Shown in pieces: positions 1 through 64,000 of a stretch of DNA of 64,000 nt. The stretch lies in the NCBI GenBank assembly GCA_016842065.1, contig JAEPDS010000018.1, positions 1 through 64,000 on the forward strand, in the 5' to 3' direction. The notes under the pieces are model-generated. The model made no database searches, was not told the origin of the DNA, and was given only the letters and a program-made list of their open reading frames with translations. Position numbers and translations under genes: made by a program. This DNA is from Candidatus Thiodiazotropha sp. 'RUGA' (lineage in GTDB: Bacteria; Pseudomonadota; Gammaproteobacteria; Chromatiales; Chromatiaceae). How positions within the stretch are numbered: position 1 is the stretch's first letter; every line of letters starts with the position of its first letter.

Positions 1-316
1 GGTTAATTGTTCTATCCTTTGAACCTCACTAGGTTTTGTGAAGAGATACCGATTATAAGTCGATTATTCAGAATGAACAAGAATCAGCTTCTTGCAATAT
101 ATTTTGTAACAAAACAAACAAAACAGAAGTTTGCAACAAGCGTTCAATTAAGAGTTACCCTAATATTCAATGAATTATTGATTGTTATAACTCCATAACC
201 GTGAATTGAACATGCTATTATTTTGGCAATGGTTTTAAGTCGCGTTTTCGTTTACTTTTATCGATGTGATGAAGCACACATTTCAGCATGGAAGAAATTC
301 ATCATGAATTGCAGTT
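1..316. other. AT-rich stretch without a supported gene
   Basis: No reading frame here has a credible ribosome binding site or recognisable product. The base composition is more AT-rich than the flagellar genes to the right and continues the accessory patch formed by the next two genes. Confidence 0.6.
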
Positions 317-715
317 TCATTTCAGAGTCGTGACTGGCATTTTACTGTCACTATTTCCCCACTCCATGAATCCTAGCAATACCGCTAGGTAGTACATAAC
401 AACACATAGCATAAATACTAACCAGCTATACATAGTAATGTAGGCAATCATCTTCTCATAGGGGGTAGCATAATCAGAAACTTTCAATTCGCCGTTGAAT
501 ATTGGATCTTTAATATAATTATGAAAAGTACAGGCCTGAATAAGCCTTAAAGTTCCAAAGTAGCCAATAACTCTACATTTATAGATACTTCCTAACCGAT
601 GAGCTCTCAATTTCTTACATGCATGACGATATATGGTGAACCGAGAAATTATTGTAAACAGGATAGCTAAACTGATAGCTATGAAGCCAAAAAGAGAAAA
701 AAACTTTATCCACAT
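317..715 (-). CDS. small membrane protein, putative immunity protein
   Basis: A 132-residue protein of unknown family. An N-terminal hydrophobic segment (about residues 5-28) and a second one (about 90-115, rich in Leu, Val, Met and Tyr) make it an inner-membrane protein with a soluble loop between them containing two cysteines. It starts 9 nt after the stop of the upstream gene, so the two are surely cotranscribed. Small two-helix membrane proteins encoded directly after a protein with a hydrophobic hairpin are typical immunity proteins of pore-forming bacteriocins and effectors. The immunity role is inferred from layout only; no family match is claimed. AT-rich codon use differs from the flagellar genes, suggesting transfer. 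Confidence 0.55.
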   Translation of the reverse strand: MWIKFFSLFGFIAISLAILFTIISRFTIYRHACKKLRAHRLGSIYKCRVIGYFGTLRLIQACTFHNYIKDPIFNGELKVSDYATPYEKMIAYITMYSWLVFMLCVVMYYLAVLLGFMEWGNSDSKMPVTTLK

Positions 716-724
716 ATAACGAAA

Positions 725-1753
725 TCAATCAAACCATTCAAACATATAATCTACACCAGCTTTTAAATAATAATCTGCTCCTATCGCGGCTGCCCCACCG
801 ATAACCATTCCAGCCACTAATCCAACAGGTGTTAGAGCGATTGCACCACCGATGAGAACACCTGCACCGATACCACCGACGAAACTAACTGTCTCAGACA
901 CTGCCCCTCGCTTCCAGGTCGGATCATTAGCTTCATACTTACCTATTACTGTTTTTGTTCGTAGAACACCATCCAGCACAATAAATACAGGGCCTGCTAT
1001 TCTCCCTAATTTAGCATACTTCATCAGTTTTTGAGCATTGTCACTGCTGCTCACCAGAATCGACTCTCTGACTGCCCGTCCATTCAGATTAACACTCTCT
1101 TTTGTACCAAAGCTATTTCTTTCTAGCAGCGGCTGTTTCTTGTGTTCCAGATTATCACTCATTTCTTCAAAAGCGCGAGAGAGTTCCTGTTCTTTCTTTG
1201 CAATCGTTGACGGTGCTGCTTTGTGATTCCTTAGGTCATCATGTTGCTTAAGATGCCCGTCATAGTTTTCTATGCTATCAACTAGTTTCACCGATGAAGT
1301 TAACAATGCAGCTCCAGCTCCACTACTAAAAGTGTTTACTGTTCCAGCTATAGATAGTAACCGGTCTCCTAGCGCCTGCTCTTCAGTTTCATTACGAGTG
1401 TAGTCAACAGCAGTACTCCCTTGCTGCTCATGAACCGCATCCATGAAGCAACGACTCTCTTTTCCGGCATGGCCGTACACTGTTCTCAGAGCGTATTGAC
1501 CATCTGAGGTCTCGGCGTATTCATTGATGCCCTCTTCCCCAGCCGCACTGACAAATCCTTCAGCCAATTCTGCCCATTGATCAGAAGTGGTCTTATCGAA
1601 CTGACATTTTACCAGCCTCTCTTTTTGAGAACTGTTTAAGGCTCTCACAAAAAGTTGCATACCTGGGGTTTGTACGGCTGTCGAGGGGGATTGAGACAGG
1701 GAGGCCGCCACTTTCCCGGCTTGTGCATTTAAGTTATTGGCTGCAAGTGACAT
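725..1753 (-). CDS. protein with glycine-rich hydrophobic C-terminus, putative pore-forming effector
   Basis: A 342-residue protein that I do not recognise. The first two thirds are polar and contain two cysteines, without a signal peptide. The last 60 residues hold a long hydrophobic, glycine-rich hairpin (SFVGGIGAGVLIGGAIAL, then VGLVAGMVIGGAAAIGA) followed by a short polar tail. This resembles the membrane-inserting helical hairpins of colicin-like and type VI pore-forming effectors, although glycine-zipper proteins of other function look similar. The gene downstream, 9 nt away, encodes a two-helix membrane protein that could be its immunity partner. No secretion genes, VgrG, Hcp or PAAR are nearby, so the delivery route is unknown. 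Toxin function is an inference. Confidence 0.5.
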   Translation of the reverse strand: MSLAANNLNAQAGKVAASLSQSPSTAVQTPGMQLFVRALNSSQKERLVKCQFDKTTSDQWAELAEGFVSAAGEEGINEYAETSDGQYALRTVYGHAGKESRCFMDAVHEQQGSTAVDYTRNETEEQALGDRLLSIAGTVNTFSSGAGAALLTSSVKLVDSIENYDGHLKQHDDLRNHKAAPSTIAKKEQELSRAFEEMSDNLEHKKQPLLERNSFGTKESVNLNGRAVRESILVSSSDNAQKLMKYAKLGRIAGPVFIVLDGVLRTKTVIGKYEANDPTWKRGAVSETVSFVGGIGAGVLIGGAIALTPVGLVAGMVIGGAAAIGADYYLKAGVDYMFEWFD

Positions 1754-2295
1754 TCTTCCCTCCGTGGAACGAACATATAATTGGTAGTTTGCCTAATACT
1801 ATTGATAAACGCTCACATCTGGATATAGGGAATTACCCTAGCCGTTTCATGCAGTTTGACAGATCCCTAAATAGCAAACAGCCATCGATGCATATGACAT
1901 CTACATTTTCTGCTTAACATTCATAACCAAGCATTCAAAGTTTAGACTTATAATCATAGTAGGAATTTGTAAGATGGCAGGTATTTCTCAATGTAAATCA
2001 GCACAACTCATGACGGTGTAATCTTGGCAAGATTGATGAATTTTGTATTGATCGGCTTGGAAGCGATTCTTAATGAGCACATTGGTGAATCGTGCATCAT
2101 TGACGGCTTAATTAAGGACAGACACAACGCATGGTAAATAAGTCCTGGTCAAAGTTGTAGATAGAAAAAGACTTCTGGCTACACCAAAACTTGTTTAATT
2201 AAACTTTTCCCTGAATACTTCCATGATCTAACTGGACCATCATTCTAGAAACCTGAGTACGTAACTTTTGCTGCTGAAGTAGCATTCACATGACA
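1754..2295. other. intergenic region between accessory pair and flhA
   Basis: About 540 AT-rich bases without a supported gene. It must contain the promoter of the minus-strand pair on its left side and the 3' end of the flagellar transcript on its right side. I see no strong hairpin plus T-run terminator and no mobile-element gene. Confidence 0.5.
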
Positions 2296-4392
2296 CTAAG
2301 CACTAGCCGTCGCTTCACCATTTCCGATAGTCGAGATCACCTTGATCTGTCGATTATCCGGCACTTCGTTATAAGAGAGAATATGCATTCCCGGTGCGGT
2401 ATGCTTGGCGAATCGTGCCATCCAGGCGCGGATCGGTGCGGCCACCAGTAACACACTCTGCTGACCTTGTGCCTCCATCGAGGCGTGAGTCTCCGCCAGC
2501 GCGGTCTGCAGCCTTTCTGCCAGGCCAGGTTCAAAACCGGCCTGCCCTTCTTCGGAAGACTGTAGTGTACGTTGTAACAGCTGCTCCAGGCCTGGATCCA
2601 ACACGGCGACTGGAATCTCATCGGTGGTGCCGATCAGCTTCTGTACTATGCCTCTGGACAAAGCCACTCGCACAGACGCTGTCAATGCACCGGGATCCTG
2701 GGTCCGGGTGGATTGCTCAGCCAAGGTCTCGGCAATGGTGCGGAAATCCCGAATGGGCACATGCTCCGACAACAGATTCTGCAGGATCTTGGTGACCACG
2801 CTCAAGGAGAGCGTCTTCGGCACCAGATCCTCGACCAGTTTCGGGGTAGTACGGGCCAGCATATCGAGTAACTGCTGGGTCTCTTCATGACCGAGCAGTT
2901 CATTCGCCTGGGACTGCAGAATTTCACTCAAATGGGTTGCCACCACGGTACTTGAATCCACCACGGTATAGCCCAGTGTCTGGGCATGATCCTTCTGTTC
3001 CGGATCGATCCAAACCGCATCCAGACCGAAGGTGGGATCCTTGGTGGGCGTACCCTGAAGTTGACCGAATACCTGACCTGGATTGATCGCCAATTCACGA
3101 TCCGGGAAGATCTCCACTTCAGCGACCACCACGCCGTTGAGTGAAATCCGGTAGCTGTTTGGCGACAGATCCAGGTTATCCCGGATGTGTACGGAAGGTA
3201 TCAGGAAACCGAGTTCCTGAGAGAGTTTACGCCGAACCCCTTTGATACGGTTCATCAGCTGACCACCCTGGTTTCGATCAACCAGAGGTATCAGACGATA
3301 ACCCACTTCCAGCCCCACCAGATCGACCGGCTGTACATCTTCCCAACTCAGATCCCGCTGTTCTGGTTGCTCAACCGGCTCTTCGATCAACATCTCCTCT
3401 TCCGGCTGCTTCTGTCGCTGCCAGATCAGCCAGGCGGCGCCGGCAGCTGCCGCGGCGAGAGTAAGAAAGGCAAAATTGGGCATACCGGGAATCACACCCA
3501 TCACCAGCAAGACGGATGCAGCAACTGCCAGCGCCTTGGGACTGGTGAAAAGCTGACTGATAATCTGCCCACCCACATCCTGGGTACTCGCCACCCGGGT
3601 AACGATGATCGCCGCGGAGGTGGAGAGCAGCAGTGAGGGGATCTGTGCCACCAGGCCGTCACCGATGGTCAGCAGTACATAGTTCTGCAGTGCGGTGGAG
3701 AAGGCCAGATCGTGCTGGGCCATACCGATCGAGAGTCCACCGATGATGTTGATAAACAGGATCAGAATACCGGCAATGGCATCACCACGAACAAACTTAC
3801 TGGCGCCATCCATTGCCCCGTAGAAATCCGCTTCCTTCGCCACATCCTCACGACGTGCGCGGGCTTCGTCCTGATCGATCAGCCCCGAGTTGAGATCCGC
3901 ATCGATAGCCATCTGTTTACCAGGCATGGCGTCCAGGGTAAACCGTGCACTCACTTCCGAGACACGACCGGCACCCTTGGTGACCACCACGAAGTTGATG
4001 ATCACCAGGATCAGGAACACCACCAGACCGACCGCATAGTTACCACCGATAACAAACGCACCGAATGCCTCGATCACCTTACCCGCCGCATCGCCACCGG
4101 TATGTCCCTCCAGCAGCACCACCCGGGTTGATGCCACATTCAACGCCAGGCGCAGCAGTGTGGCGATCAACAACATGCTGGGGAAAACGGAAAACTCCAA
4201 CGGGCGTTTTGTGTAGACGACGACCAGCATCACCACCAGGGAGAGGGTGATGTTGAAGGTAAAAAACAGATCCAGAGCGATCGGTGGCAATGGGATAATC
4301 AACATCGCCAGCAACATCAACAGGACCAACGGTGCACCCAGGCCTCGTGCCCCAAGCTGTTTGACGTTGTCTAAGATTGTTGTGCTATCCAT
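2296..4392 (-). CDS. flhA: flagellar export gate protein FlhA
   Basis: A 698-residue FlhA, the usual length. The N-terminal half carries about eight membrane helices and the FHIPEP-family loop (DLNSGLIDQDEARARREDVA region near residues 170-190); the C-terminal half is the cytoplasmic domain that receives chaperone-substrate complexes. FlhA forms the nonameric ring of the flagellar type III export gate in the inner membrane. It is the last gene of fliLMNOPQR-flhBA, 36 nt after flhB. In Pseudomonas-like genomes flhF, flhG/fleN and fliA usually follow, but here an AT-rich accessory pair follows instead, so synteny is broken at this point. Distinguished from the virulence homologue SctV by its flagellar neighbours. 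Confidence 0.97.
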   Translation of the reverse strand: MDSTTILDNVKQLGARGLGAPLVLLMLLAMLIIPLPPIALDLFFTFNITLSLVVMLVVVYTKRPLEFSVFPSMLLIATLLRLALNVASTRVVLLEGHTGGDAAGKVIEAFGAFVIGGNYAVGLVVFLILVIINFVVVTKGAGRVSEVSARFTLDAMPGKQMAIDADLNSGLIDQDEARARREDVAKEADFYGAMDGASKFVRGDAIAGILILFINIIGGLSIGMAQHDLAFSTALQNYVLLTIGDGLVAQIPSLLLSTSAAIIVTRVASTQDVGGQIISQLFTSPKALAVAASVLLVMGVIPGMPNFAFLTLAAAAAGAAWLIWQRQKQPEEEMLIEEPVEQPEQRDLSWEDVQPVDLVGLEVGYRLIPLVDRNQGGQLMNRIKGVRRKLSQELGFLIPSVHIRDNLDLSPNSYRISLNGVVVAEVEIFPDRELAINPGQVFGQLQGTPTKDPTFGLDAVWIDPEQKDHAQTLGYTVVDSSTVVATHLSEILQSQANELLGHEETQQLLDMLARTTPKLVEDLVPKTLSLSVVTKILQNLLSEHVPIRDFRTIAETLAEQSTRTQDPGALTASVRVALSRGIVQKLIGTTDEIPVAVLDPGLEQLLQRTLQSSEEGQAGFEPGLAERLQTALAETHASMEAQGQQSVLLVAAPIRAWMARFAKHTAPGMHILSYNEVPDNRQIKVISTIGNGEATASA

Positions 4393-4428
4393 CTACCTAT
4401 TCCGCTTTATGCGATGTTCTGGTTAAAG

Positions 4429-5565
4429 TCACTCACTGTGCCGGTACTCTTCCGGCACATCGATATCGTCAGGCATCTCCGGATAGATGCCACCTTCTGT
4501 ATCGTAGGCTTTGAGTTGAAATACATAAGCCAACAGTCTGGCCACCGCCATGTAGAGTCCGGCCGGGATAAAAGTATCCAGTTCTGTATGGAAATAGATT
4601 GCTCTGGCCAACAGCGGTGATTCAACAACCGGCACATTGGACTCCGTACCCACCTTACGGATGTTCTGTGCGATCAGGTCGACACCTTTGGCAACCAGCT
4701 TGGGTGCGTGCATGGTCTCCGGATCATACTTCAAAGCCACCGCATAGTGAGTCGGGTTGGTGACGATCACATCGGCCTGTGGCACTTCCTGCATCATCCG
4801 GCGCTGCGCCATCTCACGCTGCAGTTGACGAATCCGGCCTTTCACTTCAGGCCGACCTTCCGTCTCCTTCATCTCATCCCGGACTTCCTGGCGCGTCATC
4901 TTCAGCTGGCGCTTGTGATCCCAAAGCTGAAATGGCACATCGATCGCCGCAATCAGAATCATCGTGGCGCTCATCAAAATAACCGACCAACCGATGAGTG
5001 AATTGAGATGTTGCAGTGCCGGTGAAATTTCCATGTTGTGTAACGCCAGAAACTGCTCCAGGGAGGTGTATAACAGAAATACGGTGGTACCGCCGATCAA
5101 CACAAACTTTGCCATCGCCTTTAACATCTCCATCAGGCCCTTGGCGGAAAACACCCGTTTCAATCCTTTTAACAGGCTCAATTTACTCAGTTTGGGGGTC
5201 ATGGACTCCCCGCTGATTGAGAAACCGCCCAACGCAACGGAACTCAAGATAGCTGCCAGAATCACCATCAGGAAAAACGGGATCAGCGCGAAAAAGGCCT
5301 GCCCTACCCCCTCACCCAGGCGCGTGGACATGGCACCGATATCGAACATCTGCTCCCGGGTAATGACAAAGCTTTCGCTCATCATCTCGGATACCGAATC
5401 ACCGACGGAACCACTCATCACCACCAGACTGATGACACCAACCATGGTCACCGCCATACTGTTCAGTTCACGGGAACGGGGTACCTGGCCTTTGCGTTTT
5501 GCGTCTGCAAGTTTTTTCGCCGAGGGTTGTTCTGTTTTTTCCTGGCCATTCTCATTTTCAGCCAT
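4429..5565 (-). CDS. flhB: flagellar export switch protein FlhB
   Basis: A 378-residue FlhB. Four membrane helices in the first 210 residues are followed by a cytoplasmic domain with the autocleavage motif NPTH at about residue 270, where self-cleavage switches substrate specificity from rod/hook to filament proteins. The charged N-terminus (ENGQEKTEQPSAKKLADAKR) is typical of the family. It starts 3 nt after fliR ends and is followed by flhA after 36 nt, consistent with one operon. No irregularities seen. Confidence 0.97.
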   Translation of the reverse strand: MAENENGQEKTEQPSAKKLADAKRKGQVPRSRELNSMAVTMVGVISLVVMSGSVGDSVSEMMSESFVITREQMFDIGAMSTRLGEGVGQAFFALIPFFLMVILAAILSSVALGGFSISGESMTPKLSKLSLLKGLKRVFSAKGLMEMLKAMAKFVLIGGTTVFLLYTSLEQFLALHNMEISPALQHLNSLIGWSVILMSATMILIAAIDVPFQLWDHKRQLKMTRQEVRDEMKETEGRPEVKGRIRQLQREMAQRRMMQEVPQADVIVTNPTHYAVALKYDPETMHAPKLVAKGVDLIAQNIRKVGTESNVPVVESPLLARAIYFHTELDTFIPAGLYMAVARLLAYVFQLKAYDTEGGIYPEMPDDIDVPEEYRHSE

Positions 5566-5568
5566 GCT

Positions 5569-6348
5569 TCACCTCGCAATCCGCAGTGTCTGCATCAGAT
5601 GCTGAAACGCCTCATCCTGCAGATCGGTGAAGACAGACATCGCGTTGGGCAGACTCACCCAGATCAGCGCGAAGCCCAATAACATGGTAATGGGAAAACC
5701 GACCGAAAAGATATTCAACTGAGGTGCGGCACGCATCACCACACCCATCCCCATGTTGACCATCAGCATCGCGCCGACAATCGGTAACGCGATGATCATG
5801 CCACCGGCAAAAAGCCGACTGCCCCAGGCAACCAGGTCAAGCAAGCCGTTACGTGAAATGCCGTCCATTGCCACTGGCATGGTGACAAAGCTGTCCGCCA
5901 CCAGCTCGATGGCGTGTAGATGTCCGTTGAAGACGAGAAACAACAAGGTCGCCAGAATCAGGTAGAACTGGGAGACCACTGGCACCTGCACACCATTGGC
6001 CGGATCGACCATGGAGGCAAAACCAAGGCCCATACTGTAGGCAATCACCTGCCCGCCAAACACCAGAGCACCAAAAACCATCTGCAGAATGAAACCCATC
6101 ATGATGCCGATCAACAACTGCTGCAACATGATGATCATGCCGCTGTGGCTGAGCACATCCGCCGGTGGCATCTCCGGCAGCGTGGGGGCTACCAGAAAAG
6201 CGATCATCATCATCAGGACCAGTCTAAAGCGTGCTGGAACCTGGCGTGAACTGAACAAGGGAGCGGCGAGCAGCATGGCGCTGATACGCACCATTGGCCA
6301 GAAATAGGTGGCAATCATGGCATTGAGTTGAACTTCACTGAAGATCAT
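5569..6348 (-). CDS. fliR: flagellar export gate protein FliR
   Basis: A 259-residue, strongly hydrophobic protein of normal FliR length with about six membrane segments. FliR joins FliP and FliQ in the helical core complex through which flagellar subunits are exported. It lies between fliQ (36 nt upstream) and flhB (3 nt downstream). The order fliP-fliQ-fliR-flhB is the conserved export-gate order and supports the call. Confidence 0.96.
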   Translation of the reverse strand: MIFSEVQLNAMIATYFWPMVRISAMLLAAPLFSSRQVPARFRLVLMMMIAFLVAPTLPEMPPADVLSHSGMIIMLQQLLIGIMMGFILQMVFGALVFGGQVIAYSMGLGFASMVDPANGVQVPVVSQFYLILATLLFLVFNGHLHAIELVADSFVTMPVAMDGISRNGLLDLVAWGSRLFAGGMIIALPIVGAMLMVNMGMGVVMRAAPQLNIFSVGFPITMLLGFALIWVSLPNAMSVFTDLQDEAFQHLMQTLRIAR

Positions 6349-6384
6349 GATTTTTCACCAAGCTCCCCGCGTATCCCTCTCAGC

Positions 6385-6654
6385 CTAAAGAACCAATTCA
6401 GGAATACTCTCAATCAGATTGATTGAGAAATTCATCAACAGCTGTAACATCCAGTTCCCCGCCCACATCAGCACCAATCCGGAAACCACCAGCTTGGGGA
6501 TGAAAGTCAGGGTCATCTCATTGATCTGGGTTGCTGCCTGAAACATGGCGATGATCAAACCAACAGCAAGAGCGGGCAGCAGCACCATGCCTGAAAGCAG
6601 ACCGATGATCTCGAGGCTGTTCTGTCCGATGGCCATTACGGTGTCAGGACTCAT
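6385..6654 (-). CDS. fliQ: flagellar export gate protein FliQ
   Basis: An 89-residue protein with two membrane helices, the exact FliQ size. It begins MSPDTVMAIGQNSLE, a typical FliQ start, and its ATG follows an AGGAAGA-type ribosome binding site. FliQ packs around the FliP-FliR core in the export gate. It starts 15 nt after fliP. Confidence 0.96.
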   Translation of the reverse strand: MSPDTVMAIGQNSLEIIGLLSGMVLLPALAVGLIIAMFQAATQINEMTLTFIPKLVVSGLVLMWAGNWMLQLLMNFSINLIESIPELVL

Positions 6655-6669
6655 GGATCTTCCTCCTGC

Positions 6670-7404
6670 CTATATCAGAAAACTCGATGCCAGGGTCCCG
6701 AACACCAGAGCCCAGCCATCGATCAGTACAAACAACATAATCTTGAACGGTAAAGAGATAATCATCGGCGACAGCATCATCATGCCCATCGACATCAGAA
6801 TACTCGCCACCACCAGATCGATCACCAGGAAAGGAATGAACAGCAGAAAACCGATCTGGAATCCGGTCTTCAGCTCACTGGTGGCAAAGGATGGCAGCAA
6901 CAGACTGAATGGCACCTCTTCCGGCCCGTTGAATTCACCAAAATTACCGATTCTGGCGAACAGCGCCAGATCATCTTCTCGGGTCTGCGCCAGCATGAAA
7001 GACTTGACCGGCTCAGCCGCCGCTTCAAGCGCCTGCATGGTATTCATCTCTTCAGACAGATAGGGTTGCAGTGCGGTCTGATTCACTTCGTTGAACACCG
7101 GCATCATGATGAACAGAGTCAGAAACAGTGCCAGGCCGATGAGAATCTGATTTGAGGGAGTACTCTGTGTACCCAGTGCCTGTCTCAGAATTGCCAGTAC
7201 GATGATGATCCTGGCAAACGAGGTCATCATCATCAACGCCCCCGGTAACAGGGTCAGGGCGGTCATGAAGAGCAGCACCTGAATGGTCAGGGTATAGGTC
7301 TGCCCACCCTCTCCGTCGGGTGCGACACTGAAGGCATCCACACCAGGTGCAGCCTCGACCAGACCAGTCACCAGCAAGCCGATGAAGAGTACCCAGTATT
7401 TCAT
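6670..7404 (-). CDS. fliP: flagellar export gate protein FliP
   Basis: A 244-residue FliP with a cleavable N-terminal signal sequence (about 18 residues) and four further hydrophobic segments, including the diagnostic [20 protein letters not shown] region near residue 90. FliP forms the pentameric core of the export channel. Its start overlaps the end of fliO by 4 nt, indicating translational coupling. Confidence 0.97.
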
Positions 7405-7826
7405 TGTGACGGCTCGCTCTGCGGGTTGTCTGCAGGCTCCTGCTGTTCCAACCCTTGCAAATGCTTTCGGAAACTGGGGGATTCGTCACTCAGCAGATGC
7501 AGCATCCGCACCTGGCCGGGAGCCACGCCGAGCAACACCCGGGTATCTTCAACCTCAACCACCACCACCCGCTCACGACTGCCGACCGATGCACCACCGA
7601 GCACTCTGACCATGCCCTTGCCACCCATCGACATCTGCCCGTAACGTTTGAACAGCCAGGCGGCGCCGACGATCACGGCCAACACAACCAACAGGCCACT
7701 GAAGGTATTCAACAGACCTTCGGCGCCAATTGACGAAACATTGACGCCAATCTGCTTGTTGCCCTCTTCCGCAGCCATCAAGGCATTGCTGAAAAAGAGA
7801 CCAATGAGCAGCCAACGGCACATCAA
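7401..7826 (-). CDS. fliO: flagellar biosynthesis protein FliO
   Basis: A 141-residue FliO with an N-terminal signal-like segment, a second hydrophobic stretch ([18 protein letters not shown]) and a short cytoplasmic domain with the [15 protein letters not shown] motif characteristic of FliO. FliO is a scaffold that helps FliP assemble into the export gate. It overlaps fliN by 4 nt and fliP by 4 nt. Confidence 0.94.
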
Positions 7827-8230
7827 CTTAACCTCTTGACCCGCTCGGAAGGACTGATGATGTCAGTCAGGCGCAAGCCGAACTTCTCATTCACCACCAC
7901 CACTTCACCCTGTGCAATCAGGGTACCGTTGACCAACACATCCATCGGTTCACCGGCCAGCCGATCCAGTTCGACCACCGAACCCTGATTAAGCTGAAGT
8001 AGATTGCGAATGTTGATCTTGGTCCGTCCGATCTCCATCGAGATGGTTACCGGCACATCCAGAATGGCATCCATGTTGACACTGCCGGTAGAGACAGCTT
8101 CATCGGTCAGCTCATCAAAGCTGGCCGCTTCGGTTGCCGTTGACTGTTCACCATCCGCCTGATCTTCGAGAGCAGCAGCCCATTCATCCGCTAATGCTTC
8201 ATTGGGATCTACAGTTTTCTCATCACTCAT
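7823..8230 (-). CDS. fliN: flagellar motor switch protein FliN
   Basis: A 135-residue FliN. An acidic variable N-terminus of about 50 residues is followed by the SpoA domain (DVPVTISMEIGRTKINIRNL through the FGLRLTDIISPSERV end). FliN forms the bottom of the C-ring and binds the export ATPase regulator FliH and CheY. It lies 87 nt after fliM and overlaps fliO by 4 nt. Confidence 0.97.
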   Translation of the reverse strand: MSDEKTVDPNEALADEWAAALEDQADGEQSTATEAASFDELTDEAVSTGSVNMDAILDVPVTISMEIGRTKINIRNLLQLNQGSVVELDRLAGEPMDVLVNGTLIAQGEVVVVNEKFGLRLTDIISPSERVKRLS

Positions 8231-8317
8231 CTTTTTTACCCTCTTTGGGGATTCAACCTAGGCCATTGAAAGCAGTCTGACTGCTGCGCTGTGCCGGCCA
8301 CACTGCCAGCAGACCGC

Positions 8318-9337
8318 TCAGGCCTCTTGCTCCATATCCAGATAATCATGCAACCCTTTGCGTTGATTGCTGACCATCCACTCACTGATCTTCAAGGCGT
8401 AATTGCCATCGGAAACACCCAGCCTGGCGCGAAATACCGGCACGTCCGCTGCTTCCACTTCCACCTCTTCCGGCATCTCAATCGGAATCACATCCCCCGC
8501 CTGCAGTTCGGCAAGTTCCTGGAGGCTCATCTGCACTTCAGTCAGATTGCTGCACAGTTCAACCTTGGCAGCCAGGATCTCTTCCTTCAGGGAACGCTCC
8601 CAGCGCTCATCTCTTTCACCCCGGTCACTCTGCACACCGGCATCCAGCAGCTCTCTGATCGGTTCCAGCATCGAATAGGGCATGCAGATATGAAAGTCAC
8701 CGCCACCGTTTTCCAGATCCACATGAAAGGAGGTCACGACCACCACTTCCGATGGGCTGACGATATTGGCGAACTGGGGATTGACCTCTGAACCACTGTA
8801 TTCGAAATCGACCTGGAACACGGGTTTCCAGGCGGCTCTCAGATCCTCGAAGGCGCTGTTCAGCAGCAGCTGGATAACCCGGTTTTCAGTCGGTGTAAAA
8901 TCACGGCCTTCGATCTTGGTATGAAAACGACCTGAACCGCCAAAATAGTTATCCACCACACTGAACACCAGCTTGGGATCGAAAACAAACAGACCCTTGC
9001 CTCTCAAGGGAGGCACTTTGATCATATTCAGACTGGTCGGCACAAACAGACTGTGCACGAACTCTGAAAACTTCTGCATCTGAATACCGGACACGGAGAG
9101 ATCGGCGGTCCTTCGCAGCATGTTGAACAGACTGGTTCTGAACAGTCTGGCAAAACGCTCATTGATCATCTCCAGAGTCGGCAGACGTCCGCGTACGATT
9201 CGATCCTGACTGGTGAAATCGTAGGAAACGGTACCACCCTCATCCGCCACATCAGACTCTGTGGCGACATCCCCACTGTCAACGCCATGCAACAGGGCAT
9301 CGATCTCTTCTTGTGATAGCAGGTCATTGGCGCTCAT
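8318..9337 (-). CDS. fliM: flagellar motor switch protein FliM
   Basis: A 339-residue FliM. The N-terminal LSQEEIDALL peptide is the conserved CheY-P docking motif, a CheC-like middle domain follows, and the C-terminus is a SpoA domain. FliM couples chemotaxis signals to rotor switching in the C-ring. It starts 22 nt after fliL. The CheY-binding peptide is intact, so a chemotaxis system should exist elsewhere in the genome. Confidence 0.97.
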   Translation of the reverse strand: MSANDLLSQEEIDALLHGVDSGDVATESDVADEGGTVSYDFTSQDRIVRGRLPTLEMINERFARLFRTSLFNMLRRTADLSVSGIQMQKFSEFVHSLFVPTSLNMIKVPPLRGKGLFVFDPKLVFSVVDNYFGGSGRFHTKIEGRDFTPTENRVIQLLLNSAFEDLRAAWKPVFQVDFEYSGSEVNPQFANIVSPSEVVVVTSFHVDLENGGGDFHICMPYSMLEPIRELLDAGVQSDRGERDERWERSLKEEILAAKVELCSNLTEVQMSLQELAELQAGDVIPIEMPEEVEVEAADVPVFRARLGVSDGNYALKISEWMVSNQRKGLHDYLDMEQEA

Positions 9338-9359
9338 CTTGTATTCCTATCAGGTTGAA

Positions 9360-9866
9360 TTACTGCATCACGAAACTTGTAAAGAAGACCCCATCCACTT
9401 CACCTGGCCCCTCCAGCTCCTTGACCACCTTATTGAGTGCCTCAAGCATCTCGGCCTGCAGCGCCTCTTTGGCTTCACGTGTTTTCAGGGATTTACCATC
9501 TTTGGTGGAGAGCAGGTCCAACAGATGGTGACGGATCATCGGATCGTTATGCCGGATGAACTCTGCCATCGGCTCGGAATAGACTCGGATACTGACGCCA
9601 ATCTGCAGCAGACTCGGGCGCCCAGGCATGTTGACCACGAACGGGGGTTTGAAATCGAGATATTGTGCCGGTCCCTTCTCCTCTTCCACCTGCTCTTCGG
9701 CAGCGGCTTCTTCTGTGGCCTCTTCTTCGCCACCGAGCAGAAAAAAGGCCGCCAGGCCACCACCGATCAGCAACACCGCCACAATGGCTATAATGATAAT
9801 CAGCTTGGATTTTCCGCCTTTCTCTTCGCCAAGATCCAGCTCTTCTGATGCTTCTTCATTTGCCAT
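9360..9866 (-). CDS. fliL: flagellar basal-body protein FliL
   Basis: A 168-residue FliL with one membrane helix (about residues 22-44), an acidic alanine-glutamate linker after it and a periplasmic FliL domain ending in VFFTSFVMQ. FliL surrounds the stator units and supports torque. It is the first gene of the fliLMNOPQR-flhBA operon; the sigma-54 promoter at 9901-9916 lies about 35 nt upstream of its ATG. Confidence 0.95.
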   Translation of the reverse strand: MANEEASEELDLGEEKGGKSKLIIIIAIVAVLLIGGGLAAFFLLGGEEEATEEAAAEEQVEEEKGPAQYLDFKPPFVVNMPGRPSLLQIGVSIRVYSEPMAEFIRHNDPMIRHHLLDLLSTKDGKSLKTREAKEALQAEMLEALNKVVKELEGPGEVDGVFFTSFVMQ

Positions 9867-9900
9867 TTTTTATTCCTCAATGAGACTACCCACTATGGAA

Positions 9901-9916
9901 TGCAAATAAAGTGCCA
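9901..9916 (-). promoter_or_regulatory. sigma-54 (-24/-12) promoter of the fliL operon
   Basis: Read on the minus strand the sequence is TGGCACTTTATTTGCA, matching the RpoN consensus TGGCAC-N5-TTGCA at every defined position, with the GG and GC doublets 10 nt apart. Transcription would start near 9889, about 23 nt before the fliL ATG. In gamma-proteobacteria with FleQ-type control, fliL operons are commonly RpoN-dependent. The activator gene is not in this window. Confidence 0.85.
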
Positions 9917-10276
9917 TGCAGTAAGTAAACGATTTTATCAAAAAAAACAATTAGTTATATTTTGTCATTCTTAAAAGGACAATTTCTTGACTCTCAATTG
10001 GAAGCCAGCCAGGCAATTTTCCGTCAGCTGTTTTTAGGAATCAGCTTCCACCTGATTGGGAAAGGCATTCCTGCATCCAAGGGAGTTTGGTAACCGGATT
10101 GGAGCGGATACAATGACTAATATGTTATGGAAGTGGATCCAAAATGGGTTGCGAGAGGAATTCGATATCATCATTCAGATCATGCAATGCTCGGAAAACG
10201 CTTTCATTCAACACGATTAAGTGCTATTAATTACCACAAGATACTGGCGTAACCCCATAATAAACTTGGTATTTAC
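9917..10276. other. intergenic region between divergent fliL and kinase genes
   Basis: Beyond the fliL promoter this stretch of about 360 bases holds no supported gene. It should contain activator sites for fliL and the promoter of the plus-strand kinase gene; I could not assign a clear -35/-10 pair. Confidence 0.5.
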
Positions 10277-12403
10277 GTGACCACACCAAACCAAGACAAG
10301 GCAATCGACGGAAAATTCTGCGATCTGCCATCCCCACCAGCCATACTCATTCAGCTGATCGATAGCTGTAATGACCCCAATGTCAGTTTTGAATCCTTGA
10401 GTGCAATCATTCAGCAGGATGCAGCGATCACCTCCCAGGTTATGGCGGCGGCAAACTCCCCTTTTTATCGGCAGTGGAACGAATTCACCAGCCTGCATCA
10501 CATGTTGGTGGTGCTGGGAATGAACAGCGTCCGAACCATCGCCATCAACAGCGCTGTTCAGCAATATTTCTCCAAACTGAGCGATACCATTGGACAGAGC
10601 CTTGATCTGATCTGGTCCAGATCCCTGTTCTGTGCCTTTGTGTGTCGCTCACTGGCCGACCTGACGGCCTACAAAATGCCTGAAGAGGCCTACCTGGCAG
10701 GCCTGCTGCATCGTTTGGGACAGCTCGCCCTGTTGCAGAAAGATGCCCAGGGATATCAAAAACTGGTCGATGCCAATTCTGAGATCGAAAAACAGCTCCA
10801 GCAGGAGTTGAAGCAATACGGCGTGAGCTATCCAGTGATCGGCTCGCAGATGATCGATCAATGGCAACTCCACAGTTTTCTGGCCGATGCGCTTCGCTAT
10901 CAGTATGAGCCGGCGGATCGGATCCTGGACAGCGCCCCACTGGTGAAATTGGTCAACCTCGGTTGTCAGCTCGCCCTGGGAGAGACCAAGCCGGATGACG
11001 CCGCGCTGACCCAGGCCGACAATCTGTTCGGCTTAAATCAATCGGTCATCGAGAAACTGACCGCCGAATCCTTCAAGCAGGCCACTGAGAGTGCCGGCAG
11101 CCTGGGTATTCCTTTTCTGAAAGTGGAACTGGATGATGACGATGAGGCAGATTCAGCCGCACATAGGATCGCACTGGCAGAGCGGGTAGAACAGGCCGCA
11201 CTGTTTGGCGGCAGCCTCACCCCTCCACCTGACAAGGCAGACCGCCACACCACTCTGCAGCAGATTCACCGGGATCTTGAACTGCTGTTTGGACTGAAAC
11301 GGGCCTGTTTTCTGCTCAAAGCCGATGAACAGGCCCTGTTACTCCCCTACTCTCCTGCCTCACGCGGCAGACAGCAGCAGCTTGAAGAGCTGAGCTTCGG
11401 TACAGAGACGGATCGCAGCCTGGCTGCCCTGGCCTTTAACAAGCAGATGAGGGTCACGACAGACGATGAGGCGCATCAAGCGAGCCTGACGGTCGCAGAC
11501 CAACAGCTGATGGGATTCATCGACAGTGAAGTCGTCTGCTACCTGCCATTGACAGCACAGCAACAGAGGCTGGGAGTTTTGGCGATCGGCCTGGAGAGGG
11601 ATCAGATACCGCTGTTTGAAACCCAACTGCCCATGCTGCATCTGTTCACCCGGCAAGCTTGTGAGACACTGCTGCGCCAGCAGGAGATGCGCCAGTCCCA
11701 ACAGCAACTCCTGGAGGATGAACGCGCCGCCTTCCACCTGGAGGCACGCAAGGTGGTGCATGAGGCGAACAATCCTCTGGGTATCATCAATAACTATCTG
11801 CACATCCTCGGCATGAAACTGGGTGAAAACCACGAGGTGCAGGAAGAGTTGGACATCATCAAGGATGAGATCAACCGGGTGGGGAAGATCCTGCTGCGTA
11901 TGCGTGACATTCCAGAAGAGCTGGAGCAACAGGAAAAGGGCTTGGATATCAATGCCTTAATCAAAGACCTTCACAAGCTGTTCCAGTCATCTCTGTTTGC
12001 CACTCACAACACCAACACGGAGGTTGATCTCGACCCCGATATCCCGTTAATCGCCTCCCGGCGCGGCCATATCAAGCAGATACTGACCAATCTCATCAAA
12101 AATGCAGTGGAGGCCATGCCAGAGGGAGGGAAACTGAGTATTGCCACCAGGGACAATGCCTATCTTAATGGTAAGGCACATATAGAAATTGAAGTGGTCG
12201 ACTCGGGCCCTGGAATCGATGCGGAGATTATGGATCAGCTGTTTTTACCTGGAAAAAGCACCAAGGATAGCAGCCACTCAGGATTGGGACTGGCCATAAT
12301 CAAGAGCCTGATGGACGAGCTGTCAGGGGTGGTCAATTGCACCTCCAACAGCAACTCCGGCACCCGGTTCCAACTTTTTTTACCGCGTTCGACGCAAGAG
12401 TAG
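10277..12403 (+). CDS. HDOD-GAF-histidine kinase
   Basis: A 708-residue soluble sensor kinase starting at GTG. Order: HDOD domain (about 10-200), a linker, a GAF-like domain (about 320-460), a HisKA-type dimerisation helix with phospho-acceptor His in VVHEANNPLGII (about 494), and an HATPase domain with N box NLIKNAVEAMPEGG, G1 box DSGPGID and G2 box SGLGLAI. No membrane segment is present. HDOD domains replace the HD phosphohydrolase residues and act as signalling modules. The response regulator gene begins 3 nt downstream, so the two form a two-component pair feeding into c-di-GMP metabolism. Its input signal is not apparent. Confidence 0.88.
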   Translation: MTTPNQDKAIDGKFCDLPSPPAILIQLIDSCNDPNVSFESLSAIIQQDAAITSQVMAAANSPFYRQWNEFTSLHHMLVVLGMNSVRTIAINSAVQQYFSKLSDTIGQSLDLIWSRSLFCAFVCRSLADLTAYKMPEEAYLAGLLHRLGQLALLQKDAQGYQKLVDANSEIEKQLQQELKQYGVSYPVIGSQMIDQWQLHSFLADALRYQYEPADRILDSAPLVKLVNLGCQLALGETKPDDAALTQADNLFGLNQSVIEKLTAESFKQATESAGSLGIPFLKVELDDDDEADSAAHRIALAERVEQAALFGGSLTPPPDKADRHTTLQQIHRDLELLFGLKRACFLLKADEQALLLPYSPASRGRQQQLEELSFGTETDRSLAALAFNKQMRVTTDDEAHQASLTVADQQLMGFIDSEVVCYLPLTAQQQRLGVLAIGLERDQIPLFETQLPMLHLFTRQACETLLRQQEMRQSQQQLLEDERAAFHLEARKVVHEANNPLGIINNYLHILGMKLGENHEVQEELDIIKDEINRVGKILLRMRDIPEELEQQEKGLDINALIKDLHKLFQSSLFATHNTNTEVDLDPDIPLIASRRGHIKQILTNLIKNAVEAMPEGGKLSIATRDNAYLNGKAHIEIEVVDSGPGIDAEIMDQLFLPGKSTKDSSHSGLGLAIIKSLMDELSGVVNCTSNSNSGTRFQLFLPRSTQE

Positions 12404-12406
12404 ACA

Positions 12407-14620
12407 ATGCATCCATACTATCCAACACCTTGGCGGGGAATTGAGGGTGATATATCCACCATACCCAATGACGCCAACAGCGAACAACGCAAGCAACAAC
12501 TGCATGCGCGTATCCTGATAGCGGATGACGAACCCAGAGCCAGAGCCAGCCTCAAGGAACTGCTGAGATTTACCGGACACGAGATAACCCTTGCCGAGAG
12601 TGGACGTGAGGCGATCGACCTACTCAACAGCAACAACTTCGACCTGATACTACTCGATCTCAACATGCCCGATCTGAATGGCCATAAGGTAATGGAGCAT
12701 ATCGATCAGTACAGTATCGATTGTGACATTGTGATCATCAGCGGTGAAGCCACTTTTGATCACGCCTCACTGGCGTTACGTAACGGGGCAAAGGATTTCC
12801 TGCGTAAGCCCTACCAGCCAGAAGAGCTGTTGCGCACCATCGACAACACCCTTGATCATCGCCGTCTGAAAATCGAGAACAAGCTGATCAGCCAGCGTCT
12901 CAATGAATCGGAGACGTTGCATAAGTTCATCGTCAATAACTCACCCGACATGATCTACCTGCTGGATCAGGAGGGTCGCTTCGCCTTCATCAACGACCGG
13001 GTGGAAGGATTGCTGGGATATGATCCTAAAGAGATCATTGGGCAGCACTTCTCTAAACTGATCTTTGAGGAGGATATCAACCAGGCCAACTACACGTTCA
13101 ACGAACGACGCACTGGCGACCGGGCCACCCGCAGTACCGAACTGAGGCTGAACTGTAAAATCAACGATGGTCCCCGCTATTTCGAATCCAGAACCGTACC
13201 CATTGAGCTGAGCTCCATCGGCATCTATTCGGTCGGGGAGGATAATGAGAAATCCTTTATCGGCACCTATGGGGTTGCCAGGGATATCACCGAGCGCAAA
13301 CAGGCGGAAGAGCTGATCAAATATCAGCTGCATCATGACCTGTTGACCAATCTGCCAAACCGTACCCTGTTCCGCGATCGCCTCAACATGGCCATGGCCC
13401 ACTCCAAACGCTCCGGTAAAAAGCTGGTTGTGATGTACCTGGATATGGACCGGTTCAAGATCATCAACGACTCGCTGGGTCACTACGTAGGTGACGAACT
13501 GCTGAAGATGGTGGGTCAGCGTCTGCGCAGTGAACTGCGGGAAGCGGATACCCTGGCGCGTGTTGGTGGTGACGAATTCAATCTGTTGATACCTGAGATC
13601 AACGATATTCAGGATGCACGCAATCTGGCCGAGAAAATTTTGCGCCTCACCGCAGAACCTTTCCTGATCAAAAACGAAGAGATCTTTATCAGCTTCAGTA
13701 TCGGTATATCGGTCTATCCATCAGATGGCGACACCAAAGACTCTCTGATCAAGCATGCCGATATCGCCATGTACAAGGTGAAAAACTCCGGCAAGAACGG
13801 TTATGCCTTCTATTCAGACCGGATGAAAAGCCATTTTGCCGCCTCCCTGGACATTGAAAACGGTCTGCGTAAAGCCATCTCCACGGATGAACTCTGTCTC
13901 TACTATCAGCCGCAATACAACACCAGGGAAGGCAAAATTGTCGGTGTGGAGGCGCTGGTGAGATGGCAGCATCCGGACAAAGGCATCATACAACCCAGCG
14001 AGTTCATCAATGTCGCTGAAGAGTCGGGGCTGATCGTACCGCTGGGCGAGTGGGTATTACGCAAAGCCTGTCAGGATATGCAGCGCTGGCAAACCGAAGA
14101 GAACATCCAACTGAGTCTGTCGGTGAATATCTCCGTGCAGCAACTCGAGATGGATCAATTCGTCAATAAAACCCTGGCGATCATCAAACGCCATAACCTG
14201 GATCGAAATGTTCTGGAACTTGAGATTACCGAACATGCCATCATGCAGGATATGGAAAAGGCCATCGATACCCTCTCCCGCTTGTCCCACAGAGGCATAA
14301 GGATCGCTATCGACGACTTTGGCACCGGATACTCCTCCCTGGGTTATCTGCAATCCCTGCCGATCAATACCCTGAAGATGGACCGCTCCTTTGTCGAAGG
14401 CATCAAATCCAAGGGCGACAACTCCATCGTTACCGCAATCATCTCTATGGCCCGAGGGCTCAATCTGGATCTGATCGCCGAAGGGGTTGAAAGCCAGACA
14501 CAGATCGATCAACTCAACAGTGCCGGCTGCCATCTGGCACAGGGTTTTTTCTACAGCCGTCCCCTGCCGGAAGACGAGTTTCTGCAGGTATTCAAGTCTC
14601 AGCCAAACCCAATCAACTGA
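12407..14620 (+). CDS. response regulator with PAS, GGDEF and EAL domains
   Basis: A 737-residue protein. A receiver domain (about 30-145; acceptor Asp in LILLDLNMPD near residue 83; conserved Lys in LRKPYQP) is followed by a PAS domain (about 170-300), a GGDEF domain with an intact ARVGGDEF signature (about 390) and an EAL domain with VEALVRW (about 514) and DDFGTGYSSL. Both the cyclase and the phosphodiesterase signatures are complete, so it may make or break c-di-GMP depending on phosphorylation. It is cotranscribed with the HDOD kinase. The first 25 residues are poorly conserved in appearance and an internal start cannot be excluded. Confidence 0.9.
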   Translation: MHPYYPTPWRGIEGDISTIPNDANSEQRKQQLHARILIADDEPRARASLKELLRFTGHEITLAESGREAIDLLNSNNFDLILLDLNMPDLNGHKVMEHIDQYSIDCDIVIISGEATFDHASLALRNGAKDFLRKPYQPEELLRTIDNTLDHRRLKIENKLISQRLNESETLHKFIVNNSPDMIYLLDQEGRFAFINDRVEGLLGYDPKEIIGQHFSKLIFEEDINQANYTFNERRTGDRATRSTELRLNCKINDGPRYFESRTVPIELSSIGIYSVGEDNEKSFIGTYGVARDITERKQAEELIKYQLHHDLLTNLPNRTLFRDRLNMAMAHSKRSGKKLVVMYLDMDRFKIINDSLGHYVGDELLKMVGQRLRSELREADTLARVGGDEFNLLIPEINDIQDARNLAEKILRLTAEPFLIKNEEIFISFSIGISVYPSDGDTKDSLIKHADIAMYKVKNSGKNGYAFYSDRMKSHFAASLDIENGLRKAISTDELCLYYQPQYNTREGKIVGVEALVRWQHPDKGIIQPSEFINVAEESGLIVPLGEWVLRKACQDMQRWQTEENIQLSLSVNISVQQLEMDQFVNKTLAIIKRHNLDRNVLELEITEHAIMQDMEKAIDTLSRLSHRGIRIAIDDFGTGYSSLGYLQSLPINTLKMDRSFVEGIKSKGDNSIVTAIISMARGLNLDLIAEGVESQTQIDQLNSAGCHLAQGFFYSRPLPEDEFLQVFKSQPNPIN

Positions 14621-14938
14621 ACGACGCCAATTTGCGGTTTCCTTATATCAAGGGAAGAGGCCTTCTTATCGATGGTTGTCTCACCATCAAGCAACGCAAT
14701 CCAAGTTTCTCAGAGCGCTTTGTCTTTGAAGCATCGAGCATCGGTATCGAGACGGAAAACTCGCAAGATATCGATTTTGAAATCTGCCTGACACGCGCTT
14801 TCAAGGCCCTAAGGTAAATCTACCTGCCGGCATAGTCTCATGGTAGGATAACGGCCGAAAACTGGTCGGCAGAATCACACCCAGGTCAGTGTGTGATTCG
14901 TAGGCCACACCACAACAGTCAATCTAGATACAGGTTCC
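14621..14938. other. intergenic region with a 9-bp inverted repeat
   Basis: No gene is supported. The clearest structure is GAATCACAC / GTGTGATTC (14872-14880 and 14891-14899), a perfect 9-bp stem with a 10-nt loop located 40 nt before ettA. It could be an operator or a leader hairpin for ettA; there is no T-run after it, so it is a poor terminator. Confidence 0.55.
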
Positions 14939-16600
<1,662 letters not shown>

Positions 16601-16603
<3 letters not shown>

Positions 16604-16633
16604 GGCCTGTTAACACTAATCCAATTGGCCCTA
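16601..16633 (+). repeat. 33-bp interspersed repeat, copy 1
   Basis: This sequence starts with the ettA stop codon itself, TAGGGCCTGTTAACAC, and ends GGCCCTA, so it has 7-bp inverted ends (TAGGGCC/GGCCCTA). A second copy at 26409-26441 differs at one position and also touches the end of a gene. It is probably a genome-wide short repeat; function is unknown, possibly transcript 3'-end processing. Confidence 0.8.
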
Positions 16634-16641
16634 AGCAGAAC

Positions 16642-16660
16642 CGCCCCCACTTTGGGGGCG
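16642..16660. terminator. GC-rich hairpin between convergent ettA and nfsA
   Basis: CGCCCCC, a 5-nt loop, then GGGGGCG make a perfect 7-bp stem 40 nt after the ettA stop. No T-run follows on either side, so intrinsic termination is uncertain; mRNA 3'-end protection is an alternative. Confidence 0.45.
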
Positions 16661-16928
16661 ATGAATAGTTTGATCAAAGGTGCTGTGGAAGCCTACCTGA
16701 CAGCACCTAAAGCGACAGACTCAGCGATGCTCCATGGAACAGGTTCGCCTGCCAATCCATCACCCGTGCTTGATAAACCAGCCGCCGGCTATTGATCTGG
16801 CTGACGATGCCTCGCCGCAGGTTTCCGCAGCCACACACCACACAGGGTTTCGCCTTGAGACTGAACATTCAACAGAAGCTGCATCGGCTGTCGAAGTATC
16901 TTTCCAGCCTCCGCACTATCATCAAGCA

Positions 16929-17669
16929 TTAGCAGACGAAGAAGCCCCTGGAACGCAGAAATTCAAGTATATGTTCCCGTTTCTTACCCTGCATGGCCTG
17001 TGCGGTGGCATTCGACCAGTCGCTCAGTTTCACATTGGACCCACGACTGGCATAGTATTTTGACATCCGCTCATCATAGTCAGCCAAACTCTGCGGATCC
17101 ATCTCCTGATATCGATCCTGATGCAGAATGGACTCAACCGGCATCCTGGGTTTCACCTCGGTATTCGCATCCGGCCAGCCCAGACACATGCCAAACAGTG
17201 GCACCACTCGATGGGGCAGATCGAGCTGCTCCACAATCACTTCAGGTTGATTGCGAATACCGCCGATAAAGACCCCTCCCAGACCTTGGGATTCGGCGGC
17301 CAGCATCACATTCTGGCCCATCAGTGCCACATCGATTACCGCAGCCAGTCCATGTTCGCTATACCCTTCCAGGCTACCCTCGCCCACAGCTTCACAGGCC
17401 TGGTTGATGCGCCTGAGGTCAGCACAGAAAACCAGAAACTCGGCCGCCTTCTCAATCCATATCTGACCACCTGCGGCAAGCGCAATCGCCTGTCTCTTTT
17501 GCGGGCTTGTGACCCGGATGACGGAATAGGCCTGGATAAAACTTGATGTCGCCGCAGCCTGACCACAACTGATCAACGCCTCCAACTGCCCGGGTTCCAG
17601 AGGTTTATCGAGAAACCGCCTCACTGAGCGGTGATTGATCTGTAATTGCTGTGTTGCTGTCAGTGTCAT
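16929..17669 (-). CDS. nfsA: NfsA-type NADPH nitro/flavin reductase
   Basis: A 246-residue member of the nitroreductase family, length typical of NfsA. It has the N-terminal INHRSVRRF motif that contacts FMN phosphate, a central GLGGVFIGGIRN segment and the FGMCLGWPD motif characteristic of the NfsA/Frp branch. Such enzymes use NADPH and FMN to reduce nitroaromatics, quinones or free flavin in the cytoplasm. It is convergent with ettA and appears to be a single-gene unit. The physiological substrate cannot be deduced. Confidence 0.9.
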   Translation of the reverse strand: MTLTATQQLQINHRSVRRFLDKPLEPGQLEALISCGQAAATSSFIQAYSVIRVTSPQKRQAIALAAGGQIWIEKAAEFLVFCADLRRINQACEAVGEGSLEGYSEHGLAAVIDVALMGQNVMLAAESQGLGGVFIGGIRNQPEVIVEQLDLPHRVVPLFGMCLGWPDANTEVKPRMPVESILHQDRYQEMDPQSLADYDERMSKYYASRGSNVKLSDWSNATAQAMQGKKREHILEFLRSRGFFVC

Positions 17670-17985
17670 GGAAGATCGGCCCCCATAAGAATCCGCATAA
17701 CCGGCTCAAGTTATCTATTTGCTGATAAAAAACATCCACAAGGGTAATCAATAAGTTTAATGACGCGATGGGGCTGCGATTAAACCAGAAGTTAGATCCT
17801 CAAGTAATAATCCAGTCAAACGCTATATTTTAATAAGCGCTCTATATCGCCAGCAGGTTCACCGGTGGAACAAGCAGTTCAGATTTAGTGCCCAGTTGCA
17901 GACCCCACTCCGCAACATCCTGCTGCCAAGTGTCGTTGAGCAGTCAAAAAACAGGTCGATTGATGAAACTTGACCGAATAATGAA
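17670..17985. other. intergenic region between divergent nfsA and sensor kinase
   Basis: About 316 bases without a supported gene. It holds the promoters of the flanking divergent genes, but I see no confident promoter or operator motif. Confidence 0.5.
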
Positions 17986-19857
17986 ATGGATGTTGCCATG
18001 TTGATACGACTATTACAATCCACATACTACTGGATATTTCCAATCATATTCTGGCTGGCACTGACCCTGGTCTCTTTGATTTGGAATCTGAGCGTTATCG
18101 ACAACTCTGTAGAGAAGATTGCCTTTGAGCGCGGCCAAATCATGTATGAGATGGTCAGGCTGACAAAAATCAATCCGGTATTGATGGCAAATGACCCCAC
18201 CCTCTTCAAAAAGCAGAACGTTAAGGATATTCAGTATCGAGCCGTTTCATCCAAACCCATGAATCCGGAAAATATCTCTGACACCTGGGAGAGCCAGGCA
18301 TTAAGTCAGTTTGCACAAGGTACGAATTTCAAATTCGAGGGATTTCTGAATCAGCAACCGGCCTACTTCAGATACATTGGTCCGGTGTATATGCAGGAAC
18401 AGTGTCTTCAATGCCATGGGTATGAGGGCAAAGTTGTCGGTGGTGTGCGTGGCGGCATTAGCGTGAAAGTGCTGGCGGAACCGATTATCGCCGCCCAGAG
18501 TGAAGCCAAGCGGAACATGACACTGCTCCACTTCATCGGTTTTCTGTTGATCGCAGTGACCAGTAATTTTCTCATGAGTCAACTCAGAAAACACTGGCTG
18601 ACACTGAAACTGACACAACATGACTTAAAGGATAAAGAACAATTCCTCAGCGACGTCACCAACAGCATGAGTGAAGGTTTCGTAGTACTGGACAATGGTG
18701 GTGTCGTTAAATATGCCAACCCCGAAAGCGCACGCCTGATCGGATGGACTAAAAATGAGATGTTGGGCAAGCAGTTCAGTCAGATTGTCTATGGTGAGAA
18801 AAAACCGGCTAAAGAGAAAAATGTCAAAACGATCGTCATGGACACCTTGAATGACGGTGTAATACGCGCTGACAATGATGATCTCTTTTCACACAAATCC
18901 GGACATGAAATCGATATCGTTTTTTCAGTATCCCCAATGCTGCAGAATGAAAATGATAAACGGGTCGTGTTGACATTCAGTGACATCTCGGAACGTAAAC
19001 GTGCCGATAGAGAGCGCATGGATCTGGAGCGTCAGCTGAATCAGACGCATAAAATGGAAGCGGTGGGACAGTTGGCCGGGGGCATCGCCCATGAGATCAA
19101 CACCCCAATACAGTACATCGGTGACAATCTGAAGTTCATCAAAGAGTCACAGCAGGATATGCAAAACCTGTTGCAGGACTACGCCGAACTCTCAGGCAAA
19201 GCAAAACAGCAACCTGAACTGCAAGCCGAACTGGAAAAAATTGACGAAACCATTGAAGAGATCGACTTGGAGTATCTTACTGAGGAGACCACCAATGCCA
19301 TCGATCAATCCATAACCGGCGCCTCGCAGGTGGCCAGAATTGTATTGGCAATGAAAGAGTTTGCTCATCCAGGTGGTAAAGATATGGCTTTGGCCGACCT
19401 GAATCGTATTGTCAGTAATGCGGTAGCGGTATGTAAGAACGAGTGGAAATATGTTGCTGACACCAAGTTGCAACTGAGTGATAACCTGCCAGATGTGAAG
19501 TGCCTGGCAGGAGAGGTGTCTCAGGTTGTACTGAATATCATCGTCAACGCAGCCCACGCCATTGAAGCAGCCAAACGGGAAGAGAAAGGCACGATCACCA
19601 TCTCCACAGAGTTAAAGGACGAGCAGGTGGAAATCCGTGTCAGTGACACCGGAACCGGCATACCCGAAGAGGCCCAGGAGTATGTATTCAATCCATTTTT
19701 CACCACCAAGGGTGTAGGGCGAGGTACCGGCCAGGGCCTGGCTATCGCCCAGGACATCATCGTGGGTAAGCATCAGGGAGAACTTCTGTTTGAAACGGAA
19801 CAGGGAGTTGGCACGACGTTCATCATTCGCCTACCGTTAAGCAGTGAGGTGGCATGA
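17986..19857 (+). CDS. DUF3365 haem-sensor PAS histidine kinase
   Basis: A 623-residue membrane sensor kinase. A membrane helix (about 10-30) is followed by a periplasmic DUF3365 (Tll0287-like) domain with a c-type haem motif CLQCHG (about 140), a second helix (about 182-200), a PAS domain (about 225-340), a HisKA region with GGIAHEINTPIQY (about 365) and an HATPase domain ending GRGTGQGLAIAQDI. The haem motif suggests sensing of redox state, oxygen or NO in the periplasm. No response regulator is adjacent, so it is an orphan. The start chosen is the first of two Met codons 12 nt apart; neither has a strong ribosome binding site. Confidence 0.88.
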   Translation: MDVAMLIRLLQSTYYWIFPIIFWLALTLVSLIWNLSVIDNSVEKIAFERGQIMYEMVRLTKINPVLMANDPTLFKKQNVKDIQYRAVSSKPMNPENISDTWESQALSQFAQGTNFKFEGFLNQQPAYFRYIGPVYMQEQCLQCHGYEGKVVGGVRGGISVKVLAEPIIAAQSEAKRNMTLLHFIGFLLIAVTSNFLMSQLRKHWLTLKLTQHDLKDKEQFLSDVTNSMSEGFVVLDNGGVVKYANPESARLIGWTKNEMLGKQFSQIVYGEKKPAKEKNVKTIVMDTLNDGVIRADNDDLFSHKSGHEIDIVFSVSPMLQNENDKRVVLTFSDISERKRADRERMDLERQLNQTHKMEAVGQLAGGIAHEINTPIQYIGDNLKFIKESQQDMQNLLQDYAELSGKAKQQPELQAELEKIDETIEEIDLEYLTEETTNAIDQSITGASQVARIVLAMKEFAHPGGKDMALADLNRIVSNAVAVCKNEWKYVADTKLQLSDNLPDVKCLAGEVSQVVLNIIVNAAHAIEAAKREEKGTITISTELKDEQVEIRVSDTGTGIPEEAQEYVFNPFFTTKGVGRGTGQGLAIAQDIIVGKHQGELLFETEQGVGTTFIIRLPLSSEVA

Positions 19858-19935
19858 GCGAACAAGCGAAGTACGCTGCCAAGTAGAGTTTCTTTGGTTT
19901 AATCGGCGTTTAAACAGCCGACTGCCATCATTAGC

Positions 19936-20724
19936 TTATACCACCGCTAGCAGGCCAGCCTCATCGCCACGGAATTGAGGCGAGTGGAGTTCGCCACGCT
20001 GATGATGGGCTATGCGGGTAAGCATCATCTCTACCGAGATTTCATCGCTGGGCACTCCGTTACTTTTTAATTCATCATAGTAGTGATAAAAACGCTTCCA
20101 GGTGATCTTTCGGGTGGCGTTTCGCTGCCGGGTCACCAGATCGTTAACCCCAACAAAGAGTGCTTCGATGCGTTCCCACTCACGATACTTCGACGGGTTA
20201 TCAATGCCGGACTTCCTGAGTCTCAGCTGTGCCTGATGCTGGGTCATGCCACGGGTAAAACGGCCGTTTATGTAGAGCAAACCCTGCATCACCCGGGAGG
20301 TCGGAGGGCGCTGCTGCCAGGCTTCGACATTTTCAGCCTCGGAGAAGAGACGCCTGATGGTGTAATTAGCCATCGTTTTATTCATCTTCACAGCGCCCGC
20401 TATTTTGAAATGTTTCAATATTTCCACCTGGCGTGGAGTAGCGCAATGTGACAACCCCTGTATATGGTATAACTCCTTGATCGTTAGAGCCTCAAGCAGA
20501 CCGACTCCCATCTTATTCAAGCGTTCCAACCACTCACCCTCGATCGGTCTCTCCGGTAGCTTTTGATTTGTTGATGGAGACTGTGCAAGCTCCAATGCAA
20601 TCTTTACCTGAACCTGAAGTTCTGCTGTCGCCTGCAGCTGTTTTCTCTTTTTCTCTGCCAAATCCAAAGTAAAAAATGTGGCAACAAGAGTCGCTACATA
20701 TCCTTCCCTGTTGAAGGTTTCCAT
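19936..20724 (-). CDS. protein of unknown function, 262 residues
   Basis: Not recognised. The chosen ATG gives METFNREGYVATL and follows a GGAG ribosome binding site at 8 nt; a longer frame begins 21 nt upstream without one. The N-terminus is a charged helix (LAEKKRKQLQATAELQVQV), the rest is basic, tryptophan- and arginine-rich and soluble. The C-terminal half (KREYREWERIEALFVGVND-like region) is probably helical. It is convergent with the haem-sensor kinase and divergent from a dehydrogenase; no functional context is visible. Confidence 0.65.
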   Translation of the reverse strand: METFNREGYVATLVATFFTLDLAEKKRKQLQATAELQVQVKIALELAQSPSTNQKLPERPIEGEWLERLNKMGVGLLEALTIKELYHIQGLSHCATPRQVEILKHFKIAGAVKMNKTMANYTIRRLFSEAENVEAWQQRPPTSRVMQGLLYINGRFTRGMTQHQAQLRLRKSGIDNPSKYREWERIEALFVGVNDLVTRQRNATRKITWKRFYHYYDELKSNGVPSDEISVEMMLTRIAHHQRGELHSPQFRGDEAGLLAVV

Positions 20725-20935
20725 ACACAATCTCCAGTTCAGCAATTTCGCGATAGTATAGGAATTTGCTATATATCGAGGTGCGAGCCGCGTCTCAATA
20801 TACCAAGCTGTTTTTCGAGGTTCCTATCATCACCGATTGAAAAAAATAACGAAAAATCACAAAACACTGCTAAATTAGATCCCTGGTTCAAGTCATCGAT
20901 TGGATGACTATAGCTCACCATTTTTGTTTGCGGAT

Positions 20936-21691
20936 ATGAATAAAAGAACAGCATTTATTACAGGTAACAGTAGCGGTCTCGGCCTCGGCATCAGCCAGGT
21001 TTTGTTAAACCATGGATATCGGGTTTATGGCTGCAGCCGGCGTGGCTGCAAACTGGCCGGGGATATCGTAGATCAGCATTGCGATCTGACCCGGTCAGAG
21101 ACAATACCCGATGCCCTTGAACAACTTTTAAACGGCGTTACAGCTATCGATCTGGTGATACTCAACGCGGGCATACTGGGAGAGATCAAAAACATCAGCG
21201 ACACTTCGCTGGATGCACTGCGGCAGATCATGGAGATCAACCTGTGGCCGAACAAGGTCATCCTGGATTGGCTATTGAAATCGCCACTGAAAATCGATCA
21301 GATCCTCCTCATGTCATCCGGTGCTGCGGTACTGGGCAACAAGGGATGGGGCGGTTACGCCCTTTCGAAAAGCGGATTGAACATGCTTGGACGTCTCTAT
21401 GCCCACGAGTTCGATGAAACCCACATTGCTGCTATTGCGCCGGGGCTGATCGAATCGAGCATGATGGACTATCTGTGTAACGAGGCAGACAGTGACGCCT
21501 TCCCTGCCCTGCAACGCATCAGACAGGCTCGTGAGGAGGGAAAAACCCTCTCCCCCACCGCTGCCGCAGAGAGGATCCTGCAGGCCCTGCCTGAGATCAA
21601 GGGATTTGAGAGTGGCAGCTATATCGATCTGCGACAGATCCTTGCCCAGGATGAGTACCAGGCCCTGCTCGAGGCACGCAACCGAACCTGA
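20936..21691 (+). CDS. short-chain dehydrogenase/reductase
   Basis: A 251-residue classical SDR. It has the cofactor motif TGNSSGLGLG (about residues 8-17), the structural LNAG motif, the catalytic Ser in LLMSSGAA and the catalytic pair in YALSK. The start MNKRTAFITG is preferred because it places the Rossmann fold at the N-terminus as usual; a longer frame adds 12 uncharacteristic residues. Residues after YALSK (IAAIAPGLIESSM) fit the substrate loop. Substrate is unknown and neighbours give no hint. Confidence 0.88.
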   Translation: MNKRTAFITGNSSGLGLGISQVLLNHGYRVYGCSRRGCKLAGDIVDQHCDLTRSETIPDALEQLLNGVTAIDLVILNAGILGEIKNISDTSLDALRQIMEINLWPNKVILDWLLKSPLKIDQILLMSSGAAVLGNKGWGGYALSKSGLNMLGRLYAHEFDETHIAAIAPGLIESSMMDYLCNEADSDAFPALQRIRQAREEGKTLSPTAAAERILQALPEIKGFESGSYIDLRQILAQDEYQALLEARNRT

Positions 21692-21702
21692 CCTTTTAGA
21701 AA

Positions 21703-22029
21703 GTCCGCCAATGAACGCGAATAAACGCAAATTCAGTGATGCTGGATTCAAGCAGATAGAGCGTGCAAATCGTGATCGTGCCAAACAGACCTGAATGGTG
21801 CCTGCACAAACCCTATCTGGTGGGGCACGCCCCACCCTACCATTGATTTAAAGGTGTAGGGTGGGGCCATGCCCCACCAAATACGCTTGGATTAAACACA
21901 GACGCACTGACTTTCCGGACAGCCGTGCGGCAGATGCCGGGGTCCAGAATCAGCAACCAGACTCAGCCCAGGCAAACAGCTAAAAGATACGCAAACTCTA
22001 TTTGCGTTTATTCGCGTTCATTTGCGGAC
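21703..22029. mobile_element. 327-bp inverted-repeat element (MITE-like)
   Basis: The terminal 30 nt (21703-21732 and 22000-22029) are inverted repeats matching at 29 of 30 positions, built from GCGAATAAACGCAAAT-type sequence. Inside is a second inverted repeat (21818-21840 and 21856-21879) containing GGTGGGGC and GCCCCACC blocks. It encodes nothing, and sits between two convergent genes. This is the layout of a miniature non-autonomous transposable element or a large cruciform repeat; a partly similar cluster exists at 28379-28566. No target-site duplication was established. Confidence 0.65.
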
Positions 22030-22042
22030 TGAAAAAAACAGA

Positions 22043-22384
22043 TCAACTGAAATAGCTTTTCGCCTCTTCACCCGGATCGGGCAGACCGGCGATTCGCCAG
22101 ATGCTCAGGCAGCTGCCGAACAGATGATGGACCTTATGCCTCGGTATCCCGGTTGCCCGGCAGACCAGACGCATATTCGGTAGCGCCCCGAGACTCAGGT
22201 AGCGTTCACGGATGTGATGAATGATGTGCCAGTGTTGCTCACCCAGATGATCCACTCCCTCCTGATGGGCCAGATCACGAGCCAGCTCCTCGTTCCAGAG
22301 CTGGTGATCGATCAGGAAACCATCCTCATCAAAGCGGATCAGCGGTTGTACGTTGGCGGATTGGTCTACGGCTGTATGAACCAT
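22043..22384 (-). CDS. DsrC/TusE-family protein lacking the catalytic cysteines
   Basis: A 113-residue protein with the DsrC/TusE fold signature: DEDGFLIDHQLWNEELARDL, HWHIIHHIRERYL and the C-terminal LFGSCLSIWRIAGLPDP arm. In DsrC the arm ends with a penultimate Cys and has a second Cys ten residues earlier; here the end reads AGLPDPGEEAKSYFS and neither position is Cys. It therefore cannot form the DsrC trisulfide and should not act as a sulfite-reductase substrate. Cysteine-less DsrC paralogues have been proposed to be regulatory (RspA-like). Location near a cytochrome c gene fits sulfur metabolism loosely. Family assignment is firm; role is inference. Confidence 0.85.
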   Translation of the reverse strand: MVHTAVDQSANVQPLIRFDEDGFLIDHQLWNEELARDLAHQEGVDHLGEQHWHIIHHIRERYLSLGALPNMRLVCRATGIPRHKVHHLFGSCLSIWRIAGLPDPGEEAKSYFS

Positions 22385-22603
22385 GATCTCAATCTCCTGT
22401 GGCTAGTTGTGAAAAGTATTGAAAATGAGTATGGAAGAGAATCCATTTTATGAAAAATGATAATTCGTGATTTCATATCATAAATTCTGATATACATCAC
22501 CAATCAACCACAATCTAGGTGGGGCTAAAGACGCCAATAGGTTTCAGACCGCAGCGTGCACAAAACGCACGCTTCGGCTGCAGGGACAGAGTCAGAGGCG
22601 GAC

Positions 22604-23344
22604 TTAGGGCTTTTTCACAGGTCGTTGTGCGGGAACCCGGGCATGTTTGGCAAGCCCTTTGGTCTCCAGAGAGAGAATCCAGTCAACCAGCGCAGCCGCA
22701 TCCTCATCACGAACATTGACGTTTGGCGGCATGAATCGCATGTTGACGTTTTCCCACATCCTGGTCCCACCCTGAGTGCCTTTCAATACAGAGTCCACCA
22801 AGTCACTCTTTGCATTGGCATTTACCTGGTAACGTCCGGCAATTTCTCGAAAGGATGGGGCCAGAGGAACCACTCTGGACTCGGTCACAGGCTCCACACG
22901 ATGGCAGATATTACAGCCACTGAGACTCGACAGCCTCAGCATGTTGTCGTGTCTCTGCAGACGCTCAACGGTCTTCTGATCCACATCCAAATCGATGATC
23001 CAGCGCACCAGGGCCGCAGCCTCCTCACGGGATACATTCACATTCGGCGGCATAAAGCGCATCGCCACCTTGCCTTCCCACTTCTGATCCCGATAGGCGG
23101 TACCGTGGATGACCCGATCGAGCAGCTGGTCGAAAGCCTGTTGATCGTCTCGATAACGTACCGCCACCTCCTGGTATGAAGGCCCCAGAGGCTTGCCCCC
23201 ACTGTTGTCTGCTGCCACCTGATGGCAGATAAAACACCCCCTGGCATTGGCCAGATCAAGCATCTGCTCATCTTTAGCCTGTAGTGTGGTCGGCGCGACG
23301 AGAGCAACGACTAAGCCGCTCAGGTACGTCAAAAACCTTCTCAT
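22604..23344 (-). CDS. periplasmic diheme cytochrome c
   Basis: A 246-residue protein with a signal peptide (about 23 residues) and two tandem cytochrome c domains, each with a haem-binding motif (CFICH and CNICH) and a likely distal Met ligand in MRFMPPNVNV. The two halves are visibly duplicated, including the repeated MRFMPPNVNV and AAALV.WI ends. Each resembles c551/c552-type monoheme cytochromes. It would carry electrons in the periplasm; partner unknown. It is alone on the minus strand, divergent from the proton-channel-like module. Confidence 0.9.
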   Translation of the reverse strand: MRRFLTYLSGLVVALVAPTTLQAKDEQMLDLANARGCFICHQVAADNSGGKPLGPSYQEVAVRYRDDQQAFDQLLDRVIHGTAYRDQKWEGKVAMRFMPPNVNVSREEAAALVRWIIDLDVDQKTVERLQRHDNMLRLSSLSGCNICHRVEPVTESRVVPLAPSFREIAGRYQVNANAKSDLVDSVLKGTQGGTRMWENVNMRFMPPNVNVRDEDAAALVDWILSLETKGLAKHARVPAQRPVKKP

Positions 23345-23769
23345 GATTGGTCTCTCCTGCTCACAATTTTACGGTTGGATGGATCTCTCTTTAATCCTTT
23401 TATGACTCAGAAAACTGAGCATGATCAGATTGAAGCTAGAAAAATCCGGTTTTCAATCTGAACTGAATTTGCAACATTCATGCCTGCCCGATGAGTCACT
23501 ACTCAGGCAGATTGCGGGTATTCATTCAGTTTATCCCGAAGCTGACTGTTCATATTCGATGCGGATGTACCACAAGTGATACAAGCGCCTAGGCTATTTC
23601 ATCTCTGCCCTGCTGCCCCGGGACAATACAGCAGGCATGCCCCTTGCAGGGGTAGTAGGTCAAAGCAAACCCAACTTTCTGCATGGCCTGAAATCGGTCC
23701 TGAGAGTACGCATCACACAGTAGGCTAGTATCTAATGAGAACAACAACCGAGAGAGCATCCTGGCATCC
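23345..23769. other. divergent intergenic region
   Basis: About 425 bases between the diheme cytochrome and the MotA/TolQ/ExbB-like operon, without a supported gene. It must hold both promoters; no motif stands out. Confidence 0.5.
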
Positions 23770-24480
23770 ATGACCGCATCGATACCTGCCTACAGCCTAC
23801 TCTTGAGGTGGCTACTGCTGGCCGGCCTGATCCTGTTTGGCGCTTGGGTCTCCTGGGACCAGGGGATTCTGCAGAATATTCTGCTCTCCGATCCGACCAG
23901 AATCACCTTGATCATTGGCGTAACCTTTATCGCTGCCAGCGGTCACTGTGCTTTTCGCAGCCTCTACCTCTCGACGGAACAGGAGGCGCTGCAACGGATC
24001 ATCCAGGCACTGGGGCTTAGCGACAAGCCACTGAACAAAGGATCAAGCCTGCTGGATAGCTCCCTGACAGGTGAGTTCCTGCGTGGATTACTGCAAAAAC
24101 CGACCGAGCCGGAGACGGTCCGAGATGCCCAGCTGCTGGCCCAGGTGATGGCTGAGCAGGCCCGGGGACAGCATGAAGCGGGATGGTTTATCAGCGGACT
24201 GTTGATCAAACTGGGTCTGCTGGGCACGGTGATCGGCTTCGTTCTGATGCTGGCGCCCGTCGCTGAGCTCGAGTCATTCGATCTGGCCGACATTCAGGGA
24301 CTCTTACAACGGATGACCGGCGGTATGGGGGTTGCGCTGAATACCACCCTGCTCGGTCTGGTCTGCAGCATGCTGCTTGGACTGCAATATCTGATGCTGG
24401 ACCGGGCCGCCGATCGCCTGGTGGCGGCGGCGGTTCACCTGGCTGAAACCCGACTCACAGCAAACTCGGGCGGTGATTAG
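23770..24480 (+). CDS. MotA/TolQ/ExbB-type proton channel protein
   Basis: A 236-residue membrane protein. Two hydrophobic helices near the N-terminus (about 10-28, 42-60) and two in the C-terminal half (about 140-165 and 180-205) surround a cytoplasmic helical region. The segment GWFISGLLIKLGLLGTVIGFVLML followed by MTGGMGVALNTTLLGLV matches the conserved MotA/TolQ/ExbB core. It should form a proton-conducting pentamer with a MotB/TolR/ExbD-like partner, encoded next. Three further genes follow with overlaps or gaps of a few nt. Neither TonB, TolA nor flagellar motor genes are adjacent, so the driven process is unknown. Confidence 0.85.
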   Translation: MTASIPAYSLLLRWLLLAGLILFGAWVSWDQGILQNILLSDPTRITLIIGVTFIAASGHCAFRSLYLSTEQEALQRIIQALGLSDKPLNKGSSLLDSSLTGEFLRGLLQKPTEPETVRDAQLLAQVMAEQARGQHEAGWFISGLLIKLGLLGTVIGFVLMLAPVAELESFDLADIQGLLQRMTGGMGVALNTTLLGLVCSMLLGLQYLMLDRAADRLVAAAVHLAETRLTANSGGD

Positions 24481-24483
24481 AGC

Positions 24484-25092
24484 ATGGCCATGTTCCGCAA
24501 TAGCCGCAGCTTCGATGCTGACCCGTTCACCGACCTGCTGTTCAATGCACTGCTTGCCTTCACCTTTCTGTTTCTGGTGGCATTGATGTTTCTCAACCCA
24601 CCAGCAAAAACCGGCACCATCAATCCGAAGGCGGACTTCATCATCACCGTAACCTGGCCTGACAACAATCCGGATGATATCGATACCTGGGTTGAGGGCC
24701 CGGCCGGTCAACTGGTCTGGTTCAAACAACCACAGGCCGGGCTGCTGCACCTGGACCGGGATGACCGAGGCCTGGCCAATGACAGCCTGGTGGTGGATGG
24801 CAAAGCGGTGGTCAATCCGCTCAATCAGGAGGTGGTTACCCTGCGGGGGCGCCCACCCGGCGAGTATGTGGTCAATGTGCACTACTACAACAGCAAGACC
24901 CAGCAACCGGTACCGGTGACTGTCTCTCTGGCGGAGGTCAATCCGGTGCTGAAGATCCTGCACTATGCCAATCTCCAACTCGAACGGCTTGGGGAGGAGC
25001 AGACCGCCGTACGCTTTTCGATCGCCCCGGATGGTCAGGTTTTCGATATCAACACCCTACCCAAATCAATCGTGGAGGTTGGCAAGCTTTGA
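24484..25092 (+). CDS. single-pass membrane protein, putative ExbD/MotB-like partner
   Basis: A 202-residue protein whose N-terminus has a short cytoplasmic stretch containing an Asp (SFDADPFTDLLFNALLAFTF) leading into one membrane helix (about 18-38), as in ExbD/TolR/MotB, where a membrane Asp carries the proton. The periplasmic part is unlike peptidoglycan-binding OmpA domains and looks beta-rich (ITVTWPDNNPDDIDTWVEGP). The gene starts 4 nt after the channel gene and overlaps the next by 4 nt. Assignment as the stator partner is by topology and position; sequence similarity is modest. Confidence 0.7.
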   Translation: MAMFRNSRSFDADPFTDLLFNALLAFTFLFLVALMFLNPPAKTGTINPKADFIITVTWPDNNPDDIDTWVEGPAGQLVWFKQPQAGLLHLDRDDRGLANDSLVVDGKAVVNPLNQEVVTLRGRPPGEYVVNVHYYNSKTQQPVPVTVSLAEVNPVLKILHYANLQLERLGEEQTAVRFSIAPDGQVFDINTLPKSIVEVGKL

Positions 25093-25601
25093 CGGAATCC
25101 ACTCTACTGCTGGTGCTGGCCTATGTGGCACTCACGGCGCTGATCACGCTCAGTCTGTTACGCGCACCGTTTCACTGGAGCCTGAAACTGTTGCTGGTAC
25201 TGGCAACCTGCGCACTCTACTTTGTCAGCTATCAGGGTTGGCGTGAGGTCCAGGGATGGCCGGTCAGCAGCCCATTGCCGGCACGTTTTCAGCTGCATGC
25301 CGCGATCATCGATGAGCCGGATAAAACCTCGGGTTCCCCCGGCACCATCCATGTCTGGATCACCGACCTGAGTGCAGCCGAGCCCGCAGAAAAACCCCGT
25401 GCCTATCAACTTGATTATCAGAAGAGTCTGCATACCAATCTGCAAGAGGCGCTGAGAAATCTGCGCAACGGTGTGATCCAGCTGGGGCGGATCAAAGAGA
25501 GCGGAGTGAGCGGTATGCCCCGTGACTTCACCCGCATGGGCGAGAAGCGCCAGCAGCTCGAAATCTATAGCCTGCCCGACCCGGCCCTGCCGGAAAAATA
25601 A
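25089..25601 (+). CDS. membrane protein of unknown function in proton-channel operon
   Basis: A 170-residue protein with two N-terminal hydrophobic helices (about 5-22 and 28-48) and a periplasmic domain containing QLHAAIIDEPDKTSG and a prolonged polar C-terminus. I do not recognise the family. The start overlaps the preceding gene by 4 nt and the stop is 1 nt before the next start, so it is a core member of the four-gene operon. Confidence 0.75.
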   Translation: MTESTLLLVLAYVALTALITLSLLRAPFHWSLKLLLVLATCALYFVSYQGWREVQGWPVSSPLPARFQLHAAIIDEPDKTSGSPGTIHVWITDLSAAEPAEKPRAYQLDYQKSLHTNLQEALRNLRNGVIQLGRIKESGVSGMPRDFTRMGEKRQQLEIYSLPDPALPEK

Positions 25602-25602
25602 G

Positions 25603-26310
25603 ATGCATCGGATCGGCCTGCTGCTCGCACTGCTCTGCTGTCTGGTCACAGGCTGCAGTGAACAACACCTCAACCATCAGGGGTCCTACTTTCCGCTCAC
25701 CCCGGATATGCGATGGACCTATCGAGTCACCACCGAGGTCGCCGGGCGTGTGGAGACGCGGGAATTTGTGACCTACAACAGCGAACCGGAAACACTGAAA
25801 GGCCTGCCTCACAGCGTTCGCATCACCAGTGAAGGCACCCGTTACTATCTACGCAACGTGGATGAGGGGATCTATCGCAACGGCAAGCGCACCATCGTTG
25901 AGTCAGAGGTAAGAATGGATAGCGACCCCCACTGGGTGTTGAAACGCCCCTACCAGACCGGCACCAGCTGGAGCAACCTGACCTACCCCTATGTACTGCG
26001 GCGAATCAGTCCCTATGAGCAGACTCTGACCCGGGGCAGCGCACTGAAGATGGCCTACCAGATCAGCCAACTGGATGCGCAGGTCGATGTACCGGCCGGC
26101 CATTTTGAGCAATGTCTGCTGGTTGAGGGAGAGGCGCAGCTGACGCTCTACGCAGATGGACGTGAGGGTTATCAGGACATCGAGATCAACACCCGGGAGT
26201 GGTATGCACCCGGTGTCGGCCTGGTGAAACTGGTTCGTGAGGAACCGATGTCAGGTTTGGTCTTCAGCGGAGGCAAAGTGGTCTTCGAACTGATCGGGGT
26301 CGAACACTGA
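25603..26310 (+). CDS. outer-membrane-type lipoprotein of proton-channel operon
   Basis: A 235-residue lipoprotein: signal sequence LLLALLCCLVTGC with a lipobox Cys, followed by Ser-Glu, which by the +2 rule favours the outer membrane. The mature part begins YFPLTPDMRWTYRV and is predicted beta-rich; it ends with a repeated pattern of value-like strands (WYAPGVGLVKLVREE) seen in periplasmic beta proteins of unknown function. The ATG immediately follows the stop of the previous gene. Together with the channel-like proteins it suggests an energised inner-to-outer membrane complex. Confidence 0.8.
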   Translation: MHRIGLLLALLCCLVTGCSEQHLNHQGSYFPLTPDMRWTYRVTTEVAGRVETREFVTYNSEPETLKGLPHSVRITSEGTRYYLRNVDEGIYRNGKRTIVESEVRMDSDPHWVLKRPYQTGTSWSNLTYPYVLRRISPYEQTLTRGSALKMAYQISQLDAQVDVPAGHFEQCLLVEGEAQLTLYADGREGYQDIEINTREWYAPGVGLVKLVREEPMSGLVFSGGKVVFELIGVEH

Positions 26311-26408
26311 ATTGCAGACAACCCACAACCGGATGATTGCGATAGCCTTCGACACCCAACCAGACAGATAAAAACCGACAGATTCGATGCCGGTTAACAC
26401 GCCTTGTT

Positions 26409-26441
26409 TAGGGCCTGTTAACACTAATCCAATCGGCCCTA
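26409..26441 (+). repeat. 33-bp interspersed repeat, copy 2
   Basis: Matches the copy at 16601-16633 at 32 of 33 positions, including inverted ends TAGGGCC/GGCCCTA. It lies 2 nt beyond the stop codon of the minus-strand ygiC gene, so both copies known here abut a stop codon. Confidence 0.8.
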
Positions 26442-26443
26442 GG

Positions 26444-27661
26444 TTAAGGGGCTGGAGAAGCAAGCTGCAGCGGCTGCTCTTCAGTGATCACATGGCCCAC
26501 GAACTTACTCATGTCGTCAAGAATCTTGCCGCCACGCCGAAAGCCCAGGCCGCAGGCCTCCCAGACATAGAAAACACCGGCCTGATAGTTTTGCCCGGCA
26601 CGGTCCTTGGGGAAGTCAACCCACTCCTGGTAGATGTTCTTGTGGAAATCGTAGGGACCATCGCTCTGTTGAATCAGTTGCCCAGCGGCATCCAGGATAC
26701 GCATGTTGGCGCCCTCGCGACCAAACAACTTCTTTTCGACCTGATCCACGCCAGCCAGCGGCTCGAATGCGGTGGGCAGCAGGTAGGGTGAGTTGGGAAA
26801 GAGGTCATAAAGAATCTTCATCATCCCCTTGCTCTGAAACAGCAGCGTATAGGGCGGATTGATGATGCGGGTTCCCCCCTGCTTTGCACTCTGCTCAAGC
26901 ATCCGGGTTAGCTCAAGCTCCTGCTCGGCGATATCCTCCCAGGGAAAGAGCTTGAACCAGAAGTCAGCCAGCTGGCCATCCTTGTTGAACACACCTTCGT
27001 CACGGCTAAAGCCCGCTTCATTCAGGTAACAGAAGTCGGTAAAGAAGCCGGCCTCATGTGCCGCCTGCTGGAGATAGCGGGTTGTGCGCTCATCCTCCGG
27101 TAGATCACTGATACTGGAAAACAGCAGCTTCTCCCCGTTGTAGCGGCTGGCAAAATCGAAATCCGCATCGTCACCGCTGATCAGACGCCGGAAGTTCTCT
27201 TTCAACATCTCATGCAAGTTATTGAACAGGCGGGCCTCGTCCATGCCATTCGCCTTCAGAATTGCCCACTGAATAATCGCTGTTTCGAACAGGCTGGTTG
27301 GGGTGTCAGCGTTGAATTCGATTAATTTGATGGGCTGGCCGTCAAGTCCACCGGCCAGATCGAAACGCCCGTAGAGATGCCAGTCATCGCGATCCCAGCT
27401 GTTCTCAATCAGCCCGACCAGATTGGCGGGTATACCCAGCTCATAGTAGAGCTGATTGTCTATGACGTGCTGGGCTGCCTCCACATACATATCATAAAGC
27501 GCATTGGCGGCTTGGTAGTAGGCCTCCGCTTCTGCTTCACTCAGTTGAACCAGATCACTGACGATATAGTCGCTGCCATCCGCATCGGTATGCCAGCTCA
27601 TACCGATCTCTTCCATAACCCCTTTGCTGAGAGGCTCAACCTTCAGAGTTTCAACCATCAA
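26444..27661 (-). CDS. ygiC: glutathionylspermidine synthase-like ATP-grasp protein (YgiC/YjfC family)
   Basis: A 405-residue member of the GSP_synth (C-terminal glutathionylspermidine synthase) ATP-grasp family. Typical motifs are GRFDLAGG and IKLIEFNADTPTSLFE early, EGANMRIL and the PYDFHKNIYQEWVDFP and GVFYVWEACGLGFRRGG end. E. coli YgiC/YjfC lack glutathionylspermidine synthase activity; they are peptide-ligase-like enzymes of uncertain substrate. The gene begins 1 nt after ygiB ends, conserving the ygiBC pair seen in enterobacteria. ATG spacing allows either of two adjacent Met codons. Confidence 0.9.
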   Translation of the reverse strand: MMVETLKVEPLSKGVMEEIGMSWHTDADGSDYIVSDLVQLSEAEAEAYYQAANALYDMYVEAAQHVIDNQLYYELGIPANLVGLIENSWDRDDWHLYGRFDLAGGLDGQPIKLIEFNADTPTSLFETAIIQWAILKANGMDEARLFNNLHEMLKENFRRLISGDDADFDFASRYNGEKLLFSSISDLPEDERTTRYLQQAAHEAGFFTDFCYLNEAGFSRDEGVFNKDGQLADFWFKLFPWEDIAEQELELTRMLEQSAKQGGTRIINPPYTLLFQSKGMMKILYDLFPNSPYLLPTAFEPLAGVDQVEKKLFGREGANMRILDAAGQLIQQSDGPYDFHKNIYQEWVDFPKDRAGQNYQAGVFYVWEACGLGFRRGGKILDDMSKFVGHVITEEQPLQLASPAP

Positions 27662-28282
27662 TCAGCCACCAAATGAGTTGAAGCGGCTGCTGGAACTGCT
27701 GCTGCCTGATTTATTACCACCGAAAAAGCCACTCTTGGGCTGACTTTTTGCCGTCTTGTTATAGGGCTGAGAGATCGTACTGGTCGGGCGGCCACCGCCA
27801 TACTGCTGTTGTGTGCGCTGAAAATTGCTGTTGCCGGCCAATCGGTTAGCCAGCATGCCACCAATCAGGGAGCCTGCGGCGGCGGCCAATAGGGTTTCAC
27901 CCAGCGACAGTCCGCCAGAGTGCATGGAAGGATCCTGTGTCAGGCGTGAAGAGCCCGCTTCGACCTTCGCGGCCTCCTGTTCGGCAATCTGTTTGAGTTC
28001 ATCTTCAGTGAGAAATCGCTCATTTCCCTGCTGATCGCGAAGGATCGCGCGAGTCGGGCCACTGGTAGGATGTTTCTCTACCAAGCGATAGCTGTCCGGG
28101 TTTACAGCAACCTGCTCGATGACCATGAAGACATTCTGCCCCTGCTCCATCCCGGCTTGGTCGCCGAAGCCGCTGCCTTGCGGTGGACCACCCTGGTCGC
28201 TACAGCCATTCAGACTGGCAATCGTGCTCAATCCGATCGTTCCGGCGATGGAGTAGGAGAGTACTTTCCTGATGTGTCTCAT
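27662..28282 (-). CDS. ygiB: YgiB-family lipoprotein
   Basis: A 206-residue lipoprotein with signal peptide and lipobox (SLNGCSDQ), a conserved N-terminal domain (VFMVIEQVAVNPDSYRLVEK), a glycine-rich hydrophobic stretch (LLAAAAGSLIGGMLANRLAG) and a low-complexity C-terminus rich in Ser, Gly and Phe. It matches the DUF1190/YgiB layout and directly precedes ygiC. The pair is likely cell-envelope associated, but function is unknown. Confidence 0.85.
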   Translation of the reverse strand: MRHIRKVLSYSIAGTIGLSTIASLNGCSDQGGPPQGSGFGDQAGMEQGQNVFMVIEQVAVNPDSYRLVEKHPTSGPTRAILRDQQGNERFLTEDELKQIAEQEAAKVEAGSSRLTQDPSMHSGGLSLGETLLAAAAGSLIGGMLANRLAGNSNFQRTQQQYGGGRPTSTISQPYNKTAKSQPKSGFFGGNKSGSSSSSSRFNSFGG

Positions 28283-28658
28283 GGATCACCCTGTATCATC
28301 AATTCATAAAGTGGGGGCGTATTGTATCCAGTTGTCGTGAATTGACAAACCTTGCTGAGATCAGCTGTATTCATTCGTGGGCAGGGCCCCACCCGACACC
28401 CTGAGTTCAATTGTAGGGTGGAGCCCTGCCCCACCAATACACTCACTGATTAGACTCAACACAAAGCCTTGGTACTCATTCACCAGGTCACAAGCATTAA
28501 TAGTGATGGTCTGATTTGTAATGAGTATTGGCGAACATTCGCGGTGATTGGCGTCCATTTGCGGCTAACAATCCGCTGTTTGTGGTTTCCCATATACCTC
28601 GGACATTTATGCTGTTAGTACCAGATAACTCCCCTCTCCCATCAAGTGAGAGGAGCTT
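28283..28658. repeat. intergenic repeat cluster related to the 327-bp element
   Basis: Between ygiB and the xox cluster. An inverted repeat (28379-28394 and 28416-28431; 15 of 16 positions) consists of GGGCAGGGC / GCCCTGCCC-type blocks, followed at about 28530-28566 by CATTCGCGG and CCATTTGCGG pieces like those at the ends of the 21703-22029 element. It looks like a decayed or variant copy. No gene is supported. Confidence 0.55.
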
Positions 28659-29687
28659 TTAGTCTTGTTGCTGCTTGTAATAGGTTTTGAAACCGATGTT
28701 CTGCTGATGACCGCCGGAGACATAGTCTGCCAGTGAGCGGAATCTGCGCGGATCGACGATCAGCCCGGAATAGCGGTACTCCTCCTCCCCCTGGTTGTTG
28801 AGGAACAGCATGGTCGGAGAACGTACCACACCCAGGCGCTGGGCCACTTCTCTGGCACTGGTGACCGTACCGTCGAAGTCGGTCAATGGCTGATCGCCCT
28901 CCATATCCAGCGCAAGGGCAACAAAGTTTCGCCGATATTCGGCAATCAAGCCGGGATCGGCAAGCACCCCGGCCCGCATACGCTGGCAGAAGGGGCAGTG
29001 GTGAGTCTCGAAAAACAGCAGCAGACCCTGTTTTTCAGTCTCATCACTTCTCTCCAGTGCCGCTTTGAGGTCTGTGGCCGGGCAGTCGAACAGAGTATCC
29101 TGCTGCCCCGCTGTCATCCCCGGCAGCGGTTGTGGCTCGGCGGCAACCAGCGGCAGCCCCGCGGCGGCCCAGCCGTCACTCCCCTCCGGATACCAGTAGA
29201 GTTTCCGGTATCCCAGTTCGGATGCCCGCTTGACCACATTCCAGGACATCCAGCAATCGGTAACGCAATAGAAAACAATCGCTCGATCCCGATCGCCGCC
29301 GGTGAGACGATGCAGAGTACGCTCAAACCAGGCCTGCATACAGGGTTCCAGATAGCCATACCCCACGTTCGGCAACCAGATACTGCCTGGCAGATGTTGG
29401 CGTGGCGAAGCGGGTAGCCAGGAGAGACCAAACTGAGCACTTTCCGGTCGCAGAGTGATTGCCAGAACATCCAACAGCACCGGATCACTCTGATTGATCA
29501 GATCCGCCAGCGCCTCGGTCCCGATACGCTTGCCCGCAGGCGCCTCTTCCGGCAGTGGTCTGCGGTAGTTTGCGATTCGGTATCCCTGCTCGGAGAAGAG
29601 TTCAGAATCACTTGCGGCAATGCTCTGGATTGGCCAGAACAGGCTGATCAGAAAGAGCGGACAGAACAGCCATGACAACCGCCTCAC
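28659..29687 (-). CDS. rhodanese-like CW-motif protein fused to a thioredoxin-like domain
   Basis: A 342-residue periplasmic protein with signal peptide (about 25 residues). Residues 40-190 form a rhodanese-like domain with CVTDCWMSWNVVKRASELGY, the hallmark of the PQQ-dependent catabolism-associated CW-motif family. Residues 220-335 are a thioredoxin-like domain with CPFC and a cis-Pro loop (VVRSPTMLF), like SoxW. The two are usually separate proteins; here they are fused. It is the last gene of the xox cluster, overlapping the metallohydrolase gene by 4 nt. A role in maturing or redox-servicing the quinoprotein system is inferred. Confidence 0.85.
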   Translation of the reverse strand: MRRLSWLFCPLFLISLFWPIQSIAASDSELFSEQGYRIANYRRPLPEEAPAGKRIGTEALADLINQSDPVLLDVLAITLRPESAQFGLSWLPASPRQHLPGSIWLPNVGYGYLEPCMQAWFERTLHRLTGGDRDRAIVFYCVTDCWMSWNVVKRASELGYRKLYWYPEGSDGWAAAGLPLVAAEPQPLPGMTAGQQDTLFDCPATDLKAALERSDETEKQGLLLFFETHHCPFCQRMRAGVLADPGLIAEYRRNFVALALDMEGDQPLTDFDGTVTSAREVAQRLGVVRSPTMLFLNNQGEEEYRYSGLIVDPRRFRSLADYVSGGHQQNIGFKTYYKQQQD

Positions 29688-30625
29688 GGTTGCTGCTCTA
29701 CCGTCCCATCAGCCAGTGCCTCGGCCTCCAGTGCAGGATAGAGATGGCTCAGTGAGCGGGTGTACTCATCCTTGAACACCGCCAACTCCCGCAGATTTTG
29801 CGGCGCATCGGGCTGCAGCAGTTCCGCCATCGCGGCACCGGAGTCAGCCTGCTTTTTCAGATACTGCTGTAACCAGCTGAGATAGGAGGAGGTCTGGGAT
29901 ATCGCCACTTCGCTGGTCACCGGCACACCATGTCCGGGAACCAATACCTTGAAGTCGAGTTTTTGCAACTGTTGCAGTGCGGACTGCCAGTTGTCCAGAT
30001 TAGCATGAGGGGTGGTCGGGGTACGGCCGTAAAATACCAGATCACCGGCAAACAGCACCCCGCTGGTCTGATCCAGAATGGCCAGATCGGCACCGGTATG
30101 GCCCTGCATTGCGATCAACTGCAGACGGTGACCGCCGATCTCCTCCAGTCCCGGTTCGACCTGTAGATTGGGAGCCACGACCCGGGTGCCTTTCATCCAG
30201 CTGCCCACCAGACGATAGAGATTGTCATTGAATGTCTCACCCATCAGACGAATCCCGTCCTGGGTCTTTTCCAGGGCGGCAATCGGCAGGCCCTCAAAGG
30301 CCTGATTCCCGAGAAAATGATCCGGGTGCATATGGGTGATAAAGAGCTTCACCACAGGTTTATCGGTTACTTGGGCGATCGCCGCGATCAACTGCTCGCC
30401 ATAGAGCCTGGAGGGTCCACTGTCGATCACCACCACGCCCGCTTCAGTGACGATGAAACCGGTATTGACGATGTTACCGCCGTTGGCGAAGCTGAAGTGC
30501 TCATCATGACCGATCAGTACATAGGTGTTGTCAGCGACCTGTTGTGGCTTCAGCTTATAATCCCGCTCCACAGCCTGGCACAATCCAGCCAGCAGCATTA
30601 CAGCGATGAACACAAGAGACCTCAC
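29684..30625 (-). CDS. quinoprotein relay system zinc metallohydrolase
   Basis: A 313-residue secreted metallo-beta-lactamase-fold protein with signal peptide (about 18 residues) and the zinc motif THMHPDH (HxHxDH) near residue 97; further ligands sit in MQGHTGADLAILD and VPGHGVP. Members of this family are consistently encoded near PQQ-dependent dehydrogenases and SoxYZ-like carriers. The substrate is not established. It overlaps the SoxYZ-like carrier gene by 4 nt and the fusion gene by 4 nt, so expression is coupled. Confidence 0.88.
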   Translation of the reverse strand: MRSLVFIAVMLLAGLCQAVERDYKLKPQQVADNTYVLIGHDEHFSFANGGNIVNTGFIVTEAGVVVIDSGPSRLYGEQLIAAIAQVTDKPVVKLFITHMHPDHFLGNQAFEGLPIAALEKTQDGIRLMGETFNDNLYRLVGSWMKGTRVVAPNLQVEPGLEEIGGHRLQLIAMQGHTGADLAILDQTSGVLFAGDLVFYGRTPTTPHANLDNWQSALQQLQKLDFKVLVPGHGVPVTSEVAISQTSSYLSWLQQYLKKQADSGAAMAELLQPDAPQNLRELAVFKDEYTRSLSHLYPALEAEALADGTVEQQP

Positions 30626-31407
30626 TGACGGCTACCTCCGGTCTGACTCTCTAAACTGATCTGTGCTGCGACCGGATTTCCGTTATTGTCGCGTCCGTCC
30701 ATCGTCAGCTGTTTGAGCTTCGGAAGATCGAGCGTCAAAACCGGATTTTCCGCAATCGGCTCAAACAGGGAGAGACGACTGATCAGATCCCCCCCGCTCT
30801 CGCGGATCTCCAGCTGTTCCAGATAGAAGGCGGGAATTCCGGCAACCAGTCCGGTGTCCATTGGATGCACGATACTGGCACGCAGCCGGCTGTGATGCTC
30901 TCTGGACCAGAGCCGGGCCGTTACTTCACCGAGCCGGTCAGCCCAGTCCGAGGAACCACTACCTATACTGGGAGCCGTACAGCCGCCACCCGCCGCGTCC
31001 ACCAGAACCCCTCCCAGATGCCAGACTCCGTCCGCTGTCAAAGCAGCCGCCCTGACCGGGGTGGCCTGCTGCACCTTGATCCGCAGACCAATGCGTGGCG
31101 CTGCTTTTATCGGCTGCATATCGAGCACTTTTGGAATCGGGTTGAGTTCCGCAAACACCAACAGGCGTTTGACCTCGCCCAGGGCCGTGGCGTCGATCCA
31201 CAGCGGCAGGTTCAGAGAGTCCTCCGCAACGGCGGGAGCAGACACCTGCACCCGCTCATCGAACACCACCGGCGCGCCATCCAGCAGGCGCTGATGCATC
31301 TCATGCCACATAACGGAGTTGAGGGGATCGGCTGGCGATTCAGCTGCAACCAGACCAAGCGGTGTCGCTAACAGCAGGAGTAGAAGTGAACAGATCCGAT
31401 ACCTCAT
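30622..31407 (-). CDS. quinoprotein dehydrogenase-associated SoxYZ-like carrier
   Basis: A 261-residue periplasmic protein with signal peptide (about 22 residues). The first half is SoxY-like and carries the carrier cysteine in AAGGGCTAPS near residue 140, where SoxY has its GGCG(G) tail; the second half is SoxZ-like and ends in MDGRDNNGNPVAAQI. Such fused SoxYZ-like carriers are associated with PQQ dehydrogenases rather than thiosulfate oxidation. The Cys may carry a product or sulfur adduct; its cargo is unknown. Confidence 0.88.
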   Translation of the reverse strand: MRYRICSLLLLLLATPLGLVAAESPADPLNSVMWHEMHQRLLDGAPVVFDERVQVSAPAVAEDSLNLPLWIDATALGEVKRLLVFAELNPIPKVLDMQPIKAAPRIGLRIKVQQATPVRAAALTADGVWHLGGVLVDAAGGGCTAPSIGSGSSDWADRLGEVTARLWSREHHSRLRASIVHPMDTGLVAGIPAFYLEQLEIRESGGDLISRLSLFEPIAENPVLTLDLPKLKQLTMDGRDNNGNPVAAQISLESQTGGSRQ

Positions 31408-31416
31408 AACAGAGAC

Positions 31417-31980
31417 CTATGACATCGGCTCGAGCAGAATTCGGCGTGGCCAGAGTGTGTCCGACGCCGGATGAATCTCCATCGGATCTATGGGCCGCAG
31501 ATCCCCGTCCTCAGGTGGCGCCTGCAGGACATTGAGGTCGGTTTCATGCAGCTCGCCAACCAAACCTTTGTCAGACATTTTTAATACATAGTAGAGACCA
31601 TTCCAGGCATTGATACCGTACTCGCCCGGCACTTTATGCAGGAACAGCAGATCATATTCAAGGTCGGTCAGATCCGACTCGGTGATACGCCGCTTTATCT
31701 CGTAGGGATAGGGCAGCCGACAGATCATACGTTGCGGATGGGGCAGACACTTGAAGGGTCGCATCGAAAGAAAATGGTTCTCGAAGGGTGCTTCGAGCCA
31801 ATCGATCCAATAACTGTAGCCCTGCTCTGCCTGACGAATCTCAACCTGCGCCAAATGTTGACGCTCGCCGCTCCGGTTTTCCATTGAGAGACGATAATCA
31901 CCCGCCAGATCCGCCGTCGCGGATCCGGATGTCAAACAGATCGAAGCACTAAGGGCGACGTAGACAGAGTTTCGCATCAT
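31417..31980 (-). CDS. periplasmic protein of unknown function in the xox cluster
   Basis: A 187-residue protein with a signal peptide (about 20 residues) and a mature region (DLAGDYRLSMENRSGERQHL) that looks like a small beta-barrel; two Cys in FKCLPHPQRMICRLPYPYEI could form a disulfide. Not recognised. Two adjacent ATGs and a GTG give alternative starts; the first ATG is used. It overlaps the end of xoxJ by about 30 nt, which ties it to the operon, and it is followed 9 nt later by the SoxYZ-like gene. Confidence 0.8.
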   Translation of the reverse strand: MMRNSVYVALSASICLTSGSATADLAGDYRLSMENRSGERQHLAQVEIRQAEQGYSYWIDWLEAPFENHFLSMRPFKCLPHPQRMICRLPYPYEIKRRITESDLTDLEYDLLFLHKVPGEYGINAWNGLYYVLKMSDKGLVGELHETDLNVLQAPPEDGDLRPIDPMEIHPASDTLWPRRILLEPMS

Positions 31981-32890
31981 CACTGTAGGCGATCACACCT
32001 GAACTCTCAGGCTTGAGTCTTACGATACGGCTCGGCAGCTGATAGCTGGAACCATGCTTTTCGAAGATCTTTTGCAGTTCTCCTGTCTCCCGAACCTCGA
32101 TCATCGCCTGATCGAGAGCATTCGCCAACTGCTCATTACCCTGGCGCACAGCCGCTCCCAGATCCCAACCGCTGCTGCGCATGCCCGGCATCTTAATCGG
32201 TCCTACTGCATAGCCGCTTTTACTCTCGCCCAGGGCAAACTCAATTTCACTGCGAGGCCCGGCGACACCGCTCAATTCACCGGCTTTGAGTGCAGCCACT
32301 GCCTCGTTCATATTTCGGTAGTGCACCACCTGATCCCGAATTCGGCCACTGTAGGCCGTCAGCAGGTAGAAATCGGCCAGGGTGTCCAGCTCAACGCCGA
32401 TCTTCTCACGGGTGAAGATCTCCAGGGGGGAACCACGGCCTGCTTTATCCGCCACCACAGCAAACACAATCTGCTCCCGATAGTAGGGGGCGATGAAACT
32501 GACCCGGTCATTCTCTTCGGCAAACGCCTCATCGAATGGGGTATGCAGCATCACATCCGCAACGCCACCTCCCAGGTAGTGTCCCTTCCAGACGTTATTG
32601 CGCAGATCATCCTCCATGTTTTCATCGGCGCCAACCGCACGAATCGCCGCGACAACGCCCAACCGTTTGGCTAAAGCATGAGCGATATCCACATCGATAC
32701 CGACAATACGACCGCGTTCACCGCGATAGGAAAAAGGAGGGAAATCGGCATACACCGCCACCTCCAATACACCACGCTCCTGGATACGCTGCAGGGCAGT
32801 TCGTTCCTCTTCCGCCTTGAGTGTCGACGTTGAGGTCATCCACACTGCCGCCATCATTGACAGCAGCGCAGCTTTTAACAGTTTCCGCAT
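31949..32890 (-). CDS. xoxJ: XoxJ-type periplasmic binding protein
   Basis: A 313-residue extracellular solute-binding protein family 3 member with signal peptide. The start chosen (MRKLLKAALL) follows GGAGG at 6 nt; a second ATG lies one codon upstream. Motifs include RGVLEVAVYADFPPFSYRGE and GIDVDIAHALAKRLG. It belongs to the quinoprotein-dehydrogenase-associated branch (MxaJ/XoxJ), which binds the methanol dehydrogenase and is thought to help its activation rather than transport. It lies 26 nt after xoxG. Confidence 0.9.
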   Translation of the reverse strand: MRKLLKAALLSMMAAVWMTSTSTLKAEEERTALQRIQERGVLEVAVYADFPPFSYRGERGRIVGIDVDIAHALAKRLGVVAAIRAVGADENMEDDLRNNVWKGHYLGGGVADVMLHTPFDEAFAEENDRVSFIAPYYREQIVFAVVADKAGRGSPLEIFTREKIGVELDTLADFYLLTAYSGRIRDQVVHYRNMNEAVAALKAGELSGVAGPRSEIEFALGESKSGYAVGPIKMPGMRSSGWDLGAAVRQGNEQLANALDQAMIEVRETGELQKIFEKHGSSYQLPSRIVRLKPESSGVIAYSDDAKLCLRRP

Positions 32891-32916
32891 CATCACCCTC
32901 CAAAAAAATCTCGTTA

Positions 32917-33345
32917 TTATTGATCGGGCTCCAGGGTTACCAGCCAGGCCCTGATCGACCACATGGCTTCCTGAGAAAGAATGCCCTCAAAAGGTGGCAT
33001 ATAGGTGATGCCATTACGAATCGCGCCATTGCGTATCCGCATGATGTACCAGGCATCGCCCTCTTCATCCGGTGGCAGGTTGCGCAGATCGGGCGCGATA
33101 CCGCCAGATACAGCACCCAGCCCATGGCAACGGGCACAATTTTGATTATAGGCAGAAGCCCCGATCTCTACAGCCTTATCATCTCCGGGGTATGGGTTAA
33201 GTTCCAGCCACTCCTCACCCAGTTGGCGCAGTGCGGAGGTGTCAACTGGTTGTGGTGCGACATCGCCATGGCCAAAGACCGTGGTAACTGTAGCGGCCCA
33301 GAGGACCGTCGCGAGTGCGGCGAGTTTGAGTGATGGGAGGCGCAT
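32917..33345 (-). CDS. xoxG: cytochrome c electron acceptor of XoxF (XoxG/PedF type)
   Basis: A 142-residue periplasmic monoheme cytochrome c with signal peptide (about 25 residues), haem motif CARCHG (about residue 72) and a likely Met ligand in YMPPFEGIL. It resembles c550 (PedF) and XoxG, which take electrons from PQQ alcohol dehydrogenases. The ATG at 33345 is used because it starts the signal peptide and has a GGAG upstream. It is 143 nt after xoxF, with a strong hairpin in the gap. Confidence 0.88.
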   Translation of the reverse strand: MRLPSLKLAALATVLWAATVTTVFGHGDVAPQPVDTSALRQLGEEWLELNPYPGDDKAVEIGASAYNQNCARCHGLGAVSGGIAPDLRNLPPDEEGDAWYIMRIRNGAIRNGITYMPPFEGILSQEAMWSIRAWLVTLEPDQ

Positions 33346-33442
33346 GAAAAAAAACTCCGTCAATAAATGGTCAGAACAGTGGGCGAAGTTTCACCCTGGT
33401 TAGAACGACTGCCACGCAGGGCTGCCGATCGAGAATCGAATT

Positions 33443-33475
33443 GGACGACGGGCAGTACCTGGCTGCCCGCCGTCC
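33443..33475 (-). terminator. hairpin after xoxF
   Basis: On the minus-strand transcript a 13-bp stem (with one G-U pair) encloses a 7-nt loop, 13 nt after the xoxF stop. There is no T-run. It probably stabilises the xoxF mRNA 3' end and lowers read-through into xoxG, giving more XoxF than XoxG. Confidence 0.6.
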
Positions 33476-33487
33476 AGGGTATGGGCA

Positions 33488-35254
33488 TCAGGCGTCAGTG
33501 AGCTTGAAGACCCAAAGCGAACCACCCTGGTTCAGGTATTTGACCTTACTGGCCACATCCCCGCCCCAAAGCGGTACTGCACCACCCCAGCCTGATGGCA
33601 CAGCGATGAACTGTTCACCATCCTGCTCCCAGGTGATGGGGCAACCGACAACACCGGAACCGGTCTGGAATTTCCACAACTCCTTACCGTTATCCGCATC
33701 GAAGGCTTTCAGATAACCCTCAGGCGTACCGGTAAACACCAGTCCACCGCCGGTGGTCATCACGCCACCCCACAAAGGTGCGTTGTTTTTATACTCCCAC
33801 TTGATATCACCGGTTTTCGGATCGATCGCCCGAAGTGCACCGATGTAGTCGTCGTAGAGCGGTTTGATGGTAAAGCCGGCACCCAGATAGGCTGCACCCT
33901 TCTTGTAGGTCACAGGCTCATTCCAAAGATCCATGCCCCACTCGTTGGCTGGTACGTAGAACAGCTCGGTGTCGGGACTGTAGGCCATCGGCATCCAGTT
34001 CTTTGCACCGAGGAATGAAGGCGCGATAAAGATCGTTTCGCCCTTCTTACCATCAGCACTCTTGGTTGGATCGCCGGGGCGCAGTCCGGTCTCGATCGGA
34101 CGTCCGGTCTTCTTGTCGACACCCTTGGCAAAATCGACTCGGGTAACGAAGGGGAAGGCATTCTCAACTTTTCCGTTGGTGCGGTCCAGCACGTAGAAGA
34201 AGCCGTTTCGGTCCGCATGTCCGGCCAGTTTTTTACCACCAGAGTTGTACGCGACAAGCTCATTCACACCATCATAATCCCAGCCGTCGTTGGGGGTGTA
34301 TTGATAGTGCCAGGAGATTTTGCCGGTATCCGGATCAATCGCCAGAGTGGAGGTGGAGTAGAGATTGTCTCCTGGACGCATATGCGCATTCCATGGCGCC
34401 GGATTACCTGTTCCGTAGAAGATCAGATCGGTTTCATGGTCGTAGGTACCACCCTGCCAGGTGGCCGCGCCGCCGGTCTTCCACAGATCACCGGGCCAGG
34501 TTGCGTTGGTCGTGCCGGTGATGCCATTCTCCATCTTCTTGCCATCTTTCCAGATGTGGCCCATATGGCCTTCGACAGAGGGACGAATCCAGCGCAGTTT
34601 ACCGGTCTGTGCATCCCGTGCCTCAACCCGGCCGATAACGCCAAACTCACCACCGGAGACACCGGTAATGACCATATCCTTGACGATCAAAGGAGCGGCG
34701 GTGAATGAGTAGCCAGCCTTGTAATCATCGATCTTGGAGCGCCATTTCACCTTACCGGTAGCCTGATCGAGCGCCACCAGACGGGCATCCAGGGTGCCGA
34801 AAATGACCAGATCGCCATGCAGCGCCGCACCCCGATTGATCACATCGCAGCAGGGTAAAATGCCATCCGGCAGACGGTGATCGTACTGCCATAGCTCTTC
34901 ACCGGTCTTGGCGTCCACGGCGTAGAGTCTTGAGTAGGAGCCTGTGACAAAGATCCGGCCATTGTGCACAACCGGTTGAGCCTCCTGGCCTCGCTGCTTC
35001 TCACCACCAAAGGAGAAACTCCATGCTGGCACCAGCTTTTTCACATTACCTTTGTTAATCTTTTTCAGCGGACTGTAGCGTTGGCCCTGCTGACCCATAC
35101 CCCAACTCACCACATCGCCGGTGGTCGAGGCATCATTGTCGATATCAGCCTGGGTAACCCCAGCCTGGGCAAGACTGGTCAGACTGAGCCCAGCAGTCAG
35201 TACGGCAGACGCCATAGCTGTACTCAGAGCCTTGGATTTCAGCGGGAAATTCAT
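33488..35254 (-). CDS. xoxF: lanthanide-dependent methanol dehydrogenase XoxF
   Basis: A 588-residue PQQ-dependent periplasmic dehydrogenase with signal peptide. The catalytic loop reads WDYDGVNE: Asp326 is the catalytic base and Asp328 is the extra Asp that marks XoxF and binds a lanthanide (calcium-type MxaF has Ala there). The vicinal Cys pair stacking on PQQ is Cys135-Cys136. The start [10 protein letters not shown] has a GGAGGAG-type ribosome binding site; an upstream in-frame ATG is excluded because it overlies the sigma-54 promoter. It oxidises methanol (and perhaps other alcohols or formaldehyde), passing electrons to XoxG. No PQQ synthesis genes are in the window. Confidence 0.96.
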
Positions 35255-35348
35255 ATTTATTTCTCCTCCCCGATAGTGGTTGATCGTCTTTGGATGGTCA
35301 GCAGGACAGATTGCCCTGACGCCGCCATACCCTCCTTCAAACATCCAT

Positions 35349-35364
35349 TGCAAGACCCAGGCCA
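35349..35364 (-). promoter_or_regulatory. sigma-54 (-24/-12) promoter of xoxF
   Basis: On the minus strand the sequence is TGGCCTGGGTCTTGCA: TGGC at -24 and TTGCA at -12, with GG and GC exactly 10 nt apart. A transcript start near 35338 would give an 84-nt leader before the xoxF ATG. The divergently encoded AcoR-type activator is the natural candidate to drive it. Confidence 0.75.
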
Positions 35365-35469
35365 TATCAAAAAAAAGATATATCTATATGATTTATAAAT
35401 ACTTTATGAGATCAATAACAAACAGTGGAAAAATCTGAAAAAAGCGGGGTATCAGATCACAACAAGCTG

Positions 35470-35487
35470 TGTATCAGTTTCGTTACA
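35470..35487. promoter_or_regulatory. candidate activator site upstream of xoxF promoter
   Basis: An imperfect dyad TGTATC-N6-GTTACA (5 of 6 pairs), about 130-150 nt upstream of the predicted xoxF start. This is the usual distance for an enhancer of a sigma-54 activator. Identified by eye only. Confidence 0.4.
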
Positions 35488-36273
35488 ACAGGTGACAGTC
35501 GCAGGAAAACCTATGTAGAGTGGCCAAATTTCCCATCCGACTGAGCGATACAGGCGTTTGGCTGGTGGATTTTCACACCCTCAGGTGTGGCGACCGGCAG
35601 GGCTGAAAACCCATTTCCGTTGATAAGAAAAATCAGAATCAGTGACGACTCCTGAAGATGGATCGCCTCGAAAAATGTACCAGTCGACACAGTTTTTTAC
35701 CGATTCCAATTCTCGTTTCGACCACCCATCAGTAACGGCTGGGAATCACAAGCTACTAATAAACCTGAGTTTTCCATAACACATCAGAGAGAAATATCAG
35801 AAATTGTAAGTTTGCTGTAACCAAACAAGTTGTCTAGACTTATCGGAATATTAAATGGCATATCACATGCATCCCATCAAGTGATAGCGAAGCTTGCGGT
35901 GAACTGAAATAAAAAACCGTGACAAACTAAGGTGTCACTCATCACCGCGACGCTTTCGTCAGCTGATCAGAGTCTTCAGCAGTACAGCGGGAGTTGCATT
36001 AGAGATAAGGAACAGTGGTGGCTGTCCTTATATAACCCCATTGGAGATTGGTTTCCGGGAGCCAACAGTAGTATGCTCCGCGGTTGTTCGGTCCGCTCAA
36101 CGGTCCGTTCCGCTTTTCGATGCGGGATACAATTGAGTTTCAACAGTTTTGCAGTATAAAACTTCGCCATGGAGTCGGCACACGATAATGCCAATGCAAA
36201 ACTGTCCTACAGATTTGCAGCTTAACTATAAATACACCCTTGAAGTTTAAGGTTAGGTTGGAGGATGTAGTAG
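35488..36273. other. long divergent intergenic region between xoxF and its putative activator
   Basis: Almost 800 bases without a supported gene. A small hairpin CACACC/GGTGTG lies at 35574-35589. Nearest the activator gene, TTGCAG and TATAAA-like elements occur about 36217-36235 and GGAGG precedes the ATG by 9 nt. The length suggests several regulatory sites. Confidence 0.5.
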
Positions 36274-38286
36274 ATGGCTCAAAGACACCTACAGCGTCAA
36301 CATGCACAAAATATTTTCGCCGTACTGGCCGATAAAAAACCCACGGCGAGTTCGGAGATAGCCAGTCAGATTCTTACCTCATGGCGGCGCTGCGCGGATA
36401 CAGTTGAACTGGATCCGATGAATATACACCGTCCCGCTGTGGTCGATGCCACAGCCTTGAGAGAACTTTGCCAACGCTTTGAAGGTTTTCTGCTGCTTGC
36501 TGAACCGGAGATGCTGAACCTCTACAGCTCATTGAAAGGTTCCGGCTACGCTCTCATCCTGACCAACAATGACGGGGTCATTCTCAATCACCTGACGGGG
36601 GACCACCTGGAACAGGATTTCAGGGAGGCCGGACTCTGGCAGGGTGCCAATTGGGGTGAATCCCATGCTGGCACCAACGGCATTGGTACCTGTATCGCAG
36701 AAGGCCGAGCACTGACCGTACATAAGGACGAACATTTTCTTTCGCAAAACATCGACCTCACCTGTTCAGCAGCACCGATCCACGATCCCCATGGCAATCT
36801 GCTGGCGGTACTGGATGCCTCCTGCTGCAGCAATGAAGACAGTATGTCGGCACAGGTTCTGGCCCGTGCGCTGGTGGCAAACTCGGCAACGATTATCGAA
36901 AACCAGTTTTTCCTGCATGAGATGAGAAACCTGCGAATCCTGCGTTTTCATCAACAGGCCAATCATCTAGGGCTGGCCTCAGAGGGACTGCTGGCCATCG
37001 ATGATCAGAACCGCGTACGTGCAATCAATAAGAGTGCACTGAAAATCCTGCGCATCAACGACCGCAACAATATGCTCGATCAGGAGATCGATCTGATTCT
37101 CGGCAAAGAGCTGAAAAGCATGTTGCTGCATGCCGCTGTCGGTGACAACCAGGTCTGCAGCTTCAGAGATCAGCGCAATGGTAATCAACTCTACGGACAT
37201 CTGTTCAAATTCAAAGAGAAACCGAGACGCCGTAACAGGGATCTCTCAATACCTCCGGCAGAACGTAACCCGGATGAGTGTCGTGGTGAACTCTGCAAAC
37301 TCTCGGTACTTGCGGGTGAAGACCCACGCATGAAAGAGGCAGCGCGACGTGCCGAACGGGTGATGAACAAACGCATCCCGATCCTACTGCATGGAGAGAC
37401 CGGTACCGGCAAGGAGCTCTTCACACAGGCGATTCATCTGGCCAGTGAACGGCGGGAGAAACCATTTGTTGCTCTGAATTGCGCATCAATTCCAGAGACG
37501 CTGATCGAGAGCGAACTGTTCGGTTACCGCCAAGGGGCCTTTACCGGTGCCCGCAGAGATGGCCGTCGGGGTAAATTCATCGAGTCCGATGGGGGCACCC
37601 TGTTTCTGGATGAGATCGGTGACATGCCACTGGCCATGCAATCCCGACTGCTTCGTGTACTGGAAACCCAGGAGGTGGTGCCGCTTGGTGGCGAACTACC
37701 GGTAAAGGTGGACCTGCATGTGGTCACCGCAACCCATCGTGATCTGCGCACACAGGTCTCCCGTGGCGAATTCCGGGAAGATCTCTACTATCGATTGAAT
37801 GGCATTACCCTCGATCTCCCCCCGTTGCGTGAACGGGAGGACCTGAGCAAGATCATTCTCAAGGTCCTGGCGGCAGAGAACGACACTGGCAGTGAACTGA
37901 AGATATCCAAGGAGTCAATGGATGCTTTGTTGAACTATCTGTGGCCCGGTAATCTGCGGCAACTTCGATTTGTCATCCGTACCGCCATCGCACTGTGCGA
38001 CGGTATCGAATTACAGCTTGATGATTTCAACCTCGATTATGTAACGCCACCACCCACTGAAAAAGAGGAAGTCAAGGCATTGGAACTCTCCCTCAGAGAG
38101 AGCGTTGATGAACAAGTCGAAGATGAGTCAGAGGACAATCCACTGCAGTCGGCCGAGCAGCAGGTGATCGTTGCCTCCCTCGGAGAGCATAACTGGAATA
38201 TCTCCAAGACAGCGGAAGCCTTGGGTATGAGCCGTAACACCCTCTACAGAAAACTGAGAAAACACGGTATCAATCAAACCCGCTAA
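36274..38286 (+). CDS. AcoR-type sigma-54-dependent transcriptional activator
   Basis: A 670-residue activator. An N-terminal GAF-like region (about 60-200) contains the AcoR-type NWGESHAGTNGIGTCIAEGR sequence, followed by a PAS-like region, a sigma-54 AAA+ domain (Walker A GETGTGKE about 375; GAFTGA loop about 422, which contacts sigma-54) and a Fis-type helix-turn-helix (NISKTAEALGMSRNTLYRKL). The family regulates acetoin and alcohol catabolism. It is divergent from the xox cluster, whose first gene has a -24/-12 promoter, so it is the likely xox activator. The effector bound by the GAF region is unknown. The GGAGG site supports this start. Confidence 0.92.
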   Translation: MAQRHLQRQHAQNIFAVLADKKPTASSEIASQILTSWRRCADTVELDPMNIHRPAVVDATALRELCQRFEGFLLLAEPEMLNLYSSLKGSGYALILTNNDGVILNHLTGDHLEQDFREAGLWQGANWGESHAGTNGIGTCIAEGRALTVHKDEHFLSQNIDLTCSAAPIHDPHGNLLAVLDASCCSNEDSMSAQVLARALVANSATIIENQFFLHEMRNLRILRFHQQANHLGLASEGLLAIDDQNRVRAINKSALKILRINDRNNMLDQEIDLILGKELKSMLLHAAVGDNQVCSFRDQRNGNQLYGHLFKFKEKPRRRNRDLSIPPAERNPDECRGELCKLSVLAGEDPRMKEAARRAERVMNKRIPILLHGETGTGKELFTQAIHLASERREKPFVALNCASIPETLIESELFGYRQGAFTGARRDGRRGKFIESDGGTLFLDEIGDMPLAMQSRLLRVLETQEVVPLGGELPVKVDLHVVTATHRDLRTQVSRGEFREDLYYRLNGITLDLPPLREREDLSKIILKVLAAENDTGSELKISKESMDALLNYLWPGNLRQLRFVIRTAIALCDGIELQLDDFNLDYVTPPPTEKEEVKALELSLRESVDEQVEDESEDNPLQSAEQQVIVASLGEHNWNISKTAEALGMSRNTLYRKLRKHGINQTR

Positions 38287-38296
38287 CGATAAACTT

Positions 38297-38339
38297 CAAC
38301 TTTTCCGGGGAGGTAAAATATGCGTCCCCGGAAAAGTTG
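38297..38339. terminator. bidirectional terminator hairpin
   Basis: A perfect 15-bp inverted repeat (38297-38311 and 38325-38339; CAACTTTTCCGGGGA on the left arm) with a 13-nt loop lies between the convergent activator and OmpA-family genes, 10 nt after one stop and 12 nt from the other. The A/T-rich outer part of each arm gives a short U-stretch within the stem in both directions. Confidence 0.8.
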
Positions 38340-38351
38340 GTCGGCCTCAGC

Positions 38352-39797
38352 TTAGTTGTTTCGAACAAGCTCCACGCGGCGATTCTGCGCTTTACCTTCA
38401 GCCGTCTCATTGGAAGCGATCGGCTGCTCTTCACCGTATCCCATGGCGCTCAGATTATCGGCGATCACGCCCTTCTCTGTCAGGTAGCTCATAACCATCT
38501 CAGCCCGACGCTGTGACAGATCCTTGTTATAGACCTCATCCGCATCACTGTCTGTGTGCCCAGCAATTTCAACCACCACGCTTGGATTGGCAATCAGGGT
38601 ATTGGCCACTCGATCGAGTATTTCAGTCGAGGTGTCGGTCAACTGGTCCGAATCGGTCTTGAAGTTAACACCGCGCAATACAATCACTGCACTCTGCTCA
38701 CAGCCCAGACCGTCAACCGCCACTCCGGCCGGAGAGTCCGGACAGATATCGGCGAGATCCAGCACGCCATCACCATCGCTGTCGGTAGCCACAGTCGAAT
38801 CCTCAACGGCTGCTGGCTGTTCCTCATTCACAGTTGCAGTCGCCACTGAATCTTCGGCGATAACGGATTGTTCCGCTTCAACGGCAGCAACCGCTGGTGC
38901 AGTGATCTCGGGCGGTGCCGCCAGTGGCGGCCAGGCATGCGGTCCATAGCCATAACCGTGATAACCCCGACCATCGCCATAACCATGGCCTGAACCACGC
39001 AGATTGAAGTTGAAACTCATATCCATGTCACCGAACAGATCGCCCATTCCATCAAACGGCCCCCAATCAGACCCACCCCAGCCATGGCGAGGATAGGGAC
39101 GGCCGTAGTAAGGCATAGGAGCCCGATAGACCGGCAGACCATGCGCTGGCGCTACAGGTATCGGGTATTGGGCAACATCCGGATAGTGGTTGGCTGTTGG
39201 CAACTGAGGCATGGATGCCATCCGGGCGCGCCGCTCTTTTACCCACTCCGGCAGCTCAGGACGCTCAAAACCCATCGAAGGGGATCGTTGGTTCGCTGCC
39301 TGATCAATCATCGGTCTGGCGGGAAACTGTGGTGGCTGAATTACCGGCATTTGCCGCATGGCAGGCTGTTGGGCACGACGCTGTGCGACCCACTCCGGCA
39401 CCTTGAAATCATGCATGTCAAAAGGTGCGAGGGCTCTCTGACGACGACTTTCGGCGACCCACTCCGGTACTTTAGGCAGATCGAACTCAGGCATCTGTGG
39501 CGCCACTGGCATGCGGTTGCGGTGTTCGCTTACCCATTCGGGCACCTCGACAGGCTGATGAGGCTGCATCGGCACCATTTGACGCGCCATCATGGCCTCC
39601 CGTTGCGCTGCGAATTGCTCACGCATCCTCTCCATTTCAGTGCGGCGCTGTTTCACCCAATCCGGCACCTGACCCGAATTGGAAGCGGTCATCGGTGGAC
39701 ATTCTGAAACCGCTTTATCATCAGCCAGCAGGGTTGCCGGGGCGGTTGAGATCATCAGGCCAAGCATGATGGGCACAATAGGGTGTTTGCGAAACAT
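38352..39797 (-). CDS. OmpA-family protein with repeated PEWV motifs
   Basis: A 481-residue outer-membrane or periplasmic protein with signal peptide (about 25 residues). Residues 40-200 contain five spaced copies of a motif of the form (V/L)P(E/D)WV followed by an Arg-rich stretch (VPDWVKQRR, VPEWVSEHR, VPEWVAESRR, VPEWVAQRR, LPEWVKERR). A Gly/Tyr/His-rich segment follows, then a thrombospondin type 3-like calcium repeat (DSDGDGVLDLADICP) and a C-terminal OmpA peptidoglycan-binding domain (AGHTDSDADEVYNKDLSQRR). The ATG has GGAG at 8 nt. The OmpA part anchors it to the wall; the repeat role is unknown. Confidence 0.88.
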   Translation of the reverse strand: MFRKHPIVPIMLGLMISTAPATLLADDKAVSECPPMTASNSGQVPDWVKQRRTEMERMREQFAAQREAMMARQMVPMQPHQPVEVPEWVSEHRNRMPVAPQMPEFDLPKVPEWVAESRRQRALAPFDMHDFKVPEWVAQRRAQQPAMRQMPVIQPPQFPARPMIDQAANQRSPSMGFERPELPEWVKERRARMASMPQLPTANHYPDVAQYPIPVAPAHGLPVYRAPMPYYGRPYPRHGWGGSDWGPFDGMGDLFGDMDMSFNFNLRGSGHGYGDGRGYHGYGYGPHAWPPLAAPPEITAPAVAAVEAEQSVIAEDSVATATVNEEQPAAVEDSTVATDSDGDGVLDLADICPDSPAGVAVDGLGCEQSAVIVLRGVNFKTDSDQLTDTSTEILDRVANTLIANPSVVVEIAGHTDSDADEVYNKDLSQRRAEMVMSYLTEKGVIADNLSAMGYGEEQPIASNETAEGKAQNRRVELVRNN

Positions 39798-40107
39798 CAG
39801 ATTCACTCCTGTCAGAGGACTGGCCACAGAACAGCCGGTGGCAGGCCAATTTCGTTAGTGCATTAAAAATTTCGAATATTCTATATTATTTTTCCATGAA
39901 AATTCATCCCGGAAATTATGGCCACAAATTTTCACATAGAACGATACTCATTTGCTGCAGCATGCCCTAGAAAAGGGTTGAGCTGTAACTGATTCTTTCT
40001 ATTTAATCAGACAATTGGAAGCAGTAATTCGATTAGGCATGACCATCTGTTGAGTGGCGCACAAGCGCCTCCACAGAAACCCTTCGTGAGTTTGCAGGTT
40101 GTCTCGA
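39798..40107. other. AT-rich promoter region of the OmpA-family gene
   Basis: About 310 bases between purT and the OmpA-family gene, both on the minus strand. An AT-rich block (about 39860-39900) with TATA-like hexamers probably holds the promoter. No gene is supported. Confidence 0.5.
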
Positions 40108-41289
40108 TTAGAGCTCAGTGGTCACGGCAGCTGCCGCTCTTGTGGCTTTCTCTCTTGCCTGTTTGATATCCTCAGCACGCGCCAGCGCCACACCCATACG
40201 GCGCTTGCCGCTGACTTCCGGCTTACCAAACAGTCTGAGTTGAGTATCCGCCTCTGCCACGGCCACTTGCAGATTGCCGAAACGGACGTTATTCGATTCA
40301 CCCTCAACCAGCACCACAGCAGATGCAGAGGGGCCATGCTGTCTGATGTTAGGAATCGGCAAGCCCAGAATCGCCCGGCTGTGCAGGGCAAACTGGGACA
40401 AGTCCTGAGAGATCATGGTCACCATACCTGTGTCATGGGGCCTGGGAGAGACCTCGCTGAAGTAGACATGATCGCCTTTGATAAACAGCTCCACTCCGAA
40501 AATTCCCCTTCCCCCAAGCGCCGAGGTGACCTTTTCGGCAATCTCCTTGGCTTGGTCCAAAGCAACATCACTCATCGGTTGAGGCTGCCATGACTCCTGA
40601 TAATCCCCATCCTCCTGACGATGTCCGATCGGCAGGCAGAAACTGACCCCATCGATATGGCGTATGGTCAGCAGGGTGATTTCATAATCAAAGTCGACAA
40701 ATCCCTCAACGATGACCCGCCCTGCCCCGGCGCGCCCACCCTCCTGCGCATAGGTCCAACTGCTTTCGATATCCGCGTCACTCTTAATGGTACTCTGACC
40801 TTTACCGGACGAGCTCATGATCGGTTTGACAACACAGGGGATGCCGATCTCGGACACCGCATCCATGAAGTCCTGCCGGTTGTCGACAAAGCGGTAGTCG
40901 GAGGTTGGAATATCCAGTGTCTCCGCTGCCAGTCGGCGGATACCCTCCCGGTTCATGGTAAGCCTGGCAGCATTGGCGGTCGGAATCACATTGAAACCTT
41001 CGGCTTCGAGTTCAACCAGGGTATCGGTGGATATGGCCTCGATCTCCGGAACGATGTAGTCTGGTTTCTCCTGCTCAATCACCTCTCTCAAGGCATCACC
41101 ATCAAGCATTGAGAAGGTATAGGCTCGATCTGCCACTTGCATTGCCGGAGCATTCTCATAGCGATCACAGGCAATCACCTCACAGCCATAACGCTGCAAT
41201 TCGATAACCACCTCTTTACCCAACTCGCCGGAACCGCAAAACAGAATTTTAGTTGCATTGGAGGTGAAGGGAGTACCAATGGTGGTCAT
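40108..41289 (-). CDS. purT: formate-dependent phosphoribosylglycinamide formyltransferase PurT
   Basis: A 393-residue ATP-grasp enzyme of the exact PurT length. Motifs: [28 protein letters not shown] (ATP-binding loop), RGIFGVELF and [13 protein letters not shown]. It makes formylglycinamide ribonucleotide from GAR, formate and ATP, replacing the folate-dependent PurN step of purine synthesis. The ATG at 41289 is preceded by AGGA at 7 nt. In this genome formate from methanol oxidation could feed it, which makes its location between the xox and mtk/mcl genes notable. Confidence 0.96.
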
Positions 41290-41361
41290 AACCAAGTCCT
41301 AATAGAGTTTGAATAGAAAGAATGTGAAAGAGGGTCGGGCGAATGGTACAGAATATCGAGC

Positions 41362-41379
41362 CTGTTAACAGATGTGAAT
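41362..41379 (+). repeat. direct repeat flanking parA, copy 1
   Basis: CTGTTAACAGATGTGAAT; a similar sequence (15 of 18 positions) lies on the other side of the ParA-like gene at 42106-42123 in the same orientation. Each contains the palindrome GTTAAC. Confidence 0.45.
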
Positions 41380-41391
41380 CAGCCGTGGGAA

Positions 41392-42096
41392 TTAGCTGTG
41401 CAGTCCAACCTGTTGTTTCTCGGCCGTTGGCGTCATCGGTGGCGTATGGGCACTCTCCAACCACTCGATCAATGCCAGCCACTGCTGCCTGTCTTTTTTC
41501 ATCGATGCGGTTTTCAGCTCTACGATGGCGCAACCTGCTTCTGCGGCATGGACGTAATTTTGAGTATCCCGCAGAAAGGCCACCAGAGGGATATCCAACA
41601 GTTCCAGAGTCTCCTGAAGCTGTTTGAAGGCACGGGTATTCAAACGCACCCGATTGGCCACGATACCCACCGGGATATTGATACCCATTTGACGACAGAG
41701 GGTTGTCAGCTCCTGTATGAAATCGAGAGTCACGTGACGATCGATGGCGGAAGGCAGAACCGGAACGATGACCGCCGATGCGTTTCTCAGCATATTCATC
41801 ATCTCCATGCGTTTCATGGAGGCTGGCGTATCCACCACAATCCGCTCAGTCTCTCCAGGCACTCGCTGGACGAACGCCTGGGTTACAGCACCCTGGGTCG
41901 GTTTTGCTGCAAAAACACCATGAATATTTGAGAGCTCATCGGAACGCAGCTCCAGCCAGCGATGACTGGAACCTTGTGGATCATAGTCGAACAATGCAGT
42001 CGGCGTCCCGGCCGAGGCGTAGTAACCCGCCAGATTGGTCGCGATCGTTGTCTTCCCACAGCCTCCCTTGCTGTTGAGTATCAAAAGCCTTTTCAT
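41392..42096 (-). CDS. ParA/MinD-like ATPase
   Basis: A 234-residue orphan ParA-family protein with the deviant Walker A motif KGGCGKTT, a Walker A' region (ALFDYDPQGSS) and Walker B-like IVVDTPASM. Such short ParA proteins lack an N-terminal DNA-binding domain and usually position plasmids, chemoreceptors or other cargo. No ParB partner is adjacent. The start used is ATG; a GTG lies one codon upstream. It is flanked by related 18-nt direct repeats, possibly DNA sites. Function cannot be fixed from context. Confidence 0.85.
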   Translation of the reverse strand: MKRLLILNSKGGCGKTTIATNLAGYYASAGTPTALFDYDPQGSSHRWLELRSDELSNIHGVFAAKPTQGAVTQAFVQRVPGETERIVVDTPASMKRMEMMNMLRNASAVIVPVLPSAIDRHVTLDFIQELTTLCRQMGINIPVGIVANRVRLNTRAFKQLQETLELLDIPLVAFLRDTQNYVHAAEAGCAIVELKTASMKKDRQQWLALIEWLESAHTPPMTPTAEKQQVGLHS

Positions 42097-42424
42097 CACA
42101 CCGAACCGTTAACAGGGGTGAATTTGAGGAATATTCCTCCTATTCTATGCCAAATACAAGTTCTGGTTGATAAAGCGTGATACAAACAGGCTCCTTCAAC
42201 GCCAGCCAGCCGCAATCCGATACCCTTCAAAGAGCCTGTCATACTCCAACCCCTGCCCGGTGTTGCAACTATCCCAATCCCGTATCTGCTCACATCTACG
42301 GCAACCAGGGGTTGTTAACGCAATGATTTTAGTGAATTAAACCTAAGCCAAAAGATTGTTTATCACAGCCTGACCCAACCATCCCGTTTGGTATTATGGC
42401 CAGGCTGTTTGATAAGCGTAATGA
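42097..42424. promoter_or_regulatory. intergenic region with direct repeat copy 2 and a 14-bp palindrome
   Basis: Upstream of the ParA-like gene are CCGTTAACAGGGGTGAAT (42106-42123), related to the repeat at 41362, and the perfect palindrome GAGGAATATTCCTC (42126-42139), a plausible operator. The rest, up to mtkB, contains no supported gene. Confidence 0.5.
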
Positions 42425-43312
42425 CTAGGCAACACACTCCTCACGTTCCAGGCTTTGTTGCACCGTGCGACCGATCTCAGCCGCATTCTGCACAACATGC
42501 ACATCCAGTTCAGCCAGGCGCTTCATCTTGGCCTGGGCGGTATCGTCCTCACCGGAGATGATTGCCCCGGCATGCCCCATGGTTCGCCCTGGGGGTGCGG
42601 TAGCACCAGCAATAAAACCAATCAGCGGTTTATCCATGTGATCCCTGGCCCAGGTGGCCGCCTCGACCTCCTGTGATCCGCCGATCTCACCGATCATCAA
42701 TACCGCATCGGTTTCATCATCCTCGGCAAACTGTTTCATCAAGGTCAGAAAATCACAGCCATTCACCGGATCACCACCGATGCTGATGCTGGTTGAGATA
42801 CCCAGACCCAGTTCACTCATCTGTTCCACTGCCTCATAGTTGAGTGTTCCGGAACGGGAGACCACACCAATCCGCCCTGGGACGTAGATATGTGCCGGCA
42901 TGATGCCCACCTTGCACGCTTCCGGTGTAATCACTCCGGCAGTGTTGGGACCAACGATGATGGTGTCATGGCCGATCAGATAACGTTTCACCCGCACCAT
43001 ATCCTGCACCGGCACACCATCGGTAATCACTACGATCACCTTGATGCCACCATCGATCGCCTCCATCACCGCATCGGCGGTGAATGCAGGCGGCACAAAA
43101 ACCACACTCACATCGGCACCGGTCTGCTCTACCGCATCCTTGACCGTATCGAATACCGGTCGCTCAATATGAGTTTGACCACCCTTACCAGGGGTTACAC
43201 CGCCAACCACCTGGGTACCCATGCGAATCGCCTCTTGCGCATGAAAAGTGGCATGCTGTCCAGTAAATCCCTGAAAGATAACCTTCGAATCCTTGTTGAC
43301 CAAAATACTCAT
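42425..43312 (-). CDS. mtkB: malate-CoA ligase alpha subunit MtkB
   Basis: A 295-residue SucD-like subunit. It has the CoA-binding N-terminus (VIFQGFTGQHATFHAQEAIR) and the active-site His in MGHAGAIISGEDDTA that is phosphorylated during catalysis. The length fits MtkB of serine-cycle methylotrophs. SucD of the TCA cycle is nearly the same in sequence style, but the adjacent malyl-CoA lyase gene argues for malate thiokinase: malate + ATP + CoA to malyl-CoA. It overlaps mtkA by 4 nt. Confidence 0.88.
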   Translation of the reverse strand: MSILVNKDSKVIFQGFTGQHATFHAQEAIRMGTQVVGGVTPGKGGQTHIERPVFDTVKDAVEQTGADVSVVFVPPAFTADAVMEAIDGGIKVIVVITDGVPVQDMVRVKRYLIGHDTIIVGPNTAGVITPEACKVGIMPAHIYVPGRIGVVSRSGTLNYEAVEQMSELGLGISTSISIGGDPVNGCDFLTLMKQFAEDDETDAVLMIGEIGGSQEVEAATWARDHMDKPLIGFIAGATAPPGRTMGHAGAIISGEDDTAQAKMKRLAELDVHVVQNAAEIGRTVQQSLEREECVA

Positions 43313-44481
43313 GCCGCACCTCCCGCCAGTGCCTTGACTGACTTCTCAGCCGCATCACTCAAACGATCGGCATGGATATACTGTAAACCGGAGTCGGCCA
43401 GGATCTTGCGCCCCTCCTCCAAGTTGGTACCGGCCAGACGCACCACGATGGGCACATTGACCTCAAGATCTGAAACCGCTTTGACGATCCCTTCTGCAAT
43501 CCAGTCACAGCGATTGATGCCGGCGTAGATATTCAACATCAACACCTTTACATTGGGATCTTCCAGAACGATCCGGAAAGCGTTGGCAATCTTCTCCGGA
43601 GAGGCACCGCCACCCACATCGAGAAAATTGGCGGGCCGTCCTCCATACAGGCTGATCGCATCCATGGTCGCCATCGCCAATCCAGCACCATTGACGATGC
43701 AACCGACGCTGCCATCCAGGGCGATATAGTTGAGATCGTGCCCCGAAGCTTCGACCTCTTTGGGGTCCTCTTCATCGAAGTCACGCTGGTCTGCGATCTC
43801 CGGCTGACGAAACAGAGCATTGCCGTCAAACGACATCTTGGCATCCAGAGCGAGAAACTGACCGTCTCCAGTGATTACCAACGGATTGATCTCGGCCATC
43901 AGCGCATCCTTATCCCGAAAACAGCGATAGAGACGCTTCATGATACGTGCGGCCATATTGATCTGTTTACCACTCAGCCCGATACTGGCTGCCACCTTAC
44001 GGCATTGAAAATCCTGCAGGCCGACTGCCGGGTCAACCACTTCATTGATCACCTTATCGGGTGATTTGGCGGCCACCTCCTCGATATCCATGCCACCGGC
44101 TGCTGAAGCGATCAGGGTGATCCGTTGATTTGCCCGGTTGATCACCAGACCAAGGTAGTACTCCGCCTTGATGTCCTGCATCTGCTCAACCAATACCCGG
44201 TTGACCATCCGGCCCTGTTCACCGGTCTGTTTGGTCACCAGCTGGCTACCGATCAGTTTTTCTGCGTGCTCACGCACTTCATCAAGCTCTTTCGCGAGCA
44301 GTACGCCACCCGCTTTTCCCCGTCCACCAGCATGAATCTGAGCCTTGACCACCCAACCCTCGCCGCCCAGCTGTTCCGCTGCGGTCAGGGCCTTATTGGC
44401 GGAGTGAGCCATGCGGCCTTCCGGCACAGGGATCTTGTAGTGGCGGAAAAGATCCTTGGTCTGATATTCATGGATATTCAC
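43309..44481 (-). CDS. mtkA: malate-CoA ligase beta subunit MtkA
   Basis: A 390-residue SucC-like ATP-grasp subunit, the size of MtkA. Motifs: MNIHEYQTKDLFRHYKIPVP, AQIHAGGRGKAGGV and the C-terminal NIYAGINRCDWIAEGIVKA. It grasps ATP and works with MtkB. It overlaps mcl by 4 nt upstream and mtkB by 4 nt downstream, so all three are translationally coupled. The alternative is a second succinyl-CoA synthetase; gene order makes this less likely. Confidence 0.88.
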   Translation of the reverse strand: MNIHEYQTKDLFRHYKIPVPEGRMAHSANKALTAAEQLGGEGWVVKAQIHAGGRGKAGGVLLAKELDEVREHAEKLIGSQLVTKQTGEQGRMVNRVLVEQMQDIKAEYYLGLVINRANQRITLIASAAGGMDIEEVAAKSPDKVINEVVDPAVGLQDFQCRKVAASIGLSGKQINMAARIMKRLYRCFRDKDALMAEINPLVITGDGQFLALDAKMSFDGNALFRQPEIADQRDFDEEDPKEVEASGHDLNYIALDGSVGCIVNGAGLAMATMDAISLYGGRPANFLDVGGGASPEKIANAFRIVLEDPNVKVLMLNIYAGINRCDWIAEGIVKAVSDLEVNVPIVVRLAGTNLEEGRKILADSGLQYIHADRLSDAAEKSVKALAGGAA

Positions 44482-45458
44482 GCGGCCGCCTCCTGCTTGG
44501 AGTAGCGTTCGATCTGCTCCACCTTCTGCAGCATCACCTCGGCCTGGCGAATCGAAGCGGCGTCGATCATACGGCCGTCGAGACTGACCGCACCCATACC
44601 GGCCGCTGCCGCCTCTTCCATCGCCTTGACGATACGACGTGCCCGATCCACCTCTTTCTCACTGGGCGTGAAGACCTGATTGGCCAACTCGATCTGCGAA
44701 GGATGGATCGCCCACTTACCCTCACCACCCAGGGCGGCAAAAGACTTGGCGACGGCCAGATAGCCATCAGGATCGTTGAAATCACCAAAAGGTCCGTCGA
44801 TCGGACGTAAACCGTAAGCCCGGCAGGCTACGATCATGCGCGACATGGCGAAGTGCCACTGGTTACCCAGGTAGATATCACGTTTGCCTTCCGCATTCGC
44901 ATCAGACAACACATGATAATCGGGATTCACGCCACCCATACTGACGGTCCGCGCCTGGGTGGAAGCGGCGTAATCCGCGACACCGAAGACCAATGCTTCA
45001 AGCCGATCGGGACAACTCTGTGCAATCGCTTCCACATTCGCCATACCCATGGCTGTTTCGATCAACGCGTGCAGGTTGATCTGTTTATAGCCCTTGGCTG
45101 CTTCGATCTGTTCCAACAACAGTGCAACGAATTCCAGGTCGGATGGTTGTCCGACCTTGGGTACCAGCAGGGTATCCAGCTTGTCGCCGGCCTGCTCCAC
45201 CACATCGACGATGTCCCGATAGCAGAAGTGGGAGTCCAGACCATTGATACGAACGGAAACTGAACAGTTTGACCAGTCGTACTCATTCAAGGCATGGATT
45301 GTGTTTCTTCTGGCTTGTTCTTTGTCTGACGGTGCAACTGCATCCTCCAGATCGATGAATACCAGGTCAGCGCCAGAGTGCGGTGCTTTTTCAAGCATTC
45401 GCATATTACTGCCCGGTACGGCCAGTTCGCTTCTGTGAAGGCGATTCTTGAAGGCCAT
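44478..45458 (-). CDS. mcl: malyl-CoA lyase
   Basis: A 326-residue HpcH/HpaI-family lyase beginning MAFKNRLHRSELAVPGSN, typical of malyl-CoA/citramalyl-CoA lyases. Metal-binding and catalytic regions are visible in VFIDLEDAVAPSDKEQARRN and LIETAMGMANVEAIA (the Glu that holds Mg). It splits malyl-CoA into acetyl-CoA and glyoxylate. First gene of mcl-mtkA-mtkB; the ATG follows GGAGG. In the serine cycle this step regenerates glyoxylate; bidirectional roles in the 3-hydroxypropionate or ethylmalonyl-CoA routes are alternatives. Confidence 0.92.
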   Translation of the reverse strand: MAFKNRLHRSELAVPGSNMRMLEKAPHSGADLVFIDLEDAVAPSDKEQARRNTIHALNEYDWSNCSVSVRINGLDSHFCYRDIVDVVEQAGDKLDTLLVPKVGQPSDLEFVALLLEQIEAAKGYKQINLHALIETAMGMANVEAIAQSCPDRLEALVFGVADYAASTQARTVSMGGVNPDYHVLSDANAEGKRDIYLGNQWHFAMSRMIVACRAYGLRPIDGPFGDFNDPDGYLAVAKSFAALGGEGKWAIHPSQIELANQVFTPSEKEVDRARRIVKAMEEAAAAGMGAVSLDGRMIDAASIRQAEVMLQKVEQIERYSKQEAAA

Positions 45459-45945
45459 ATTGGATTCCTCCGTGTTTTTCTGCCCTGAACGCGAAACACC
45501 GGTCGATCCGGTGTTTCAGAATTCAGAATTTATCTGTTTGTAATCCTGGATCGCCGCATGCGGCATCTGCCTCATGTCGTGTTGCATGATTGTTCTTTTG
45601 CGCCGCAGCAATAGCGTTCCAGGTCTTTCTGCCGTGCTGTGGAAACTTCGATATCCACAAGCAGGGCAAGTATTTAACACAGGAGTTGCTCAATTGACAG
45701 TGACGAAAACCAGGAATACGGGATGTTGCGCGGAAGTTGCACCAAGTGGTTCGGATGGACCTTTGAGCAAGTCTGCGTGGGGCCTGGGTTTCAGCATGAG
45801 CATTAAAGGAATAGGCGACTCAATCCAGTATTCATTATTTTTATAAATAGTATTGGTTTTTTAGATATTGAGACAGAAAGCGCCTCCTCGCGGGCCGCCA
45901 GCCTGAAGCTGATTATCCCTCTAACCTCCCGTCGGAATCATACAA
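45459..45945. promoter_or_regulatory. upstream region of mcl-mtkAB with hairpin and palindrome
   Basis: No gene is supported. Two structures stand out: a perfect 10-bp stem GAAACACCGG / CCGGTGTTTC with a 5-nt loop (45493-45517), 35 nt before the mcl ATG, and the perfect palindrome GCCGCATGCGGC (45553-45564). Either could be an operator; the hairpin could also act in the leader RNA. No -24/-12 promoter was found here. Confidence 0.5.
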
Positions 45946-46458
45946 TCAAGGCCGCGTCAAACCGGGTCGTACCGTGACAAAACGGTAAGGGGCGGATAAC
46001 AACCCCTGTTTGGTTGAAATCAAGACTTTTGCCTCCCACTCCATGGAGTCCATGACACAAACCGGTATCATCCCCTCCCCCTCGAATTGCCCCTCAGCAA
46101 CAGCTTGCAGAACCACCCGATTGTAACCCATGTTCATATCGACACCGGCGAAATCCACCTCCACCCGGTCCACCTCCACCCCAGCAATCTCCACCGCCAG
46201 CTTCAGGGGTTTCACCAGGGGTATTTCGCGAGGTTCGATCGAAAAACCGACTTCCACTTCATTATTGATCGAAGAGCGACAGGGGGCCTTGCGCAGGTCA
46301 CAACTCGGATCAACGACTGCGGATTGACTGATCTGAGGGAACAGAATTGGCCAGGCTTTGTAGATCGCCACCAGGGTAAGTGCCGCCATCAATAGCCCAA
46401 GTGCGCCCCAAAGCAACAGATTACTCTTCGGCTGATTGTCAGATGTTTCAACTGTCAT
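45946..46458 (-). CDS. FixH-like single-pass membrane protein of unknown function
   Basis: A 170-residue protein with one membrane helix (about 14-35) and a periplasmic beta-rich domain. It has two Cys in CDLRKAPC and the sequence DFAGVDMNMGYNR, reminiscent of FixH/YtkA-like and copper-related periplasmic domains with Met-rich loops. No partner gene (FixG, FixI, cytochrome oxidase) is adjacent, so the FixH resemblance is only structural. A role in metal or redox protein assembly is a guess. Confidence 0.65.
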   Translation of the reverse strand: MTVETSDNQPKSNLLLWGALGLLMAALTLVAIYKAWPILFPQISQSAVVDPSCDLRKAPCRSSINNEVEVGFSIEPREIPLVKPLKLAVEIAGVEVDRVEVDFAGVDMNMGYNRVVLQAVAEGQFEGEGMIPVCVMDSMEWEAKVLISTKQGLLSAPYRFVTVRPGLTRP

Positions 46459-46616
46459 TAATAGAACGTCTTAGCGAATGTTGGTGGATTCTCTTCAAGA
46501 CAATACAAAGGCAGGATTGTTCACGCAAACTGAAATCCTGATCGACGCATGCCGATCCATCCGCTCTGGCACAATCTGCCAGCTGGAAGTTGCTCGCAAA
46601 AACTCTGTATGAATCG

Positions 46617-46972
46617 CTATTGCTGATCCAGCAACTTTGTAATTTGTTGCTGATCAACAGGCCGGCAGTAAAGAAAACCCTGTGCTTTCTTCCAGCCATG
46701 ACGAGTCTAAAACTCAACCTGTTCCCGGGATTCAACACCCACAGCCAGCACCTTCAGCCCAAGTGCTTCTGACGGTGCGATGATAGCCTGGTAATTACCA
46801 TACCATTTGGGTCGAGCGGTATATCCTGAACGAAGGATTGATCTATTTTTATCTCATCGACCCGTAGCGATTTCAGATAACTCAGTGAAGAGTAGCCCAC
46901 AGCAAAGTCATTAATGGGGATTCTGACATCCTGCTGTCTCAAGGCGAGAAGATAACTATGCTCAACGTACAA
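46617..46972 (-). pseudogene. decayed EAL-domain gene fragment
   Basis: Only the C-terminal third of an EAL domain remains: RIPINDFAVGYSSLSYLKSL, then after a one-base deletion AIIAPSEALGLKVLAVGVES, then an in-frame stop, then HGWKKAQGFLYCRP. The DDFGTG motif is changed to NDFAVG. One frameshift, one nonsense codon and loss of the N-terminal part show it is not functional. Confidence 0.85.
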
Positions 46973-47030
46973 CTACGACAGTACACATGGGTACTCCAAT
47001 CACCTTCAATGCAGAACCATCAGACTTAGA

Positions 47031-47345
47031 CTATGGATTTATCTCCTCTTTGATATAGCGATTAATGTACTGTTGAGCAGTGATGTTTGACCTGACCTCC
47101 CAAGCCACCATGAAAAACGCCAACACCAGAATTAGCGGTGCTGCGGGGGGTATAACTGCCAGTACACCTAGAAGTAATAACATCCCTACACCCATGTTTC
47201 TAAATCCCCTTTTCCATACCTGACTGATGGCATCCCTCGCCAGTTCCGGGGTTTCGATACCCGCCTCATGAAGAGCGTTGCGCATCTCCTCATAGCCCAA
47301 GTGATGACGTCTTTCGATACGGCCGAAAGGATCTTTCAGTTTCAC
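47031..47345 (-). CDS. small membrane protein of unknown function
   Basis: A 104-residue protein with two adjacent hydrophobic helices (about 50-85) preceded by a soluble segment rich in His, Arg and Glu (RRHHLGYEEMRNALHEAGIE). Not recognised. It lies between the EAL pseudogene and the integrated element and is read away from the element. Confidence 0.6.
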   Translation of the reverse strand: MKLKDPFGRIERRHHLGYEEMRNALHEAGIETPELARDAISQVWKRGFRNMGVGMLLLLGVLAVIPPAAPLILVLAFFMVAWEVRSNITAQQYINRYIKEEINP

Positions 47346-47594
47346 TGATGAATTACCCGCTATGTGCCAGCATAATGACTTGTACTGAGCAGACGATTTA
47401 AAGCAATTTGTGTTTTAAAGATATAGTTCAAAATTAAACTAATTGTCGGCCGGCTGAGAGTCGTACGAAGGGAACTGCTTAGACAGAGAGTCAGTAAAAG
47501 AGTACAAACCGGTTAGACATCAACAATCAAGCCAATGGAAGGTTGCTTGGGAGAGTATCCTGAAACGTCCGAAAAACCGGTGTAACGATTTTAG

Positions 47595-47640
47595 ATGGCG
47601 TCCCCAAGGGGAGTCGAACCCCTGTTACCGGCGTGAAAGG
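47595..47640. repeat. left attachment site (46-bp tRNA-Glu 3' copy)
   Basis: Identical over 46 bp to the 3' part of the intact tRNA-Glu at the right end. The flanking sequence diverges on both sides, so this is the duplicated att core left by site-specific integration. It is followed 194 nt later by the integrase gene. Confidence 0.93.
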
Positions 47641-47772
47641 GCTTTTCTCTACAGTACAGAACGGAATATTTCGCTATAGTACGCTATCATTAAGTATCTA
47701 TTTTGACAGCATTTTTTCTATGATGTAGTCTATCTACGTTCATGGCTGTTCATCTGAATTTATACCCGTAAT

Positions 47773-47791
47773 TACGTACAAAATGCGTACT
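47773..47791. promoter_or_regulatory. candidate integrase arm sites, left
   Basis: TACGTAC (47773) and TGCGTACT (47784) are 11 nt apart, just before the integrase gene. The same TACGTACT unit occurs four times near the right end (62349-62407), also with an 11-nt step. Such repeats at both ends fit arm-type integrase or excisionase binding sites. Confidence 0.55.
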
Positions 47792-47833
47792 CAGGTTACC
47801 GCCATGCAGGTTTTGAACCTTAGAGCGACCTAG

Positions 47834-48967
47834 ATGGCATCGAAGATTGACACAATCACTAAACGAAGAAATCTCATCCCACGACGGGATCCATACTTTG
47901 AACGTATGTTCCCGGGTCGATCCCTCGGATATCGTAAATCCAAAGTCAAGGGCGGGACATGGATTGCGAGAATAAAAATAGATGGTGACGGTTACAAATA
48001 CCGATCCCTGAGTCCAGATGACTCAATGGACTATGAGCGGGCCATAAAGGAAGCAACAGCCTGGTTTGAACTTGTTGGGCAGCTGGATAAAGGGGCTGAC
48101 ATCAGATATAGCGTCAAACAATGTGTCGCTGATTACATTAGCCACCTGAAGATCGAAAACAGCGCATCATCAGCGACCAGGACCGATCAGTCCCTGCAAA
48201 AGCACTTGGTCCCCGCCCTGGGGAGCGTAGAACTGTCCAGACTGACGACGGTAAGGTTGAAACGCTGGCGTGACGGACTGGTTAAGGAGTCAGAGGATCC
48301 TGAAGTGGTCAGGAAGTCAAAGGACACTGCAAATCGTGTTTTATCAATGGCCAAGGCCGCATTCAACCTAGCTTTCCGATCAGGCAGTGCTGGATCCGAT
48401 ACGGCCTGGAGGCGAGTTCCTGCTTTCAAGGATGTAGGGGAAAACCGGAAACTCTTCCTGACCACTGCCCAGGTTGACGCTCTGGTAAATAATTCCAAAG
48501 GCCAATTTAAAAACCTCATCATTGCCGCTCGTCTGACTGGTGCTAGGTACGGCGAGCTGGCAAATGCCAAAGTACAGGACCTGGATCCCTTCAACGGGAC
48601 CCTTCTCCTAGAGGGCAAGACCGGATCAAGGTATTGCTACCTATCTGATGATGCCCTCACATTTTTTAATAAGCTAACAAAAGACAGACTCCCAACTGCG
48701 TATCTACTGGTCAAAGACGATGGCGAACCTTGGGGAAAATCTCACCAACATAGGCCAATGAAAAGTGCAGTCAGGCTCTCCAAGCTGCCAAGGGACACAG
48801 TGTTCTACTCTATTCGACACTATCACATATCAAAGGCACTACTGGCCGGTATTCCCGCCCAGGTGGTCGCTGAGAACTGTGGTACCAGTATCCGTATGCT
48901 GGAGAAGCACTACGCCAAGTTTATGGGAACGGACAGGCGCAAGATGATGAATGAGGTTGCGTTATGA
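47834..48967 (+). CDS. int: tyrosine recombinase (integrase)
   Basis: A 377-residue phage-type integrase. It has an N-terminal arm-binding region (WIARIKIDGDGYKYRSLS), a core-binding SAM-like region (about 95-185) and a catalytic domain with the first Arg in TGARYGELANAK, a second box FYSIRHYHISKALLAG and the nucleophile Tyr in LEKHYAKF near residue 358. It recombines the element into tRNA-Glu. The next gene overlaps by 4 nt. Confidence 0.93.
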   Translation: MASKIDTITKRRNLIPRRDPYFERMFPGRSLGYRKSKVKGGTWIARIKIDGDGYKYRSLSPDDSMDYERAIKEATAWFELVGQLDKGADIRYSVKQCVADYISHLKIENSASSATRTDQSLQKHLVPALGSVELSRLTTVRLKRWRDGLVKESEDPEVVRKSKDTANRVLSMAKAAFNLAFRSGSAGSDTAWRRVPAFKDVGENRKLFLTTAQVDALVNNSKGQFKNLIIAARLTGARYGELANAKVQDLDPFNGTLLLEGKTGSRYCYLSDDALTFFNKLTKDRLPTAYLLVKDDGEPWGKSHQHRPMKSAVRLSKLPRDTVFYSIRHYHISKALLAGIPAQVVAENCGTSIRMLEKHYAKFMGTDRRKMMNEVAL

Positions 48968-49584
48968 CTGAAACCATGTCTATACAACAAATTGTTGACC
49001 TGCTTGCACCAGTTAAACAAACCCCAGCCTCTATACTCGATTCAGCAATCAGCAAGGTTGCTGAGTATAAAACTGCAGGGGTTGATCTGGAGCTTGCAAG
49101 AGCAGTCAATCTAGTCAGCAGTGAAGATGACAAGCTCGCCATGGACCTTAAGCGGTCAGTCAGCAATGCCATTACCAGCAAAAGCCTCAGTGTATACAAG
49201 CAAATCGGTAATTGCCTTGATGACTGGGAAATCAAGATTGATAAAAAATTCTCTAGATGGCTCAAAAAGATACAAGCTGACTTTGGGATATCAATACCCC
49301 CAATATTCAACAACGAACCAGATCAAAAAACTATCAGGAAGAAGAAGATCGAGTTGAGACATGAGGATGTGAAAAATGTCATCAACTCAATACAAGAAGA
49401 AGACCCAAGTTTTGATCCATTTAATCTAGAACCAGGGATGAAAAGAGTTATTTATGAAAGATGCAAAAAAAAGAGCCTAAGCCTCTTCGCTATTACATTT
49501 GAGACATTTCATTCTGAATACTGGAATTCTGACCTTAGGAAGCAGCTACTGAAGGTAAAAGACGAAAAAAAATTCAAATCGTAA
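48964..49584 (+). CDS. unknown protein coupled to integrase
   Basis: A 206-residue soluble, mostly helical and lysine-rich protein. Not recognised. The start overlaps the integrase by 4 nt, suggesting a joint function in integration or its control. Later part (KKKIELRHEDVKNVINSIQE) is strongly charged. It is followed by a GC hairpin. Confidence 0.65.
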   Translation: MTETMSIQQIVDLLAPVKQTPASILDSAISKVAEYKTAGVDLELARAVNLVSSEDDKLAMDLKRSVSNAITSKSLSVYKQIGNCLDDWEIKIDKKFSRWLKKIQADFGISIPPIFNNEPDQKTIRKKKIELRHEDVKNVINSIQEEDPSFDPFNLEPGMKRVIYERCKKKSLSLFAITFETFHSEYWNSDLRKQLLKVKDEKKFKS

Positions 49585-49609
49585 CTCATTGATTTGATTA
49601 CATCTCGAA

Positions 49610-49633
49610 GTGGGGGATAATAAACCCCCCCAC
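49610..49633 (+). terminator. G/C hairpin downstream of integrase unit
   Basis: GTGGGGG (49610-49616) pairs with CCCCCAC (49627-49633), loop of 10 nt. A C-rich stretch follows without T-run. It may separate the integrase unit from the replication unit. Confidence 0.4.
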
Positions 49634-49701
49634 CCCCACACATTGACCCCCCACCCCATCACTCGTCTACGCTGGACTCCTGCAAACAATAGGGGGACAG
49701 A

Positions 49702-49896
49702 ATGAACTCACAAATCCACACGGTGAAGGAAGCGATGGAAATCCTGCGCTCTTCGCGAGCGACGGTTTACTTGTTAATAAACAGTGGACGCTTGAGGTCC
49801 TTTAAGATCGGAAATCGTCGTTACGTCACACGCGAGGCACTGAAACAATTTATTGCTCACGCAGAAGCTGCAGAAAAAGGCCCAGAAGCAGCGTGA
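49702..49896 (+). CDS. excisionase-type helix-turn-helix protein
   Basis: A 64-residue winged-helix/MerR-like DNA-binding domain of the excisionase family (HTH_17): TVKEAMEILRSSRATVYLLI followed by GRLRSFKIGNRRYVTREALK. It has an AGGGGG ribosome binding site. Such proteins direct excision or act as AlpA-type regulators. It overlaps the following replication gene by 4 nt. Confidence 0.85.
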   Translation: MNSQIHTVKEAMEILRSSRATVYLLINSGRLRSFKIGNRRYVTREALKQFIAHAEAAEKGPEAA

Positions 49897-50600
49897 GCAT
49901 TGCCGCCACTAAATGGGCATGGCTTCAGGATTTGCCACCGACGGCGAAACTTGTCCTACTGGCACTCGCCGATCACGCTGATGACTGGGGAGTCTGTTGG
50001 CCTTCACTAAGCCGACTGGTTTCGATGACGGGATTAAGTCGGAGTTCAACAGCTCGCGCTCTTGCTTCGCTAGACGGAAAACTGATTCTGCGAGATAGGA
50101 GTAAAGGCGGTGTCGGTCATTCGACTCGATATCAACTAATGATGGAACAGTCCCACCCTGAGACTATTAAACGGTCTCACCATGACACTGTTCTGGAGGG
50201 AAATGATCCCACAGTGACTCCTAACAGTCCCACAGTGACGCCCAAACAGTCCCACAGTGACACTCAAACCGTAAGAGAACCATCAAAAACCATCAGTTGC
50301 GCAAAGTCCTTCGCGAAGTTTTGGGCGGTCTATCCGAAAAAACGCGCCAAGCATGCAGCGATGAAGGCATGGAGGAAGAAGGGAGTCCATGACCAAGCCG
50401 ACCTGATTATTGAAGACGTGAAACGACGAACCAAACGAGACCCAGAATGGACAAAAGAAGGGGGAAAGTTTATTCCGTACCCATCGACCTACCTTAATGG
50501 CAAGCGGTGGGAGGATGAGATAACACCTGGAAATGTAGCCGCTCGTCCGTCGTCACAATCTCTGCCCGCCGAGGATGTTATTGCGGGGCAAATCCTATGA
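49893..50600 (+). CDS. phage replication protein with helix-turn-helix domain
   Basis: A 235-residue protein. The N-terminal 90 residues are a winged helix-turn-helix (LPPTAKLVLLALADHADDWG, then PSLSRLVSMTGLSRSSTARAL), the middle is a Thr/Ser/Pro-rich linker and the C-terminal part (FWAVYPKKRAKHAAMKAWRK and FIPYPSTYLNGKRWED) is the conserved tail of phage O-type replication initiators. It should recognise the element origin and load the helicase encoded next, with which it overlaps by 4 nt. Confidence 0.85.
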   Translation: MSIAATKWAWLQDLPPTAKLVLLALADHADDWGVCWPSLSRLVSMTGLSRSSTARALASLDGKLILRDRSKGGVGHSTRYQLMMEQSHPETIKRSHHDTVLEGNDPTVTPNSPTVTPKQSHSDTQTVREPSKTISCAKSFAKFWAVYPKKRAKHAAMKAWRKKGVHDQADLIIEDVKRRTKRDPEWTKEGGKFIPYPSTYLNGKRWEDEITPGNVAARPSSQSLPAEDVIAGQIL

Positions 50601-51832
50601 CAACACCTGCCTACTATACGGAGCAAAGAGCCATCGGCGGCTTTCTTGTGGATCCATCCAGGCTAATGGATTGCCCCCTTTCAGCGGGAGACTTCCAACA
50701 GGATACACACACGCAGATTTTTGCAGCAATCCTGGAAATGGAAGCTACACAGGAAGCTGTCGATCTTGTCACCGTAGCTCAGCACCTGGAAAAGAAAACC
50801 GGAAGAAATTTCTTGCCGGCACTTCAACATTGCTACGACTCTGCAGCCGGCAGAGCCAACCATGGCGCTGTTGTCGATGCAGTCAAACAACAGGCGACCG
50901 AACGGAAAATATCCGCCATCGCGAAAAGTTTAGCTGAAGACAAGGATCCAAATGCTGCCATCGCGGCTTTAATTCGACTTCAAAATACTGGACGGCGATA
51001 TGATTTCACTCTCAGTCAGGCCCTGACTGCCGCTCTTGAGGAGATCGAGAGTGACTCCAACTCAGGAATTCCAAGCGGCCTGAGAGCCCTTGATGCGTTA
51101 ACAGGAGGCTGCCGTTCTGGCGATCTCATCATAGAAGCAGGCCGTCCCGCGATGGGAAAGACGGCAAGTCTTGTTAATCGGATTTCATCGTGTGGTGTTC
51201 CGTGCGGACTCATAAGCGGAGAACAGGGAGCGTCACAAATAGCAATGCGTCTCTTGGCACTTCAAGCGGGGGTGAATGCGTGGGGATTGCGAAATCAAAA
51301 CCTGTCGGAACATTCGTGGGGGCGCGTTACTGAAGGATTGGCCGCACTCAAAGATCGCCAAATCTATATCAACGACAAGCCGTCACCATCCATCACAGAT
51401 GTTATCCGTCAGGCTCGCGCCTGGGCGCACAAATATGGAATAAAAATTCTCTTTGTGGACTATCTCCAGAGACTCACAGCTACAGACCATAGAGCTGCAC
51501 GTCATTATCAAATTGAAGAGATTGCCAAAAGCCTGAAGAGCATTGCAAGAGAGCTCTGCATCCCTGTTGTTGCAGCTGCACAGGTTCGGCGAGAGGTGGA
51601 GACTCGCAATGACAAGCGGCCAACCCTCTCCGATCTCAAAGATTCTGGCTCGATAGAACAAGAAGCTGATCAAGTGATCTCGATTTTTAGGGATGAATAC
51701 TATCACCCCGACACCAACGACGCAGGCATTGCGGAGTTTGCCGTACTCAAGAACAGGCACGGCCCGACTGGCACCGTAAAAGTGCATTGGTCAGCGCAGC
51801 AGATGCGGTTTTCTGACATGGGCGAGGAGTAA
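50597..51832 (+). CDS. DnaB-type replicative helicase
   Basis: A 411-residue DnaB family helicase with an N-terminal DnaB domain (about 1-110) and a RecA-like C-terminal ATPase (Walker A AGRPAMGKTA near residue 190, Walker B ILFVDYLQRL, H/Q region AAQVRREVE). The protein is somewhat shorter than host DnaB, and phage-like. With the upstream initiator it implies the element replicates autonomously after excision. It starts 4 nt inside the upstream gene. Confidence 0.93.
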   Translation: MTTPAYYTEQRAIGGFLVDPSRLMDCPLSAGDFQQDTHTQIFAAILEMEATQEAVDLVTVAQHLEKKTGRNFLPALQHCYDSAAGRANHGAVVDAVKQQATERKISAIAKSLAEDKDPNAAIAALIRLQNTGRRYDFTLSQALTAALEEIESDSNSGIPSGLRALDALTGGCRSGDLIIEAGRPAMGKTASLVNRISSCGVPCGLISGEQGASQIAMRLLALQAGVNAWGLRNQNLSEHSWGRVTEGLAALKDRQIYINDKPSPSITDVIRQARAWAHKYGIKILFVDYLQRLTATDHRAARHYQIEEIAKSLKSIARELCIPVVAAAQVRREVETRNDKRPTLSDLKDSGSIEQEADQVISIFRDEYYHPDTNDAGIAEFAVLKNRHGPTGTVKVHWSAQQMRFSDMGEE

Positions 51833-51834
51833 AA

Positions 51835-52017
51835 ATGACAGGTATCGAAGACCTTGAGAAAGAACAAGCCCTGCTGGATGAGTTCATCAAAACACAAAAG
51901 CTGCTTTGGATCTACGAGGCAAAGTTGAACCTCATCAGACAGCAATATCTTGACCACCACCAATCAATCATCACCAAGCTGGAGAATGAACATGCCCAAC
52001 GCACTTGCAAAAGTTAA
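51835..52017 (+). CDS. small helical protein
   Basis: A 60-residue charged, helical protein (LEKEQALLDEFIKTQKLLWI) starting 2 nt after the helicase stop. It overlaps the start of the next gene by 26 nt. No family recognised. Confidence 0.5.
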   Translation: MTGIEDLEKEQALLDEFIKTQKLLWIYEAKLNLIRQQYLDHHQSIITKLENEHAQRTCKS

Positions 52018-52960
52018 CAACAAAGCTGACCTCGAATCTGAGCTGCAGTCACTCTACGATAAACAAACTGAAACCAAAAACCAGATCGAGCAATTGCAAA
52101 AAAAGACATACGCAGCAAGGCGCAAGGTCAATCGATTTGAGCTGGAACATCAAAACAAGTATCGAGAATTTTTTGTAGAAGACCTTGATGAATACTCCCT
52201 GCACCTATACCGGGAAAAGCAAAAAGCGGCTGATGATCTGCAGGCCGAGCTGGAGCGAGTTACTGCAGAGCTGCCAAAGATCGAGAAGGATATTGAGTAT
52301 GTCAACACTGCACTGAGTGAAAAAATTTCCGTACCAGTGGATGAGATCATCGCGCAACAAAAAGCAGTCGCCGACCTACAGAGTGAAGTTCACCGAATTC
52401 ATGAAGCAATTCATGCGCAACAAGAACTACACCGACTGGCAAAGCAAAGCCGGGAAGAAAATGCGGCTGAGATCGAAAGCCAGCGCCAGGAGCTGTTAGC
52501 AAAGCAGGCGCTCGGTGAAGTAGACGATCCACAGGCATTCAAAACAGTCGCGGGGATGGCTGATACACATTATGAAAAATCTGACCAGGAAATAGCTCAG
52601 ATTCAGTCAGCTATAGCAGGACTTCAAAAACGATTAGATGATGTAAAGACTTTGCTGTCTATTGAGCACGACAACCTGGACAGGCTTAAGCATGCATTTT
52701 ATGAAGGCAACTTGCGAAAAACTCTGAATCAGTACGAGAAGAAAGCCAAGGAACTTCATAAGTTAGTTAACCGCATTCATGGGCACTCCCGATACTTAGG
52801 CCGCAATGCCATCTCAAAAACAGGAAGTTTCGATTTGCCTGGATATGTTGGCATGAGCTGCTATCCCAAAGCGTACATCCACGACCGTGATATTCGACCA
52901 GATGAAGGCGCAAATGCACTGCAAGCCGAATTTCAAAAGCTTGGCATCATCGATGAGTAA
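51992..52960 (+). CDS. long coiled-coil protein
   Basis: A 322-residue protein, nearly entirely coiled coil (heptad-rich from about 10 to 255; e.g. ESELQSLYDKQTETKNQIEQ), with a non-helical C-terminal end containing HSRYLGRNAISKTGSFDLPG. The ATG at 51992 has GGAG 7 nt upstream; two earlier Met codons in frame do not. Function unknown. It lies between the helicase and the tandem structured RNA region. Confidence 0.7.
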   Translation: MPNALAKVNNKADLESELQSLYDKQTETKNQIEQLQKKTYAARRKVNRFELEHQNKYREFFVEDLDEYSLHLYREKQKAADDLQAELERVTAELPKIEKDIEYVNTALSEKISVPVDEIIAQQKAVADLQSEVHRIHEAIHAQQELHRLAKQSREENAAEIESQRQELLAKQALGEVDDPQAFKTVAGMADTHYEKSDQEIAQIQSAIAGLQKRLDDVKTLLSIEHDNLDRLKHAFYEGNLRKTLNQYEKKAKELHKLVNRIHGHSRYLGRNAISKTGSFDLPGYVGMSCYPKAYIHDRDIRPDEGANALQAEFQKLGIIDE

Positions 52961-52966
52961 GATTTT

Positions 52967-53034
52967 GGCAGGTTCCAGCCGCCGCGAGGGGCTGGCGTGC
53001 TCTTCGGCACGGGGCATAACCTGCCACCCTTTTT
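52967..53034 (+). ncRNA. structured RNA/terminator, three-way junction copy 1
   Basis: Closing stem GGCAGGTT (52967-52974) with AACCTGCC (53018-53025), 8 of 8 pairs. Inside are two adjacent hairpins without spacers: CCAGCC/GGCTGG (52975-52980 with 52990-52995) and CGTGC/GCACG (52996-53000 with 53007-53011), then a 6-nt joint GGGCAT. After the stem come ACCC and a T-run. The pairing was found by eye. Confidence 0.6.
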
Positions 53035-53036
53035 AT

Positions 53037-53106
53037 GGTGGATTGGAGAACCAGCAAGGACTCCATCGGTATCCGCGCCGAGCCAGATCCGCCACCCTAT
53101 TTTTTT
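53037..53106 (+). ncRNA. structured RNA/terminator, three-way junction copy 2
   Basis: Same plan as copy 1, 70 nt later. Closing stem GGTGGAT (53037-53043) with ATCCGCC (53087-53093), 7 pairs including one G-U. Hairpins TGGAG/CTCCA (53044-53048 with 53061-53065) and TCGG/CCGA (53066-53069 with 53078-53081), 5-nt joint GCCAG. After the stem come ACCCTA and a 7-T run, then the portal gene ribosome site. Confidence 0.6.
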
Positions 53107-53119
53107 CAGGTAATCAACT

Positions 53120-55186
53120 ATGAGCACCAACATCACCACTCCACCGAAAATTGAAATCGCTAAATCTCAGGCAGGGATTGATATCACCCAAGGATACGCT
53201 GACAAGCTCATGCAGCCAGAGGATGCTGTACTGCTGACCCGAGGGGGTGGCGATCTTAAAATCTACAAAGAGCTACTGCGGGATGAACAGGTACTCTCCT
53301 GCTGGCAGCAACGACAGTCCGCACTCACTAGCAAAGAGACTTTTGTTGAACCCGGCGGTACCAGTGCGATCGACAAGAAAGCCGCCGACGCCATGAAAGA
53401 GATGATACAGAGCTTGGAATGGGACAACATCACCAAAAAGATAATGTATGGGCTGTTATACGGCTACTCAGTATCAGAAATCATGTGGACCAAAGATAGC
53501 AACATGCTCATGATCGAGGATATTAGAGTCAGGAAGCAACGACGATTCCGGTTTGGACTCAAAGGCGAGCTGTATCTGATTACACAAGAACAGCCTACAG
53601 GTCAGCTCATGCAGAGCACCCTATCAGGACCAGTGACAAGGAACAAAACCAATCCATTTGGCCCTAAGTTTTGGGTTTACAACACAGGCTCAGACAACAG
53701 TGATGATCCCTATGGGCTCGGCCTGGGACACCAGCTCTACTGGCCCGTATTCTTCAAGCGCAATGGAATAAAATTCTGGCTGATCTTCCTGGAGAAATTC
53801 GGTTCTCCAACAACTATGGCGAAGATACCCCAAGCCATGATGGATTCGAAGACCATGCAAGGCCGCGTTCTGGAAGCTCTCAGATCAATTCAGGGCAACT
53901 CTGCCATCGTCTTTCCCGAAGGCACAGAGGTAGAACTGATCGAAGCAGTACGAAGCGGCACAGCTGACTATGCCGAGCTGCATCAGCGGATGGATAAAGC
54001 AATATCCAAGATCATCCTGTCCCAGACCATGACTACTGACGACGGAGCAAGTCTCTCACAGGCTCGTGTACATCAGAAAGTACGCGACGAAGTAGTCAAG
54101 GCCGACGCTGATCTGATCTGTGGATCCTTCAATACCACAGTATCCCCCTGGTGGACATCTCTCAACTTCGAAAATGCTAAACCTCCTAAAGTCTGGCGCA
54201 AGACCGAGAAGGAAGAAGACCTCCATCAGAGAGCGAAACGGGATGAGAAGATTTTTGACATGGGAATGAAGCCGACAAAGGAATATCTCGTTGACACGTA
54301 TGGTCCCCAATATGGCAAATGGGTAAGGTCAGATGTGGCCGAGTCCTCAACTTCGTTTGCTGAAGGTGACGCCTCTTTATCGTTTTCCTTCGATATGAAG
54401 CCGGAAACCGCCCTCCTCTACTTCCAGAACAAAGGCATGGAATTGACCTTTTCCTGGAAGGACATGCTGGCTGAGTCGCACTCCTACGCCTTCACTGTCG
54501 CCAAGATGATGGAAGTGGATCTCCTTCACGAGGTACGTAAACAAGTTGATCTGGCGATTGCAACAGGATCTACCATGCAGGAGTTCATCAAAAACCTGAA
54601 ACCAAAGCTGCGCCAAGCTGGCTGGTGGGGAAAGAAAGCAATGATTGATCCTATTACCGGAAAAACCATCACCGCACAACTGGGAAGTGCAAGAAGGCTA
54701 GAAACAATCTTCAGAGCAAACCTTCAGGCCGGCTACGCAGCTGGTCACTGGACAAATGCACAAGCAACGAAGGCCGCTATGCCCTACCTGATGTATGACG
54801 CCGTAGACGACGATAGAACCCGCCCTGAGCACAAAGCCTGGGATGGGCTTGTACTGCCTGTAGATGATCCCTTTTGGAATACCCACTATCCACCGAATGG
54901 CTGGGGTTGTCGATGCGGCACAATCCAGATGAGTCAAGCCGACGTCAATCAAGAAGGGCTTTCTGTTTCCAGGTCACCACGCATCAAGACCAAGCGATGG
55001 AAGAATCCAAGAACTGGTAAGCGCAGAAAAGTCCCTGTCGGTATAGATCCATCATGGGATTACAACCCGGGCAAAGCCGGTATGCAGCGACTCCTCCAGG
55101 TCTTCAGGGAGAAAATCGACAACCTGCCCGATGGTATGCGGTTGAGAATGTTGGCCTGGGCTCGTAACAACAGTATTGCAATATAG
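53120..55186 (+). CDS. fused Mu-type portal and head-morphogenesis protein
   Basis: A 688-residue protein. About residues 1-410 match the DUF935 (Mu gp29-like) portal family: TKIYKELLRDEQVLSCWQQR-type start, GYSVSEIMW and GNSAIVFPEGTEVELIEA. Residues 430-680 are a Mu F/gp30-like SPP1 gp7 head-morphogenesis domain (ETIFRANLQAGYAAGHW, YDAVDDDRTRPEHKAWDG, PPNGWGCRCGT). The two are separate in Mu but fused in this protein. Terminase and major capsid genes are not nearby. The portal would form the DNA entry gate of a capsid. The tape measure gene follows 13 nt after. Confidence 0.9.
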   Translation: MSTNITTPPKIEIAKSQAGIDITQGYADKLMQPEDAVLLTRGGGDLKIYKELLRDEQVLSCWQQRQSALTSKETFVEPGGTSAIDKKAADAMKEMIQSLEWDNITKKIMYGLLYGYSVSEIMWTKDSNMLMIEDIRVRKQRRFRFGLKGELYLITQEQPTGQLMQSTLSGPVTRNKTNPFGPKFWVYNTGSDNSDDPYGLGLGHQLYWPVFFKRNGIKFWLIFLEKFGSPTTMAKIPQAMMDSKTMQGRVLEALRSIQGNSAIVFPEGTEVELIEAVRSGTADYAELHQRMDKAISKIILSQTMTTDDGASLSQARVHQKVRDEVVKADADLICGSFNTTVSPWWTSLNFENAKPPKVWRKTEKEEDLHQRAKRDEKIFDMGMKPTKEYLVDTYGPQYGKWVRSDVAESSTSFAEGDASLSFSFDMKPETALLYFQNKGMELTFSWKDMLAESHSYAFTVAKMMEVDLLHEVRKQVDLAIATGSTMQEFIKNLKPKLRQAGWWGKKAMIDPITGKTITAQLGSARRLETIFRANLQAGYAAGHWTNAQATKAAMPYLMYDAVDDDRTRPEHKAWDGLVLPVDDPFWNTHYPPNGWGCRCGTIQMSQADVNQEGLSVSRSPRIKTKRWKNPRTGKRRKVPVGIDPSWDYNPGKAGMQRLLQVFREKIDNLPDGMRLRMLAWARNNSIAI

Positions 55187-55199
55187 GGGGAGAGCTGAC

Positions 55200-57449
55200 A
55201 TGGCACTTGATCTCAAAATCACACTAAAAGCCATTACCAGCGGCTTAAAATCAGGACTAAAGTCTGCTGAGGGTGCAGTCCAATCGTTCTCCCGAAAAAT
55301 CAAGAATATCGATGGCAGTGCTGGATTCTCAAAGACCAAATTAGCTGTCGATAAACTGAAACTCAGTGTTGGAGCAGCTGCGGGGAATATCGCACAACTC
55401 AATACCCGCGTGAAGGAAGCAACCACCGCAGGAGGCGCGCTTGGTGGCGCATTAAGGCTGATTAGCGGCATTGCTATTGTTAATTGGTTCAAAGAGGCGG
55501 CAACTGGTGCACAGTCTCTGTATGAAGGCTTTAAGGTCATCACTGGCAGCAGCACCAAAGCTAGAGAGGAGCTGGACTATGTGAGGCGCGTAGCCACCCA
55601 ACTGGGCCTGCCATTAAAACAAGCCGGGAACGCCTACCTGTCCCTTGCAGCCGCGGCAAAAGGCACCACCCTGGAAGGTGAGGCCAGCCGGCAGATATTC
55701 GAGGCCGTATCGCTCGCCATGGGCAAACTGGGCAAGAGCAGCGCGGACACCGAAGGCGCTCTCCTGGCCATTCAGCAGATGATATCGAAGGGGAAGGTAT
55801 CCGCGGAAGAATTGAGAGGACAGCTTGGTGAACGTCTGCCTGGCGCATTCCAGGCCGCGGCCAGAGCGATCGGCGCCACTACCCAAGAGCTTGATGATAT
55901 GCTGAAGGCAGGTGAGCTGACAGCCGAAGAGCTACTTCCCAAGCTTACTGTGGAACTCAACAACCTCTACAACGATGGAAAACGAATTGAGACCTTCAGT
56001 GCCTCCTGGAATAGATTAAAAAACTCCATATCAACAGCCTTTTCGGCAGTAAACGAGTCAACAGGGGCAATGAACGTACTTGGCCGAGCAATGGAAGCAG
56101 TTGGGTCAGGCGTCTCTCTGTTATCTGTGGGCTTTGTAACCCTGATCGAGAAGATCAAGGGTGCTACCCAGATGGTGAAAGCATTCTTTGATGCTGCAAC
56201 CTCAAGGGATACATCAATCTCTGATGCACTTCAAAAAACCCGAAAAGCCTGGATTGAGTCAGAGCAAGCCATTCGCAAAGCAGCAGATTCTGCCTTCAAT
56301 GCGGATATTAACCTGTCAAAACTTGGCACAACGACCAAAGAGACAGGAATCAAGGTTATTCAACTTGGGAATGCTGCCTCTTCTGCCAAATCCGACTTAA
56401 AAAGTCTTTCAGATTCAACAAAAGATTTGAAAGATGCCTCCAACAAAACAGGCGATGAAACTGTAAAACTGGCTGAAAATGTCAATGAACTGGCCAAACA
56501 ATATCGAGAGGGCAAAATAAACGCGGATGCCTTCCTGGCTGGCGTTAAGAAACACTCCACAATCGCTGAAGATGTCTCCAAGGGATATAAGCGTGCAAGT
56601 GGTGCCGCAGCAGGGTACGGGCAGGCTGTGCAGAACTCAGAACAGCAAGCTGCTGCAGCCAGAGCACAGGGCTTGTCAGGATTCGCCAATTTCTGGAAGC
56701 GGGTTTATGACACTTATCACGGCATCAGCGCTGCAGCCGGCGCGGCCTATGATTCCCTGTTTGAGAAATTCAAACGGATGGGGGTTGCAGCTAAGGATTA
56801 TCACTATGTCTTGAAGACAACCCACGACTTTCTCGAAAAACTTGATGTCAGGATTAAAGACTGGGCAAAAGGCGCTCAGGGGTATGGTGATAGCTTAAGA
56901 GGAGTCATCGCCAACGCCACAAGAGCGATCGGCAACATGAAGGTACTCGATGCTCAAAAGCTCAACCAGCTACGCCAACAGATCGGAGCAGCCAGGGCGG
57001 CATTGAGAGGATTGAACGATGACGCCAGAGCGACGTTAAGCAGCATCAGACAGGAACTTGCCGAGTTACAGGGTGATGTACTTGGTGCAGAGCAATTGCG
57101 GTATCAGCAGCGACGTGAGGCGCTTCAATCTCAGCTTCAGAATTTAATACGGCAAGGTGCAACCGAAGGAGCAGCTGATATCAGGGCTGCACTTGCAGCG
57201 CTACAGACCGCTCACAACATCAGAATGCAACAGCTTAGAGCGGAACAGGCCGAACAGGGCAACTCAACTACACCAGGCGCTGCACCTCTTCCACCACAGC
57301 GCAATAACTTCGGTGAGGGGCTTACCAATAACCTCGTTGAAGTTCGATTCAATACAGGCTCCGGGATTGGGACATCCGGGTACTTTCCGCAAGATGGTGT
57401 AGGCGATTTCTTACAAATGCTGCAAGACGCAGGAGCAACGACAGAATGA
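55200..57449 (+). CDS. phage tape measure protein
   Basis: A 749-residue protein with the tape measure domain (about 85-260: EELDYVRRVATQLGLPLKQA and KVSAEELRGQLGERLPGAFQ) followed by alanine-, lysine- and glutamine-rich helices. A proline-rich end precedes the C-terminus. Tape measure proteins determine tail length in long-tailed phages. The ATG at 55200 has GGGAG 7 nt upstream. It directly follows the portal fusion, whereas capsid and tail tube genes would normally come between. Confidence 0.87.
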   Translation: MALDLKITLKAITSGLKSGLKSAEGAVQSFSRKIKNIDGSAGFSKTKLAVDKLKLSVGAAAGNIAQLNTRVKEATTAGGALGGALRLISGIAIVNWFKEAATGAQSLYEGFKVITGSSTKAREELDYVRRVATQLGLPLKQAGNAYLSLAAAAKGTTLEGEASRQIFEAVSLAMGKLGKSSADTEGALLAIQQMISKGKVSAEELRGQLGERLPGAFQAAARAIGATTQELDDMLKAGELTAEELLPKLTVELNNLYNDGKRIETFSASWNRLKNSISTAFSAVNESTGAMNVLGRAMEAVGSGVSLLSVGFVTLIEKIKGATQMVKAFFDAATSRDTSISDALQKTRKAWIESEQAIRKAADSAFNADINLSKLGTTTKETGIKVIQLGNAASSAKSDLKSLSDSTKDLKDASNKTGDETVKLAENVNELAKQYREGKINADAFLAGVKKHSTIAEDVSKGYKRASGAAAGYGQAVQNSEQQAAAARAQGLSGFANFWKRVYDTYHGISAAAGAAYDSLFEKFKRMGVAAKDYHYVLKTTHDFLEKLDVRIKDWAKGAQGYGDSLRGVIANATRAIGNMKVLDAQKLNQLRQQIGAARAALRGLNDDARATLSSIRQELAELQGDVLGAEQLRYQQRREALQSQLQNLIRQGATEGAADIRAALAALQTAHNIRMQQLRAEQAEQGNSTTPGAAPLPPQRNNFGEGLTNNLVEVRFNTGSGIGTSGYFPQDGVGDFLQMLQDAGATTE

Positions 57450-57736
57450 CCATTCTTGCTTTTAAACGAAGCCTACTAAACAAGCTTAATCTCAGAGCTT
57501 CAGCCCCAAGCCCTGATAATCAACAAGTGCTAGAGGGTCATTTGCAGAAATTGAGGGAGGCAAATCAGATGCTCTCTGATGTATTTCATAATAGATCAGA
57601 ATGCTACAAAAAAAACAAAGGACAAGACATTTGTGAAGTTAGTATTGCTGAAGCATTTCTTCAATCATCACTTGCTTGTGCAGAACTAGAGATAAAACTG
57701 CATGAGATCTGTAAAAAGCAGGAAATAAGCAGGTAA
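57446..57736 (+). CDS. small protein of unknown function
   Basis: A 96-residue, charged, probably helical protein with four Cys. Not recognised. It starts 4 nt inside the tape measure gene and its stop overlaps the start of the next gene by one base, so it is a member of the same transcript. Confidence 0.65.
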   Translation: MTILAFKRSLLNKLNLRASAPSPDNQQVLEGHLQKLREANQMLSDVFHNRSECYKKNKGQDICEVSIAEAFLQSSLACAELEIKLHEICKKQEISR

Positions 57737-58146
57737 TGGCAAAATTCAAACCAGGCCAGTCAGGCAATCCGAAGGGTCGCCGCAAAGGGTCTAGCAAAGT
57801 ATCCGAATTGAGAGCCAAACTGGAGCCGCACGCCGATGATTTGATTCAAACGGCTGTCAATATGGCCCTGGGAGGCGATCTGCAGGCACTGAAGCTCTGC
57901 CTGGAACGACTACTCCCCCCACTCAGGCCACAAGCTGAAACAGTCAAACTATCCGCCCTGACAAAAGCAGAGAGCCTGTCCGATATGGGAGAGGCGATAC
58001 TCCAAGCCATAGCTGCAGGAGAGCTGCCTCCTGATGTAGGTAGAGACCTGCTGACCGCGATAGCCGCACAGATGCAGATAACAGAAGGCGATGAGTTACA
58101 GAAGCGGCTGGAGTCACTGGAGGGTATGACCATTGACCAGAAGTGA
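57736..58146 (+). CDS. DUF5681-family protein
   Basis: A 136-residue protein with the hallmark KPGQSGNPKGRRKGSSK start of the DUF5681 family, followed by helical regions (LMALGGDLQALKLCLERLLP-like). DUF5681 proteins occur in phages and integrative elements and have been placed near small terminase subunits; function is not established. It overlaps the flanking genes. Confidence 0.82.
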   Translation: MAKFKPGQSGNPKGRRKGSSKVSELRAKLEPHADDLIQTAVNMALGGDLQALKLCLERLLPPLRPQAETVKLSALTKAESLSDMGEAILQAIAAGELPPDVGRDLLTAIAAQMQITEGDELQKRLESLEGMTIDQK

Positions 58147-58327
58147 GCTTAAACGACGCATCAAGGCGGCTGAGGATCAATATCAAAAGTCACTAAGTTC
58201 GATGACAGAGGATGAGCTAAATCAGCGGATTCAATACATCCTGGACAAGCTCAGTCTTCCCCACCCCATAGATGCATCATCGATGACCGCCGATGAAATC
58301 AATGACGCTGTAAGTGATTATATGTAA
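58133..58327 (+). CDS. small acidic protein
   Basis: A 64-residue helical protein starting at TTG within the end of the DUF5681 gene. It contains the repeat-like SSMTEDELNQRI and SSMTADEINDAV. Not recognised; expression is probable from the tight packing. Confidence 0.5.
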   Translation: MTRSELKRRIKAAEDQYQKSLSSMTEDELNQRIQYILDKLSLPHPIDASSMTADEINDAVSDYM

Positions 58328-58382
58328 AGCATTAATTTACAGTATTGGTAAGCATCAGTTGGTCCTCTTTTGGCTAACAATG

Positions 58383-58398
58383 GGTTATAACTATAACC
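58383..58398. promoter_or_regulatory. palindromic operator-like site
   Basis: GGTTATA-AC-TATAACC, a 16-bp dyad with 7-bp arms, about 25 nt before the start of the next gene. The TATAAC half also resembles a -10 box. A repressor of the element could bind here. Confidence 0.55.
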
Positions 58399-58423
58399 AC
58401 ACTACTGAACAAAGGAGACCATT

Positions 58424-58642
58424 ATGACCAACCTATCCCAACGTAAATCTGAATCCATCGAAAGAGCAGCTGCAGGCATTCATGGTATTGCTAAAGTTCT
58501 GGGTCAAATAGATGAGAATGATGTTCCCGTCATTGATAATCCAGTGACCAGAGGAGCTCTTCTGTATGCTGTAGAAGAATTATCTTCCTCAATAGAAAGT
58601 AATGCGGAAGACCTTACAGGGTACCTTCAGGCTTCTAAATAG
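58424..58642 (+). CDS. small protein of unknown function
   Basis: A 72-residue acidic soluble protein (SESIERAAAGIHGIAKVLGQ) with a strong AAAGGAGACC ribosome binding site. Not recognised. It begins a new unit behind the palindrome at 58383-58398. Confidence 0.65.
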   Translation: MTNLSQRKSESIERAAAGIHGIAKVLGQIDENDVPVIDNPVTRGALLYAVEELSSSIESNAEDLTGYLQASK

Positions 58643-58696
58643 AGTTCATTTCTTGGTATAGTGATTTTTATAACCAAAAAATATGGAGATATTCCT

Positions 58697-59173
58697 GTGA
58701 AATGGATCATTCCCTTTCTAGCTTCCACTCTCCCCCTCCTCGCTCAGGCAGAAATCTATAAATGCCTGGATGAACATGGCAAGCCTACCTTCAGCCAACG
58801 GCCCTGTGGTGACGCTGCAGAGGTTATTACAGTAAAGCCACAGAAGCAGTCCGACCCTACCCCTAGTTCTCGTGAGGAGTACTCAGAGCAGCTTGAGGCG
58901 ATCAGCACCAGGACAGAGATCAAGAAGCTGGAAAGGGAAATCACCAAACTCAAAGCCCGGAAGCGTAGTCTTACCAGAAAAATGGATGCAGAGCTGGCAG
59001 CACTCAGACAAAAGAAACTCTACGCAAGAAACAACCTTGCTGGAGCAACCTGGGAAGAAAGTATTTCATCTGAGATGCAGGCTGTATCTGCCAGCTATAA
59101 GACCAAGATCCAGGCAACACAAGACCGTATAGATGAGGCAAAAGTAGACATACAAAATTTAACAACAAAATAA
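58697..59173 (+). CDS. DUF4124-domain periplasmic protein
   Basis: A 158-residue protein with a signal peptide (FLASTLPLLAQA) followed by the DUF4124 motif EIYKCLDEHGKPTFSQRPC and a long coiled coil (KLEREITKLKARKRSLTRKM). The GTG start has GGAG 8 nt upstream, and the frame would otherwise place polar residues before the signal peptide. DUF4124 proteins are common gammaproteobacterial envelope proteins of unknown function, unusual as phage cargo. Confidence 0.75.
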   Translation: MKWIIPFLASTLPLLAQAEIYKCLDEHGKPTFSQRPCGDAAEVITVKPQKQSDPTPSSREEYSEQLEAISTRTEIKKLEREITKLKARKRSLTRKMDAELAALRQKKLYARNNLAGATWEESISSEMQAVSASYKTKIQATQDRIDEAKVDIQNLTTK

Positions 59174-59196
59174 AAAGCAATTCAGAGGATCAGGAA

Positions 59197-59757
59197 ATGA
59201 AAAAAGCAATAATTCTAATGTTATTCATAATGACAGGCTGCGCAAGCACTCAATCTACATCTTATGTAGACCCTAAATATAAAAATATAAAATATAGTAA
59301 TTATTTAATTGTTACACCCAGCCTAAGCCTCGAGTACTCAAAATATCTTCAGCCAATGCTTTGCAGCAAAATTAAAGACAATGACGCCAAATGCAAAGGA
59401 GCTCTCGATCTATTCTTACCTACGAGGTCTTATGATAAGACAGCAATAGAAAAAACACTTAAGGGAAATGACTTTGATGGAGTTTTATTAATTACATATG
59501 ATTCAAACATCAATACATACAAAACGGACATAATAGAAAACACGATAACAGCCTACAGCCTGGAATCCACTAAATTGATGTACTCAAGGAATGATCTATA
59601 TAGTTACATTCTTTATGACTTAAAGACGATGGACAAAGTTATGATTGGCAGCTCAACCACCTCTGCACAAGGAATATCCTCTACGACAGATGACACATTT
59701 GCCGCAAGTATTTCAAGAGGCATTATCAAAGAACTTCAAATCAATCAATTACTATAA
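59197..59757 (+). CDS. lipoprotein of unknown function
   Basis: A 186-residue lipoprotein with short signal sequence and lipobox (LFIMTGCAS). The mature part is predicted alpha/beta (FDGVLLITYDSNINTY). No family recognised. AT-rich codon use marks the start of the cargo region. It lies 23 nt after the DUF4124 gene. Confidence 0.7.
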   Translation: MKKAIILMLFIMTGCASTQSTSYVDPKYKNIKYSNYLIVTPSLSLEYSKYLQPMLCSKIKDNDAKCKGALDLFLPTRSYDKTAIEKTLKGNDFDGVLLITYDSNINTYKTDIIENTITAYSLESTKLMYSRNDLYSYILYDLKTMDKVMIGSSTTSAQGISSTTDDTFAASISRGIIKELQINQLL

Positions 59758-59796
59758 CTCATTATCTAATTATTAATTAGCAAATATGGTGGCACT

Positions 59797-60924
59797 ATGA
59801 AAGGACAGTGGCATGGTGAATATAGCGGCAGTGAACAAGGCTATTTGATACTAAACATTGATGAAATTGAAAATCAATATTATATAAGAGCATACTTTAT
59901 TCCTAAAAATACTGATACTCCACTATTCACCTTCTATTACATCACCAATACCAACGAGCCCTTGCAAATACTGAACGTTAAGATCGACGTTGTCGACAAA
60001 TTTAATAGACTTCCTACCACATGGAAAAAGATAAAGGGACTATATCCAAATATTTCATCACCACCCGAAAATGCAAAAGTAAAAATTCTGTTTGAAAATG
60101 ATTTACTAAAACTTAACTTAAAATCCAATCGAGTTAAAGCAAAGACTAATATTGAAATTGATATAAACTTTGAATCTAGCACAAAACAAGAACTCACAGA
60201 ATCTAATATTCAATCAGAAACTATGAGTTGGAAGGAATTTAAAAATTTTGTATCAGATAATTCTAAATATAATTACTTATATAGAGGACAAAAAAAACCT
60301 TGGCCACTAACAACATCATTTCATAGAAGAGGAAGATTTGAAATGCTGAGGTTTGTTTCAAATGATGTTCAGCAGCTACATCGTAGACTCAGTGCGATGA
60401 CGACTCATTATTTTAATTTAAATAACTCAAATGAAAATGGCTCATTTTTTAATCTAATTCAACATCATGGCTACCCTACCCCGTTACTTGACTGGACACT
60501 CTCACCCTATATAGCTGCGTATTTTGCATTTAAGGACTGGCCAAAAAACCATACAGGTAGCGAGAATGTAAGAATATATATTTTTAATATAGAGGAATGG
60601 ACAAAAAACAATCAACAGATTCAACATCTTGATCCTGCCATGCTTCATTTATCACTAAGCGAATTTATTGCAATAGATAACCCAAGATTAATTACTCAGC
60701 AATCTAAAACAACTATAACAAATATCTATGATATTGAAGCATATATTCGTATGGCTGAATCCACAAAAGATGGGATATGGTATTTAAAAGCGATAGACAT
60801 CCCAGCTAATGAAAGAGAGTTTACAATCAATGAACTTAGGATTATGGGAATAACTTCAGGATCTATGTTCCCCACCTTAGATGGAGTATGTGCAGAATTG
60901 AAAGAAACTAACTTTGATGAATAG
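59797..60924 (+). CDS. FRG-domain protein
   Basis: A 375-residue protein. The N-terminal 130 residues are a beta-rich region (QWHGEYSGSEQGYLILNIDE), and residues 140-340 form an FRG domain: WKEFKNFVSD, LYRGQKKPWPLTTSFHRRG, and LIQHHGYPTPLLDWTLSPYI. FRG domains occur as cargo of mobile elements and in anti-phage and toxin contexts; their activity is unknown. Strongly AT-rich and likely acquired. The N-terminal domain may recognise a trigger. Confidence 0.82.
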   Translation: MKGQWHGEYSGSEQGYLILNIDEIENQYYIRAYFIPKNTDTPLFTFYYITNTNEPLQILNVKIDVVDKFNRLPTTWKKIKGLYPNISSPPENAKVKILFENDLLKLNLKSNRVKAKTNIEIDINFESSTKQELTESNIQSETMSWKEFKNFVSDNSKYNYLYRGQKKPWPLTTSFHRRGRFEMLRFVSNDVQQLHRRLSAMTTHYFNLNNSNENGSFFNLIQHHGYPTPLLDWTLSPYIAAYFAFKDWPKNHTGSENVRIYIFNIEEWTKNNQQIQHLDPAMLHLSLSEFIAIDNPRLITQQSKTTITNIYDIEAYIRMAESTKDGIWYLKAIDIPANEREFTINELRIMGITSGSMFPTLDGVCAELKETNFDE

Positions 60925-61568
60925 CTAGGCTTGAATTTAGAACTTTGTATAAAAATAGATCAACACAAATGTTAAAATAATAACCACCAAGTAGCTTACG
61001 CTAAAACACTAACAGCATAGAGCTAAACCATGATGGCTTAACATAGATTGTGTTGCTAAGCGAAAATATTCTGAAAATATTAGTTTTGAACTATTAATGC
61101 ACTCAGGAATTCTTATCTTATTTGTAGCTGAGGGTCTCCCAAAAGTTGGAGTGTTCATAACTCGAGATTTCTGGCTTCATGAGGGTAAAATATTTTAGGA
61201 ATATTAAATTATGATGGGCCATATTCCGGTAGTGTCACTATCGATAATGGCCCAACTAATGAAAATTTTAAGGAAAAATATGTTGTTGACAAAACAGCCA
61301 TTAAAACTAGCCAAGGCACTTTAGTTAACCAAAGTCCGTCCTCACAAGCAATCAGCTCATCTTCTGGAAACTCGTCAAGTAAAGTGGATGCTTCGGGCTA
61401 CAGGCATGCCACAGGAAGAAGAGGCTCGCACATTAAATGTATATTATCAATTGGCGTAGGTGGACATGGCCACGGTGTCTGCGACCACGAAAGTGGAGAG
61501 GTCTATGACATCATGCTCTAATGCTCTTATTACTTGTCAAAATATGAATCAAAATAACGGAGAGATTA
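60925..61568. other. AT-rich intergenic region in cargo
   Basis: About 640 bases between the FRG gene and the membrane coiled-coil gene. It holds the reading frame remnant described separately and no other supported feature. Confidence 0.5.
61189..61521 (+). pseudogene. open reading frame without start codon, likely gene remnant
   Basis: A 110-codon open frame without ATG, GTG or TTG near its beginning. It has coherent protein-like composition: SGSVTIDNGPTNENFKEKYV, a Ser/Asn-rich linker, and IGVGGHGHGVCDHESGEVYD at the end. It ends in TAA. It may be the end of a gene that lost its start, or use an atypical start. Confidence 0.45.
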
Positions 61569-62099
61569 ATGATCCCAAATTTACCGACAGATAACTTGTA
61601 TAAATTCATTGCTCTTTCTGGACTCATTGTCATGTTATTTTCAATATACATATTAGAGACTAAAACAAGTGATTTGGAGGATAAAGTATATGCAACTGAA
61701 ATTGAACAAGCTCAATTAACGATAGAAATTAAAGCACTTCAAAAGAAGACTGTTGAGCTTAATGAAATTGTTAATAACACAATCAATGAACATAATGAAT
61801 GCAGCTCACAAGCAATAGATCAAATGGTAGTTAGATATTCTGATGCTGAGATCAAGAAAATGATTAATGATACAGAAGATGCTACCCTTCAAATTAATTT
61901 AAAAGTTGCTGAGAAGAAGATAACATTAAAACGACAAACCCAACTAATCAATCAACTTAGAGATTTATTATTTTTGGGTAGAATTTATATATGGTTTGGT
62001 TTTCTAGTATCTATATTTGGCTTTACGCTATGGTATTACAGAGTCCAGAGGCCACTAGATACCAAACTAAGAATGGGTGCCAAACAAGAAACAGATTAA
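61569..62099 (+). CDS. membrane coiled-coil protein
   Basis: A 176-residue protein with two membrane helices (about 10-30 and 138-158) joined by a long coiled coil (LEDKVYATEIEQAQLTIEIK to VAEKKITLKRQTQ). The ATG follows CGGAGAG. Not recognised. It is the last gene of the element and AT-rich like the FRG gene; may be part of the same cargo. Confidence 0.7.
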   Translation: MIPNLPTDNLYKFIALSGLIVMLFSIYILETKTSDLEDKVYATEIEQAQLTIEIKALQKKTVELNEIVNNTINEHNECSSQAIDQMVVRYSDAEIKKMINDTEDATLQINLKVAEKKITLKRQTQLINQLRDLLFLGRIYIWFGFLVSIFGFTLWYYRVQRPLDTKLRMGAKQETD

Positions 62100-62348
62100 G
62101 GGAGATTGGCCGTTTCCTGCCTGCATAATGGGCCATGCATTAGGTCTGCTTTTGCGAAATAAACCCTGGGTAGCTCTCACCGTTGTCAGGCTAACTAAGA
62201 TCCTATTTTCAATCATGTCCTATCAAGCCTAAACTTCTGCAGACAGAGAAGGCATCAACCAAACCGTACTAGTGCTAACTTTAGACAAGGCTGCACATAC
62301 GGTTATGGAGCGCCAGCACATCTCAGAGGGGTGATAATTTGGAATTAG

Positions 62349-62407
62349 TACGTAATTACACACGGGATTACGTACTGAGAATTGGTGTTACGTACTGGAT
62401 ACGTACT
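62349..62407. promoter_or_regulatory. candidate integrase arm sites, right
   Basis: Four copies of TACGTA, three of them extended to TACGTACT, begin at 62349, 62369, 62389 and 62400: steps of 20, 20 and 11 nt. They lie 45-100 nt inside the right attachment site and share the unit with the left cluster at 47773-47791. Confidence 0.65.
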
Positions 62408-62450
62408 ACATGATCTTGGAGCCAGGAAATGACCTAAGTCATTGAAATGT

Positions 62451-62496
62451 ATGGCGTCCCCAAGGGGAGTCGAACCCCTGTTACCGGCGTGAAAGG
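62451..62496. repeat. right attachment site (within tRNA-Glu)
   Basis: The 46-bp partner of the left site; it covers the 3' half of the intact tRNA-Glu gene plus one base. Integration therefore preserved the tRNA. Confidence 0.93.
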
Positions 62497-62527
62497 CCAG
62501 TGTCCTAGGCCTCTAGACGATGGGGAC
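62452..62527 (-). tRNA. tRNA-Glu (TTC anticodon)
   Basis: A 76-nt tRNA with encoded CCA. Acceptor strands GTCCCCA and TGGGGAC pair, the anticodon loop is CTTTCAC with anticodon TTC, and the T arm has GGTTCGACTCC. It lies on the minus strand, with its 3' end facing the element. Confidence 0.96.
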
Positions 62528-62793
62528 AGGACTTTACAAAGACACCCTAAATGGGCAATCACTTGCAAAGTGGAGCGCGAAATCTACGGCACTTTGATGA
62601 CGCTGTCAAGGTTTATCTACCGCACACAGAATATGAAACAGGAATTAATCCATTCTGTCGCCAGGCGAGCCAAAGAAACCCTTCGACCGAAAACGGTGAC
62701 CCAATCTAAATCACAAGATATTCAGTAACTTGGAATCAGTCCTCATACCTTCCTGGCCTACCCCACAGGCGTACCGCCTGCTGACCAGCACAC

Positions 62794-64000
62794 TCAGGTC
62801 TGAAACAGGGGAATCTCACTGATCGAATCCAATGGCTCCTCTGCATGTTGCGGTATGCCGATCAGATACCCCTGGATATAGTCACACCCCTGCTGCTGGA
62901 GAAAGGCCAGCTGAGCTTGACTCTCCACACCCTCGGCCACCACATCGATCTGGAATGCATGCGCCAACTGAATCATGGCGGTCACCAGGCTGGCATCATA
63001 GTTATCCACATTTACATTTTTCACAAAATCACGATCGATCTTCAGTATGTCGAAGGGAAACTGTCGCAGATGACTCAGGGATGCCTGACCGGTACCAAAA
63101 TCGTCCAGTGCGATACGTGCACCAAGTGCTTTGGCCTGCTGCAGAAAGACATCGGCTTCCGCCAGCTCTTGGGTGAGTGTATCTTCGGTAATTTCCAGAA
63201 TCAGGCTGCCCAGCGGCACCTCTCCGGAAACCAGGCTCTCAAGCAGACCCCGACAAAAGGCTGGGTCGTTGAGCAGTCGTGCGGAGAGGTTGATCGAGAC
63301 TGCCACCGTCTCTTTTCGCTCCTTGCTCTGCTGCTGTTGGAAGGCGATTGCATGGGCCAGCATGGGTTCAAACAGTGTGTTGATCAGGCCTGTCTCATCC
63401 AATACATCGAGAAACACCTCAGGATCCAGCAATCCCCGATCGGGATGATCCCAGCGTAACAGCGCCTCGAAACAGAACAGTCGCCCGGTGCGGGTCTCAA
63501 CGATTGGCTGATAGTGGTAGATAAACTGCTCTGATTCCACCGCCTGACGTATTTCATTTTCCAGTATCAGGCTCTCCGAGGCCCGCTTGGTCATCTCACC
63601 ACTGAAAAAACGATACGCCGAGCGGCCCTGGCGTTTTGCCTCATACATCGCGGCATCCGCATCTCTCAACAGATGCTCAACAGAGATATCGTCGTGTGGC
63701 GCAATGGCTATGCCGATGGATGCCGAGATACGAAGTTCATTATCGGCAATATTGATCGGTTGCTTGATGGCATTGAGTATCTTGTCTGCCAGAGGCTCCA
63801 TATCCTCCCGACTGTTGATCCCCTCAATCAGAATCGCAAACTCATCGCCACTCAATCTGGCCACCGTATCGGAACTGCGCATCAGTGACGTCAACCGTTC
63901 CGCGATCACCTTCAACAGCTCATCCCCGACCAGATGCCCGAGGCTGTCATTGACCTGCTTGAATCGATCCAGATCGAGGAACATCAAGCCCACCATGAGC
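62794..64000 (-). CDS. GGDEF-EAL protein, N-terminal part beyond window
   Basis: The C-terminal 400 residues of a c-di-GMP protein; the 5' end is cut by the window edge. A GGDEF domain with SGDEF in place of GGDEF is followed by an EAL domain with FEALLRW, EITEDTL and DDFGTGQASL. The EAL residues look complete, so phosphodiesterase activity is likely. Upstream sensor domains, if any, are outside. Confidence 0.9.
   Translation of the reverse strand, partial: LMVGLMFLDLDRFKQVNDSLGHLVGDELLKVIAERLTSLMRSSDTVARLSGDEFAILIEGINSREDMEPLADKILNAIKQPINIADNELRISASIGIAIAPHDDISVEHLLRDADAAMYEAKRQGRSAYRFFSGEMTKRASESLILENEIRQAVESEQFIYHYQPIVETRTGRLFCFEALLRWDHPDRGLLDPEVFLDVLDETGLINTLFEPMLAHAIAFQQQQSKERKETVAVSINLSARLLNDPAFCRGLLESLVSGEVPLGSLILEITEDTLTQELAEADVFLQQAKALGARIALDDFGTGQASLSHLRQFPFDILKIDRDFVKNVNVDNYDASLVTAMIQLAHAFQIDVVAEGVESQAQLAFLQQQGCDYIQGYLIGIPQHAEEPLDSISEIPLFQT

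Follow-up and report, generated by a model that had tools for sequence, protein, structure and literature searches.

A tandem pair of C4-like RNAs preceding the portal gene of a satellite-like element in Candidatus Thiodiazotropha sp. 'RUGA'

The gap between a coiled-coil protein gene and a Mu-type portal gene on contig JAEPDS010000018.1 of Candidatus Thiodiazotropha sp. 'RUGA' (assembly GCA_016842065.1) harbors a pair of structured RNAs at positions 52966-53094 of the window, the 64,000-nt stretch of DNA that was analyzed (positions 1 to 64,000 of the contig). The pair is real, and sequence comparison favors reading it as a C4-clan variant with short stems and a tandem arrangement. We place at roughly 0.6 the probability that it represents two tandem short-stem C4-clan RNAs in an integrative, satellite-like phage element, the main interest being that a phage satellite may here carry a regulatory cassette that acts in trans.

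Layout and folding of the two copies

The two RNAs (Table 1) take up nearly all of the gap between the coiled-coil and portal genes (52960 to 53120). They correspond to the two consecutive three-way-junction sequences of one plan, 70 nt apart, which an earlier note made from the letters of this DNA had described and which are indeed present; counting the outer U-A pair raises the lengths given there (59 and 57 nt) to 61 and 59 nt. A three-way junction composed of a closing stem (P1), two hairpins (P2 and P3), and a joint is found in both copies, copy 1 adopting it only in an above-minimum fold, and both carry the ends U-GG and CC-A-CC. The copy starts are spaced by 70 nt, and each sequence finishes with CCACCC and a T-run, the TTTTA of the linker serving also as the 5' flank of copy 2 (UUUUA in the C4 consensus). 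The downstream portal fusion is matched by Pfam families PF06074 (E 4.4e-102) and PF04233 (E 1.4e-25). PADLOC linked the upstream coiled-coil protein weakly to LmuB (E 8.5e-5) and JetC, which possibly reflects coiled-coil composition only.

Table 1. Coordinates of the RNA pair, its structural parts, the flanking genes, and the surrounding element (window positions)
Feature	Position	Strand	Description
Mobile element	47595-62496		14.9 kb; bounded by direct repeats of 46 bp (47595-47640, 62451-62496)
Upstream coiled-coil gene	51992-52960	+	five bases from stop codon to copy 1
RNA copy 1, C4-like three-way junction	52966-53026	+	P1 9, P2 6, and P3 5 pairs; joint 6 nt
Copy 1 P1	52966-52974/53018-53026		9 pairs including outer U-A
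Copy 1 P2	52975-52980/52990-52995		
Copy 1 P3	52996-53000/53007-53011		
Copy 1 joint	53012-53017		3' of stem: CCC, TTTTT
Predicted 70-nt RNA from copy 1	52967-53036	+	RNase P predicted to cut before the GG of both copies, by analogy with P1/P7 C4
Linker, copy 1/copy 2	53027-53035	+	CCC, TTTTT, A
RNA copy 2, C4-like three-way junction	53036-53094	+	P1 9, P2 4, and P3 5 pairs; joint 4 nt
Copy 2 P1	53036-53044/53086-53094		9 pairs
Copy 2 P2	53045-53048/53061-53064		one A before P3
Copy 2 P3	53066-53070/53077-53081		
Copy 2 joint	53082-53085		
Copy 2 tail	53095-53106	+	CCC TA TTTTTTT
Downstream gene	53120-55186	+	Mu-type portal fused to Mu F-like domain (Pfam)

A descriptor written after the copies had been seen, which demanded 8 or more closing-stem pairs, a pair of adjacent hairpins, and a joint no longer than 8 nt, matched the 14.9-kb element twice on the + strand, at the two copies themselves, and nowhere on the - strand; run on one strand of each of 30 equally long first-order Markov sequences, it matched once in total, and no match ended in CCACCC. 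The observation of the earlier note that the hairpin sequences differ while their pairing is preserved was borne out, as all 18 of 18 pairs hold between the copies and 7 of the 18 differ on both sides. This level of pairing and two-sided change was reached by 3 of 500 shuffles, and slid structures gave pairing in 29-44% of cells, in a test in which the structure was taken from the same two sequences and Ns were inserted as spacers. "Covariation," the term used in that note, is only suggestive here, because two copies within one genome do not equal homologues in different genomes.

Folding energies modestly back the three-way-junction layout, with z-scores that depend on the cut. Against shuffled controls, the comparison which the note had proposed, the outcome was modest throughout, with z of -3.16 and -3.04 for copy 1, -1.16 (83 nt) and -2.47 (59 nt) for copy 2, and -1.21 for both copies together. 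Copy 1 reaches its energy minimum as a rod (-35.5 kcal/mol), the three-way junction lying 5.4 kcal/mol above it at -30.1; the minimum-energy fold of copy 2 retains the three-way junction and adds two pairs in the P2 loop (-22.2 versus -19.8 kcal/mol as drawn).

Resemblance to the C4 clan

At the Rfam cut-offs, tRNA alone was matched in the whole window. Under lax thresholds, copy 2 matched C4 (RF01695) with 17.1 bits (E = 2.1; cut-off of 45 bits not reached) and, when a shorter stretch was searched, c4-2 (RF02944) with 21.7 bits (E = 0.019; cut-off of 41 not reached). The c4-2 alignment spans model positions 1-79 and aligns P2, P3, the one-base spacer, the 4-nt joint, and the inner stem register for register, the outer closing stem being paired with other partners than in the proposed structure. 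Copy 1 had no C4-clan match among the Rfam matches listed. The next match in the stretch 52955-53110, SNORA71, lies on the opposite strand (E = 0.1) and was rejected as chance; STAXI and ROSE, either considered or listed by Rfam, were dropped on score, strand, or structure.

Covariance models were built from the two window copies together (R1), from copy 1 alone (R2), and from copy 2 alone (R3). R1 was compared with 35 Rfam-called C4 loci (L160-L188, L093, L094, L095, L099, L102, and P4), a subset of the C4 matches found from which five below-cut-off loci were left out. R1 returned 19 matches over these loci, 18 of which coincide with the C4 RNA in position, strand, and register, the odd one being the weakest. 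Only five of the 18 have E-values below 0.1 (0.0012, 0.02, 0.03, 0.063, and 0.094), and the weight of this result therefore lies in the positions of the matches rather than in single E-values. Non-self matches fell on C4 RNAs in 4 of 5 cases for R2 and 11 of 12 for R3; as the C4 loci are related to one another, the matches of the three models do not amount to independent trials. R1 misses 17 of the 35 loci, P4 included, and its matches, judged from six alignments, rest mainly on the closing stem and flanking letters rather than on the hairpins. Each single-copy model finds the other copy weakly, third in its list (11.7 bits, E = 0.31; 9.7 bits, E = 0.61), and does not find it on larger runs. 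Two further loci, L104 and L107, were among 32 stretches returned by a pattern scan of viral_contigs and possess a C4-type stem of at least 10 pairs at the matched place; R1 found them with 27.3 and 28.8 bits, and they were kept out of the 35-locus count, as the flanks in the search pattern were those of the window copies.

The ends of the window copies recur among the C4 loci: TGG is present at the 5' side in 32 of the 35, CCACC at the 3' side in 23, and both in 21. The closing stem comprises 9 pairs in both window copies versus 17 in the Rfam C4 consensus. Counted from the anchored ends, 13 of the 35 loci have 16-19 unbroken pairs and three (L176, L177, and L178) have 11, the runs of 0-6 in the remaining 19 mostly reflecting failure of the simple anchor and not stem lengths. 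In the latter three loci, the 11 unbroken pairs of the outer closing stem are followed by an internal loop, and they may be intermediates toward the short form. The layout of the window copies recurs in C4 RNAs such as those of L180, L188, and L093, whose minimum-energy folds contain P1, a pair of adjacent hairpins, and a joint. Kinship of the pair with the C4 clan (the c4 RNA of P1/P7, the CI RNA of P4, and c4-2) is fairly well supported, the resemblance being to C4 in the closing stem and ends of both copies, and to c4-2 in the hairpins and joint of copy 2.

Genomic setting and distribution

The RNA pair resides in a mobile element (Table 1) whose second 46-bp repeat overlaps a tRNA-Glu gene (62452-62527, - strand). 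Upstream of the RNAs, the element encodes an integrase, a small HTH_17 protein, a replication initiator, a DnaB helicase, and the coiled-coil protein; the portal/Mu F fusion, a tape measure protein, a DUF5681 protein, and an FRG-domain gene follow them. No terminase or capsid protein was recognized among the 17 element proteins compared with Pfam, ten of which were also compared with PHROGs. The features by which a satellite is judged, namely, an integrase with att repeats, replication genes, and an incomplete set of virion genes, were all found, and the gene content is suggestive of a satellite or a decayed prophage, possibly a phage satellite equipped with a portal and a tape measure of its own. 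The portal and tape measure genes overlap here, whereas in the four loci possessing both (L017, L077, L139, and L141) the respective matches start approximately 8-10 kb apart. At the low-GC end of the element, the FRG-domain protein (59797-60924) matches the PADLOC candidate defense family PDC-S15 (E 3.2e-41) and is probably anti-phage cargo. The intergenic stretch before the HTH_17 gene (49584-49702) contains several C and G runs and may represent a regulatory or origin region.

A second element of the same genus lies beside a tRNA-Met gene (L210:14825-19965 and L211:1-1467; G016:C7). It carries an integrase-like ORF (by eye), a rep gene (24% identical) and a DnaB gene (49%), and an HK97-type capsid gene (PF05065) beside which no other head gene was recognized; directly after the capsid gene lies a Proteo-phage-1 RNA (50 bits). 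ORFs that look phage-like are present on the opposite strand at L210:8429-10756.

No homologue of the RNA pair was found across genome, portal, tape measure, pattern, and distant DNA searches. R1 matched only the own genome among 40 relatives and likewise among 369 class genomes, a run of low sensitivity in which at most 13 candidates per genome were scored; among 38 family genomes, it matched the own genome and G417, the latter with 21 bits (E = 0.475) and with CCACC lacking a T-run. Loci anchored on the portal gene were collected from genome_contigs (12) and viral_contigs (73), along with 340 phage records. Since R1 gave only two matches among these 85 loci (L024 and L042, both 16.1 bits), the RNAs are no general feature of Mu-type portal regions. 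In the same run, R1 listed copy 1 alone in the window, and copy 2 scores 72.3 bits in the run over 40 relatives; as the stretches modelled for the two copies share 4 bases, we attribute its absence to removal of the lower-scoring match where two overlap, and not to a failure of copy 2. The 23 viral loci anchored on the tape measure gene contained no R1 match, and short-form patterns returned 4 and 1 stretches, none with a three-way junction as its minimum-energy fold. The coiled-coil protein had no homologue in viral_contigs or phages and two matches in the 369 genomes (its own and a weak one, E 6.3e-4). One weak phage match and three weak plasmid matches from the distant DNA search lay in non-corresponding genes and were rejected.

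Among 56 relatives, three carried C4 itself above cut-off, including two (G007 and G017) of the same genus; 23 of the 369 sampled class genomes did so as well. In the own genome, the C4 search returned nothing at E up to 1, stricter filters having missed copy 2 as well.

Proposed processing, targets, and known systems

Within 52500-53300, no promoter was predicted above chance and a scan for terminators returned none (0.8 expected by chance). Because of the former, the copies are presumably transcribed within the message of the upstream replication genes rather than from promoters of their own. According to PMC5320573, RNase P cleaves the precursor transcript of the P1/P7 C4 RNA at a GGW motif where the P1 stem begins on its 5' side, yielding a stable RNA of approximately 77 nt whose loops a' and b' bind target messages. 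By analogy, release of both copies by RNase P may be inferred: the retained GG and A-CC would be expected to make them RNase P substrates, cleavage immediately 5' of the GG in either closing stem would yield RNAs of approximately 70 nt, and the exposed P3 loop and joint would represent the antisense segments b' and a', respectively.

With respect to targets, the best downstream antisense match of the C4 interior lies at +28 to +45 in 22 of the 35 loci (hand count), and several of these target stretches read Shine-Dalgarno-like. This positional hallmark, a match before the next gene, is absent in both window copies, the best downstream match of copy 1 being at +47, within copy 2 (p = 0.92), and that of copy 2 at +126 (p = 0.315). 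The score test is weak, as p <= 0.01 was obtained for only 4 of the 35 C4 loci downstream and 4 of 35 upstream, and short targets are easily missed. Complementarity of the copies across the element was at chance level (p = 0.475, 0.775, 0.840, and 0.525) in a search with little power for short targets. A match of copy 1 around the start of a small gene at 58133 (p = 0.037, uncorrected for the 38 tests made) and its best element-wide match, 58104-58115, which is at chance level, were combined as a candidate target and rejected, because the pieces are wrongly ordered for one duplex, the second is attributable to chance, and the target repeats CTGGAG. Since no target stands out nearby or elsewhere in the element, action in trans on a message of a helper phage, a competing phage, or the host is the most likely of the antisense readings, and a short target within the element is possible.

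The main rival to such trans antisense action is pure message punctuation in cis, whereby the stems, being cut or blocking exonucleases, would set the stability and amount of the replication versus portal messages with no antisense role. We consider this unlikely, if the best of the alternatives. It would account for the way in which the RNAs fill nearly the entire gap between two modules and for the failure of any antisense target to stand out; the retained GG...CC-A-CC ends, common in C4, also speak for it, since a 3' ACC helps RNase P to recognize its substrates. An RCCA motif is named in the abstract of PMC12710915. Against punctuation alone, the same ends typify a clan whose studied members, C4 and CI, are antisense RNAs with a part in phage immunity, as stated in portions of PMC5320573 and PMC4825925.

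That the copies are an unrelated, element-specific RNA pair (for instance, packaging or replication RNAs) with C4-like ends acquired by convergence is improbable. The lack of an antisense target and of homologues would fit such a pair, as would hairpins that bear little likeness to C4 in the R1 matches, but most non-self matches fall on C4 RNAs (18 of 19 for R1, 4 of 5 for R2, and 11 of 12 for R3) and the best Rfam match of the stretch is a C4-clan member. Rfam holds families for the Mu-gpT-downstream RNA and for phage pRNA. Of the matches that Rfam listed at E values of 10 or less, none is to the former, as the earlier note had suspected; no pRNA family is present among them either, and nothing else favors the packaging RNA entertained in that note. 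Equally improbable is the unusual double terminator between replication and morphogenesis genes that it also raised. The stems are GC-rich and have T-runs after them on the coding strand, but the terminator scan was empty and ACCC stands between each stem and its T-run; the CCACC spacing is seen in C4 RNAs as well, nine examples of which run on toward an ATG with no obvious transcript end. What stands of that interpretation is the proposal of processed small or regulatory RNAs, which the resemblance to C4 (the R1, R2, and R3 results and the c4-2 match) supports; the likeness to C4 and the short att-flanked element had been missed.

Returning to the preferred reading of two tandem short-stem C4-clan RNAs, a more speculative version, which we hold to be doubtful, is a satellite cassette in which tandem RNase P-released C4-type RNAs no longer have targets in cis and instead act in trans against a helper or rival phage, their excision also separating the replication and head messages. 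If the preferred reading is confirmed, a doubled short-stem form with no recognizable neighboring targets would imply that C4-type RNAs are separable from their own operon and reusable, trans-regulation between satellite and helper phage would become testable, and current Rfam models would be seen to overlook short C4 forms.

Among known systems, C4 (P1, P7; CI RNA of P4) shares with the window pair the U-GG...CC-A-CC ends, the closing stem, two adjacent hairpins, a joint, residence in a phage or satellite element, and the expectation of release from a longer message. Some phages and phage parasites silence genes of their own with C4 RNAs, and P4, whose C4 RNA scores 74.9 bits, is itself a satellite. 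A match to isrK (RF01394) lies upstream of C4 in all six loci compared (P4, L093, L094, L095, L099, and L102; three above cut-off), and one to c4-a1b1 (RF03163) lies near C4 in three of the six, all below cut-off. No such a1/b1 leader (isrK or c4-a1b1) was matched in 52700-53400, nor does one occur among the matches listed for 52955-53110, a listing that suppresses one lower-scoring match of the clan; the place of the leader is occupied here by copy 1, which matches neither family among those listed. The likeness to c4-2 (clan CL00128) lies in copy 2, copy 1 having no listed match; c4-2 was above cut-off in none of the 369 class genomes sampled, with a below-cut-off match in G092 (23.7 bits). 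Proteo-phage-1 (RF03044) is comparable as a structured RNA adjoining a capsid gene in a rep-DnaB element of the same genus (L210), but consists of two hairpins standing apart, lacks a closing stem, and differs in sequence; it is not among the Rfam matches listed for the window. A literature search gave no paper on Proteo-phage-1 or on c4-2 as a phage antisense RNA. Arrays of C4 RNAs do exist, as four occur in a row at G285:C9:1700-3092, spaced by approximately 355-600 nt, which is wider than 70 nt. Unlike C4 RF01695, the window pair comprises two copies only 70 nt apart and is placed before a portal gene.
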